Below are positions 1 through 45,850 of a DNA stretch of 45,850 nt, one piece after another. The position numbers were made by a program, and so were the translations under genes. Each line of letters opens with the position of its first letter. Position 1 is the first letter of the stretch. Source of the DNA: Verrucomicrobiales bacterium (GTDB taxonomy: Bacteria > Verrucomicrobiota > Verrucomicrobiia > Limisphaerales > CANJXF01); the NCBI GenBank assembly GCA_947478865.1, contig CANJXF010000034.1:1-45850 (forward strand), written 5' to 3'. Below the pieces are notes generated by a model. That model ran no database searches, had not been told where the DNA came from, and saw only the letters and a list, made by a program, of their open reading frames with translations.

Positions 1-1
1 A

Positions 2-121
2 CCCCGCGCGGTGAAACGCCGCCCCAAGAACTTTCGCTTGCTCACCAAACCGCGACACCAAATGGTGGTGGAGCGTTGTCGGAAGTGGTCACAAAAACCA
101 TCGAAACAGGCCCTTATCTAA
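2..121 (+). pseudogene. C-terminal end of an IS4-family-type transposase, cut by the window edge
   Basis: An open frame runs from the window edge to a TAA at 119-121. Its last about 39 residues contain the pattern RAVKRRPKNFRLLTKPRH, which matches the usual C-terminal tail of IS4-type DDE transposases (VKRRPK, then a basic stretch ending in PRH). The catalytic core would lie left of the window, so I cannot tell whether the element is intact. The roughly 20 residues after PRH are longer than usual for the family, which may indicate read-through past the original end. No inverted repeat marking the element's right end was recognised downstream. Confidence 0.6.
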
Positions 122-462
122 GCGCCATTCGGGTCAGTCCGGAGTAATTACACAAGTCCGAGTTCAGGTGGGTTGTTCGTTTCATTTTTGTCCTTCGCAT
201 TATCCAGGCGGTTGGCGGCGTGCGTCCCTGGCCCATACTCCATTCGCAACGCACGGGGCATGACCCAACCCTACCGAACCGCCGAGTTATTGTAAACACT
301 CCAAACTGACCCCTTTGCGTAGGCGCAATCGCAGAGAGCGCCCCAGCTAATCGCAGGACACGGTGGAACGCGTCCCGACCGTCTTTGTGGACAGCATTTC
401 CAGGTTTGATTTCCGCGAACTCTCCTTTCTTCCGGCAACACTAGGGAAGCACCCGCCAGGAA
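122..462. other. Intergenic, no gene recognised
   Basis: About 340 bases between the transposase tail and the phased repeat array. Only short overlapping open frames occur, with no recognisable protein motifs. No terminator with a T-run and no convincing promoter was found. It may contain the right end of the IS4-type element, but no terminal repeat could be defined. Confidence 0.5.
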
Positions 463-833
463 CAAGCGTGTGTTGCCGAAAACACGGTTGTTTTAGCAAG
501 AAGCAAACTTGCTTAGCTTCAAAAAACCCTGCAAAGCTCCGGAACAAACGTGTTCTAGCCCATGCTCGTTTGTTTTGAATAAAAGCAAACCTGCAAAGGA
601 TCAAAACAAACCTGCTTTTATCTGGAACAACCGTGTTTTCATCAAAACACGTTTGCTTTGGCAAAAAACAAACTTGCTTAGCTTCAAAACAAACCTGCTT
701 TTGCCAACGCACGTTTGTTCCGGGCAAAAACAAACCTGCAAGCTCATTTACAAACTTGTTCTGCTCTAAAGCAAACCTGCATGGTCTGGAACAAACTTGC
801 AGAGGAGCAAAACAAACTTGTTCAGAGGTGGGG
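463..833. repeat. Helically phased array of 18 short units, mean period 20.6 bp
   Basis: Eighteen units start at 463, 483, 504, 524, 545, 565, 586, 607, 628, 648, 669, 690, 710, 731, 751, 772, 792 and 813. Intervals are all 20 or 21 bp (350 bp over 17 intervals). Each unit opens with a conserved 9-mer, mostly CAAACYTGY, followed by about 11-12 variable bases, often ending in AAAA or GGAA. Some units carry CAARCGTG and the following one its reverse complement, CACGTTTG. This pairing recurs at 463/483, 545/565 and 628/648, giving a higher-order repeat of four units (82-83 bp). A 21-base stretch at 504 recurs exactly at 669. The period is not a multiple of three and alternates 20/21, so the long open frames across it cannot be repeat proteins. 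Two helical turns per unit would put every core on one DNA face, which suggests (inference) an array of protein-binding sites. The family is not recognised. Confidence 0.8.
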
Positions 834-1428
834 CGGCGTGCTGAATCAAGACACCTAAGACATTGCCTGCATCGGCTTAGGACAGGGTTTCCAGGACAAT
901 CCCACCTCAGATCGGCGCGGATTTTCACCGGAAAAAAGCGTGGCATGCCGTTGCAATTCTGCGTTGCAAAACGCTCTCTTCGGGGCGGCCGCCCGGAACC
1001 GGCGCGGGATGTCTTGCGGCTCTGGTTTTTCAGAGGTAAATGGCGCGCGGCGAGGGATAGGCCGCGGCGGGAAAACGGTGGAGCATTTGAGCGGGTGATT
1101 ATTGCAAGGGATAGGGCCGGTTTGCCAGCGCGGCGGAAGGGTTGGAAAAGGGGGTTCGTGGTGGGGTTGGGCATAGGCTCCATCCAAGGTTGGCAAGGGT
1201 TATGCATATGGGCGGGCGGGTTATGGAAGCGCGGGTGCTGTATGGGCCTTCGAGTTGTTTTCCTCAGTGTCAGGCACTGCCCTGTTCGGCGGTCGTGCGG
1301 TGAGCTTGTCTTTGTTCCAAAACGAACTGCGTGCGTCAAACCATGCAGCGGAGAAGGCAACCTCAGATCAGGTGCGTCATGCGGCGCACCCTGCAAGAAG
1401 GTCCGGGCAATTCCGAAAGGTTAAACCT
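834..1428 (+). other. Long G-rich leader/intergenic region before the FN3 gene
   Basis: About 600 bases without a supported gene. A 263-codon open frame crosses from the repeat array into this stretch, but its composition (Arg/Gly-rich, no domain) and its origin in the repeats argue against coding. A small hairpin (GGTGCG at 1371-1376 pairing with CGCACC at 1385-1390) lies about 40 bases upstream of the FN3 start codon and could be a leader structure. No known riboswitch consensus was recognised. Confidence 0.4.
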
Positions 1429-2043
1429 ATGGCTACATACAGAGTCAGCTTAGCATTCGCACGGCTCGCCGATGCGAAACTCAACACCACCGCGGAGTCG
1501 ATCATCGCCTCGATGACGGGCAACGCCGGGTTCACCACGCCGATCGTCAGCATGGCTGCCCTAGGAGCGGCCTGCAGCTCATTCGTCAACGCATTGGTTG
1601 AAGCGCAGGACGGCGGCAAGCGGTCCGTTGCAACGAAGAACGTTGCGCGTGAAGTGCTGGTGAACTTGATCCGCCAAGAGGCAGCCTACGTGCAAAGCAT
1701 CGCCGGCGAAGATCTGCCGCTGCTGCTCTCGAGCGGATTCGAAGCGGTGAACAACAACCGCGCGCAAATCAAGCTGCCCAAGCCGGTGATCGACCGCGTG
1801 GACAACCCGATGAGCACGCAGCTCGGGGTGCGCGTGCAGCCGGTTCCGACGGCAGCGGCCTACGAGATCCGCGTGCGTTACGGCGCGAACGGCTGGGAGG
1901 CAGCGGGAATTTTTACCCAGGCTCGCTCCATCATCGTTGCAAACCGGACCCCGGGAACGGTCTATGATGTGCAAGCGCGGGCCGTCGGCGGCAGCACCGG
2001 CTACAGCGATTGGAGCGATCCGGTTTCCCACATGGCCATGTGA
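1429..2043 (+). CDS. Small fibronectin type III domain protein
   Basis: Predicted 204-residue protein starting at ATG 1429, preceded by GAAAGG with good spacing. An upstream in-frame start at 1255 gives a longer, low-complexity N-terminus and is less likely. Residues about 1-115 are mainly alpha-helical with no motif I recognise. Residues about 125-200 form one fibronectin-III-like beta sandwich, with the typical pattern AAYEIRVRYG, then PGTVYDVQARAVGG and a final SDWSDPV (the WS-D strand end). There is no signal peptide or membrane segment, which is unusual for an FN3 protein meant for the surface. Short FN3 proteins of this shape are common in Verrucomicrobiota, but their role is unknown. 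A strong terminator lies 76 bp downstream, so the gene is probably transcribed alone. Confidence 0.8.
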   Translation: MATYRVSLAFARLADAKLNTTAESIIASMTGNAGFTTPIVSMAALGAACSSFVNALVEAQDGGKRSVATKNVAREVLVNLIRQEAAYVQSIAGEDLPLLLSSGFEAVNNNRAQIKLPKPVIDRVDNPMSTQLGVRVQPVPTAAAYEIRVRYGANGWEAAGIFTQARSIIVANRTPGTVYDVQARAVGGSTGYSDWSDPVSHMAM

Positions 2044-2118
2044 TGGGGCATGACCACCCGGCCCGACGCTGGTCTCAAACGTTGGCGGCTGGAGAGAGGC
2101 CACCCAATAAAAACTGCG

Positions 2119-2158
2119 ATCTCAAGGAGCAAGCAATCCTCCTTGAGATTTTTTTTTT
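2119..2158 (+). terminator. Rho-independent terminator after the FN3 gene
   Basis: A perfect 11-bp stem (ATCTCAAGGAG at 2119-2129 with CTCCTTGAGAT at 2139-2149) and a 9-base loop are followed by a run of ten T (2149-2158). It separates the FN3 gene from the next plus-strand gene, which starts only 20 bp later. Confidence 0.9.
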
Positions 2159-2178
2159 CAAATGCAACATCTCTGGAT

Positions 2179-3237
2179 ATGTTGAAGTTTTTTGCTGTCT
2201 CGATCCTCGCAATCTCCGCGTTGGTTGACTCTGCTTTGGCGGCGGAACTCGCCTTGGACTTCAACCAGTTTTCAACGGGCGCCGCACCGACCGGCTTTGT
2301 CAGTGCCGTCAGCGGCAGCGGCAAGCCGGGCGACTGGAAAATCGTGGAGGACGAGATTCCGTTCGCCCTTGAGCCGATTTCAACGAAGGCTCCAAAAATG
2401 CAAAAGCGCCGGGCTCTCGCGCAACTCAGCCAGGACCCGGACGACGAACATTTTCCCCTGCTGATTTACCAGCGGGAAATTTTCGATGATTTCACGCTCA
2501 CGACGCGCTTTAAATGCGTGGGCGGCAAAGTGGAGCAGATGGCGGGCATCGCTTTCCGGATTCAGGATGAAAAAAACTATTACGTCGTCCGCGCGAGCGC
2601 GATGGGCAATTCATTTCGCTTTTACAAATTTGTCAACGGCCAACGGAGCGCGCCGATTGGTCCGGTCGTGCCGATTCCGCTCGGCGTCTGGCACGAAATG
2701 ACCGTCGAATGCAAAGGGAATCAAATCCGCTGCTTGTTCAACGGGAAGGAAGTGATCCCCGCGCTGACCGACAATTCTTTTGCCATGGGCAAGGTTGCAT
2801 ACTGGACGAAGTCCGATTCGGTCAGCCATTTCGCGGACACGCATATTGTTTACAAGCCGAGGATCAACCTCGCGCAGGTCGCGATTGGCGCTGTGATGAG
2901 GGAATATCCGCGCTTGATCGGGTTAAAGCTTTTCACCACCAACAGCGTCAACGAATTGAGAGCCATCGCGAGCAGCGAAGAAAAATCCCTTGGCGAACTG
3001 GCGCAAAATACCGAGGCAAAAGTGATCGCCACCCGCAGTCCGCATTACGTCAAATCCAAGGAAGCCGCTTCAGTGATCATGCCGATCCGGGATCGCAATG
3101 GAGATACCGTCGGCGCTCTTCGCATCATCCTGAAACCGTTCCCCGGCCAGACAGAGAATAATGTTCTTGCGCGCGCCCTGCCGATCGCCAAGGAGATCGA
3201 ATCCAGGCTCGTTACGGCCAAGGATTGGACGCAGTAG
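2179..3237 (+). CDS. Secreted protein with LamG/3-keto-disaccharide-hydrolase-like domain and C-terminal sensor-like domain
   Basis: About 352 residues from ATG 2179. This start is chosen because it opens directly with a signal peptide (MLKFFAVSILAISALVDSAL, cleavage near AA-EL); the frame also extends upstream through the terminator, which is not plausible. Residues about 25-225 resemble the jelly-roll fold of DUF1080/LamG-like proteins (FDDFTLTTRFKCVGG, GIAFRIQDEKNYYVVRAS, WHEMTVECKGNQIRC.FNG). These domains bind or cleave carbohydrate in the periplasm. Residues about 230-350 include VIMPIRDRNGDTVGALRI, a pattern typical of extracellular PAS/Cache sensor folds. The protein has no membrane anchor after the signal peptide, so a sensor role would need a partner. 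It converges with the response regulator gene, leaving one base between the stop codons. Confidence 0.65.
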   Translation: MLKFFAVSILAISALVDSALAAELALDFNQFSTGAAPTGFVSAVSGSGKPGDWKIVEDEIPFALEPISTKAPKMQKRRALAQLSQDPDDEHFPLLIYQREIFDDFTLTTRFKCVGGKVEQMAGIAFRIQDEKNYYVVRASAMGNSFRFYKFVNGQRSAPIGPVVPIPLGVWHEMTVECKGNQIRCLFNGKEVIPALTDNSFAMGKVAYWTKSDSVSHFADTHIVYKPRINLAQVAIGAVMREYPRLIGLKLFTTNSVNELRAIASSEEKSLGELAQNTEAKVIATRSPHYVKSKEAASVIMPIRDRNGDTVGALRIILKPFPGQTENNVLARALPIAKEIESRLVTAKDWTQ

Positions 3238-3238
3238 G

Positions 3239-3709
3239 CTAGAGCTTTTGGTTTTTCAAATGCTCAATTTCGCTGGGCTCCGGCTTCAAGCAAAATGACC
3301 AGTAGTCATAGGCGGTTTTGATCATTTGCTGGAGGTCGTTGATGTTCGACGGCTTCACCATGTAGGCATTGGCTCCAAGGTCGTAGGCTCGGATCACATC
3401 CTCGTTTAGTTTTGATGAGCTCAAAACCAGCGTCGGAATAACACGATATCGCGGATGTTCCTTCAACCATTCCAAAACCTCCAAACCACCCCGGCGCGGC
3501 ATTTTTAAATCGAGGATAATGACCCGCGGGAAAGGATGCTCGATACGGTTGGAATATTTCCCCAGGCCGGTTAGGTAAGCAATCGCCTCATCGCCATCGG
3601 GCGCCGCAGCAACCGGGTTGTTGATTTTACTCCTGCTCAGAGCCCGCTTCAAAAACAAAACATCATTCGGATCATCCTCGACCAGCAGAATTGTATAGTT
3701 ATCGGTCAT
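3239..3709 (-). CDS. Stand-alone response regulator receiver (Rcp1-type)
   Basis: 156 residues consisting of a single CheY-like receiver domain with no output domain. Visible active-site residues are the acidic cluster E11-D12-D13, the phospho-acceptor D67 in ILDLKMP, the Ser/Thr switch in LVLSSSK and the conserved K119 in MVKPSN. The long beta3-alpha3 region and the PRRGGLEVLEWLK motif fit the Rcp1 subgroup, which usually partners hybrid or phytochrome-type histidine kinases by direct contact. No kinase gene lies in the window, so the partner is unknown. A second paralogue is encoded at 18652-19107. The gene starts about 55 bp from the MITE-like element, which separates it from the divergently transcribed Pup gene. 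Confidence 0.9.
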   Translation of the reverse strand: MTDNYTILLVEDDPNDVLFLKRALSRSKINNPVAAAPDGDEAIAYLTGLGKYSNRIEHPFPRVIILDLKMPRRGGLEVLEWLKEHPRYRVIPTLVLSSSKLNEDVIRAYDLGANAYMVKPSNINDLQQMIKTAYDYWSFCLKPEPSEIEHLKNQKL

Positions 3710-3765
3710 AATCCGTTACGAGAGTTGAAACCTATCGCAGCAAATGATTCCAGACAACCGGAAGA

Positions 3766-3975
3766 GTCGTAATTCCCACGGCTGACGCAGACCGATGGAG
3801 ATGGAAAGGACGCGGACGGACTCCCTCTCCCTGCCCAAGCGGGGAGAGGGGATTTGCGCTGCGAGCCTGGAGACCTCCTCTCCCCGACCCTCTCCTCCTT
3901 CGAGGGAGGAGAGGGAGTAGAATCCTCAGTTCGCAGGTTTATTTCACCGCATGCGTCAACACTGTCGTAATTCCC
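3766..3975. mobile_element. MITE-like element with 12-bp flanking direct repeats
   Basis: The 12-mer GTCGTAATTCCC occurs at 3766-3777 and again at 3964-3975, flanking 186 bp. The inner ends are inverted repeats: the left end contains TGACGCA at 3783-3789 and the right end TGCGTCA at 3952-3958, with 9 of 12 terminal bases matching. Inside are two hairpins of CT/GA-rich sequence: CCCTCTCC/GGAGAGGG at 3823-3850, and an 11-bp stem at 3888-3898/3905-3915 with loop TTCGAG. The element encodes no protein. Direct repeats flanking inverted ends fit a non-autonomous transposable element and its target duplication, although 12 bp is long for a duplication. It could also be a chromosomal interspersed palindrome. 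It lies about 120 bp upstream of the Pup gene and may affect its expression. Confidence 0.55.
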
Positions 3976-4095
3976 GGATCGGGGGCGGCTTGATCGCCGT
4001 TTTGATCGCCCGAAATTTTTAAGCAAACCTCCCCTTGTCAGACTTTTAATTTCTGCGACTTTGTTTAAGAACGTCCAGGTTTCCATGATTTAATT

Positions 4096-4266
4096 ATGCC
4101 AGACCAAGCTCAAAAACAGCGCCCGATGACTCCGGGTTCGGGCAGCGGCGGCGACGGCCCGAGCGCGCCCAAAGTGGACAAGCCTAACACGGAGGAATTG
4201 CTCAAGCGAATGCGCAAGGTCGATCCCGACCAGGCCAAACGATACCGTCAACGCACCGGCCAATGA
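4096..4266 (+). CDS. pup: Ubiquitin-like protein modifier Pup/UBact
   Basis: 56 residues from ATG 4096, missed by length-limited gene finders. The first 30 residues are disordered (Gly/Pro/Ser-rich, GSGSGGDGP). The second half is helical and charged, NTEELLKRMRKVDPDQAKRY, and the protein ends in RQRTGQ. This matches UBact, the Pup homologue of Gram-negative phyla including Verrucomicrobia, with its R-T-G-(Q/E) tail. Pup tags are joined through a C-terminal glutamate to lysines of target proteins, which are then unfolded and degraded by the proteasome. Because this tail ends in Gln, deamidation by a Dop-type enzyme would be needed before ligation. The stop codon overlaps the prcB start (ATGA, 4 bp), indicating translational coupling. 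The ribosome-binding site is weak. Confidence 0.9.
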   Translation: MPDQAQKQRPMTPGSGSGGDGPSAPKVDKPNTEELLKRMRKVDPDQAKRYRQRTGQ

Positions 4267-5036
4267 GTCAAAGGGCTTTGATCGCGGGTGATTTTCTCTC
4301 GTTGCTCGACGAGCATAAACTGCCCCCGTTTCGCCACGAACTTTCCGGGGCCGCCCCCGTTCAAACCCAGGCAACGACCGTCTTCGCATTTCATTTCGCG
4401 GACGGAATTCTGATGGCAGGCGATCGCCGCGCGACTGCCGGGAATGTCATCGTCACCGACCGCGTTGACAAAGTCATCGAGATCGATGCCACGTCGCTGC
4501 TCGCCATTGCCGGTGTGCCAGCGACGGCATTCGAAATGGCGCGCGTGTTGCAGACTTCGTTCGAATATTATCGGCGCAGCCAACTGCAAGCGCTGAGTCT
4601 TCCCGCAAAAGTCCGCGCGCTCGCGCGGCTGCTCCGCGACAATCTGCCGATGACAATGCAGGGCATCGGGGTGGTCGTTCCGCTTTTTGCGGGGCTGGAC
4701 CATTCCACGTCTCCGGCCAGTCCGCGGGTTTATTTCTACGATCCACTTGGCGCGCAATTCCAGGCTGTCGGTTACGCGGCCTCGGGGTCCGGCTCTGGAA
4801 CGATCCGCAGCATTTTAAGCTTTCAGGAGCAACACGGGAAACCGCGACCGTCGCAGATGAATCTCAGCCAGGCCGTGCAGTTCGCACTGCGCCTGTTGAT
4901 GACCGCTTCGGAATTTGATTCGGCCACCGGCGGCGTCAATCCGGCGACGGAAACATTCGCCACGCTGAAAGTTTTGAAATCGACCGGCGTGGAAACGATC
5001 AGCGAAGAACAGCAGAAACAATTTTTGAAATCCTAA
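4263..5036 (+). CDS. prcB: Proteasome subunit beta (catalytic)
   Basis: 257 residues. The beta subunit forms the two inner heptameric rings of the 20S proteasome and cleaves unfolded proteins through an N-terminal threonine exposed by self-processing. A 37-residue propeptide precedes T38 in QATTVFAF. Counting T38 as Thr1, the other active-site residues fall exactly in place: D17 and R19 in LMAGDRRAT, and K33 in VDKVIEI. The residue before the cleavage point is Ala where actinobacterial PrcB has Gly. The IAGVPATAFEMARVLQ stretch matches the family's TGIAG region. The gene starts inside the pup stop codon and is followed by prcA after an 86-bp spacer holding a hairpin and a hexamer repeat, so the three genes probably form one operon. 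Confidence 0.95.
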   Translation: MSQRALIAGDFLSLLDEHKLPPFRHELSGAAPVQTQATTVFAFHFADGILMAGDRRATAGNVIVTDRVDKVIEIDATSLLAIAGVPATAFEMARVLQTSFEYYRRSQLQALSLPAKVRALARLLRDNLPMTMQGIGVVVPLFAGLDHSTSPASPRVYFYDPLGAQFQAVGYAASGSGSGTIRSILSFQEQHGKPRPSQMNLSQAVQFALRLLMTASEFDSATGGVNPATETFATLKVLKSTGVETISEEQQKQFLKS

Positions 5037-5053
5037 TCGGCTTTAAGGCCGAT
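5036..5053 (+). other. Small hairpin directly after the prcB stop
   Basis: ATCGGC at 5036-5041 pairs with GCCGAT at 5048-5053 around a 6-base loop. There is no T-run, so it is not a typical terminator. It may moderate the ratio of beta to alpha subunit expression or protect the upstream mRNA (inference). Confidence 0.4.
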
Positions 5054-5070
5054 CGCTGAAACGAAGATCA

Positions 5071-5112
5071 GGATTAGGATTAAGATTCGGACTAAGACTA
5101 AGATTAAGGACA
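5071..5112 (+). repeat. Hexamer tandem repeat (RGAYTA) between prcB and prcA
   Basis: Seven in-phase hexamers read GGATTA, GGATTA, AGATTC, GGACTA, AGACTA, AGATTA, AGGACA. The consensus is RGAYTA. The last units merge with the purine-rich ribosome-binding region of prcA (start 5123). Such a simple repeat can change copy number by slippage and would then alter the prcB-prcA spacing without changing any protein. Confidence 0.75.
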
Positions 5113-5122
5113 GAGACGGAAC

Positions 5123-5860
5123 ATGACTGAAGAACCGTATCGTTGGTTGGAAGCGGTGGGAAATCGCCGTGAATACGTCCGCGAACAGCTCAAGGGCGGA
5201 TCACCGGTGCTGGGGGCGAGTTTGCCGGACGGAATTCTCTTGCTCGGCATCGGCGGCGGACAATCGAAGGTCTTTGAATTATTCGATCGCCACGCCCTGG
5301 CCGGTTTGGGCCATCCGGCGGATATTGAGAAAATTCGTCAAGCGGCCATCGACGCGGCGCACATGGAATCATTCACGCGCGCACCGGAAGACGTGAGCCT
5401 GCGGCGCTTGATTGGCTTCGGGTTAAGCCCGCAATTGAAAACCAACTTTGAGCAAATTTTCAGCGCGCCGTTTCTCGTGGAACTGCTGCTGGCGGAAATC
5501 GGTTCCAGCCAGGAGCACGACTTGTTTTCTCGCCTGCACTTCGACGGCTCGTTCCAAAACCAGCATGGCGGCATCGCCGTCGCTGCGAGCGATGCGGACG
5601 CGGAATCTGCGGCAACAACCTGGCTGACGGAAGCGAACGTGCCCGCAAAGCCTCGCGGCCAAGCCGCTGAGTTCCTGTTGCAAGCCTGGTGGTGTCTAAG
5701 CGCAAATAAATCGTTCGCCGCTCTTCCTCCCGAGGAGGAACGACGCAACGGATGGCGGGAAGCCGTGCGTGGAAAAACGGTTGAAATCGGCTGGCTCGCG
5801 CGGACCACTCCGCGCCTGGCGCGCTATCAGACCCTGACACTTGCGAATTTGGATTTGTAG
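5123..5860 (+). CDS. prcA: Proteasome subunit alpha
   Basis: 245 residues. The alpha subunit forms the outer, non-catalytic rings that gate the 20S chamber and dock the unfoldase. The best-conserved stretch is ILLLGIGGGQSKVFELFDRH followed by LAGLGHPADIEKIRQ, which aligns with the family's [25 protein letters not shown] region. The N-terminal catalytic Thr is absent, as expected for alpha. Divergence from actinobacterial PrcA is high, and the last about 20 residues carry no obvious conserved C-terminal motif. It follows prcB on the same strand and is followed by the Pup ligase gene 31 bp later. Confidence 0.85.
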   Translation: MTEEPYRWLEAVGNRREYVREQLKGGSPVLGASLPDGILLLGIGGGQSKVFELFDRHALAGLGHPADIEKIRQAAIDAAHMESFTRAPEDVSLRRLIGFGLSPQLKTNFEQIFSAPFLVELLLAEIGSSQEHDLFSRLHFDGSFQNQHGGIAVAASDADAESAATTWLTEANVPAKPRGQAAEFLLQAWWCLSANKSFAALPPEEERRNGWREAVRGKTVEIGWLARTTPRLARYQTLTLANLDL

Positions 5861-5891
5861 CAGAGCTTGATTGAGTTGGACTAGGAAGTTT

Positions 5892-7322
5892 ATGAATCGC
5901 GTCGTTGGTCTGGAAACTGAATACGGTTGTCTCACGAACGACCTCCCCGGAATTCCCAGCGCGGTGACACGGGTGCGCGATTGGATTTTTCGCGAGCAAC
6001 GCTACGGATTGATCGACGTGCATCAACGCGACTGGGACGAGCCGGCCGGCAATGGCGGTTTCCTCTTCAACGGCGGCCGCGCTTACATCGACATGGGCCA
6101 CCTGGAATATTGCACCCCGGAATGCATGTCGCTCATTGACGTCCTGCGTTACGACCAGGGCGGCGACGCGATCCTCCTCGAAGCGGTGAAGGATTTGCGC
6201 TTGGAGAAGAACGTAAATTTCATCCGAAACAATATCGATCACTACTCCGGCGCAACCTTCGGCTGCCACGAAAACTATCTCGTCCGCCGCACCGCGCCGC
6301 TCACCGAGGCCAACGTCCATTCGCTGCTGGCGTTTCTCACGTTGCGATTGCTTTATGTCAGCGCCGGACGCGTTGGCGCGACGCTTGCCGCCGAGTCGCG
6401 CGGAGAATTCACCAAGCCTGGGGCGGACAATGTTTTTCAAATCAGCCAGCGCGCCGACTACATCAACAACGATCTTTTCGAATGGGTTCAGTTTAATCGC
6501 GCCATCATCAATACCCGCGATGAACCGCTCGCCGACGCCCGAAAATATCGACGCCTCCATCTGTTGCACGGAGACACGAACGTTCTGCCCACCACGTTGT
6601 TGCTGAAAGTGGGAACAACGTCGCTCGTGCTCGATTTGCTGGAACTGGACTGCCTTCCCAAAATAATGCTCGCCGATGCGGTGATGACTTTTCGCACCGT
6701 GGCCCATCAACTCACCGGACCGTGGCTGGTGCCATTGGCGGACGGACGCTGCGTGGATGCAATCGAACTCTTGCAGCAATATCAAGAGGCGGCAAAACGT
6801 GAACTGCGCGGGCGCGACAAGGAAACCGACGACCTTTTGAAAATCTGGGGCGCGACTCTCGCCTCACTCGCCCGAGAGCCCGATGAACTGGTCGGCAAGG
6901 TGGACTGGATCACCAAACATTGGCTGCTCAAACAATTCAAGGATCAGGAAAAAATTGATTGGAGCGATGCCTGGCTGAAATCACAGGATCTGGAATTTCA
7001 TCACGTGGATCCGCTGCGCAGCCTTGGCCTGGCGCTGGCGCAAACCCCTGCTCCGTGGAACATCTCCGCGCAAGAAATCGCCGAAGCGACTTTGCATCCC
7101 CCAAAGAACACACGAGCCCACGTTCGCTCCCGCGCCATGCAATTGCTGAGCAAACAAGCCGTCGAATACTACGTCGATTGGGAAATCATTGGAGCGGAAG
7201 GCGGCGATTCACTCCATTTGCTTGATCCGTTTGACGCCTCTCCACGCGAAGCGGAATCCTGGAGCCGCGACCTCGGTGACACCAGCCACAAACCTTCGCA
7301 GCGCCGGCATAAAACCGAGTAA
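5892..7322 (+). CDS. pafA: Pup/UBact ligase family enzyme (PafA, with Dop-like traits)
   Basis: 476 residues from ATG 5892, preceded by AGGAAG; the frame also opens at TTG 5871. The family is related to glutamine synthetase. PafA uses ATP to join the Pup C-terminal glutamate to a target lysine; its sister Dop deamidates and removes Pup. Family motifs include VVGLETEYG at the N-terminus, NGGRAYIDMGHLEY with the essential Asp, GCHENYL, AIINTRDEPLADARKYRRLH and LKVGTTSLVLDL. GCHENYL and the position after prcA favour PafA. The residues FQISQRADYI, GRVG and GGDSLHLLDP are closer to Dop, and a short insertion (about residues 35-55) lies where Dop has its Dop-loop. Since the tag ends in Gln, a deamidase activity is also required somewhere. 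I call it PafA by synteny, with the subgroup open. Confidence 0.8.
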   Translation: MNRVVGLETEYGCLTNDLPGIPSAVTRVRDWIFREQRYGLIDVHQRDWDEPAGNGGFLFNGGRAYIDMGHLEYCTPECMSLIDVLRYDQGGDAILLEAVKDLRLEKNVNFIRNNIDHYSGATFGCHENYLVRRTAPLTEANVHSLLAFLTLRLLYVSAGRVGATLAAESRGEFTKPGADNVFQISQRADYINNDLFEWVQFNRAIINTRDEPLADARKYRRLHLLHGDTNVLPTTLLLKVGTTSLVLDLLELDCLPKIMLADAVMTFRTVAHQLTGPWLVPLADGRCVDAIELLQQYQEAAKRELRGRDKETDDLLKIWGATLASLAREPDELVGKVDWITKHWLLKQFKDQEKIDWSDAWLKSQDLEFHHVDPLRSLGLALAQTPAPWNISAQEIAEATLHPPKNTRAHVRSRAMQLLSKQAVEYYVDWEIIGAEGGDSLHLLDPFDASPREAESWSRDLGDTSHKPSQRRHKTE

Positions 7323-7362
7323 CACCTTCTGAAATTTGGAAAACAACCTTGCTTTTCACGCT

Positions 7363-8190
7363 ATGAGATTGCCCCCTTTGATTTTAATTCACGGCTATCC
7401 TTTAGATCATACGATGTGGCACTCCGTCGTGGGCGAACTCAGTGAAAAGACAAAAGTATTTGCGCCCGATCTTCCCGGTTTTGGAGACAACCCCGTGGAA
7501 ATCGCCGAGCCATCGATCGACCAAATGGCGGACGACATCGCGGAGCTTTTCGAACTGCACAACCTCACGCAAGCCGTGGTCGCCGGAATGTCGATGGGCG
7601 GTTACGTGGCGCTTTCATTTGCCCAACGGCACAAGGAACGGCTGGCCGGACTCGCGTTGATCAGCACCCAAGCCAACGCCGACCTGCCGGAGAATCAAAG
7701 GGCGCGGCGCGAACTGATCGAAAAAGTTCGGCACGACGGACCGACGCGCGCCTCCGAAGCAATTCTCCCCAGACTGTTCTCAGCCGCCAACCGGGACAAT
7801 CCCGCGCTGGCCCAGTTCGCCATTGAAGGCTCCAAAAGAGCAGGCGTGGAAGGCATATGTTGGGCGCTTGAGGCGATGGCGCGGCGGCCAGATAGAAATG
7901 CCGTGCTAAAATCATTAACGGTTCCAGCATCTGTAATCCATGGTGCCGAAGATCAAATCGTCCCAGCCGAGCGCGCGCGAACCATGGCTCAATGGATTCC
8001 GAACGCGACCTACGTGGAAATCCCGGGCGCGGGGCACGCAACACCGCTTGAGGCCGGAGAAAAGGTGGCAGAAGCCCTTCTGGAACTCTTGCAGCGATCA
8101 GCCGCGTTTCTCGCGAGCCACCCGCCCTGCGATGAGAATTCACGGCATCGGCCCGGCATTATCTGGTCTCCGACCGAGCGCGGGCTCTGA
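7363..8190 (+). CDS. Alpha/beta-fold hydrolase
   Basis: 275 residues from ATG 7363; a TTG at 7336 would add nine residues. The catalytic triad is visible: nucleophile S77 in GMSMGG, acid D197 in HGAEDQIVP and H225 in GAGHATPLE. The oxyanion-side motif HGYPLDHTMW lies near the N-terminus. The set resembles the pimeloyl-ACP esterase/3-oxoadipate enol-lactonase branch, but substrate cannot be read from the sequence. About 40 residues follow the last conserved histidine, somewhat more than usual. It starts 40 bp after the Pup ligase gene on the same strand, so cotranscription with the proteasome genes is possible though a functional link is not established. Confidence 0.85.
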   Translation: MRLPPLILIHGYPLDHTMWHSVVGELSEKTKVFAPDLPGFGDNPVEIAEPSIDQMADDIAELFELHNLTQAVVAGMSMGGYVALSFAQRHKERLAGLALISTQANADLPENQRARRELIEKVRHDGPTRASEAILPRLFSAANRDNPALAQFAIEGSKRAGVEGICWALEAMARRPDRNAVLKSLTVPASVIHGAEDQIVPAERARTMAQWIPNATYVEIPGAGHATPLEAGEKVAEALLELLQRSAAFLASHPPCDENSRHRPGIIWSPTERGL

Positions 8191-8235
8191 TGCCCCGCAT
8201 TGAACATTCTTCCGGTTTGCCGCACATTTCAAACC

Positions 8236-8610
8236 ATGTCAGATGAATTGGCAAAAGCGGCTCGCACCCTCGGCCTGGAAAGTTATCGACGTCACATTTT
8301 TCTGTGTGCCGATCAAACCGAATCCAAGTGTTGCCCGAAAAAGGAAGGGCTTGCCGCCTGGGAATTTTTAAAAGCGCGGCTGAAGGAACTCAATCTCGTC
8401 GGCCCACAGCCGTTGATTTACCGGAGCAAGGTGAATTGCCTCCGCGTCTGCACCCGCGGCCCAATCGCTGTCGTCTATCCCGAAGGCACGTGGTATCACT
8501 CCTGTTCTCCCTCGGTTCTGGAACGCATCATTCAGGAACATTTAATCGACGGGCAAATCGTCCGTGAATTTGCGTTTGCGCAGAACGAGAAGTGCGGCAA
8601 TCCGGGCTGA
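8236..8610 (+). CDS. Thioredoxin-like (2Fe-2S) ferredoxin
   Basis: 124 residues from ATG 8236. Cysteines C24, C32/C33, C68 and C72 follow the pattern of thioredoxin-fold [2Fe-2S] ferredoxins: HIFLC, then a CC pair, then [10 protein letters not shown] with the CxxxC pair, then VVYPEGTWY. An additional C90 occurs in YHSCSP. These small cytoplasmic proteins carry single electrons, and family members are often annotated near cobalamin or NADH-dehydrogenase genes. Here the neighbours give no partner. The gene lies 45 bp after the alpha/beta hydrolase on the same strand. Confidence 0.85.
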
Positions 8611-8748
8611 GGCCAAAAACGGCAGCGGCGGATTGAGCAGAACGGCTTTCGCAACCCGCCAATTGGGGCGGTTGATCGCGCCGTTTTGATTTTTCGTTTG
8701 TGTTCACAGTATTCCTTCGCAAAAATGCAAAGGAACAATTCCAAATCA

Positions 8749-9708
8749 ATGACACCATCCCGATCGTTTTCCCGCCGCGAATTTCTCGCCGGCACCAGCT
8801 TGCTTCTCGCTGGAAGCACGCTTCCACTTTGGGGCGCTGATGAAAAGGCGAAGAAGCCCGAGCCCATCATCGATATCCATCAGCACACCAATTACGGCGG
8901 GCGCAGCGATGAACAACTGCTCGCGCACCAACGCGCCATGGGCATTACCACGTCCATCCTTTTGCCCTCGGGCCGACCGCTCGAAGTGCCTTCCACCCAC
9001 AGCGGAAAATCAAATGGGCTGGCCGCAAAATGTCTGGGCAACGAAAGCGTCCTCGCGATGGCCAAACAGTTCCCGGGCGAATTTGTTTTTGGCGCGAATG
9101 AAATTACCGACCTGCCGGAAGCGCATCAGGAACTGGAGAAATATCTCAAGCTGGGCGCCGTGATTATTGCGGAACAAAAATTCGGCGTGGAGTGCGATTC
9201 CAAGCCTAGCCACATGGTTGCCGAGCTGGCGCAGGAATATAACGTGCCGGTGCTCCTGCATTTTCAGCATGAGATGTACAACCTGCACTTCGAACGGTTC
9301 CATACGATGCTGGAAAAATTTCCCAAGGTAAATTTCATCGGGCATGCGCAAACGTGGTGGGCGAACATCGACAAGGACCACAAAGATCAAAAAATTCTGT
9401 ATCCAAAAACCAAGGTGACCCAAGGCGGGCTAACCGACCGGCTGCTTAGTGATTACCCGAATATGTTCGGCGATTTATCGGCGGGCTCGGGCCTGAACGC
9501 GCTGGTTCGCGACGAGGAACACACCCACGGATTTTTGGAGCGACATCAGGACAAGCTCGTTTACGGAAGCGACTGCGTTGACACGATTGGCCGTGGCCCG
9601 GGTTGCCAGGGAGCGCAAACCATCGCGGCCATCCGGCGGCTGGCGCCGAGCAAAAAGATCGAGCGCAAACTGCTCTACGAAAACGCGAAGAAGCTGTTTC
9701 GGATTTGA
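8749..9708 (+). CDS. Tat-exported amidohydrolase (TIM-barrel, amidohydrolase-2 family)
   Basis: About 319 residues from ATG 8749, with AAAGGA some 15 bp upstream; an ATG at 8725 is an alternative start. The N-terminus carries a twin-arginine signal (FSRREFLAG followed by a hydrophobic stretch), so the enzyme folds and loads metal before export. The mature part begins with IIDIHQHTNYGG, the HxH metal site of strand 1. Later come VLLHFQHE, VNFIGHAQTWW (strand metal His) and LVYGSDCVD with the conserved Asp. These fit COG2159-type metal-dependent hydrolases or decarboxylases. The substrate is unknown. The gene appears monocistronic. Confidence 0.85.
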   Translation: MTPSRSFSRREFLAGTSLLLAGSTLPLWGADEKAKKPEPIIDIHQHTNYGGRSDEQLLAHQRAMGITTSILLPSGRPLEVPSTHSGKSNGLAAKCLGNESVLAMAKQFPGEFVFGANEITDLPEAHQELEKYLKLGAVIIAEQKFGVECDSKPSHMVAELAQEYNVPVLLHFQHEMYNLHFERFHTMLEKFPKVNFIGHAQTWWANIDKDHKDQKILYPKTKVTQGGLTDRLLSDYPNMFGDLSAGSGLNALVRDEEHTHGFLERHQDKLVYGSDCVDTIGRGPGCQGAQTIAAIRRLAPSKKIERKLLYENAKKLFRI

Positions 9709-9843
9709 ACCGGAGCATCGATTTAGCTTACGAAATTTCGCGAAATGAGGAGCTTTATATCCAACATGACACTGATGGTTTGACATTGTTATGGTGCTTG
9801 GCTCTTCTTTGGCCTGTCAGGTGCGAACTCCTGCCAATAATTG

Positions 9844-10536
9844 ATGACCAAGTTGATCAAAGCCCTTATTCACAAGCTTACAGGGGAGCGCTACACGGTG
9901 GTAAGGACAATGAACAGCCTCGGTCGCGCTCGACGCACTGACGTACTTTCCGACGAATACATCCGAGTCTCGACCTTGGAACTGTTGGTGGACGAGATAC
10001 AGCGCCGACGCGTTGTCGGCTGCGCCGCCGAACTGGGTGTTTACAAAGGGGATTTTGCGCGGCACATCAATGATCTCCTGCCCGACCGCGAATTGATCTT
10101 GTTTGACACGTTTACCGGTTTTGATTCCGACGAAATTCAACATGAGCTTAAAGCGGGATATGCCACAGTCGCCGATGATTTTTCCCGGACTTCCGTTGAT
10201 CTCGTCTTGAGCAAAATGCGTTTCCGCGAAAAGGTTTCTATTTGCCAAGGTTTCTTCCCGGAAAGTGCTGCAACGCTGCCCGAAAAAACATATGCGCTGG
10301 TCTCGATTGATTGCGATTTGCACGCACCGATTCTCGCCGGCCTGCATTATTTTTATCCACGGCTGAGTCCCGGCGGATTCCTCCTAGTCCATGATTACAA
10401 CAATTCGCGCTACGCTGGGGCAAAACAGGCGGTCGATACTTTTTGTGGTTTAAATGGAATTTTCCCAATTCCTATTACCGATTCCGTGGGTACGGCCATT
10501 ATTTGCAAGCCGGCAAGTTCTCCGCTCGCTCAGTAA
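9844..10536 (+). CDS. TylF/MycF-family O-methyltransferase
   Basis: 230 residues from ATG 9844. Motifs are AAELGVYKGDFARHI (SAM-binding loop), LILFDTFTGFD (acidic residue after strand 2), LVSIDCDLHAP (metal-binding Asp pair) and FLLVHDYNN. This is the macrocin O-methyltransferase fold, which uses S-adenosylmethionine and a divalent metal to methylate sugar hydroxyls. In non-antibiotic producers such enzymes usually decorate cell-surface polysaccharide. No glycosyltransferases are adjacent, so that role is inferred. The gene ends 5 bp from the stop codon of the convergent CPBP protease gene. Confidence 0.85.
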   Translation: MTKLIKALIHKLTGERYTVVRTMNSLGRARRTDVLSDEYIRVSTLELLVDEIQRRRVVGCAAELGVYKGDFARHINDLLPDRELILFDTFTGFDSDEIQHELKAGYATVADDFSRTSVDLVLSKMRFREKVSICQGFFPESAATLPEKTYALVSIDCDLHAPILAGLHYFYPRLSPGGFLLVHDYNNSRYAGAKQAVDTFCGLNGIFPIPITDSVGTAIICKPASSPLAQ

Positions 10537-10541
10537 GTGGG

Positions 10542-11213
10542 TCACCAGAAATTCCACGCGCCCTTCCAGATGACCCACAGGCCGAGGAGAAGATTTGTGA
10601 CGGCGTGGGCGGTCATCGCATCTCCGAGACGCTTTTTCCAGCAGACCAAACCCTGATAGGCGAAGCCACAGAGAATTCCCGCCATCCATTGCTGCGGGTG
10701 AACCAGGCCGAAAACAATCGAGGTGATGAGAAAGGCGCTCCACTTAAATTCCCCGATCGGGACCGATTGGAAGTCGGGGCGGATGATGTAGCGGTAAACA
10801 AAGGAGCGATAGAAAACCTCTTCAAGCGGCGGAACCACGAGCGCGGAGCCCATGAGACGAAACGAGAGAAACAGCCAGGCCAGCATGGAACCAGAGCCGA
10901 ATTGCCCGTGCGGGTTCCAGCCCGGTTCGGCCTTTCCAAATTTCGGATAGAAATTGTCCAATCCGATCCAGAGGACAAAGACGAGAATGCCCACGGCCAC
11001 GCCCTCGACGCTGATTTTCCAGCGCATTTCATTCACGTAAGGCCAAACCATCCAGAGCATTCCCGCGCCGAGCACAGTCTTTGCGAGATAAAGCCAATAG
11101 CGCGACGCTTCGCCAAAAAAACCGGGAAGTGAAGTCAGGACCAGGAAAATAAAAAAGGTCCCGACACGCACAAGAAGCGGCGAACTGGCCAGGTGGTTTT
11201 TGAGATTGCCCAT
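10542..11213 (-). CDS. CPBP-family intramembrane glutamic endopeptidase
   Basis: 223 residues with about seven hydrophobic segments. The CPBP/CAAX-protease motifs are present: EEVFYRSF (paired catalytic glutamates and the FxxR pattern), FGLVHPQQW (second motif with His) and HAVTNLLLG (third motif). These proteases cleave within or next to membranes. The subgroup resembles the CAAX-protease-related proteins found next to exosortase and exopolysaccharide genes, although no exosortase is in the window. It is the last gene of the minus-strand train, 25 bp after the GspB-like gene. Confidence 0.85.
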   Translation of the reverse strand: MGNLKNHLASSPLLVRVGTFFIFLVLTSLPGFFGEASRYWLYLAKTVLGAGMLWMVWPYVNEMRWKISVEGVAVGILVFVLWIGLDNFYPKFGKAEPGWNPHGQFGSGSMLAWLFLSFRLMGSALVVPPLEEVFYRSFVYRYIIRPDFQSVPIGEFKWSAFLITSIVFGLVHPQQWMAGILCGFAYQGLVCWKKRLGDAMTAHAVTNLLLGLWVIWKGAWNFW

Positions 11214-11238
11214 CGCGCAAAAAAATTAAGGCAGAGTT

Positions 11239-11811
11239 CTATTCCATCGTGAGCACATTGGTTTGGCCGTTCCATTCCAAGGTGACAGATTGGCGATCTA
11301 TTTTTACGACACGAACGCCAGCAATCAGCTCGCCGGCTCCCACGGTCTTGCCATTGATCAGCGCAGTCGACTGATTCAATCGATAAAAAATCCCCTGGAG
11401 TTTTAATTGCGGTGGAGCGACTGGCGCAGGCGCGGCGACGGAGGTTGCAGCGGCAACATTGTTGGTTGGCTCCAGCGGGATTGAACTGACCACTGCACTG
11501 GCTGGCGATCGTGGCGCGTCAACTTGAGGGACGCCTGGCACCGGTGTGATCGGGCGTTGCAGCGCGACCGATGGGGCCACCGGCTCGCCGGATTTGTTGT
11601 TCGTAACGACTTTAGTTCGAGCGCCATTCCAAATGAAAAAAGCGACGACCAACAAAAGAAACGCGAAGGCGCCCAGAATTTTTGCCGTGGCGGAAGAAGC
11701 AAATCTCTCCGGCGTAAGGACCGGCTCCATCGGTGCGCCCGCAGAAGTTGGGCTGACCTGTCCCTGACCGTTCTGTTTGCCGCGCCGCAGCGCATCGTTT
11801 ACCAGGCTCAT
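11239..11811 (-). CDS. GspB-like membrane protein, partner of the ExeA-type ATPase
   Basis: 190 residues from ATG 11811; longer frames upstream are ignored because this start overlaps the ATPase stop by 4 bp. The N-terminus MSLVNDALRRGKQ is the short cytoplasmic motif shared by GspB/ExeB-type proteins (S-x-I-x-x-A-L-x-x-A). One membrane helix follows (AKILGAFAFLLLVVAFFIW), then a Pro/Ala/Val-rich linker, then a C-terminal domain (LKLQGIFYRLNQSTALINGK...VVKIDRQSVTLEWNG) like the C-terminal domain of GspB/GspC. In type II secretion, GspA and GspB help place the outer-membrane secretin. No other secretion genes are nearby. Confidence 0.8.
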   Translation of the reverse strand: MSLVNDALRRGKQNGQGQVSPTSAGAPMEPVLTPERFASSATAKILGAFAFLLLVVAFFIWNGARTKVVTNNKSGEPVAPSVALQRPITPVPGVPQVDAPRSPASAVVSSIPLEPTNNVAAATSVAAPAPVAPPQLKLQGIFYRLNQSTALINGKTVGAGELIAGVRVVKIDRQSVTLEWNGQTNVLTME

Positions 11812-12623
11812 GCGTCGATATTCCCTTCGAGTTCCCGAATGGCGCGTCCCACAATCCAAAAATCGATGCGATCGCGCGCGTGAACAAATCCGGCGAGAAG
11901 ACATTTATCACACAACGCATTGATCAAGCGCGGGATCCCCTGGCTGTAGCGATGAATCCGCCACAGAGCTGGCGCGCTGAAATAAGGCGGACCTTTTCCA
12001 CCGGAGATATGAAGCCGATGTTGAACATACTGACCGACCTCAGTGTATTTCAGCGGGCGAAGATGGTAACGGACGGTGATGCGCTGCCGCAGTTGCCGAA
12101 GCCCGTGATGATTCAGGCGCTCGCGCAATTCCGGTTGCCCCATCAACACGATTTGCAGGAGTTTGCGGTCGTCGGTTTCCAGATTCGACAGCAGCCGAAC
12201 CTGTTCCAACAAGTCATTCGTCAGATCCTGCGCTTCGTCGATAATCAATACCGTCTCCCTGTCCCGGGCCATTTGTTGCAGAAGAAAATGATTAATCTCA
12301 GCAATGGTTTCCAGTCGATCGAGACCTTTGGCGTTAAGACCAAATTCTGTCGCAATGGATTTGATCAATTGGTCGGGGTCCAGCGCGGGATTGATGATCA
12401 AGGCGGTTGAAAAATTGCTGCCGAGTTGATCGAGCAAAGCGCGGCAAAGCGTCGTCTTTCCAGCTCCAACTTCGCCGGTCAATTGCACAAACCCTTTTCG
12501 CTCACGAATGCCGTAGAGCAAATGGTTGAAGGCCTCGCGATGTTTGGCGCTGTAAAAAAGAAACTTCGGATTTGGCGTGATGTTAAATGGCGGCTCGCTC
12601 AGGCCGTAATATTCCAAATACAC
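11808..12623 (-). CDS. ExeA/GspA-like AAA ATPase
   Basis: 271 residues starting at GTG 12623. The N-terminus MYLEYYGLSEPPFNITPNPKF is the typical opening of the ExeA/GspA/MSHA MshM group. Walker A is GEVGAGKTTL (about residues 50-59), Walker B is VLIIDEAQDL and a sensor-like QIVLMGQPEL follows. Unlike full GspA there is no C-terminal membrane helix or peptidoglycan-binding domain, so this is the short ATPase form also found near PEP-CTERM/exopolysaccharide loci. It overlaps the GspB-like gene by ATGA, so the two are probably translated together as partners. The 65-bp gap to hisC is the largest in the train. Confidence 0.85.
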   Translation of the reverse strand: MYLEYYGLSEPPFNITPNPKFLFYSAKHREAFNHLLYGIRERKGFVQLTGEVGAGKTTLCRALLDQLGSNFSTALIINPALDPDQLIKSIATEFGLNAKGLDRLETIAEINHFLLQQMARDRETVLIIDEAQDLTNDLLEQVRLLSNLETDDRKLLQIVLMGQPELRERLNHHGLRQLRQRITVRYHLRPLKYTEVGQYVQHRLHISGGKGPPYFSAPALWRIHRYSQGIPRLINALCDKCLLAGFVHARDRIDFWIVGRAIRELEGNIDA

Positions 12624-12688
12624 GCCCGCTTAATTAACGCATCGAAACCGGTGAGAAAAGAAAATACGGGAAATCTTCCAACCATCGA

Positions 12689-13792
12689 TCACGAGAGAAT
12701 TTTCCGCAGGGCTTTCAGCAACGAATCGGTTTCCGCGTCCGTGCCAATGGTAATGCGCAAAAACTTTTGCGTTTCCGGATAACTGAACCAGCGCACAAGA
12801 ATTTTTTCTGCACGCAACTTTTCGAGCCAAAGCTTCGCCGCAAACCCGGGCGGCCGGATGAGAATGAAATTGGTTTGGCTCGGCTGAACCATGAATCCCA
12901 ATCCAACCAGTTCGCGACGCAGACGTTCGCGGGTTGATTTGATCTTCTGAAAATTCTTCCGGTAGTAGCCGAGATCAGCAAGCGTGGCGAGCGCCGCGAT
13001 TTGCCCCAACCCGTTTACATTGTAGCTGTCGCGAACCTTGTCGAGCGCGGCAATGATTTCTGGATGCGCCACAAAATAGCCGACGCGCTGGAAACAAAGC
13101 GAATAAGCTTTGGAAAACGTTCGCGAAATGATGACGTGCGGATATTTTATTGCGAGCGACAACGCATTCTCCTCAGCGAAATCAACGTAGGCTTCATCGA
13201 GGATAACAATTCCCTTTTGCACCGCGCAAAGCTTCTCGAGTTCCGCTGTAGAATACCCGCGACCACTTGGCGCGTTGGGCGTCGTGACGAGGGTGAGAGC
13301 CGCCTTGAAATCCCATTGTTTCCTGCGACGCAACTCAGCGGTGTCAGGAATAGAAAACTCCGGCCCAAGCGGCACCGGGTTTTTGTGCGCGCCATGAATA
13401 TCGGCCAGCACGGGATATAAGGAATAGCTTGGCGTAAAATATTGAATCGTCTCTCGCGATGACCTGGCCGAACTTGCCGGTTCGACAAATGCACGGGTGG
13501 CCAGGGCCAGCAATTCGTCGGAGCCATTTCCAACGATAATATTTTCCGGGTTGCATCGATGCAGCTTCGCCAATTTCTCGCGCAGAAGCTGCGCCGTCGG
13601 ATTCGGGTAAAGACGCAGCCGCCCATCAACCGCAGCTCTCGTCGCCTGCAAGACTTTGGTCGACGGCGGATAAGGATTTTCGTTGGTATTAAGCTTGATC
13701 AATCCCTTGATCTTCGGCTGCTCCCCTGGAACGTAGGCATGCAAGTCGCGCACAAGAGGGCGAATTAATTTCTTTAAACCGGAATTGCTCAT
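12689..13792 (-). CDS. hisC: Histidinol-phosphate aminotransferase
   Basis: 367 residues, usual family length. The enzyme is a fold-type I PLP aminotransferase that turns imidazole-acetol phosphate into histidinol phosphate. Visible features are LIKLNTNENPYPPS near the N-terminus, VGNGSDELL, TPNAPSG, VILDEAYVDF and the PLP-binding lysine K228 in SRTFSKAYSL. The family's usual AGLR after SKAYSL reads CFQR here, an uncommon change next to the active site. It begins 6 bp after hisD on the same strand. Confidence 0.95.
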   Translation of the reverse strand: MSNSGLKKLIRPLVRDLHAYVPGEQPKIKGLIKLNTNENPYPPSTKVLQATRAAVDGRLRLYPNPTAQLLREKLAKLHRCNPENIIVGNGSDELLALATRAFVEPASSARSSRETIQYFTPSYSLYPVLADIHGAHKNPVPLGPEFSIPDTAELRRRKQWDFKAALTLVTTPNAPSGRGYSTAELEKLCAVQKGIVILDEAYVDFAEENALSLAIKYPHVIISRTFSKAYSLCFQRVGYFVAHPEIIAALDKVRDSYNVNGLGQIAALATLADLGYYRKNFQKIKSTRERLRRELVGLGFMVQPSQTNFILIRPPGFAAKLWLEKLRAEKILVRWFSYPETQKFLRITIGTDAETDSLLKALRKILS

Positions 13793-13798
13793 CTTAAA

Positions 13799-15097
13799 TC
13801 ACTTTGCTTCCAATCGAACCTCGCTGGATCTGCCATGCGCGCTCAATCCTTCGAGCTCGGCAAATTTTTTCACGGCCGGCAGCGCCTTCTTAAGGGAGGC
13901 GCGATTGTATTCAACAACGCTTGTGCGTCGTTGAAATTGATCCACCGTCAAGCCGGGAAACGATGCCCCTGCCCCGCCCGTTGGCAGCGTGTGACTCGGC
14001 CCCGCGACATAATCGCCGAGAACCGTCGGAGAAAATCCGCCGAGGAAAATTGCGCCGGCTGTGAGAATTTTTTCTGAAACTTTGGCGGCCTGACGCGCCA
14101 TCACTTCGCAATGTTCGGGCGCAATCTGATTCACCAGCTGCACGCCCTGATCCAGGTTTTTCACGTGAATCAGCCATCCGTTGTTTTTCAAGGCGCGCTC
14201 GATGAACTCCCGTCGCGAAAGCTTCGAGAGCTGGCGGGCTATTTCCGCTTCAACCGCACGCAGCATCTTCGCTGAATTCGTGATGAGCCAAACGCGTTCG
14301 TGACCCGATCCATGCTCAGCCTGGGCCAGCAAATCGGCCGCGGCAAATTTTGGATTGGCGGTTTCATCCGCCAACACGAGTACCTCGCTCGGGCCGGGCA
14401 AAAGATCGATCGCGACGTGGCCAAACAACAACCGTTTCGCGGCGACAACATATGCATTTCCAGGACCGAAGATTTTCTGCACCCAGCGAATTGTGGGAGT
14501 CCCAAGCGCCATTGCCGCAATCGCCTGCGCGCCGCCAATTCGGTAAATCTCGGTCGCTCCCGCCGCGCGAATCGCGAAGAGCAGCGACGGATTTATCACA
14601 CCCGTCTTGCCCGCCGGCGTGCAGACCACGATCTCGCGGCACCCTGCCACACGCGCCAAAGTGATGGTCATCAGCGCCGTCGAAACCAATGGCGCGGTTC
14701 CTCCAGGAATGTAAATTCCGACGCGCTGAAACGGATCATATTTTTCGCCGACCGTGCCTCCGTGGCTGTTGCGAATCGACCAGCCTTTGCGAAGTCCCTT
14801 CCGGCTGAACGTCTCGATATTTTTTTTCGCAACCTCAACCGCGCTGCGCAGCGCGTCATCGGCCTTGACGGAGGAAGAGAGCAGTTCAGCCTGAGTCACA
14901 GCGAATTGTTCCGACGTGAGTTTCACTCCGTCAAATCGCTCCGTGAATTCCGCAAGAGCAGCATCACCCCGCAACTTGACCGCGTCCACAATTTCGCGGG
15001 TGCGCTGCTCAATGGCTGGATCAAAAAGACTTGAGCTCGCGGTAAGCTCGCGAATGCGGTCGGCGAAATTGAGGTCTCCGAATCGGACAATTTTCAT
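13799..15097 (-). CDS. hisD: Histidinol dehydrogenase
   Basis: 432 residues. Catalyses the last two steps of histidine synthesis, histidinol to histidine, with two NAD+ and a zinc ion. Signatures include VGIYIPGGTAPLVSTALMT, EIVVCTPAG, IGGAQAIAAMALGT, KIFGPGNAYV, AIDLLPGPSEVLVLAD, QAEHGSGHERVWL and the C-terminal GPSHTLPTGG. Only hisD and hisC are present here, so the remaining his genes lie elsewhere. The gene sits 34 bp downstream of tsaD in the same direction. Confidence 0.97.
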   Translation of the reverse strand: MKIVRFGDLNFADRIRELTASSSLFDPAIEQRTREIVDAVKLRGDAALAEFTERFDGVKLTSEQFAVTQAELLSSSVKADDALRSAVEVAKKNIETFSRKGLRKGWSIRNSHGGTVGEKYDPFQRVGIYIPGGTAPLVSTALMTITLARVAGCREIVVCTPAGKTGVINPSLLFAIRAAGATEIYRIGGAQAIAAMALGTPTIRWVQKIFGPGNAYVVAAKRLLFGHVAIDLLPGPSEVLVLADETANPKFAAADLLAQAEHGSGHERVWLITNSAKMLRAVEAEIARQLSKLSRREFIERALKNNGWLIHVKNLDQGVQLVNQIAPEHCEVMARQAAKVSEKILTAGAIFLGGFSPTVLGDYVAGPSHTLPTGGAGASFPGLTVDQFQRRTSVVEYNRASLKKALPAVKKFAELEGLSAHGRSSEVRLEAK

Positions 15098-15131
15098 GCG
15101 GCGACGAAGCTAGAGGAAGCTCTGGTGAAAG

Positions 15132-16172
15132 TCAAAACGCGGAAAGATTGGACAGCGACCAACTCGTTTGAATTTCTGCATCCAGCGGAGTGGGCGGCGC
15201 TCCAGCAAGCAGCTTACGTTCGGCCAATAGACCGATCATCGCGGCGTTGTCGGTGCAAAGGGATTTTTCTGCGAGGCGTAATTGGAATCCCGCTCCTTGG
15301 CAAGCCACAGCAAGTCTCTGGCGCAAGGCCCGATTGCAGGTCACACCGCCAGAGGCCGTCACACAGCGGACCGCGAGTTTCTTCGCCGCTTTAATTGTTT
15401 TCACGACGAGCACATCGACAATCGCCGCCTGCACACTGGCGCACAGATCGCAAAGACGCTTTCGGTCGTCGAGCAGTTCGGGATTTTTCTGGAGAAAATA
15501 ACGGACGGATGTTTTCAATCCGGAGAAGCTGAAATCGTGATTGGGCTCGTAAATCATCGGCCGCGGAAAATCATGCGCTTTTGGATTCCCGCTCTCAGCG
15601 AAGCGATCGATTTCCGGCCCGCCGGGGTAGGGCAAACCGATTAGCTTGGCGATCTTATCGAAACATTCGCCCGCCGCGTCATCGACCGTCTCGCCGAGGA
15701 GCTCGTGATTCAACTCGCCTTTCACATGAACCAACATCGTGTGGCCGCCGCTGACGATGAGAGAAATGTTTGGCTGAAGTTCATCAAAGGCGGCGCGAAG
15801 TGGCGTGCCGGAAGTCCAAGGCGAGTACAAATGGGCCTCGTGATGATTGATTCCAAGAAAAGGTTTGCGCAGCGAAAAAGCCAAGGCTTGTCCCGCCTTG
15901 AGACCAATCATCAGTGCGCTGGGCAGGCCCGGCCCGCGCGTCGCCGCGACGGCATCGAGATCTGGGATGGAAATTTTTGCGTCGTGCAAAGCTGTTCTCG
16001 CGACGGGCAAAAGGTTTCGCAAATGCTCGCGCGTGGCGAGCTCCGGAACCACCCCGCCGTACTCGGCATGCAGTGCGATTTGCGAGGAAACGCAGTTCGA
16101 CAAAACGGTTCCGTTGCGGATAATCGCGACGCTGGTTTCATCGCAGGAAGTTTCAAAAGCGAGCAGCGTCAT
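15132..16172 (-). CDS. tsaD: tRNA N6-threonylcarbamoyladenosine transferase TsaD
   Basis: 346 residues, usual length. TsaD moves the threonylcarbamoyl group onto A37 of tRNAs that read ANN codons, together with TsaB and TsaE. Motifs are FETSCDETSVAI (ASKHA phosphate loop), EYGGVVPELATREH, TRGPGLPSALMIG, the metal-binding HHEAH at residues 110-114, LIVSGGHT and FSFSGLKTSVRY. The start codon overlaps the stop of pgl by 4 bp. A tRNA-Thr(UGU), a natural substrate class, is encoded elsewhere in this window, but no link is implied. Confidence 0.97.
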   Translation of the reverse strand: MTLLAFETSCDETSVAIIRNGTVLSNCVSSQIALHAEYGGVVPELATREHLRNLLPVARTALHDAKISIPDLDAVAATRGPGLPSALMIGLKAGQALAFSLRKPFLGINHHEAHLYSPWTSGTPLRAAFDELQPNISLIVSGGHTMLVHVKGELNHELLGETVDDAAGECFDKIAKLIGLPYPGGPEIDRFAESGNPKAHDFPRPMIYEPNHDFSFSGLKTSVRYFLQKNPELLDDRKRLCDLCASVQAAIVDVLVVKTIKAAKKLAVRCVTASGGVTCNRALRQRLAVACQGAGFQLRLAEKSLCTDNAAMIGLLAERKLLAGAPPTPLDAEIQTSWSLSNLSAF

Positions 16173-16891
16173 TCGAGTTTAATATCACTGAAAATTGTTG
16201 TGTTTTGCCTCGATTGCAAAACGCGGGCGAGCGGTGTTTTACCGTCAGCCGAAATGGATTCCCGCAACGCGCCCTCCTTCCCCTGCCCCGATGCCAGCAC
16301 CCAAACCTCCTTCGCGGCCGCAATTGCGGCGTAGCTGAGCGTCAGCCGGCGTGGCGGCGGTTTGGGACCGATCACGGTAAGAAAGGGAGCGGCGCAATTC
16401 ACAACCTCCATGGAAGCGCCGGGAAAGAGCGAGGCAACATGTCCGTCCTCACCCATTCCGAGAAAAACCAAATCCAAAACGGGCTGGCCATTCTCATTCA
16501 ACGAAACGGTTTTACGGATCTCCAAATTGGCTTCCGCGACGGCAAGGTCTGGAACCAGCTCGCCGCGAAGCCGATGAATCTTTTCGCCTGATAGATTGAG
16601 CGGTTGAAAAAGATTTTGATCTGCCAATGCGAAATTGCTCTCGGCGTCACCCGGCGGAACACATCGTTCGTCGGCCCAAAAGAAATCGACGTTGCCAAGC
16701 GAAAGGTTCTTAGAGGGTGACTGTTCGGCGATATCGCAAAAAAGTCGGCGCGCAATGCGGCCACCTGAAAGCGCGACGGAATACGAAAGCCTTTGCTGGA
16801 ACGATTTCACCACGGCGAACAACCACAGTTCCGCCACGGAGCGAGAGAGCTCGCGATCGTCGTTGAAAGTTTTAAGGTCAAAATGCTTCAT
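16169..16891 (-). CDS. pgl: 6-phosphogluconolactonase
   Basis: 240 residues from ATG 16891; a longer frame back to 17002 would run into zwf. The enzyme hydrolyses 6-phosphogluconolactone, the product of the zwf enzyme. The DevB/SOL-type signatures are visible: VALSGGRIARRLF, VDFFWADERCVPPGDAESNF, LDLVFLGMGEDGHVASLFPG and PPPRRLTLSYAAI. It lies 35 bp after zwf and overlaps tsaD by ATGA, so zwf-pgl form a functional pair whose product enters the pentose phosphate or Entner-Doudoroff route. Confidence 0.95.
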   Translation of the reverse strand: MKHFDLKTFNDDRELSRSVAELWLFAVVKSFQQRLSYSVALSGGRIARRLFCDIAEQSPSKNLSLGNVDFFWADERCVPPGDAESNFALADQNLFQPLNLSGEKIHRLRGELVPDLAVAEANLEIRKTVSLNENGQPVLDLVFLGMGEDGHVASLFPGASMEVVNCAAPFLTVIGPKPPPRRLTLSYAAIAAAKEVWVLASGQGKEGALRESISADGKTPLARVLQSRQNTTIFSDIKLE

Positions 16892-16926
16892 GGCTGGTGC
16901 CGGGTGATCACTGCTGTTTTTGAAAT

Positions 16927-18489
16927 TCAAGTGACCGGATGCGGTTTGCGCCAGGCGTGGCTGCGTTGTGCAAGCAGTTCGTCTGCAGCGACCGGCCCCC
17001 ACGTACCCGATGAATAAATCTCGCTCTCACTGAGCGGAATTTTTTCCCAGGCCTGGCGGATCGGATCGACAATGCTCCATGCGGTTTCCACTTCATCTCG
17101 ACGAATGAAGAGAGTCGCGTCGCCCGCCAATACTTCGAGCAGCAGGCGTTCATAAGCTTCCGGCGTGTAGGCTCCAAATTCCGCATTGTAATCGAAATGC
17201 ATTCGGACCGGACGAATCTCCAAACTGGTGCCGGGGACCTTTCCATTGAACCGCAGGAAAATTCCCTCATTGGGCTGGAGGCGAAGCGTAATCGCATTCG
17301 AATCAAGGTTTGTCCCGCATTGCGCCGCAAACAAGACGTTGGGCGTCGGGCGAAATTGAATGCGCACTTCGCTGGCACTCATGGGAAGACCTTTTCCCGT
17401 GCGCAAATAAAACGGGACGCCAGACCAGCGCCAGTTATCAATCAACGTCCGCATGGCGACAAACGTTTCCGTATTCGAATCAGGGCGCACTTTAATTTCC
17501 TGGCGGTAAGCGACGCGCGCTTGGCCATCAATTTCACCGACGCCGTATTGACCGCGCACGACATTGTTCGCAACCTGGCTTGCGTCGAGCGGACGAATCG
17601 ATTTGAGCAACTTCACTTTTTCATCGCGAATGGACTCCGCTTCCAGGGAAACGGGCGGCTCCATGGCCACCAGCGCGAGGATCTGCAATAAATGGTTCTG
17701 CACCATGTCGCGCAGCGCCCCGGCTTCTTCGTAGTAACCGCCACGCCCGCCCACTCCAAGTTTTTCGCTCACCGTAATCTGCACTTGCTCGATGCATTGC
17801 CGGTTCCAAAGCTGCTCAAAAATCGCGTTGGAAAAACGAAACATCAAAATGTTTTGCACCGTCTCTTTGCCCAGATAATGGTCGATACGGTAAATCTGTT
17901 TTTCGAAAGCGAACCGCGTCAGCTCGGCGTTCAATTGTTGCGCGGAGATGAGATCGTGACCGAACGGCTTTTCCACCACCACGCGTTGCCAGAACTTTTT
18001 CCCCTCCTCGCGGTGGAGAAGGCTGGCTTTGTGCAGATGCTCCACCACTTCGGCGAATTGGCTCGGCGACGTCGAAAGATAAAAAAGCAAATTGCGGCGG
18101 AGCGATTCGTGGCCGAACGACTCGAGCTGCGTCTCCAGTTTTTTATAGGCATTGAGGTCCGAGAATTCGCCCTCGCAATAAAAAACATTCGCGGCAAACG
18201 CCTCCCACTGAGCGGCGTCCACGCTCTTGGTTCTTGAGAATTTTTGGAGATCCTCTTTCAGCTCCTCGCGCCAGCTCGCGTCGGATTTCTCCCGCCGGGC
18301 GAAGCCGATGATGCGAAAGGGATTCGGCAATTGCTTTTCGCAAAATAAATGGAACAAGGCAGGAATCAGTTTGCGTGCGGTCAAGTCGCCGCTGGCGCCG
18401 AAGATGACAATGGAACACGGCTCAACGGTTTTCCGCCCGTAGTCCAACCGGCAGCTTAATAATTCGTCCAACTGATCTAATTGATCCAT
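16927..18489 (-). CDS. zwf: Glucose-6-phosphate 1-dehydrogenase
   Basis: 520 residues. Oxidises glucose-6-phosphate with NAD(P)+, the entry to the oxidative pentose phosphate pathway. The nucleotide-binding loop is [11 protein letters not shown] (residues 30-40), the EKPFG motif lies at 173-177 and the substrate-binding RIDHYLGK at 201-208. [13 protein letters not shown] and the [10 protein letters not shown] segment also fit. It is the first gene of the eight-gene minus-strand train. Its promoter should lie in the 162-bp divergent space shared with the response regulator gene at 18652, but no clear -35/-10 pair stands out. Confidence 0.97.
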
Positions 18490-18651
18490 CGCGCGACAAT
18501 GGAGAAGCCAGGCGCGAATTTCAATAATCTTCCCTTATCTGGAAAAAAAATTTAGACAAACGGACGTCGTGTAATAGGTTCTGTTTCGAGGACAAAGGCC
18601 AAATCACTTTGCTGTTTTAGCAACGTCAGGATTTATAAGACTCGATCTGAA

Positions 18652-19107
18652 ATGAACACCGCCCCTTTGACCGTTTTGCTGATTGAGGACGATTTAAATG
18701 ATGCGCTCCTGTTGCAACGCTCCTTTTATCGCGCCAAGCTGACCAGTCTCTTGCGAGTCGTCACCGACGCCGAGCAAGCCATGACTTACCTCCAGCAGGT
18801 TCCCAATTTGGACGGCGACGAGTGCAACCCGATGCCGTCGTTGATCTTGCTCGATCTGAATTTGCCTGGCACTTCGGGTTTGCAAATGCTCGAGTGGTTG
18901 CGCCAACAACCGGGCGACTTGAAGCGCTTGCCAGTAATCATTTTGACTTCATCGCGCGAAACCAACGACATCGATCAAGCGTACGCCCTGGGAGCCAATT
19001 CCTACATCGCGAAGCCCAATGGAAACTTCGATGATTTAGCACAAATGGTAAAAAGTTTTGATGCGGTCATTCCCGATGAAAAAAGGAAAACTCAGGCATT
19101 CACCTAA
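18652..19107 (+). CDS. Stand-alone response regulator receiver (second Rcp1-type paralogue)
   Basis: 151 residues, a single receiver domain. E12-D13-D14 form the acidic pocket, D68 in LILLDLNLPG is the phospho-acceptor, TS in VIILTSSRE is the switch and K121 in YIAKPNG the conserved lysine. It belongs to the same subgroup as the regulator at 3239-3709 but is clearly diverged. It is transcribed away from zwf. No cognate kinase or output domain is nearby, so the signal is unknown. Confidence 0.9.
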   Translation: MNTAPLTVLLIEDDLNDALLLQRSFYRAKLTSLLRVVTDAEQAMTYLQQVPNLDGDECNPMPSLILLDLNLPGTSGLQMLEWLRQQPGDLKRLPVIILTSSRETNDIDQAYALGANSYIAKPNGNFDDLAQMVKSFDAVIPDEKRKTQAFT

Positions 19108-19181
19108 TATGAAAAGCGGAACGTCCTGATTGCAGAAGTTTGATGAGAAATTAAGATGGCTTTGTTGTTTGGGGGAAAACC

Positions 19182-19224
19182 TGACTGCCCTTTGAAGTGA
19201 TTGGTTGCACTTTGGGGGCAGTCA
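19182..19224. terminator. Imperfect palindrome between convergent genes, candidate two-way terminator
   Basis: TGACTGCCC (19182-19190) pairs with GGGCAGTCA (19216-19224). A nested AAGTG/CACTT pair inside extends the stem, leaving an 8-base loop. It stands between the convergent response regulator and lipoate ligase genes. The flanking T/A-runs are short, so termination strength is uncertain; it could instead be an operator or an mRNA-stabilising hairpin. Confidence 0.5.
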
Positions 19225-19314
19225 CTCTTTAGATCGTAGCCCTCCTGCGATCACTCGGGCGGGCGGACATGACACTCGTGGCCATGTTCGTTTTGCCCCT
19301 GATCTTTCGAAACT

Positions 19315-20028
19315 TCAGAATTTGAAATTCCACTCGGCCAGACCGTATTTTTCGTTCACAAGCCTAGAAAAATCAGGAATGTAACTTAGATTTTCCACCG
19401 CATTCCAGCCGGATTTCAAAATACGTTTCAGCTCAAGTGCCGGTTGATGCAAATTCATCAGGAAGTCCAAGTGAGTCCGGCCTTCCCGATAGCAAGGTTC
19501 TTTGGAAGGCATACAAAGTAATTGCTCGATCAGTTCCAATTTAAAATCCAAAAGGAATGTCCCGTGAAATAAAAGAAACTTTTTCTTTCTTCGCTGCGCA
19601 TTGCCGGAAAATTTCCGCTCACCAATGACCAGGTCCGTATGGCCTTCGATGCTCACACTTGAATTCAGATATGGTTTCAGCAGGTCACGGTGTCGCCCCA
19701 TGATGAATTGGTTGGCTTGGGTGATGGTCTGAAGGCGACCGTTATCCTCCCAATTGAGAATCAGCGAGTAGTTGATTGAACCCGGGCCTTGCAGAACCGT
19801 TCCACCGCCGCTGCACCGCCGCAGGATTGGAACCTTTTTCTCGCGGCAAGCTCCCGAATTCACTTCTAGGTCAACCTTGTTGGCGTAGCCGAGGACGACA
19901 AAATATTCGGTGGGTTCCCAGATTCGTAAAACCTCCGGCCCGCCAGTTTCTTCGCAAAAATCCAGCAAGGCCTCATCACAGGCGAGGTTTTCAGCCGGGG
20001 TTTCCAGGGTCAGGTCTAAATACTTCAT
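19315..20028 (-). CDS. lplA: Lipoate--protein ligase family protein
   Basis: 237 residues from ATG 20028, with a TTG immediately before it. The enzyme attaches lipoate (or octanoate) to the lysine of lipoyl domains. Signatures are LRIWEPTEYFVVLGY, the RRCSGGGTV loop at residues 70-78, GSINYSLIL and the catalytic lysine region GERKFSGNAQ (K139). The C-terminal accessory domain of full LplA is missing, as in the short LplA/LipM-type group. It sits next to aceE-aceF, whose E2 product is its expected substrate, but is transcribed the other way across a 239-bp divergent space. Confidence 0.85.
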   Translation of the reverse strand: MKYLDLTLETPAENLACDEALLDFCEETGGPEVLRIWEPTEYFVVLGYANKVDLEVNSGACREKKVPILRRCSGGGTVLQGPGSINYSLILNWEDNGRLQTITQANQFIMGRHRDLLKPYLNSSVSIEGHTDLVIGERKFSGNAQRRKKKFLLFHGTFLLDFKLELIEQLLCMPSKEPCYREGRTHLDFLMNLHQPALELKRILKSGWNAVENLSYIPDFSRLVNEKYGLAEWNFKF

Positions 20029-20267
20029 CAAAACAATAATTTGCGCCCGTTTTCAAGCGCACTAGAAAAATCGCCAGAACAACATTACGGTGGTCATGAC
20101 CGGATGGAAGCGAAACTTCATTCGGGATCGCGGGAGGGGCACGCTGCCTTCAAATTGAAAAATTGTTTCCAAAGAATTCCCAAAAATTAGGTTGGCGGAC
20201 TGGGTTCCCCAATTTACAACTCTGCCTTGCTTGCGCTGGCGTGAGCAATTTTTAGCTGATTTACACA

Positions 20268-22841
20268 GTGAAACCCAAAAGACGAGACATCGATATTACT
20301 TCGCATACGGATAGCGATCCGATTCGCACTCCCTATATCAACACGATTGCGCCCGAGGATGAACCGGTGTTTCCGGGGGATCGCGACACCGAGCGCCGCA
20401 TCAAAAGCATCATCCGCTGGAACGCAATGGCGATGGTCGTCAATGCGAACAGCAAGCACGACGGTTTGGGCGGGCATATCTCCAGCTTCGCTTCCTGCGC
20501 GACACTTTACGAAATTGGCTACAACCATTTTTTCCGCGGAGCGGAAGGCGATCGCCCGGCCGATCTGATTTATTTTCAAGGGCATGCGACTCCGGGAAAT
20601 TACGCGCGCGCTTTCCTCGAAGGTCGCCTCGACGAAAATGATTTGCAGAAATTTCGCCAGGAACTTTCGGTCGGCGGCGGGCTTTCGTCGTATCCGCATC
20701 CATACTTGATGCCGGATTTCTGGCAGTTCCCCACCGTCTCAATGGGACTCGGGCCGATCATGTCGCTATATCAGGCACGTTTCATTCGTTACATGCGAGC
20801 TCGCGGACTTTTGAGCACCAAAAACGAACCGAAAATTTGGACCTTCGTTGGCGATGGCGAAAGCGATGAACCAGAAACGCTCGGCGCGCTCACTTTGGCA
20901 TCACGCGAGAAACTCGACAACCTCGTCTGGGTCGTGAATTGCAATTTGCAACGGCTCGATGGACCCGTCCGTGGCAATGGAAAAATCATCCAGGAACTCG
21001 AAGGCGCATTCCGTGGCGCTGGATGGAACGTCATCAAAGTAATTTGGGGAACGAACTGGGATGCATTGCTTGCCAAAGACGAAACCGGTTTGCTCATGAA
21101 ACGCATGGAAGAATGCGTCGATGGCGATTATCAAAAATATACGGTTGAACCGGGCAGCTATATCCGCCGCCATTTCTTTGGCAAATATCCCCAATTGCTC
21201 GAGCTCGTAAATGATTTGACTGACGACGAACTGCGTAAATTAACGCGAGGCGGCCACGATCCGCAAAAAGTTTACGCCGCATTTAAAGCTGCGGTGGAAC
21301 ACAAGGGCTCGCCCACGGTCATTCTCGCGAAAACGGTCAAGGGATACGGTCTCGGTGAAGCGGGCGAAGGCCGGAACATTTCGCATCAACAGAAAAAGAT
21401 GAACGAAAAGGAGTTGCGCGAATTCCGCACGCGTTTCGACATCCCAATCAGCGACGAGGAAATTGCCGATTATCCGTTCTACCGTCCCTCACCCGATTCG
21501 CACGTCATAAAATATTTACAAGATCGCCGGAAGAAACTCGGCGGCTCGGTTCCGAAGCGCACCGTCAAAACGGCGCCGCTCACGATTCCGCCGCTCAGCA
21601 GCTTTTCCTACGCGCTGAAAGGCACTGGCCCAACCCGCGCCGGCTCCACGACAAAAGGTTTCGCGCAAACTTTGGTGTCCTTGCTGCGCGACAAAAATAT
21701 CGGGCGAAACATTGTTCCAATCATTCCAGACGAGGCCCGCACCTTCGGCATGGACACCATGTTTGCCGAGTTTGGAATTTATTCTTCCAATGGTCAGCTC
21801 TACGAGCCGGTCGATGCTGGAACCGCAGCGTTTTTCAAAGAAGCGAAGGACGGCCAAATTCTCAACGAAGGAATTAACGAAGCCGGCGCGATTTCCTCCT
21901 TCGTCGCCGCCGGAACATCTTACGCCAACCACGGCGTGAACATGATTCCGTTCTACATCTATTATTCGATGTTCGGCTTCCAACGCATCGGCGACCAAAT
22001 CTGGCTCGCGGCGGACAGTCGCACGAAAGGGTTTTTGCTCGGTGCAACCTACGGGCGAACCACGTTGAACGGCGAAGGATTGCAACATCAGGACGGCCAC
22101 AGCTTGCTGTTCGCCTCCTCGGTCCCGAATCTCCTCGCCTACGATCCAGCGTTTGATTTTGAAACGGCAGTCATCATGCACGACGGCTTGAAGCGCATGT
22201 ATGAAAAGGGCGAAGAGATTTTTTATTACATCACGCTTTACAACGAGGATTATCAAATGCCCGCGATGCCAGACGGCGTCGAAGAAGGCATTTTGAAAGG
22301 TCTTTATAAATTCAAGCCGGGTGTCGAAGGAAAAAAACATAAAGCGCAAATCTTCGGCAGTGGCGCGATCATTCGATCCGCCTTGAAAGCGCAGGAAATC
22401 CTAGCCGAGCGTTACGATGTTTCTGCTGATGTTTGGAGCGCCACGAATTACAAATCCCTTCGCAACGACGCGCTGAAAACAGAGCGATGGAATATGCTCC
22501 ATCCGACCGAGCTCCAGAAAAAGTCTTACCTCGAAACGCTGCTGGCGAATGAGAAAGGTCCGTTCGTTGCCGTATCCGATTGTATGAAATTGGTTCCAGA
22601 CCAGATCAATCGCTGGGTTCCAGGCGGGTTGACCACCTTGGGCACCGACGGCTTTGGGCGAAGCGATACGCGCCCGAACCTGCGTCGCTTTTTTGAAGTC
22701 GATGCGGAATCCACGGTCATTGCCACGTTGTGGGCTTTGGCAAATCGTGGCGCCATTGATAAAAAAATCGTGGCTAATGCGATCAAGGATCTTGGTGTGA
22801 ATCCGGAAAAAATGTTCCCAGAAATTCTTTCAGTCAGCTAA
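20268..22841 (+). CDS. aceE: Pyruvate dehydrogenase E1, homodimeric type
   Basis: 857 residues starting at GTG 20268. E1 decarboxylates pyruvate on thiamine diphosphate and passes the acetyl group to the lipoyl arm of E2. The homodimeric (E. coli-type) form is shown by NSKHDGLGGHISSFAS, YFQGHATPGNYARAFLEG, WTFVGDGESDEPETLGAL with the TPP motif ending in NCNLQRLDG, and KTVKGYGLGEAGEGRN. The C-terminal half holds FGMDTMFAEFGIYS and GINEAGAISSFVAAGTSYA. It is followed 4 bp later by aceF, so the two form an operon. Confidence 0.97.
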   Translation: MKPKRRDIDITSHTDSDPIRTPYINTIAPEDEPVFPGDRDTERRIKSIIRWNAMAMVVNANSKHDGLGGHISSFASCATLYEIGYNHFFRGAEGDRPADLIYFQGHATPGNYARAFLEGRLDENDLQKFRQELSVGGGLSSYPHPYLMPDFWQFPTVSMGLGPIMSLYQARFIRYMRARGLLSTKNEPKIWTFVGDGESDEPETLGALTLASREKLDNLVWVVNCNLQRLDGPVRGNGKIIQELEGAFRGAGWNVIKVIWGTNWDALLAKDETGLLMKRMEECVDGDYQKYTVEPGSYIRRHFFGKYPQLLELVNDLTDDELRKLTRGGHDPQKVYAAFKAAVEHKGSPTVILAKTVKGYGLGEAGEGRNISHQQKKMNEKELREFRTRFDIPISDEEIADYPFYRPSPDSHVIKYLQDRRKKLGGSVPKRTVKTAPLTIPPLSSFSYALKGTGPTRAGSTTKGFAQTLVSLLRDKNIGRNIVPIIPDEARTFGMDTMFAEFGIYSSNGQLYEPVDAGTAAFFKEAKDGQILNEGINEAGAISSFVAAGTSYANHGVNMIPFYIYYSMFGFQRIGDQIWLAADSRTKGFLLGATYGRTTLNGEGLQHQDGHSLLFASSVPNLLAYDPAFDFETAVIMHDGLKRMYEKGEEIFYYITLYNEDYQMPAMPDGVEEGILKGLYKFKPGVEGKKHKAQIFGSGAIIRSALKAQEILAERYDVSADVWSATNYKSLRNDALKTERWNMLHPTELQKKSYLETLLANEKGPFVAVSDCMKLVPDQINRWVPGGLTTLGTDGFGRSDTRPNLRRFFEVDAESTVIATLWALANRGAIDKKIVANAIKDLGVNPEKMFPEILSVS

Positions 22842-22845
22842 AACT

Positions 22846-24141
22846 ATGGACGTCAAATTACCGCCCCTCGGCGAAGGTGCCGATTCAGGAACCGTCGTAA
22901 ACATCCTCGTCAAAGAGGGTGATCAAATTGCCAAAGGCCAAACCATCATCGAGCTCGAGACCGGCAAAGCCGTCACGCCGATTTCCTCCAGCGCCGCCGG
23001 ACAGGTGGGCAAGGTGATCGTCAAAGAAGGGCAAAAAATTTCTGTCGGTTCGCCAATTCTTTCCCTGACTGGCGGGGCCGTAGAAGCGCCTGCCGCCGCG
23101 CCGAAAAAGGCAACCGCAGCGAAAGCTCCGGCCAAGAAGCCGGTGGTTGAGCAAGAGGAAGAAGCCGAAGAGTCCATCGACGAAGAGTTCGAATATACGG
23201 GTGAGAATCCTCCGCCCGCATCCCCTTCCCTTCGCCGCCTGGCGCAAGATCTGGGTATTGATTTACGCAAAGTGCGCGGCAGTGAAGGCGGCGGAAGAAT
23301 TGTCCTGGCAGATTTTAAAACCTATATTCAAGGGTTAAGGAGCTTGGCCAAACGGCCTGCCGCAGTGACTCCAACCGCCGGCCCGGCCAGCGGCAGCAGA
23401 CCCGTTGAGCAAATCGATTTCTCCCGCTTCGGTTCAATTTACAAACGGCCACTGACGCCGCTTCGCAAGGTCATCGCCCAGCGCATGACGGAGAATTCCG
23501 TCACGATTCCGCACGTGACGCAGTTCGATAACATTGACCTGACGAACCTGATGGCGCTTCGGAAAAAATACGCCGAAACCTACGAGAAGCATGGCGCGAA
23601 ACTTACCGTCACATCGTTCGCGGTCAAAGCACTCGTCAATGCACTCAAGAAGCATCCCGCGTTCAACTCCAGCCTCGACGAAGCAGCTCAGGAAATTGTT
23701 TTCAAAGAATATTTTCACATCGGCGTGGCCGTGGATACGGAACAAGGTTTGATGGTTCCGGTCATTCGCGACGCGGACAAAAAGGATTTAGTTCAAATTT
23801 CGAAAGAGTTGGTCGAACTCGCAGCCAAAGCCCGCGATCGAAAAATTTCCCTGGAAGAAATGCAGGGCGGCTCCATCACGATTTCAAATCAGGGCGCGTT
23901 CGGCGGCGCGCATTTCACGCCAATCGTGAACAAGCCCGAAGTTGCGATCCTCGGCATGGGCAAAGGCGCGATGAAACCAATCGTCACCAAGGAAAACAAA
24001 ATCGAAGCGCGGCTCGTTTTGCCTGTGACACTTTCCTACGATCACCGCGTCATCGACGGCGGCAGCGCCGCGCGTTTCATCGTGGACTTGGTCGCGGCTT
24101 TCCAGAATTTCGACGAAGCGGAAGTCAAGATCGGCGGGTAA
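22846..24141 (+). CDS. aceF: Dihydrolipoamide acetyltransferase (PDH E2)
   Basis: 431 residues. One lipoyl domain (1-80) carries its target lysine K41 in the turn ETGKAV, where most E2 proteins read (E/T)DKA. An Ala/Pro/Lys linker and an acidic stretch follow. The peripheral-subunit-binding domain is SPSLRRLAQDLGIDLRKVRGS (about 125-160). The catalytic domain ends with the acyltransferase motif SYDHRVIDGGSAARF, with His and Asp in place. Single-lipoyl E2 with homodimeric E1 resembles the arrangement in several Gram-negative phyla. A GC-rich hairpin after the stop may terminate the operon. The matching E3 gene (lpd) is 5.5 kb downstream. Confidence 0.96.
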   Translation: MDVKLPPLGEGADSGTVVNILVKEGDQIAKGQTIIELETGKAVTPISSSAAGQVGKVIVKEGQKISVGSPILSLTGGAVEAPAAAPKKATAAKAPAKKPVVEQEEEAEESIDEEFEYTGENPPPASPSLRRLAQDLGIDLRKVRGSEGGGRIVLADFKTYIQGLRSLAKRPAAVTPTAGPASGSRPVEQIDFSRFGSIYKRPLTPLRKVIAQRMTENSVTIPHVTQFDNIDLTNLMALRKKYAETYEKHGAKLTVTSFAVKALVNALKKHPAFNSSLDEAAQEIVFKEYFHIGVAVDTEQGLMVPVIRDADKKDLVQISKELVELAAKARDRKISLEEMQGGSITISNQGAFGGAHFTPIVNKPEVAILGMGKGAMKPIVTKENKIEARLVLPVTLSYDHRVIDGGSAARFIVDLVAAFQNFDEAEVKIGG

Positions 24142-24606
24142 TTGCGTTAGCTAAATCTCGGTTTTGGCGCGGGCTTTCGTCGTGCTCGCGCTTTCAATTT
24201 CTTGTCGTAAATCGGTTGCAACTCTTAGACCGATGACCAGAATTCCATCTTTGATTTGGTGGCTCAATGCCCACGATCATATTGGCGGAGGGAAGGGAAA
24301 CCGTTTATCCACTGCACACTGAATGATCTGGAAAACCTGTTACCGCCATGATGTTCGTAGATGGCGCTAGAGTAACCTAGGTCGAAAGGCGGATGATCGG
24401 GAAAAACTCCTCGTTTGCCGTTTGTGAATTACCTCAAAGGAATTCGTCGTTGTGGACTCGACTGCGCCCAATATCTGGTAAACCAAAGTTCCAGAACATT
24501 TTAAATCCTGAGCTTGGATTTGGCATCCACCGATCAGGATAATAAGCACGATCGCGCCTCGAATGAAGATTGCGAGGCGCGTCGTGGATTCACGTTCTTG
24601 CGTGGA
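24142..24606. other. Intergenic, with a possible lipoprotein gene remnant on the minus strand
   Basis: About 465 bases. Besides the candidate terminator at 24167, a minus-strand frame at 24367-24549 begins with a hydrophobic stretch ending in LIILIGGC, a lipobox-like motif. It is followed by a region that could be a short mature part, but the frame ends after about 60 codons, with Arg/Ser-rich sequence at its end. It has no convincing ATG or ribosome-binding site. It may be the 5' part of a decayed lipoprotein gene. Confidence 0.3.
24167..24200 (+). terminator. Candidate terminator after aceEF
   Basis: GCGCGGGC (24167-24174) pairs with GCTCGCGC (24184-24191) through one G-T pair, with a 9-base loop. 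A T-rich stretch (CTTTCAATTTCTT) follows. It lies 26 bp after the aceF stop. Confidence 0.5.
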
Positions 24607-27600
24607 TCACTTGATCGCACTCAACTCCGCATCAAACAATTCCTTCGTCTTGCCCTGGAAATCACCAAGTGAAATTTCTCCAGCATCCAATTTTTTCAGC
24701 AGCGATTTTTGCGCGAGATAATCTTTGTTCACCACGCCAGCACGGCTTTGCAACATGCGCCAGGCTTTGCGGCGTTCGACGGCAAACAACACCATCTGGC
24801 GTGACACGGCGTAGAACTTCATTTTTTCAGCCGTCTCAACCTTGATGTAAACGCCGAAATTCGGGACGTAGCTGCGATGGTTTTTGTCGAACACGCGCCG
24901 GTAAATCACGTCGTCCTGCGTGATGAACAGCAGCATATCGTCGAGGTGAATCATCTCTTTCGCGTCCTCTTCCTTGATGCCCTTGACGTGTTTGCGGAAA
25001 CGTCCCTCGGTCAACGCCCAGTGCGCCACGCCAAAATTATATTCTTCGCCGGTGGATTTATATTTCGTGCGCCACCAATCGCGTTCGGGGGTCGGATTGC
25101 CCTTGAGATCAAACGCTTCCTGAATCGTTTCGCCCTTGCGCGGGTTGAACACAAATTCCGGCATGCCGCGAGAGTCGCGAACCATCTTCGCCTGATCGGC
25201 GCTCATGTTGTCGCCGACGCCGTGTTCCGGCTGGCAGGTCGTGTAACTCTGGAAAAAGGCCGTGCCGCGATATTCGAGTCCGTCGAGCAACGCCTTGTAA
25301 AGTTTCGCCGCGTTCGCCATCGAAACTTGCGCAACGAATGGAGAGCCGTGTCCGCTGGTAAACGCTTCGGAGATGCTTTTCTTTTCGATCAACTTGCCCT
25401 GCGACGCGACACCAAACTGGTTCATGTCGTACCCGCCGAGCATGGTGGATGAATCAGAATTTTGTCCGCCCGTATTCGAATAAACCTGCGTGTCCAGCAT
25501 GAGCAGTTTTACATTCGGGCGGTTCTGCAGCATGACTTTGGAAACATTTTGGAAACCGATGTCGCCGAACGCGCCGTCCCCTCCCACGACCCAGACTTTC
25601 GGCAATTCGCGAATTTCCTGATCGGTCATCAACGTGTCGTCGAGATGGGTCAGGATAAAATAATCGGATTCAGAAATGACGCTGTCATTGCGGTTGAGCA
25701 GCAAATCGCACAAGCGTTCCGGGACAACGGAACGGCGCGCGTGATTGAGCAGCACGGATTCGCTCATCAGCCAACTGATCGTCGCCCCGTCCTGGAACAA
25801 CGAGTTCATCCATGGATACGGATGCGGATTCGACGGCGGCGTGGAACCGTAAACCGTGTTACAACCGGTGCTCGCGCCCATCAACATCACGGACATCCCG
25901 TTCGCGCGCCGACCGTCCACGGCCTGGAGATCGCGGTGATTGAAAGCGTCCTGGCGCATGATCGAGCCAATAACATTGACGATTTGTTCGTCGGAAATCG
26001 CGCCGTGTTTCGATTCGTAATCGGAAATTCGTTTCGCGGTATCCTCATCATTCTCGCCACCGAGTCCCATCAAGGCGTGAATAACGGTTTTGCGGAACAG
26101 CAAATATTCCTCTTCACTGCGCTGCTTGATCGCCTGCAGCTTCGACAAACCTTCGTTTTCCAACGCCGTCGCTTTGCCGCGGAGCCGGTCCGCTTTTTTG
26201 TGATAGAGCGGGCGCATGTAGGCTTCGGTCACCGAGGTCGCCGCGCGCAGAATGCTTTTCTCACCGCAACCAGCGCACGCGCCGTCGCCCGAGACGAGCG
26301 CCTCGTAATTTCTGCGCACCATCAAATGGTTGCGCAACGCGGCTTCGCGTGAACCCGCCGCGTCATTGTCGTTATAAAGACCGAGGAATTTCTGCGGCGT
26401 GTCCGGCAGCAATCGAGAAAAAATCTGCGCGGTCGTCAACTCAGCGTTGAGCTCTTCAGTTTCGCGCGTCATGCGCAATGCATCGTGATCGCCGCAAACC
26501 TGCACGCATTCGCCGCAGCCTTTGCATAGGTCTGAAACGAAGATGGAGAATAATCCGCCAGCGCCCGGGGTCTTTTGTTCAAGTGAGCGGAAGATCGCCG
26601 GGACGTTTGAGTAAGCCAGTGGAAGCTGTTCAATAATGCGAACGAATTCAGCGCGCGAAGCCTCCGCAATCTGCGTCAGGCGGCTGACCTCATCGCGAAT
26701 AATATCTTTAAACGGCAGCGACTGTTTGCTCTTCACCGCTTCAGTCATTCGAGCGCGGGCGCGTTCTTCGAGACCGTTCAATTCGCCGATCAATTTTTTA
26801 CGTTCAGCAACATCGGAGACGTAATTTCCCGCCGCCGTTTTCAAAACCGTGCTCACGTCCTGGGATGTGTTGGGCAGCGCTGTATCTGGACACGCCGTGA
26901 TGCACTCCATGCATTGCGTGCAGTTTTCCGCGATGTAAACCGGCGTTTCGCGACGCGCAACATATTTGGATTGCGTCGCCCCAGTCCCAGCGCCCATGAC
27001 GCCAACGGACGCAAGGGCGCCCGCCGGTTGGTGATAGCCCATGCCGCAGCGGAATTCGCTGTCGAACTTCGCGAGCGTTTGAAATGGCGACCGCGTTTGG
27101 CCAGCAGGCGGACGATTTGAAATCAAACCCGCGCCAAGATTAACGCCGGCAGTGGGAAGAATTTCATGATCGCCCAGCGGCTTCAGGGGCGCGTTGCGCA
27201 TGGAGGAACGATCGATATCGGTTATCTCGCCGTATTTAATTTCCTGCACGCGCGAGAACCCTTCGTTCATCACTCTCATGTTCGACGTCACCACGGCGTC
27301 GCCGAAACGAGCAAATTTCTTTTTGTACTGTTTGAGCACGACGTCGTTGAATTGGTCTTCCGAGATGCCGTAGGTCTTGAGAAACGGACTGACGCGGAAG
27401 AATGCCCCAAGGAACGAATTCCCCTGCATGCGCAGTTGCAATTCAGCCTGGGTCGTCGCGTTGCGCGCGATTTCGAATCCGGGCAAAATGAAAATGCGAA
27501 TATTATTATCGCGGATGAACTGGCGGTATTGCGAAGGCACCCGCTGCCAGGCGGTTTCCGGCGTATCGCTGGATTCCCAAACGAGCGAACCACCTTTGTT

Positions 27601-29355
27601 CAATCCTTCGAGCGGGTTGGTGTGCGTGAACGCTTTTGGATCGCAGCACAGCACAACATCGACGTGGTTCAACTCGCAATTCACCTTGATGCGTTCCGGC
27701 GCTACGGTCAGATAATAATTCGTCGGCGCACCTTTCTTTTCCGAGCCGTATTTCGGATTCGCCATGACGAAAAGTTTTTCCTGCAATCGTCCGTCTTCGT
27801 CGTAAGTCGGATTCTGATTGGAAATCAGATCGCCAAAATCGCCGACAATTGATCCGAGGTTCTTTCCGGTCGTGATCATTCCCCAGCCGCCGATGGAATG
27901 AAAACGAACCGCAATCGCGTTCTGTGGCAGAAGCGACGGCGTGTCTTTGGAGATGACCGCGTAAGGATGATTGACACCGAGCACAAAGAAGGTTTCGCCA
28001 TCGGCGGCGCCTTTGCCGTCTTTGCGGCGTGACTGGCCGGTGGCGAATTCGTAAGCCCCGAGCGTGTGTTCCGGACGAAAATCGCGGGAACCAATCCCGT
28101 ACGCGCCGCGGAAAATTCGCGGAGTCTCTTCGGGCTTTAGCGCCGGCAGCACCCCACCGAATTTCACGACTTCGTGCGCCTTGCCGAACGCGACACGAAT
28201 GTCCCGCGCCAACGGATTGTCGCCGGCCAGGCTTTCGTCGGTGCGTTCGAGGATGATCACATTTTTCTTGCCGCGCAGCGCGTTGATGACGGCAGCTTCG
28301 GGAAATGGTCGAATGACGTTGATGTGGATGGAGCCGACTTTCGCGTTGCGCTGTTCGCGCAAATAATCGCAGGCCTGTTCGATGTTTTCCGAGGCGCAGC
28401 CGAGCGAAATAAAAACCGTTTCTGAATCCGCCGTTTTGTATTCACTGACCAAACCGTAGTGGCGCCCGGTCAGCCCTTTGAATTCTGCGCAAGCCTGCTC
28501 CAGGAATCCAAGAATCGGCTCGCTGAAATTATTGCGACGCGCCACCACGCCGTTCATGTGGTGCTCCTGGTTTTGAACCGGCCCGAGCAGAATCGGATTC
28601 TTCAAGTCGATCATTTCGGGAACGCGGCGACGTTTCGGGCCGAATAATTCCCGCTGCGCCGGAGTCGGGCAGTCGATCATTTCATCGGGCGCACCAAGGA
28701 ATTCCCGGAGCAGTTCCGCTTCCGGTGCAAAATACATGCGCTCGGAATGGGTCGTGAGCATTCCGTCCTGAATGTTCATTCCCGGATTGAGCGACAACTC
28801 ATTGACCTTGCGCAAAATCATCGCTTGATCGGCCGCCTGCTGCGCGTCCTTCGCCATCATCATCGTCCACCCGGTGTCGAGCGCCGCGTAAAAGTCGTCG
28901 TGGCCGCAATGAACATTCAACGCATGCTTCGTCAACGCGCGCGCGCCGACTTCGACCACCATCGTCGAAAGTTTTCCCGGCGCGTGATAATACTGCTCCA
29001 TCGCATACGCGATCCCCTGCCCTGACGTGAAATTCACCGCGCGTTTGCCGGTCACCGAAAATGCCGTCGCCCCGCCCTGCGCCGCGTGTTCGCCTTCGCA
29101 CTCCACCGCGATTTTCTGCGCGCCAAAGACGTTTAATTCGCCTTGCGCAAAACTCTGCTGGTACAATTCGCCACCTTCGGTCGATGGCGTGATCGGATAA
29201 AAAATCCCACCTTCCGTGATGCGTGTCTCAACATGTTGGGCCACAAGTTGGTTGCCGTTACAAGTGACGCGCACGCCCGGATATTTAGGCTTGTGAACGT
29301 TGGAGTTGTGTTTTGTCGGAGAGCCCGATTGTGGGTTCGCAGATAAATTAGACAT
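24607..29355 (-). CDS. nifJ: Pyruvate:ferredoxin (flavodoxin) oxidoreductase, long form
   Basis: 1582 residues, about 400 longer than the common single-chain enzyme (near 1170-1200). It oxidises pyruvate to acetyl-CoA and CO2 with reduction of ferredoxin. Domain order: the alpha-type region (EGGIFYPITPSTEGGE, near 45-65) and TSGQGIAYAMEQ; the gamma-type region with RFHSIGGWGMITTGKN (near 490); the ferredoxin-like domain with CTQCMECITACP (near 810) and CKGCGECVQVCGDHDA (near 943); then the beta-type TPP region with GACAGCGEKS (near 1022), MGASTGCNTVYGSTPPSNPHPYPW and WVVGGDGAFGDIGFQNVSK. Extra length is spread between the two cluster motifs (a charged coiled-coil-like stretch) and after the cluster/TPP junction. 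It lies antisense between aceF and lpd, giving a second route to acetyl-CoA. Confidence 0.93.
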   Translation of the reverse strand: MSNLSANPQSGSPTKHNSNVHKPKYPGVRVTCNGNQLVAQHVETRITEGGIFYPITPSTEGGELYQQSFAQGELNVFGAQKIAVECEGEHAAQGGATAFSVTGKRAVNFTSGQGIAYAMEQYYHAPGKLSTMVVEVGARALTKHALNVHCGHDDFYAALDTGWTMMMAKDAQQAADQAMILRKVNELSLNPGMNIQDGMLTTHSERMYFAPEAELLREFLGAPDEMIDCPTPAQRELFGPKRRRVPEMIDLKNPILLGPVQNQEHHMNGVVARRNNFSEPILGFLEQACAEFKGLTGRHYGLVSEYKTADSETVFISLGCASENIEQACDYLREQRNAKVGSIHINVIRPFPEAAVINALRGKKNVIILERTDESLAGDNPLARDIRVAFGKAHEVVKFGGVLPALKPEETPRIFRGAYGIGSRDFRPEHTLGAYEFATGQSRRKDGKGAADGETFFVLGVNHPYAVISKDTPSLLPQNAIAVRFHSIGGWGMITTGKNLGSIVGDFGDLISNQNPTYDEDGRLQEKLFVMANPKYGSEKKGAPTNYYLTVAPERIKVNCELNHVDVVLCCDPKAFTHTNPLEGLNKGGSLVWESSDTPETAWQRVPSQYRQFIRDNNIRIFILPGFEIARNATTQAELQLRMQGNSFLGAFFRVSPFLKTYGISEDQFNDVVLKQYKKKFARFGDAVVTSNMRVMNEGFSRVQEIKYGEITDIDRSSMRNAPLKPLGDHEILPTAGVNLGAGLISNRPPAGQTRSPFQTLAKFDSEFRCGMGYHQPAGALASVGVMGAGTGATQSKYVARRETPVYIAENCTQCMECITACPDTALPNTSQDVSTVLKTAAGNYVSDVAERKKLIGELNGLEERARARMTEAVKSKQSLPFKDIIRDEVSRLTQIAEASRAEFVRIIEQLPLAYSNVPAIFRSLEQKTPGAGGLFSIFVSDLCKGCGECVQVCGDHDALRMTRETEELNAELTTAQIFSRLLPDTPQKFLGLYNDNDAAGSREAALRNHLMVRRNYEALVSGDGACAGCGEKSILRAATSVTEAYMRPLYHKKADRLRGKATALENEGLSKLQAIKQRSEEEYLLFRKTVIHALMGLGGENDEDTAKRISDYESKHGAISDEQIVNVIGSIMRQDAFNHRDLQAVDGRRANGMSVMLMGASTGCNTVYGSTPPSNPHPYPWMNSLFQDGATISWLMSESVLLNHARRSVVPERLCDLLLNRNDSVISESDYFILTHLDDTLMTDQEIRELPKVWVVGGDGAFGDIGFQNVSKVMLQNRPNVKLLMLDTQVYSNTGGQNSDSSTMLGGYDMNQFGVASQGKLIEKKSISEAFTSGHGSPFVAQVSMANAAKLYKALLDGLEYRGTAFFQSYTTCQPEHGVGDNMSADQAKMVRDSRGMPEFVFNPRKGETIQEAFDLKGNPTPERDWWRTKYKSTGEEYNFGVAHWALTEGRFRKHVKGIKEEDAKEMIHLDDMLLFITQDDVIYRRVFDKNHRSYVPNFGVYIKVETAEKMKFYAVSRQMVLFAVERRKAWRMLQSRAGVVNKDYLAQKSLLKKLDAGEISLGDFQGKTKELFDAELSAIK

Positions 29356-29698
29356 AAATTTTTCTATTTAGGCTTACCCAGCGAGATTAACACCACACTT
29401 TAAAAATAAAACAGGATTTCCTTTCCAAAAATTGCTCAGAGCCTCTCATCCAATCACTTAATCATGAGTTTTCCTGAAGCGCATTGAAACCACTCGAATA
29501 AAATGGCGTTCCGCCGAAAGGTAAGAATCTTTGCCCGCGAATTCCTATTCGTCCGTGGAGCCCTTGCCTGATCCGCTTCAATCGCCGCATTTTGATCCGT
29601 TCCCTCGCCTCGGTTTCAAACGCAATTTGCTGACAAAATCATGGACGTGACTTGCCAACCTCCCTATTCTCCGCCGACATTTGTCGGGAAGAATTTAT
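29356..29698. other. Divergent intergenic region between nifJ and lpd
   Basis: About 340 bases shared by two divergently transcribed genes, so promoters for both are expected here. The first 60 bases next to nifJ are AT-rich. No clear sigma-70 pair or FNR-like palindrome (TTGAT-N4-ATCAA) was found by eye. A good ribosome-binding site (GGGAAG, 29686-29691) serves lpd. Confidence 0.5.
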
Positions 29699-31123
29699 AT
29701 GGAAGATTTAAAATCTGAAATCGTTGTTGTTGGTGGTGGTCCGGGCGGATACGCCGCGGCGTTTTACGCGGCCGACCTCGGTAAAAAAGTCCTTCTCGTC
29801 GAGCAGGAAAAGCGTCTTGGCGGGGTTTGTCTCAACCGCGGCTGTATCCCTTCCAAGGCATTGCTCAACGCCACGAAAATGATCGGCGAAGCCAAAGAAT
29901 CCGCGCACCGCGGCATTTCCTTCGAACCCGCAAAAATTGAATTGGACAAACTGCGCACCTGGAAGGATTCCATCATTCAAAAACTTTCGGGCGGCATCGG
30001 TCAATTGGCCAAAGCCCGCGGGGTTCAAGTCATCAATGGCCGCGCCTATTTCGAAGGCTCGCAAAAATTGCGCATCGAAACCGATCAGGGCCAGCAATTC
30101 GTCGAATACGACAAAGCGATCATCGCCGTCGGATCAAAACCGGCGATGCCAAAAGTTTTCGACCTCGGCAATCCGCGCATCATGACTTCGACGGAAGCGC
30201 TCCAGGTGGAAGATATTCCTGAAGATTTGTTGATCATCGGCGGCGGCTACATCGGCATGGAATTGGGAACCGTTTACGCCAATCTCGGCAGCAAAGTCGT
30301 CGTGATCGAAGCGATGGAAACCATCCTGGCAGGCGCGGATCCAGATTTGATCCGCCCGGTTGTGAAATACGCGGAAAAGAATTTCAAAGAGATTCGTTAC
30401 AAAACCAAAGTGACGAAGATGGCGACCAAAGGAAAAAAAATCCAGGTCACCAGCGAAAAGGACGGCCAGGTTGTCGAAGAACTTTTCGACCGCGTGTTGG
30501 TTTCCGTCGGCCGCGTGCCGAATGCCGGCGACATCGGCCTGGAAAACACCAAAGTGGAGAAAGACGAGAAGGGATTCATCAAAGTCAGCGAAACCCAGCA
30601 AACCGCCGACCCGAATATTTACGCCATTGGCGATATTGCCGGCGGAGTCATGCTCGCGCACAAAGCGACGCGCGAAGGAAAAATTGCCATCGAAAACATC
30701 GCCGGCGAAGGCGCCGTCAACCGGAACATCGTGATCCCGGCAGTCGTGTTCACCGAACCCGAAGTCGCCTGGTGCGGTTTGACGGAAACCGAAGCCAAAG
30801 CCAAAGGCATCGAGGTTAAAATCGCCAAATTCCCTTGGGCCGCTTCCGGTCGCGCTCTGACCTTCGATCGCACCGATGGCGTAACCAAACTGATTCTCGA
30901 GCCGGAAACCGATCGCGTTCTGGGCGTTGGAATTGTCGGACACGGCGCGGGTGAATTGATTGCCGAAGCCGTGCTCGCCGTTGAAATGGGCGCGAATGCG
31001 AAAGACCTTGCCGCCTGTGTCCATCCGCACCCGACGCTTTCGGAAACACTGATGGAAGCTGCCGAAGCATTTTACGGTCACGCCACACACATCTTCACCC
31101 GTAAGGCAGCGGCCAAAGAATAA
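29699..31123 (+). CDS. lpdA: Dihydrolipoamide dehydrogenase (E3)
   Basis: 474 residues from ATG 29699, chosen over TTG 29681 because of the ribosome-binding site GGGAAG 7-8 bp upstream. The flavoprotein re-oxidises the dihydrolipoyl arm of E2 and reduces NAD+. Features in order: FAD-binding VVVGGGPGGYAAA (9-21), redox disulfide C44/C49 in GGVCLNRGCIPSK, NAD-binding LIIGGGYIGMELG, second FAD contact NIYAIGDIAGG, and the catalytic His in HPHPTLSET. It completes the PDH complex encoded by aceE-aceF, from which it is separated by the antisense nifJ, so it needs its own promoter. Confidence 0.96.
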   Translation: MEDLKSEIVVVGGGPGGYAAAFYAADLGKKVLLVEQEKRLGGVCLNRGCIPSKALLNATKMIGEAKESAHRGISFEPAKIELDKLRTWKDSIIQKLSGGIGQLAKARGVQVINGRAYFEGSQKLRIETDQGQQFVEYDKAIIAVGSKPAMPKVFDLGNPRIMTSTEALQVEDIPEDLLIIGGGYIGMELGTVYANLGSKVVVIEAMETILAGADPDLIRPVVKYAEKNFKEIRYKTKVTKMATKGKKIQVTSEKDGQVVEELFDRVLVSVGRVPNAGDIGLENTKVEKDEKGFIKVSETQQTADPNIYAIGDIAGGVMLAHKATREGKIAIENIAGEGAVNRNIVIPAVVFTEPEVAWCGLTETEAKAKGIEVKIAKFPWAASGRALTFDRTDGVTKLILEPETDRVLGVGIVGHGAGELIAEAVLAVEMGANAKDLAACVHPHPTLSETLMEAAEAFYGHATHIFTRKAAAKE

Positions 31124-31472
31124 AACAACGCGCGAGCATAAGACCGCTCGCGGTCTGCCCAACCGATTTCGGCGCGCGGACGGTCCCATCCGCAGCGTGG
31201 AATTTGACGAGACTATCTGGCCGATAACTCCAACACCTCCGGCCTGACGAGGTGCGGCGGGCGAGGGACCGCCCGCGCTCCGGTTGCGGCGCAAGATCAT
31301 CGCGGAAAAATCTAAAAACCCTTGCCTTGCGGCTTCGGAGTCAGATACTTCACCCCGAAATTCAGCCTGATGAACCCGAAACATAAACCATGAATTGCAT
31401 CGCAGTGACGCCGTGTCGCCGCTGTTTCTGTTTCTCGGGCAACCTCGGCTCACCTTCCCTGCTCCACTGCCC
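31124..31472. other. Intergenic with GC-rich palindromes
   Basis: About 350 bases. AGACCGC-TC-GCGGTCT is a near-perfect palindrome at about 31140-31155, and GCGGGCG pairs with CGCCCGC across a 6-7 base loop near 31256-31275. Neither is followed by a T-run. They resemble repetitive extragenic palindromes more than terminators. The upstream extension of the mannonate dehydratase frame (from 31395) runs into this region but lacks coding character. Confidence 0.5.
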
Positions 31473-32411
31473 ATGAAACTTTCCATGATCGTTAATCCGT
31501 TCAACGAACGGAACCTCCAGCTTGCCGCCCAGGTTGGCGTCAGCGAAATCGTCCTGACTTTTCCCGGCCTCGATCCCGCCGCGTTCCGCAACGCGCGCGC
31601 CATGGTGGAATGCTTCGGCATGCGCCTCACCCATCTCGAGCGAAAAGTGCCGCATTTGAAACTCGTCCATCGCCTCCCCGGTTGGGAAGCGCAGCTCGCC
31701 GATTTCAAAACGCTCATCCGCTTGATGGCCGACCACGGCCTGAACGTGCTTTGCTATAATTGGATGCCCGATGAAGACTGGCAGCGCACCAGTTGCGAAG
31801 TGATCGAACGCGGCGGATCGCGCGTCACCGAATTCAACCTCGCGAATGTCGGGCACAACGTCACCGATGCCGATGGTCGTCCGCCGCACCCCACGCCCGC
31901 GCCGCAGATGTGGGAAAATCTCGAACGCTTCCTCAACGAAGTCCTGCCCGTGGCCGAGAGCGCGGGCGTCAAGCTCGCCCTGCATCCCGACGATCCGCCC
32001 TTGCCGGAACTGCTCGGCCAGGCGCGCATCATCCATTCCAACGCCACGCTGAGGCGCGTCACCGAACTCGTGCCCAGCCCGTCCAACGGCGTCTGCTACT
32101 GCGTCGGTTCGCTGCATCCTGCGGGCGAAGATGTCGTGGCGGGAATCCATTTGTTGGCCGGGAAAATTTTCTTTGTCCACGCCCGCAACGTGCGCGGCAC
32201 GGCCAGCCACTTTGCCGAAACCTGGCACGACAACGGCGAGATCGACATGCCCGCCGTCGTCCGCGCGCTGAAGGCCGTTGGGTTCACCGGCACGATGCGG
32301 CCCGACCACGCCCCCTCGATGGCAGGCGAAACCAACGCGACCCCCGGCTACGAAATGCTCGGCCGCCTCTACGCCGCCGGTTATCTGCGCGGATTGATGC
32401 AGGCGGTTTGA
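31473..32411 (+). CDS. uxuA: Mannonate dehydratase-like sugar-acid dehydratase (UxuA family)
   Basis: 312 residues from ATG 31473. UxuA removes water from D-mannonate to give 2-keto-3-deoxygluconate in glucuronate breakdown. Family-type features are LCYNWMPDEDW (metal-site region), VKLALHPDDPPLPEL, the late HARNVRG, ETWHDNGEIDM and MRPDHAPSM, then the C-terminal GYEMLGRLYAAGYLRGL. The protein is shorter than E. coli UxuA (394 residues) because the N-terminal part and an internal region are reduced. This is seen in a xylose-isomerase-like TIM-barrel subgroup, so the exact sugar acid is uncertain. A strong terminator follows, separating it from the transporter gene. Confidence 0.75.
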   Translation: MKLSMIVNPFNERNLQLAAQVGVSEIVLTFPGLDPAAFRNARAMVECFGMRLTHLERKVPHLKLVHRLPGWEAQLADFKTLIRLMADHGLNVLCYNWMPDEDWQRTSCEVIERGGSRVTEFNLANVGHNVTDADGRPPHPTPAPQMWENLERFLNEVLPVAESAGVKLALHPDDPPLPELLGQARIIHSNATLRRVTELVPSPSNGVCYCVGSLHPAGEDVVAGIHLLAGKIFFVHARNVRGTASHFAETWHDNGEIDMPAVVRALKAVGFTGTMRPDHAPSMAGETNATPGYEMLGRLYAAGYLRGLMQAV

Positions 32412-32505
32412 ACTATTCCGAAGCGTACACCGAGTCCAATTGTTACAGGTAGGCCGAGGAGCTGCGCGGCTTGAATGCTTCGGACAAGCGGCAACGCGCC
32501 CCTAA

Positions 32506-32541
32506 CCCGCCGCTTGCGAGAGCGACGGGGATTTTTTTTTT
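32506..32541 (+). terminator. Rho-independent terminator after the UxuA-like gene
   Basis: CCCGCCGCT (32506-32514) pairs with AGCGACGGG (32521-32529), with one mismatch and a 6-base loop. Ten consecutive T follow (32532-32541). It isolates the UxuA-like transcript from the MFS gene 50 bp later. Confidence 0.9.
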
Positions 32542-32592
32542 GCATTGTCAAGACGCGCCGAGCGTTTGAAGATTTGCGACACCCATTAACTT

Positions 32593-33897
32593 TTGAGCGA
32601 ATCGAAATCCAATCTCTCGGCAGACGTGAACGCAGCGCAAACCGTTGCGCCATCATCGCGCCTGTCGGACCTCTCGCCGCAGCAATGGAAATCGGGCATC
32701 GCCGCCTGGCTCGGCTGGCTGTTCGACGGGCTCGACATGCATCTCTACACGCTCGTGGCGGCGTCGTTCGTCGCGCATCTGATGCTCGTCTCCAACCCGG
32801 CCGATCCGCTCGTGCGCGAGAAGAGTTCGTGGATTCAGGCGTCGTTCCTCATTGGCTGGGCGGTGGGCGGCGGTTTCTTCGGAAGGATTGGCGACCGGCT
32901 CGGACGCAGCCGCGCGCTGAGCTTGACCATTTTGACTTACGCGATTTTCACCGGCCTGTCGTTCTTCGTCACCTCGTGGTGGCAATTGTTGATCTGTCGG
33001 TTTCTCGCCGCGCTCGGCATCGGCGGAGAATGGGCGGTCGGGGCCAGCTTGCTTTCCGAAACGTGGCCGAAGAAATGGCGCCCATGGATCGCGGCCGTTT
33101 TGCAAACCGGGGTGAACCTCGGCGTGCTCCTGGCGTGCGTCGCGGCCTACGCCCTGGCCAAACAGCCGGAGCGCTACGTGTTTCTCGTCGGAATTATTCC
33201 CGCGCTGATGGTCTTCTGGATTCGCAAAAATGTTCCTGAACCCGAGGAATGGCGCGCCGCGAAATCCCAATCGGATCGGGAGCCGGGCATTACCGATTTG
33301 TTTCGCGGAGAAACCCGGCGCACGACCTTGATGACGAGCCTGATTTGCGCCCTCACCTTGACCGGCTGGTGGGCGTTCATGTTCTGGCATCCGCAACATT
33401 TGCGGAGCCTCCCCGAATTGGCGGACTGGACGGAAGCCGCCAAGCGCCAGCTCGTCACGAAAGCGTTCTTCGCCGTGATCGCCGTCTCGATGGCGGGAAA
33501 CTTTTTCGCTTCCGGGCTGGCGACGGTGCTTGGCTATCGGCGAACCATTTTCATCATGTGCCTCGGATTTTTTGCGGCGCTTTACGGAACGTATTCGGTC
33601 CCGCGCCATTACGAATCGCTTTTGCTTTGGCTGCCGCTGGTCGGGTTTTTCTCGGGCGTGTTCGGATTGTTCACGATGTATTTGCCGCCGCTCTTTCCCA
33701 CGTTGCTGCGCACAACCGGCGCAGGATTTTGTTACAACATCGGGCGCATCGCCGCCGCCGTCGGGACGGTCCTGTTTCTGAAAATCCGCGTGGACTTCCA
33801 AACGACGCTGATGAGCATTGGATTTTTGTTCCTGGTCGCGGCGGCGGTCTGTTTGTTCCTGCCGGAATTGTCGAAGGAAGAAGGCGGGAGAAGATGA
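32593..33897 (+). CDS. MFS transporter
   Basis: 434 residues with about 12 membrane helices; no ATG is available near the N-terminus, so TTG 32593 (or GTG 32626) is the likely start. The MFS loop 2-3 signature is GRIGDRLGRSRAL and WLFDGLDMHLYTLVAASF forms the first helix, with the acidic residue typical of acid:proton symporters. GIGGEWAVGASLLSETWP matches the sialate/aromatic-acid/sugar-acid symporter branch. With a fuconate-type dehydrogenase 52 bp downstream and the UxuA-like gene upstream, sugar acid uptake is likely, but the substrate is not proven. Confidence 0.85.
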   Translation: MSESKSNLSADVNAAQTVAPSSRLSDLSPQQWKSGIAAWLGWLFDGLDMHLYTLVAASFVAHLMLVSNPADPLVREKSSWIQASFLIGWAVGGGFFGRIGDRLGRSRALSLTILTYAIFTGLSFFVTSWWQLLICRFLAALGIGGEWAVGASLLSETWPKKWRPWIAAVLQTGVNLGVLLACVAAYALAKQPERYVFLVGIIPALMVFWIRKNVPEPEEWRAAKSQSDREPGITDLFRGETRRTTLMTSLICALTLTGWWAFMFWHPQHLRSLPELADWTEAAKRQLVTKAFFAVIAVSMAGNFFASGLATVLGYRRTIFIMCLGFFAALYGTYSVPRHYESLLLWLPLVGFFSGVFGLFTMYLPPLFPTLLRTTGAGFCYNIGRIAAAVGTVLFLKIRVDFQTTLMSIGFLFLVAAAVCLFLPELSKEEGGRR

Positions 33898-33949
33898 TTC
33901 TTCACCCCCGTTGTCACGCGGGAGAAATTAATTTCGAAATAATCACGTC

Positions 33950-34708
33950 ATGAATTCAGGTCGCCTCCACGGAAAACGCATCCTCATCACTGCCGCAGGG
34001 CAAGGCATCGGCCGCGCCAGCGCCATCGCCTGCGCAAAGGAAGGTGCGGAAGTAATTGCCACCGACATCAGCCTGGGACTGCTCGCCAGTCTCGCAGAGG
34101 AAGTGCCCGCCCTTCAGACCGAAATACTCGACGTGCGCGATACGAATGCCATTGGGGCGCTGGCCCGGCGCTGGACGGCGTTGGACGTGCTATTCAATTG
34201 CGCCGGCATCGTCCCCAACGGTTCGGTGCTGGATTGCAGCGAGTCGGATTGGGATCTGGCGTTCGATCTAAATGTTAAAAGCATGTATCGCATGGTGAAG
34301 GCCTTTTTGCCGGCGATGCTGGAGCGGGCCAAGGTCACGGATGGAGCTTCCATCATCAACATGGCTTCGATGGCGTCTTCGATCCGGGGGTTTCCCAACC
34401 GATTTGCCTATGGAGCTACCAAGGCCGCGGTGATCGGCCTGACCAAGGCCGTTGCCGCTGATTACATCAAGGCAGGCCTGCGCTGCAACGCGATCTGCCC
34501 CGGCACGGTGGATACTCCCTCGCTGCGTCAGCGGATCGCCTCGGCTCCTGACCCGGTAGAAGCAGAGAAAAACTTCCTGGCCCGTCAACCAATGGGTCGC
34601 CTGGCCACCGCCGAAGAGATCGCGCCCCTGGTGGTTTATCTGGCAAGTAACGATTCACGCATGGTGACCGGGCAGGCGTTGCTCGTCGATGGCGGCGTGA
34701 CGATTTGA
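33950..34708 (+). CDS. SDR oxidoreductase, 2-keto-3-deoxy-L-fuconate dehydrogenase type
   Basis: 252 residues. NAD-binding motif ITAAGQGIGRA (normally TGxxxGIG, here with Ala-Ala-Gly), NNAG-equivalent FNCAGIV, catalytic Ser region IINMASMAS and the YGATK active site (FAYGATKAAVIGLTK). The C-terminal part CNAICPGTVDTPSL, ARQPMGRLATAEEIA and VTGQALLVDGG closely follow the pattern of 2-keto-3-deoxy-L-fuconate dehydrogenase and human BDH2/DHRS6. Together with the preceding transporter it suggests use of L-fucose- or related sugar-acid residues from algal or plant polysaccharide (inference). Confidence 0.85.
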   Translation: MNSGRLHGKRILITAAGQGIGRASAIACAKEGAEVIATDISLGLLASLAEEVPALQTEILDVRDTNAIGALARRWTALDVLFNCAGIVPNGSVLDCSESDWDLAFDLNVKSMYRMVKAFLPAMLERAKVTDGASIINMASMASSIRGFPNRFAYGATKAAVIGLTKAVAADYIKAGLRCNAICPGTVDTPSLRQRIASAPDPVEAEKNFLARQPMGRLATAEEIAPLVVYLASNDSRMVTGQALLVDGGVTI

Positions 34709-34746
34709 GGTTGCGCGCGATCGCGGCCGGTGAGCGTTCGCCAATT

Positions 34747-37671
34747 TCAAATCCAATCTTTGATTTTTTCCTGGTACTTGTTGTAGAGGAAGCCGAGCAC
34801 CAGCAACACCACTCCCAAGGCCATGAAGCTGAGAATCCGATAAATCGTTTCCAGCTTCCAAACATCGGACAGGAAAACGCGGGCCACCGCACAGCCCAGA
34901 ATCGCCAGCCCGCACCAACGATAGACGCGTTCTTTCAACAGAAGACCGACGACGAAAAGGGCCAGCGCCAGTCCCGCCCAGCTTGCCGTCAGGAAAAAAT
35001 GCGCACCCGTCGAGGTCAGGGTCACCAGGCGCGAAACATAAACCCAAAATGTGACGGCACTCACGCAAATCGCCGCTGTATAAACCTCGACGGTGAGGAG
35101 GGAGAACTTCTGCGGACGACGCTTGGTCGCTTGCTGCAACACGGGCAGAACCAGAAGCGCGAAAAAGTTCGGCCAATGGAAAATCATCTCTCGATGCGCC
35201 GAGCGAAGCAGAAAAATCCCAAGGCCAGCCACGAATAGAATCGCGCTGAAGACGAATGTCTCACGATTTTGCAGTTTGCCGGCCAGAAAGAAAACCGCCG
35301 TTCCCAGCAGCATCAACACCCAGAATTGTTCGTATCGCGGAACGTATTGATGCACCCAGGCCAGAGTCATAAGCAACGCAACCCATCGGTAGATTGAGGT
35401 GAAGTTCTGGACCGCATCCGCAGTGGTTGCCTCCGCCAATGCGAGTTTTCCCAACGTTCCTCCGAGCAGTATCAATGTTGCGACGGGCGTCAGCGCCAGA
35501 TACCACGCCAGGGAGGTTGACGTGAGCAGCGAGAAGAAGCCGCCGATGCTTAAGAACATGAAAACCTGCGCCGAAGCAGCCATCAGCCAGAAGCGGGTGG
35601 CGAATCCATAAATCGTCAGCACGATGGCCAGGAGACAAGTCAATGCGACCCAGATTTCCGGACTGAAAATCGGCTTGAGCCAATAGACAAGGACTCCGGT
35701 GAGGACGAGAGCGTAAAATCCCAGGAGCAGATTGCGGATTTCATTTGAGAAGGTCAGGAATTTTTGTCGCTGCCACCAATGGCTCAGCGCAAGGGTCGCA
35801 GCGATCACCATGGCTGAGTTCCACCACGGGAATTGCGATGATTTGAAGGCGTGTTCGCCGAGCCAGAAGAGTTGGGCGAAAATCAAATAGCCTTGGCCGA
35901 ACACGACGAGTTCGGGCATTCGCAAAAGGTAAATTGAACCGGTGAACAACAGCGCTTCAAGCGCGAGGACGACGGTCAACGAATCGCGCGGACAATTCTT
36001 CCACGTGGTTATCAATCCGATGGCCAGCGCCAGCAAAACGAAATAGGAAGGCTGCGGACGGAGAACGGTTTGGCCTGCGCCTGGAGAATTGCGGTGCGCC
36101 CAAAATGCATTGCCGAGCAACAACAGGCCCATCGAGGTCCCGGTCAGAATTTCCGGCGACTCCAGCATTCCGGCAAATCCCCAGAATGTGGCCAGCGCCG
36201 CCGCGATGTAGGCGCCCGCTTGCAGAAAAAGATTTTTCCGCGAGGTGCCGAGAATAAAGAGAATCACGCTCTCCGCCGCCAAAACCAGCGCCAGGTGCAA
36301 CCCGGAGAAATAGCTGATGATTCCGAGCGTGACGAAAAGCAGGCCTTGCGTGAGATAACCGTTTTTCACGTCCGCCTCTTTCGGCAAAAATCGTTTCGCG
36401 AGGATAGCCAGGCCAAGCAGCCCTGCGCCGAAGCCGATGGAGAATTTCCAAAAATAACCGTGCTGGATGCGGGACATCGAGAGCACCACCAGCCCGAAAA
36501 AGGCGGCGTTGTTAAGCGTCAGAAACGGAACGCGAAAGCTTTGAGATTTTTCTTCGGCCCGCGACAGGAAGGTTGAGGCGGTAAAAACAATCCAATAGCC
36601 GGCCAGGAACAGATTACCTTCCCAGAGTTCCTCCGCGCGCCAACTCCAGAGCCAGCCTTCTCCGCTATGAAATCGCCAGAAGAGAAACGCGACATAGGTG
36701 GCGACAAGGCTCGTAAAGGAGAGCCGCGTCCAGCGATTGCGCAGCAGAAAGAAAACGGCGGCAACGGTCAGCACCAGATTTGAATAGAGCGTGAAAAGGC
36801 CAATCGTCGTGATGATGGACGTGTAGTAAGCGAGCCCGATGGCAAACAGCGCAAGCACCTCGGATTTTTTCCGGTCGGCAATCCAAACGATGAACGCCGT
36901 CCATATCAGCAGCAATGCGCCGTCCAGAAGCGCACTGGAGATCACCTGAAGATTGGCAATGTGATGGGCGGCGTAGGTTGTGAAATAAACCAGGGCCAAT
37001 CCCCCGGCGAACAGCACCTGGCCGTAGTTCTGCAACGCTTCCTTGCGCGGTTTCCGTTGGAGGACCATACCCGCACCAAGCAAGAGACCGCTGCCGACAT
37101 ACATCAAAATAACTTTGCCCAGCGCACCCAGATGGCCGAAGTAAGTTTGGTAGGCATATCTGGCAAAGAAAACCATTCCGGTGAGCAACAGAACAATCCC
37201 GACCCGCACCAGCCAATAGGTTCCGAGCCGCATTTCAAACGAATCTTTTCCAGCCGCGATTGGAGGAGGCTGAGTGACGTTTGAGAAAATCACCTTGCCA
37301 GCCGAAGTTGGTTGCTCCTCTAAACGCGGCACAGATTTCAGAGGCAGCAAGGTTTCCGGAAGATTGGGTTTTGCAATGATCGGTGGAACGCTGCTGACGG
37401 CTTCTGAAATGGGAATGGCCGGTGGTGACGACTTTGCCACGGAGGCTGGGGTTTGCAACGTGGGCGCGTGTGTTGCATCCGCGGGTGCCAAAGGCGGAAT
37501 CGGCAAGGAAGGAATCTCCATCCGTTGAGCCGCTTCGAGCGAGGACCCCTTTTCTTCAGCAAGAAGGTTCTGCAATCGATCAATCCGAGAGCCTAATCCA
37601 TTTAATTGCTGGGCTAACAGCTCATGGAGCTGCTTCAGCCGATCTAACTCAGAACGTTCCTGCTCATTCAT
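34747..37671 (-). CDS. DUF2339 multi-pass membrane protein
   Basis: About 974 residues from ATG 37671; a TTG at 37710 adds 13 more. The first 45 residues form a coiled coil (SELDRLKQLHELLAQQLNGL). A Pro/Ala-rich linker follows to about residue 135, and the rest is a dense series of hydrophobic helices (25 or more). The start of the membrane part, LGTYWLVRVGIVLLLTGMVFFARYAY, and the later GLALVYFTTYAAHH fit DUF2339, a family of very large integral membrane proteins of unknown function. It is convergent with the SDR gene and divergent from the GH16 gene. Confidence 0.85.
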   Translation of the reverse strand: MNEQERSELDRLKQLHELLAQQLNGLGSRIDRLQNLLAEEKGSSLEAAQRMEIPSLPIPPLAPADATHAPTLQTPASVAKSSPPAIPISEAVSSVPPIIAKPNLPETLLPLKSVPRLEEQPTSAGKVIFSNVTQPPPIAAGKDSFEMRLGTYWLVRVGIVLLLTGMVFFARYAYQTYFGHLGALGKVILMYVGSGLLLGAGMVLQRKPRKEALQNYGQVLFAGGLALVYFTTYAAHHIANLQVISSALLDGALLLIWTAFIVWIADRKKSEVLALFAIGLAYYTSIITTIGLFTLYSNLVLTVAAVFFLLRNRWTRLSFTSLVATYVAFLFWRFHSGEGWLWSWRAEELWEGNLFLAGYWIVFTASTFLSRAEEKSQSFRVPFLTLNNAAFFGLVVLSMSRIQHGYFWKFSIGFGAGLLGLAILAKRFLPKEADVKNGYLTQGLLFVTLGIISYFSGLHLALVLAAESVILFILGTSRKNLFLQAGAYIAAALATFWGFAGMLESPEILTGTSMGLLLLGNAFWAHRNSPGAGQTVLRPQPSYFVLLALAIGLITTWKNCPRDSLTVVLALEALLFTGSIYLLRMPELVVFGQGYLIFAQLFWLGEHAFKSSQFPWWNSAMVIAATLALSHWWQRQKFLTFSNEIRNLLLGFYALVLTGVLVYWLKPIFSPEIWVALTCLLAIVLTIYGFATRFWLMAASAQVFMFLSIGGFFSLLTSTSLAWYLALTPVATLILLGGTLGKLALAEATTADAVQNFTSIYRWVALLMTLAWVHQYVPRYEQFWVLMLLGTAVFFLAGKLQNRETFVFSAILFVAGLGIFLLRSAHREMIFHWPNFFALLVLPVLQQATKRRPQKFSLLTVEVYTAAICVSAVTFWVYVSRLVTLTSTGAHFFLTASWAGLALALFVVGLLLKERVYRWCGLAILGCAVARVFLSDVWKLETIYRILSFMALGVVLLVLGFLYNKYQEKIKDWI

Positions 37672-37883
37672 AAACGAATCTTTGCCTAGGCCGACTATGC
37701 GCAATCGCAACGTTTTGGCGAGAATTGAATCAAGGGTTTTGGAGGCAAGCGATGGTCGAAAAAAAACGCACCAAAGAATTCACGTAACGGCCGTTGGCAA
37801 ATGAACCGCACTGGTCGAAAGAATAGAATCCGACTAATATTCAGTTGCGCCGCCCGAGCGCATGACGGATTAAATGGCTCATC

Positions 37884-38702
37884 ATGATCGATCTCCGAAC
37901 CTGCGCCCTCCTGCTCTGCGCTGCCACAATCGCACCAAGCTTGCTGGCCGAACCTTCCACCGATTTTCTGCCGCCCGCGCCGAAAACCAAGGAATGGAAA
38001 CGGGTCTGGCACGATGAATTCGATGGCGCCACCCTCGACGAATCGAAATGGAACCGGCTGGGCGACTCCCGACGCAAAGATGGTTTCTGGATCAAGGACG
38101 AGGCTTTTCTCAATGGGCGAGGTCAACTGATTCTCCGGACGCGCCAAGATGGCGGGCGCTTCATCTGCGGAGCCATCAACACGCGAGAAAAGTTTGAGCA
38201 TGCCTTCGGCTATTACGTGGCGCGATGCAAGCTTCCGACCCAGCCGGGACATTGGCCTGCGTTTTGGTTGATGAGCAAGGGCGTAAACCTGATCGGCGAT
38301 GACGGTCGCGACGGCACCGAGATTGACATCATCGAAATCCCGTGGCGCGACGGGCGGCTCACATCGAACCTCCACTGGGATGGCTATGGAACAGCCCACA
38401 AGAGCGCTGGCATGAAGTTCAGCATTCCCGCCGTGACCAACGGATTTCATACGTTCAGCCTCCTCTGGCAACCGGCAGAGTACGTGTTCTACGTCGATGG
38501 AAACGAAGTCTGGAGAAGCGCGGCTGGCGGCGTATCGCAAGAGCCCGAATTCATCAAACTCACAGAGGAAATTGGCAAGTGGGCCGGCAAAATCCAGGAT
38601 GCGCAACTCCCGGATGAATTCGAAGTTGATTACGTCCGCGTTTACGATCTCGTCGATCGATCACAGGCCAAAACGAATTCACCAGAATCGAAGGCAAAGT
38701 GA
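37884..38702 (+). CDS. Secreted glycoside hydrolase family 16 (beta-glucanase/laminarinase type)
   Basis: 272 residues from ATG 37884, with a signal peptide (about 22 residues, ending LLA-EP). The GH16 catalytic motif is EIDIIE: E146 nucleophile, D148, E151 acid/base. Other family features are WHDEFDG with SKWN, FGYYVARCKLPTQPGHWPAFWLM, the LHWDGYG motif and FHTFSLLWQPAEYVFYVDG. GH16 enzymes cut beta-1,3/1,4-glucans, agarose or carrageenan. The aromatic subsite pattern here does not settle the substrate. The C-terminus ends soon after the last strand (VDYVRVYDL), so no extra binding module is present. Confidence 0.9.
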   Translation: MIDLRTCALLLCAATIAPSLLAEPSTDFLPPAPKTKEWKRVWHDEFDGATLDESKWNRLGDSRRKDGFWIKDEAFLNGRGQLILRTRQDGGRFICGAINTREKFEHAFGYYVARCKLPTQPGHWPAFWLMSKGVNLIGDDGRDGTEIDIIEIPWRDGRLTSNLHWDGYGTAHKSAGMKFSIPAVTNGFHTFSLLWQPAEYVFYVDGNEVWRSAAGGVSQEPEFIKLTEEIGKWAGKIQDAQLPDEFEVDYVRVYDLVDRSQAKTNSPESKAK

Positions 38703-38724
38703 CGGATGGCTGGAACCAGCGGCG

Positions 38725-38914
38725 CTATGCCTGATCCTTCCGAAACATCGCGTCGGCGAACAGGTTAATGCCATCATCCTGAGGGGCCAGCAACGAATTA
38801 AACTCGCTCTGCCCATGCAATAAAGCGATCGAGCGCTCGGTATCGATCATTTGCAGGAAGCTGATGCTATTCGGGTCTGGCAATTTGCGGGAGGGTATGA
38901 ACTTCTGAAGAAAT
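38725..38914 (-). pseudogene. Open-frame fragment abutting the tRNA-Thr 3' end
   Basis: On the minus strand an uninterrupted frame leads straight out of the tRNA 3' end to a TAG at 38725-38727 (about 62 codons). It ends with GINLFADAMFRKDQA and contains MIDTERSIALLHGQSEF. The composition looks like a real protein tail, but no family is recognised and there is no ribosome-binding site. Because it joins exactly at the CCA end of a tRNA, it may be the tail of a gene cut when an integrative element recombined at this site. A short free gene starting at the internal ATG (42 residues) is the alternative. Confidence 0.35.
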
Positions 38915-38989
38915 TGGAGCCAGTTGTCGGATTCGAACCGACGACCGACGGTTTACAAAACCGTTGCTCTACCACTGAGCTAAACTGGC
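38915..38989 (-). tRNA. tRNA-Thr (anticodon UGU)
   Basis: A complete 75-base cloverleaf on the minus strand: acceptor GCCAGTT/AACTGGC, D-arm GCTC/GAGC with loop AGTGGTA, anticodon stem ACGGT/ACCGT with loop TTTGTAA (anticodon TGT), variable CGGTC and T-arm GTCGG-TTCGAAT-CCGAC. The 3' CCA is encoded in the DNA. It reads ACA (and by wobble other ACN) threonine codons. It marks the border of an accessory region. Confidence 0.97.
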
Positions 38990-39401
38990 ATTTCGATCAA
39001 TGAAACCGAGCAAACCCGCATAAACAAAGGCTGAAACCCGCTTTTCTCTGTTTTCAGACTTGCTCTTAGTTGCATCTCAATGTCTCTCAATGTTGCTAGA
39101 ATCCATTCGATTTTAGCAATGTATTAGCAACATTTAGCAACGTTTCAAAACCGAGCCGAGAAAGTATCGCGTGAGGTTGCGAGAGGCAAACCAAAATTCA
39201 GGTCTTGCAATCTGTCAACGAAAGTTCATTGTCGCTGGCGTTGCTGCTATCAACGGCAATTCGCCCGTGTCATCGGATTAATCAACCGGTTGCGGCGATC
39301 AAAGACAAAAGTCGCGTCTCTGCTCGATAGTCGCCTTGGTGATTCTTGGCGATGAACGGTTGATAGCCTTCGAGCAGAGACTCGTCATTGAAAGACACAA
39401 A
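38990..39401. other. Intergenic, low-GC, with repeated TTAGCAA words
   Basis: About 410 bases between the tRNA and the chimeric transposase gene. The word TTAGCAA occurs three times within about 30 bp near 39112-39140, with an inverted TTGCTA at about 39094. A 12-bp inverted repeat occupies the right end. Base composition is more AT-rich than most of the window. No gene was recognised; it may contain remains of an integration or recombination site. Confidence 0.45.
39316..39381. repeat. Perfect 12-bp inverted repeat upstream of the chimeric gene
   Basis: GTCTCTGCTCGA at 39316-39327 is the exact reverse complement of TCGAGCAGAGAC at 39370-39381, with 42 bases between. It ends 20 bp before the ATG at 39402. 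It may be an operator, a leader hairpin or remnant transposon ends. Confidence 0.6.
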
Positions 39402-40298
39402 ATGAAAAGTCAGAAGTCCGTAAACTCAAAATCCAAAACATCCGCGTTAACGCCAGTCGAAAGACCATCCGCTTACGATCAAACGTTGAAAAAACTTCGT
39501 TTGGTCGAAGTTGTTAAAAACATGGACGGGCACCACCAAGAAACGATGTGCATGAACGTAAAGAGTGAGCAATTTTACATTGTTCAACCTTGTGGCGAAT
39601 TCGAAAAAATCACATTCCAGCGAAGTGTCGCGTATTATCGAGACATCCACGAACGCTCAACCGGATGGGGTGCTGGCGAGGGAATGGTCGAATGGCTCAC
39701 AATTATTGAATGCATGTTGAGCGATTCCAAACCCGCTCGTCTCGACATCGAACCACTGCTGACCCGACCGGTGGGACGTCCTTCAAACACGCCGGTAGTC
39801 TGGTATGCCGGTTTTTTGTATCAGGCAAAGAGTTGGGATCGTGCCCGTCGCGTAGTAGCCAAAGTAGAGTGGCACAATGGTGAATTATTCCCTCGCGTCG
39901 GGTTCATCGTGACCAATCTAACCCGGCCAGCCAAACGGGTGGTGCGATTCTACAACCAGCGGGGCACGGCGGAGCAGTGGATCAAGGAAGGTAAGAACGC
40001 CGTCAAATGGACCCGCCTGTCCTGCCACGACTTTGTGGATAATCAGGTGCGGCTGCAACTGTTCGTGCTGGCCTACAACCTGGGCAACTTTCTGCGGCAA
40101 GCGGTGCTGCCAAGAGCGGTGCGACATTGGACATTGACGACGTTGCGGGAGAAACTGATCAAGATCGGGGCGAAGGTCGTGCGCCATTCCCGGAAGATCG
40201 TCTTCCAGATGGCAGAGGTGGCGGTTCCGCGAGAGTTGTTCCGGGCTATTCTTGAAGGGATTAACCGGCTGAGATTGCCTGTAACGTCATCTGGATGA
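39402..40298 (+). pseudogene. Chimeric gene: unknown N-terminal protein fused in frame to an IS1380 transposase tail
   Basis: 298 codons from ATG 39402. Residues 1 to about 118 (MKSQKSVNSKSKTSAL..., then ETMCMNVKSEQFYIVQPCGEF and WGAGEGMVEWL) match no family I know and do not resemble a transposase. From about 39756 (LLTRPVGRPS) the frame continues as the C-terminal part of an IS1380 transposase. The fusion is exactly in frame, with no stop at the joint. The N-terminal DDE residues are missing, so the product cannot transpose. A hybrid protein could still be made. Confidence 0.75.
39756..40298 (+). mobile_element. Truncated IS1380-family element (3' part of transposase)
   Basis: The reading frame contains the IS1380 hallmarks YQAKSWDRARRVVAKVEWH, FPRVGFIVTNL, RFYNQRGTAEQWIKEGKNA (with the last catalytic Glu), LFVLAYNLGNFLRQ and a tail up to GINRL. 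The 5' part encoding the first two catalytic aspartates is absent. The right end of the element was not located with certainty; it should lie between 40298 and about 40506, where DUF1552 sequence begins. Confidence 0.85.
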
Positions 40299-40511
40299 TG
40301 AGGAAAGTGAGATAATCGCATGAAAACAATGAAAAACACGGAAGAGGTGTCTTCAGATATCATGGAAAAACGAGTAGAAAGTCGCATCTGGCGACAAATC
40401 GCCTGTTACGCTACAGAAAAACCAGAGATGGTCGGAAAAATAGACTTGCAAATCTTTGGAGTGGGCAGAAAGTCACCAAACAGTTCACACTGGTCGTAAA
40501 AATGAAACCAT

Positions 40512-40748
40512 ATGGGAAATGTCGGGTTGATGTATTGTTCCTCGATGCTGGCCGGCAATCACGACGCCTCGCAACTCCCTGTCATAGTTCTCGGTGGTGC
40601 GGGTGGTCGCATCAAAGGCGGTCGCGTTTTGGACTACAAGGAAAAATCCGAGCGACAAATGTGCCGTCTGTATCTTTCTATGATGGACAAGATGAACGTG
40701 CGCCTGCCGAAGTTTGGCGATGCGTCAAAGGCGTTGGAAGAGGTTTGA
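40512..40748 (+). pseudogene. C-terminal remnant of a DUF1552 protein
   Basis: About 78 codons whose sequence follows the end of DUF1552 proteins: YCSSMLAGNHDASQLPVIVL, GGAGGRIKGGRVLDY, then a helix with RQMCRLYLSMMDKMNVRLPKFGD and a short end. DUF1552 proteins are normally about 430-480 residues, Tat-exported and paired with DUF1592-type cytochrome proteins in Planctomycetes and Verrucomicrobia. Here the first four fifths are gone, and the remnant starts after a TGA just downstream of the IS1380 fragment. Insertion and deletion around the IS probably removed the rest. Confidence 0.7.
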
Positions 40749-40794
40749 GGTGCCAATCTCCGTGCGGCCCACAACGATATAAGTCAAAAAGCAA

Positions 40795-42000
40795 ATGACA
40801 TTCATTTCAAAATTCGGAGCGCTCTGTTTGGCGACAGGCTTTGCCAGTTTGTTTAGCGCTGCGGGGGTGGAAGTAAAATGGAAACTCGACGCGCCTATTG
40901 TCACCTACTGGTGCGGGCCTGGACACACCATGCCCCTCAACGATCGCTCGGCAGTCCAGGTTGCCGACGGTGGATGGAATGTTGGATGGGCCAGCAAGCC
41001 CGAGGATCTGGATTTCTTTTGGCGACACGGCATCCGCGCGAATCTGGTCATTGGCACTCCTGACGTTGACGACCCGGTTCAAGCCAAGGCTTTGGATGCA
41101 ACCATCGAACGCGTTCGCAACCATCCAGCGCTTTATGGCTACCATCTCTGTGACGAGCCAAGCACCGCGCGGTTTCCACAGCTGGGCCGGCTGGTGGCTT
41201 ATTTGCGGAAAAAAGATCCCGGCCATCTCGCCTACATCAATCTTCTGCCCACATACGCCAACAATGAAACGCTGGGAGCAAAAGGGGATACGCCGACCGC
41301 CTATCGTGAATATCTGCATCAGTTCATCGAGGTGGTGAAGCCAAGTTTGATCAGCTATGACCACTACACCTTTTTCAAGAACAGTGACAGCGATCAATAT
41401 TTCCTGAACCTTGCACTGATCCGTGAAGCTTCGCTTAAAGCGGGGCTGCCATTTCTAAATATCATTCAAGCGTGCGACTCGCCGGGCGAAGGCTGGCGCG
41501 AGCCGGGCGCGAATGAGCTTCGATGGCTTACTTACACATCGCTCGCCTATGGCGCGAACGGCATCAGCCATTTTCGCTACGACAGCGGTCTATGCAAAGG
41601 TCCAGATGAACCAAACGCGCTCTACTGGTCTGTCAGCCGGTTCAATCATGACTTCATGGCCATTGCTACCGAACTGCAATCCTTGAAATCAATCGGTGCA
41701 TTTCACTGCGGCAAGCTGCCCTCCGGCGGAATGGCATTGCCGAAAGACAGCGCCTTCAAGCCGGAGGCGATGCCTAAGGAAATCCTGATCGGCTATTTTG
41801 GGAAATCTTCACGCCGGCCAACCCATATCGTGGTCGTCAACACAGATTACAAAAATGCGATCTCAACCAGAATCACCGGCTCGGGCAAGATGGAGGTATT
41901 CCATGCACCGACAAAAACCTGGTCCAAGTGTCCCGGCGGAAACCGAATAATGCTGGAACTGCCTCCCGGTGGTGGAAGGCTGATCCGGTTGAGCAAATGA
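40795..42000 (+). CDS. Secreted TIM-barrel glycoside hydrolase-like protein
   Basis: 401 residues with an N-terminal signal peptide (FGALCLATGFASLFSAAG). The body looks like an (alpha/beta)8 glycosidase. GYHLCDEPS (near residue 118) has the acid/base Glu after strand 4 pattern, YINLLPTYAN and LISYDHYTFFKN follow, and NELRWLTYTSLAYGANGISHFRYDSG forms a late strand with aromatic residues, as in GH42/GH2-like and GH-A clan barrels. A small beta-sheet domain with LVVNTDYKN-like sequence closes the protein (VVVNTDYKNAISTRITGSGK). The second catalytic Glu is not obvious, so activity is not certain. It lies 34 bp before the frame of the next secreted protein and may share its transcript. Confidence 0.65.
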   Translation: MTFISKFGALCLATGFASLFSAAGVEVKWKLDAPIVTYWCGPGHTMPLNDRSAVQVADGGWNVGWASKPEDLDFFWRHGIRANLVIGTPDVDDPVQAKALDATIERVRNHPALYGYHLCDEPSTARFPQLGRLVAYLRKKDPGHLAYINLLPTYANNETLGAKGDTPTAYREYLHQFIEVVKPSLISYDHYTFFKNSDSDQYFLNLALIREASLKAGLPFLNIIQACDSPGEGWREPGANELRWLTYTSLAYGANGISHFRYDSGLCKGPDEPNALYWSVSRFNHDFMAIATELQSLKSIGAFHCGKLPSGGMALPKDSAFKPEAMPKEILIGYFGKSSRRPTHIVVVNTDYKNAISTRITGSGKMEVFHAPTKTWSKCPGGNRIMLELPPGGGRLIRLSK

Positions 42001-42160
42001 CTTTTTCAAACTCCGAAATTTTCCGTCCGGCCAAATGAACACGCCAACTAAGAACTCCCATTGTTCCATGCCTCCCGTCGCCAGCACATTTCCGTTGGTA
42101 AGTAGGTTGGGCTTTCAGGGGGAGGAAAGGAAAGGCGTTAGTGTGATTGTGCAATCCGGT

Positions 42161-45100
42161 ATGAATAAATCGGAGATGAGAGCGGTTTGCTTCACCCGGC
42201 GGGCGTTCCTGCACAAGGCCGGCGCTCTGCTCACGGGCGCAGCCATTCTGCCGCAACTGGCTCCGCATTCCGTCAAAGCAATGTCCAATCAGTTACTTGA
42301 TTCAACGGCCACGACTGATCCTGTAAAATCCTCCGATGCTGATTCGACAGCTGTCCGAGAAAGGTTGGATAGTGCCCGTTTTGCGCGAGTGGCAACCTGG
42401 GATCCAAGCCATTCCGGCAGCGCAAAAGCAAGCCGAACGGAGGAGTTTCCACCTCAAGACCTCTTCATGGAGACAGAGATTCTACCTGACCCGGACGGCA
42501 ACTACGTCGTCCCACGATACTTCTCACGGCTGACATGGATGGGGACCGAGATTGTGAAAAATGGTATCGGCTGCATCGGTCTACAGTGGGACACAGGCCG
42601 CCTGCTTGCCGAGCTTTCCGTGGAATTTGCGAAAGGCAGTAAGTTTGTCTCCTCAGAAGGAGTGCAGGTGCAATACTGGTCCACCAAGGGCATCGCGTGG
42701 GTGATGCACGAAGCCGGGTCGGCGTGGCAAGGGCATTGGCGGCCTCTGAAAGGAAAACTGGAGTGGCTAGGCGACCGGCTGGTGTTTCGGATCGATCCAC
42801 AGGAACAACCTGAGGGAGGACGAGGCATCCAGAAAATCAGATGGCTCTTTCCGCCGACTGCCGAACCGGTGGTATTGCGTTCCGTGTCGGCTTATACGGC
42901 ATCCGAGTGGAGGCAGGTCGAACTCTTTGTTCAGTTGGAGAAACCTCTGGCCGGCAAACGCGGAGGGATAGAGGTCTGGAATGGCGAGATCATCTCACCA
43001 ACAGTTTCCAGTTCGTCACTTCAATATTCATGGGACTTGTCGAAACCAACCCGCTTGAAGCTTCGTTATTGCGAGTCGTCCGGCAGCAAGCTCGACCGCA
43101 CTGTTGTCAGATTTAGCCTGCCTGGCGGCTCTTTTGGGGTGGCGGTAGATGATGTTCTGGCAAATGAGTGCGTGTACGTCCGTGACTTTGGTTTATTCGC
43201 AGCCAGGTATCCCGCCAACGTGACATTGGCTGAGTATCAAAAGAAGGTCGCCGGGAAGAAGACAATCCTTCAACGCGTAAGAGAGATGCCGGACCAGACA
43301 TTCACCCAAGCCTGGGAAAAGGTGCATCGTGCGATCCAGGACAATGGCCCGATGATGATCTCCCTGGCATGCGACAACTATAAATTCATCGTGGAGCGCG
43401 AGGGCTCAATTCAGTTCTCCACCATTCCTGATACCGTGACAAAGGCTTTGATTAAAGCAATGGTATATCCATGCCAGGTAAAACCCACGCTGGGTTCGGG
43501 CAAAAATGTAGGACTCACCCGGCACAGGGAAGGCGGCTGGCTGCCCATACCCGTGACTGAGGTTCGCGAGGACGGGGTCATATACCGTCAACGCACCTAT
43601 GTGGCACCTTATGACGACGAAAGCCTGAAACGTGGTCCCAGTTGGATGAAGAGGTGGGCTGTGTGTGTGGCGGAGTTCGCAGTCGAGAATCCACAGTCAC
43701 ACGACGCGAACATCTCTCTGAAAATCGAGTTCTGGGCAGACGCAACGAAACAACAAACTGCGACGCTGCAGCAGACGAGTTGGGGAGCGATTGCGTGGAA
43801 GGATGGCCGGATAATCGCCTGCATCGACACAACCGGGACTCCGGCGCTGCAGACCGAGATAGACGGGGGAAGTTTCCTGCTGCACGGACCAATGCGAGCC
43901 AATGGTCGCGCGGCCTGCACGGTCTATATTGCCACCTGCGAACTGAGCCCGGAGAAAGCAGCCTCGCTTCGGAGCGGTGCGAACCTCTGGAGGAATCGAG
44001 TAGTCACTCATTGGGACGAGGTGATGACTGAGGCTCTGCAATTAACAATACCTGAGCCGCTGCTTTCGGATATCATCAGAGCCGCGCAGGTTGATTGTCT
44101 AATCGCCACCCGCTACAGAGATGACGGCGCCCAACTAATACCCTGGATCGCAGCGACCAGTTACGGTCCAATGGAAAGCGAGGCTCAGGCAATCATCTAC
44201 GGCATGGACTCGATGGGATACCACGATTTTGCACGAAGGGCTCACGAATTTTACATCAGCCAGTACAACGCGGCTGGTTACCTCACGACCGGATACACGA
44301 TCATTGGCACCGGATACCACCTTAAGGCGCTTGGGCGGCACTATGGCTTTGCTCATGACACAGACTGGTTCAGGAAGATCGCACTGGAAGCAGCAAGAGC
44401 ATGCCGCTGGGTGATCAAACAACGCAGCCTTACCAAGCGGCTCGATGTTCGGGGCCAGGAGGTGCCTGAATACGGCCTCATGCCTCCAGCGGTCATAGCG
44501 GATTGGAACACCTACACGTATCGCTTCTTTTCCAATGCTCTCTTCAGCGAGGGGCTCTATGATACCGGGCTGGCACTGGAATCAATTCAATATCCCGGTG
44601 CGACACATTTGGTAAAGGACGCGGAGGATTTCCGCAAAGAAGTGCTGAGAGCTTATCGCTGGACTCAGTCGCGAACCCCCGCGCTTCCGTTGAGCAATGG
44701 CAATTGGGTGCCTGGATATCCCGCCACACTTCACGCGCCTGGCCCAATGGCTGATTTCTTTCCGGGTGAAGACTGGGGGCGGATTGCCGCCAGTGACATC
44801 GAGATTGGATCCCACCACTTGGCAGCGCTGGATGTCGTGGACCCAAACAGCAGGGAAGCCGAGTGGATTCTGGAACACGCGGAGGACGTCATATTTCTCT
44901 CGGAGGGCCTGTATGAGTATCCGACTGAAATGAGCCGGAAGGACTGGTTTAATCTCGGAGGTTTCTCCAGAGCCCAACCCTACTACTGCCAATATACGAC
45001 CGTGTATGCGCTCCGTGATGATGTGAAGCCGTTTATTCGTTCATACTTCAACCCCATTCCAGCTCTGGTCAGCAGGGAGAATCTGACCTTTTGGGAGCAT

Positions 45101-45511
45101 TTCCATAATGGTGGCACTTGGGACAAGGCTCACGAGACAGGGGCCTTCCTGCAACAGACCAGGCTTATGTATGTTGTGGAGCGTGGAAATGAGCTTTGGC
45201 TGGCTCCTTTTGTCACCAACAACTGGCTGAAAGATGGAGAGACAGTGAGCGTGCGGAATGCGCCGACGCGGTTCGGCAAGGTGAGCTACAAGATTAACTC
45301 ACACGCCCAAAGCGGCTTTATTAACGCTACGATAGAGCCGCCTGCACGAAACGCACCGGACGTGATAGTAATCCGATTGAGGCATCCTGAAGGCAGGCAT
45401 ATGAGAGCAGTAAAGGTCAATGGCAAGAGACACACAGATTTTGATCCTAAAAAAGAGGTAATCCGAATTAAACCTACAAGCCAAAGCATCTCGGTCCATG
45501 CAAATTACTGA
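42161..45511 (+). CDS. Large Tat-exported six-hairpin-glycosidase-like protein
   Basis: About 1116 residues from ATG 42161. GTG 42143, with AGGAAAGG 7 bp upstream, is an equally good start; the frame opens at 42035. A twin-arginine signal (CFTRRAFLHKAGALLTGAAILP) directs export after folding. Residues about 60-620 are beta-rich, like the sandwich domains of large glycosidases. From about 630 to the end the sequence turns alpha-helical with repeated aromatic and Glu/Asp-containing helices (IPWIAATSYGPMESEAQAIIYG, YHLKALGRHYGF, GNWVPGYPATLHAPGP), as in (alpha/alpha)6 catalytic barrels of rhamnosidase/amylo-glucosidase type. I do not recognise the precise family. It follows the TIM-barrel glycosidase on the same strand. 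Confidence 0.6.
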   Translation: MNKSEMRAVCFTRRAFLHKAGALLTGAAILPQLAPHSVKAMSNQLLDSTATTDPVKSSDADSTAVRERLDSARFARVATWDPSHSGSAKASRTEEFPPQDLFMETEILPDPDGNYVVPRYFSRLTWMGTEIVKNGIGCIGLQWDTGRLLAELSVEFAKGSKFVSSEGVQVQYWSTKGIAWVMHEAGSAWQGHWRPLKGKLEWLGDRLVFRIDPQEQPEGGRGIQKIRWLFPPTAEPVVLRSVSAYTASEWRQVELFVQLEKPLAGKRGGIEVWNGEIISPTVSSSSLQYSWDLSKPTRLKLRYCESSGSKLDRTVVRFSLPGGSFGVAVDDVLANECVYVRDFGLFAARYPANVTLAEYQKKVAGKKTILQRVREMPDQTFTQAWEKVHRAIQDNGPMMISLACDNYKFIVEREGSIQFSTIPDTVTKALIKAMVYPCQVKPTLGSGKNVGLTRHREGGWLPIPVTEVREDGVIYRQRTYVAPYDDESLKRGPSWMKRWAVCVAEFAVENPQSHDANISLKIEFWADATKQQTATLQQTSWGAIAWKDGRIIACIDTTGTPALQTEIDGGSFLLHGPMRANGRAACTVYIATCELSPEKAASLRSGANLWRNRVVTHWDEVMTEALQLTIPEPLLSDIIRAAQVDCLIATRYRDDGAQLIPWIAATSYGPMESEAQAIIYGMDSMGYHDFARRAHEFYISQYNAAGYLTTGYTIIGTGYHLKALGRHYGFAHDTDWFRKIALEAARACRWVIKQRSLTKRLDVRGQEVPEYGLMPPAVIADWNTYTYRFFSNALFSEGLYDTGLALESIQYPGATHLVKDAEDFRKEVLRAYRWTQSRTPALPLSNGNWVPGYPATLHAPGPMADFFPGEDWGRIAASDIEIGSHHLAALDVVDPNSREAEWILEHAEDVIFLSEGLYEYPTEMSRKDWFNLGGFSRAQPYYCQYTTVYALRDDVKPFIRSYFNPIPALVSRENLTFWEHFHNGGTWDKAHETGAFLQQTRLMYVVERGNELWLAPFVTNNWLKDGETVSVRNAPTRFGKVSYKINSHAQSGFINATIEPPARNAPDVIVIRLRHPEGRHMRAVKVNGKRHTDFDPKKEVIRIKPTSQSISVHANY

Positions 45512-45850
45512 CAAAGAAATCGACCCTCACGGTTGGGTGCCTCAGGACAGTGAGCGGAGGCGAGGCCGATGAGACGTCCGCGCGCTCCTCGCCGCCGCTG
45601 GCTGGAAAGGGCAGTTATCCGCGATTAAGCTCAACTTGAAAGCAACTTGGAATTAAGAATGAACAATACGCCTCGGGTACGCGTTACCCTTAAAACAAAT
45701 GTGCTTCTTCGACGTTTGTAATGGGTAAAGTCCCATTGGATGAGGCAATGATTCACCCCAAGGTTGAGTGGCCCATTGTTTTCTGCCTCTTCCAAAGCTC
45801 TTGGTCGCGCCCATACGCCTGCTCGAAGTCATGTAGCCACTACAGCTGCC
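45512..45850. other. Intergenic to the window edge, no gene recognised
   Basis: About 340 bases. Only very short open frames are present, including a 28-codon minus-strand frame near 45753-45842 that is too short to support. No T-run terminator was seen directly after the stop of the large glycosidase gene. Confidence 0.5.

Follow-up and report, generated by a model that had tools for sequence, protein, structure and literature searches.

The window analysed here is a stretch of 45,850 nucleotides which forms the entire contig C34 of a 4.40-Mb draft genome with 114 contigs. At its left edge lies the right end of an insertion sequence (positions 1-130, plus strand), in which the C-terminus of the transposase extends to position 121. 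It is directly adjoined by a MITE-like element at 131-312 with terminal inverted repeats of 22 bp (82%). Both elements are neighbours of a repeat array at 463-820 and are located outside of it. The next confident gene downstream of the array (1429-2043, plus strand) encodes 204 aa without a match in Pfam or NCBIfam; DNA resembling its 3′ part was found on contigs C71, C43, and C50, and our data showed no link between this gene and the array. The remaining contig is chromosomal and harbors genes for proteasome subunits, Pup ligase, histidinol dehydrogenase, glucose-6-phosphate dehydrogenase, and pyruvate dehydrogenase. In this genome of the order Limisphaerales, the proteasome cluster (4263-7319) comprises the beta subunit (4263-5036), the alpha subunit (5123-5860, weak match), and the Pup ligase (5892-7322). 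Further features are an XrtA/PEP-CTERM-associated ATPase-like protein, slightly under the family cut-off (11811-12623), and a partial IS1380-type transposase (39402-40298) whose match is confined to the final third of the family model. The histidinol dehydrogenase gene includes the sequence TTTTTCACGTGAATCA (14157-14172), which differs from the parS consensus by two mismatches; 12-mers similar to it are scattered genome-wide without clustering.

The array comprises 18 near-palindromic cores with the consensus R-CAAACNTG-Y, in which N is chiefly G, C or T, the left side is A-rich, and the right side is T-rich. Cores start at positions 463, 483, 504, 524, 545, 565, 586, 607, 628, 648, 669, 690, 710, 731, 751, 772, 792, and 813. 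A preliminary description of the locus had named 18 units phased at 20.6 bp, and we recovered this architecture with core-to-core steps of 20, 21, 20, 21, 20, 21, 21, 21, 20, 21, 21, 20, 21, 20, 21, 20, and 21 bp (mean 20.588 bp). The steps are only 20 or 21 bp, as described, and two 20-bp steps are never adjacent; the alternation of both lengths is common but not strict. Alignment of the units by their cores shows little or no variation for C (position 0), A (positions 1 and 2), C (position 4), T (position 6), and G (position 7). The base at position 5 is G, C or T, the bases before the core are A-rich, and the core is followed by Y and T-rich sequence. The length of the core is 8 bp and that of the spacer 12-13 bp; the units at 524 and 565 are degenerate. 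As the whole site is near-palindromic (consensus about AARCAAACNTGYTT), the inverted cores at 483, 565, 648, and 710 share the register of the direct cores. The first three of these recur every four units, but the next one, at 710, follows after three units and the final five units of the array are all in direct orientation. The four-unit higher-order repeat proposed earlier is therefore real but partial, and is lost beyond unit 10.

Low-complexity DNA, which the preliminary description had considered as a possible artefact, is not a suitable explanation, since the spacers differ, the flanks are unique, and stop codons occur in five of the six frames, although the contig end lies only 462 bp upstream. 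A coding origin was likewise rejected on the basis of these stop codons, a unit which is not a multiple of three, and the lack of Pfam matches in the crossing ORFs. Intrinsic curvature was dismissed as a feature of the array; the predicted values, calculated from wedge angles, are unremarkable and average 1.08 for the array and 1.08 for shuffled sequences.

The periodicity was assessed independently of the motif. Autocorrelation, the check suggested at the outset, gave peaks at lags of 165 (0.49), 82/83, 41, and 62, compared to a maximum of 0.38 at any lag in 200 shuffles. A motif-free scan, which scores any period from 12 to 60, assigned a period of 20.6 to the array with a score of 0.525, and random (Markov) sequences of genome or array composition reached 0.18-0.23, with a maximum of 0.23. 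Phase is maintained across 350 bp, the core positions deviating from a straight line with a residual of 0.34 bp; 3% of the step permutations reach this residual (p about 0.03 for step order), and, as a result of block duplication, the units are not independent of each other. Pairwise identity between units is 0.73 in the 8-bp core and 0.42 at the other 12 positions; the core value exceeds those of all 400 simulations of uniform divergence (highest value 0.72).

The duplications can be traced within the array. As claimed in the preliminary description, a stretch of 21 bases, CAAACTTGCTTAGCTTCAAAA, is repeated exactly at a distance of 165 bp or eight units and can be read from the plus strand at 504-524 and 669-689. 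Blocks of 82/83 bp within the array are 67-83% alike. In addition, two inverted duplications were detected. In the first, the left arm (463-514) is 75% complementary to the right arm (604-655), with unit mapping onto unit; in the second, the arms at 539-588 and 674-723 are 76% complementary.

The array is not alone in its genome. A motif search detected the window core as an array only once, and the same genome contains further arrays with the same spacing and other cores, which is the new and unexpected outcome of the genome search. These were detected by the motif-free scan, which covered 2.3 Mb of the 4.40 Mb with an over-representation of contig ends. When multiples of three are set aside, the three strongest periods in these 2.3 Mb are 20.6 bp (the window array), 20.7 bp (C27, about 496-752), and 20.8 bp (C81, about 17350-17620), the latter two with stops in all six frames. 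Periods of 21.0 bp were found at C91 (13170-13470) and C9 (about 96240-96460), both with some open frames, and an array at C3 (72593-72660) with the core ATTCAGC was found by pattern search only. The arrays on C27, C91, and C3 have the core ATTCAGC in common, with GCGGANG about one turn further. The distinct cores indicate that the genome harbors at least three families of cores that share one spacing. The non-coding status is clear for C34, C27, and C81, with stops in all or nearly all frames, and probable for C91, C9, and C3; it is less certain for C91 and C9, whose 21-bp steps and partly open frames would also suit a coding origin. An automatic open-frame filter is of no use here in GC-rich DNA. 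In the C27 array, pairwise identity is 0.80 in the core and 0.45 in the rest, 0.80 being the top simulated value; the core of C81 is weak, and its conservation is not above the null of uniform divergence. The positions of the arrays with respect to genes are inconsistent: downstream (C9, C81), between divergent genes (C91), or upstream (C27, C34). Our initial assumption that a single gene family follows the arrays had to be dropped, and inspection of the surroundings of the arrays revealed neither a binding protein nor a consistent gene context.

The comparison with known systems upheld the earlier statement that the array matches no established class. Rfam reports no family over the array and a tRNA at 38918-38989 as the sole match in the window, homologous DNA is absent from the plasmid and phage records, and neither the motif sequences nor phased intergenic arrays are described in open papers (subscription papers and preprints were outside the search). 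CRISPR repeats of 23-50 bp with unique spacers of similar length differ from a unit of 20.6 bp with a core of 8 bp, and cas families are absent among the window ORFs scanned, the left flank being cut by the contig end. Plasmid iterons are tandem sites of about 20-22 bp which are bound cooperatively by Rep proteins on the same helix face. The window array is similar in that its sites are of comparable length and, with a mean step of 20.59 bp, lie in tandem on one face of the helix, which makes iterons the nearest architectural analogue. It differs in being chromosomal, in its 18 units in both orientations, in the lack of rep genes or Rep families among the ORFs scanned, and in the occurrence of several core families within one genome. 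Plasmid partition centromeres such as parC/ParR or the omega heptads of pSM19035 consist of short sites in tandem, on which a protein rod is nucleated; in contrast to these, the array has no adjacent par genes, another unit length, and more than one site per replicon. The nearest described genomic analogue are the STAR elements of staphylococci, which consist of a 14-bp GC-rich motif, T(G/A/T)TGTTG(G/T)GGCCC(C/A), with spacers of 40 bp or more and 1-7 units per locus (PMC3532100). They resemble our arrays in that their direct repeats are intergenic and dispersed across the genome and combine a conserved motif with variable spacers, and their function and spreading mechanism are unknown; the window array differs by its 8-bp core, 12-13-bp spacer, 18 units, and strict two-turn phase. 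The TAACTGA heptamers of Beggiatoaceae likewise form many intergenic direct-repeat sets of one motif, also present in distant phyla and of unknown role, but have a 7-bp unit in 2-6 copies and are mostly proposed to act in RNA (PMC4679880).

The conserved core, the free spacer, the kept phase, and the near-palindrome point to a read-out of duplex DNA by a protein with contacts between neighbours two turns apart. We therefore propose, with a probability of roughly 0.45, that the array is a tandem-site platform for the cooperative binding of a dimeric DNA-binding protein and acts as duplex DNA. Cooperative binding had been suggested in the preliminary description, and the sequence features are consistent with it. 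The candidate binder would probably be of the helix-turn-helix or ribbon-helix-helix type and would recognise one near-palindromic site in each 20.6-bp unit. With a spacing of two helical turns, the 18 dimers would line up along the same side of the duplex, each in contact with the next, and such contacts could lead to a cooperative rod-like or wrapped nucleoprotein complex. The outcome may be local chromosome organisation or silencing, for instance of the adjoining DNA rich in mobile elements, rather than regulation of a single gene; the inconsistent gene orientation at the arrays argues against single-gene control and in favour of a structural or silencing role at the local level. Each core family would be matched to one protein, and the arrays may have grown by direct or inverted duplication of whole-unit blocks, through which phase would be retained.

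The strongest rival is a functionless, diverged minisatellite, in which slippage or unequal exchange gave copies of 20-21 bp that diverged later. Other genomes would then possess their own minisatellites of similar length, and the length itself would stem from a biased duplication process. The history of block duplication is clear from the exact copy 165 bp apart and the direct and inverted blocks, and arrays of about 21 bp, many of them coding-compatible, are common among the sequences examined. Moreover, a selection of genomes by motif would also catch minisatellites which happen to hold it, and a Bacillota sample unselected for the motif showed little enrichment (5 genomes, G414 aside, versus 2 in the backward control). 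However, the contrast between core and spacer is not produced by uniform divergence, random indels do not yield a mean of 20.6 bp that stays within about 1 bp along 18 units, and a single genome has unrelated cores whose spacing converges on 20.6-21.0 bp. We consider this explanation possible but rather unlikely. A still lower probability is assigned to a structured non-coding RNA, a single-stranded DNA hairpin, or a cruciform built from the inverted units as the functional form. It would account for the folding energy of the window array, which is far below that of dinucleotide shuffles for both strands (z -7.3 and -6.2) and also below that of core-preserving shuffles (z -6.9 and -5.9), and certain arrays in other phyla fold well too. 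On the other hand, the sister arrays C27, C91, and C9 show no excess of RNA folding over shuffles (z between -1.6 and +1.5), which led us to reject structured RNA as a feature of the class and suggests that the property common to the arrays is one of the duplex. With the weakly folding C81 as an exception among the sister arrays, the fold in the window is thus best read as a trace of inverted block duplication; its long stems result from the inversion of whole units. The lack of an Rfam family, the absence of a sigma-70-type promoter match in 1-2300, and a 20.6-bp step that an RNA does not need also speak against it.

About as improbable is the idea that the array belongs to the adjacent mobile elements or serves them as a landing site, with its units as transposase-binding end repeats. 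The insertion sequence and the MITE-like element lie within 330 bp of the array, and the arrays on C27, C81, C91, and C9 are about 0.4 to 2.4 kb from contig ends, where repeats break the assembly, but contig ends are over-represented in the sequence examined. Bases 1-130 recur at six other genome sites with at least 98% identity and without the array, other copies of the insertion sequence align only to about 130-142, and a MITE copy with 91% identity (query 131-315) at C64:23773-23958 lacks the array as well, so that membership of the array in either element was rejected. Transposase sites known at element ends are few, in contrast to the 18 sites here. A centromere or replication origin of the parS/parC or iteron type, in line with the earlier suggestion of a nucleoid or segregation site, appears highly improbable. 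Iterons and ParR/ParB-type arrays are direct repeats of about two turns and resemble the array in this respect. Yet rep, parA/parB, and parM/parR are absent among the window ORFs scanned and the contig carries chromosomal housekeeping genes. There is also no parS site in the array and no parS cluster, the one site with two mismatches being far off at 14157, and a single genome contains several unrelated arrays. Neither these results nor the unremarkable curvature support a nucleoid, segregation, or origin role for this locus.

Beyond the window array, a protein-binding platform of this kind might be one member of an undescribed, widespread class of bacterial chromosomal elements, two-turn phased intergenic arrays, for which the presence of more than one non-coding 20-21 bp array per genome, as found here, would be characteristic. 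Such a class, with lineage-specific core families of which AAACNTG is recurrent, up to dozens of arrays per genome, and a dedicated organising or silencing protein cooperatively bound to each, is a speculative proposal. The search among relatives suggested in the preliminary description gave only background levels of arrays with the window core in 384 genomes of the taxonomic class, and none in the order-level relatives searched. A scan of GTDB contigs for three phased CAAACNTG units returned many matches, mostly with 21-bp steps and coding-compatible. Apparently non-coding, diverged, and phased arrays were observed in one Bacteroidales genome (two loci), Lentibacillus, Paucisalibacillus, Rossellomorea, Coriobacteriaceae, Tannerella, Prevotellaceae, and Phycisphaerales. 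AAACNTG-like arrays occur in certain Bacillota, Bacteroidota, and Coriobacteriaceae, with dozens per genome in a few. AAACNTG pairs at 20-21 bp clearly outnumber the backward control in Lentibacillus (104 to 4), Tannerella (86 to 2), Rossellomorea (61 to 6), and Coriobacteriaceae (31 to 0), and the excess is small in the Bacteroidales genome (27 to 21); these genomes were picked by motif, so the counts show dispersal within genomes and not a universal core. A universal AAACNTG core is indeed unsupported by the unselected Bacillota sample. A moderate excess was found in the Lentibacillus family (11 of 120 genomes versus 4 in the control, two of the 11 having been known beforehand), in which the spacers that surround the shared AAACNTG vary among species. 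Where a core has been lost in other genomes, double steps of 40-44 bp show that the phase is retained.

If dedicated proteins bind the arrays, these would be a chromosomal counterpart of iterons and centromere arrays. They are absent from the repeat and RNA libraries used and recognisable from sequence alone through their helical phase, and a motif-free phase scan could detect them genome by genome. Easily grown carriers such as Lentibacillus and Rossellomorea would allow a direct test of the binding protein. Many dispersed AAACNTG arrays of 20-21 bp are present in the genomes of Lentibacillus (L044), Rossellomorea (L128), Tannerella (L090), and Coriobacteriaceae (L098), and the Tannerella unit includes the palindrome AAACGTGCGCACGTTT.
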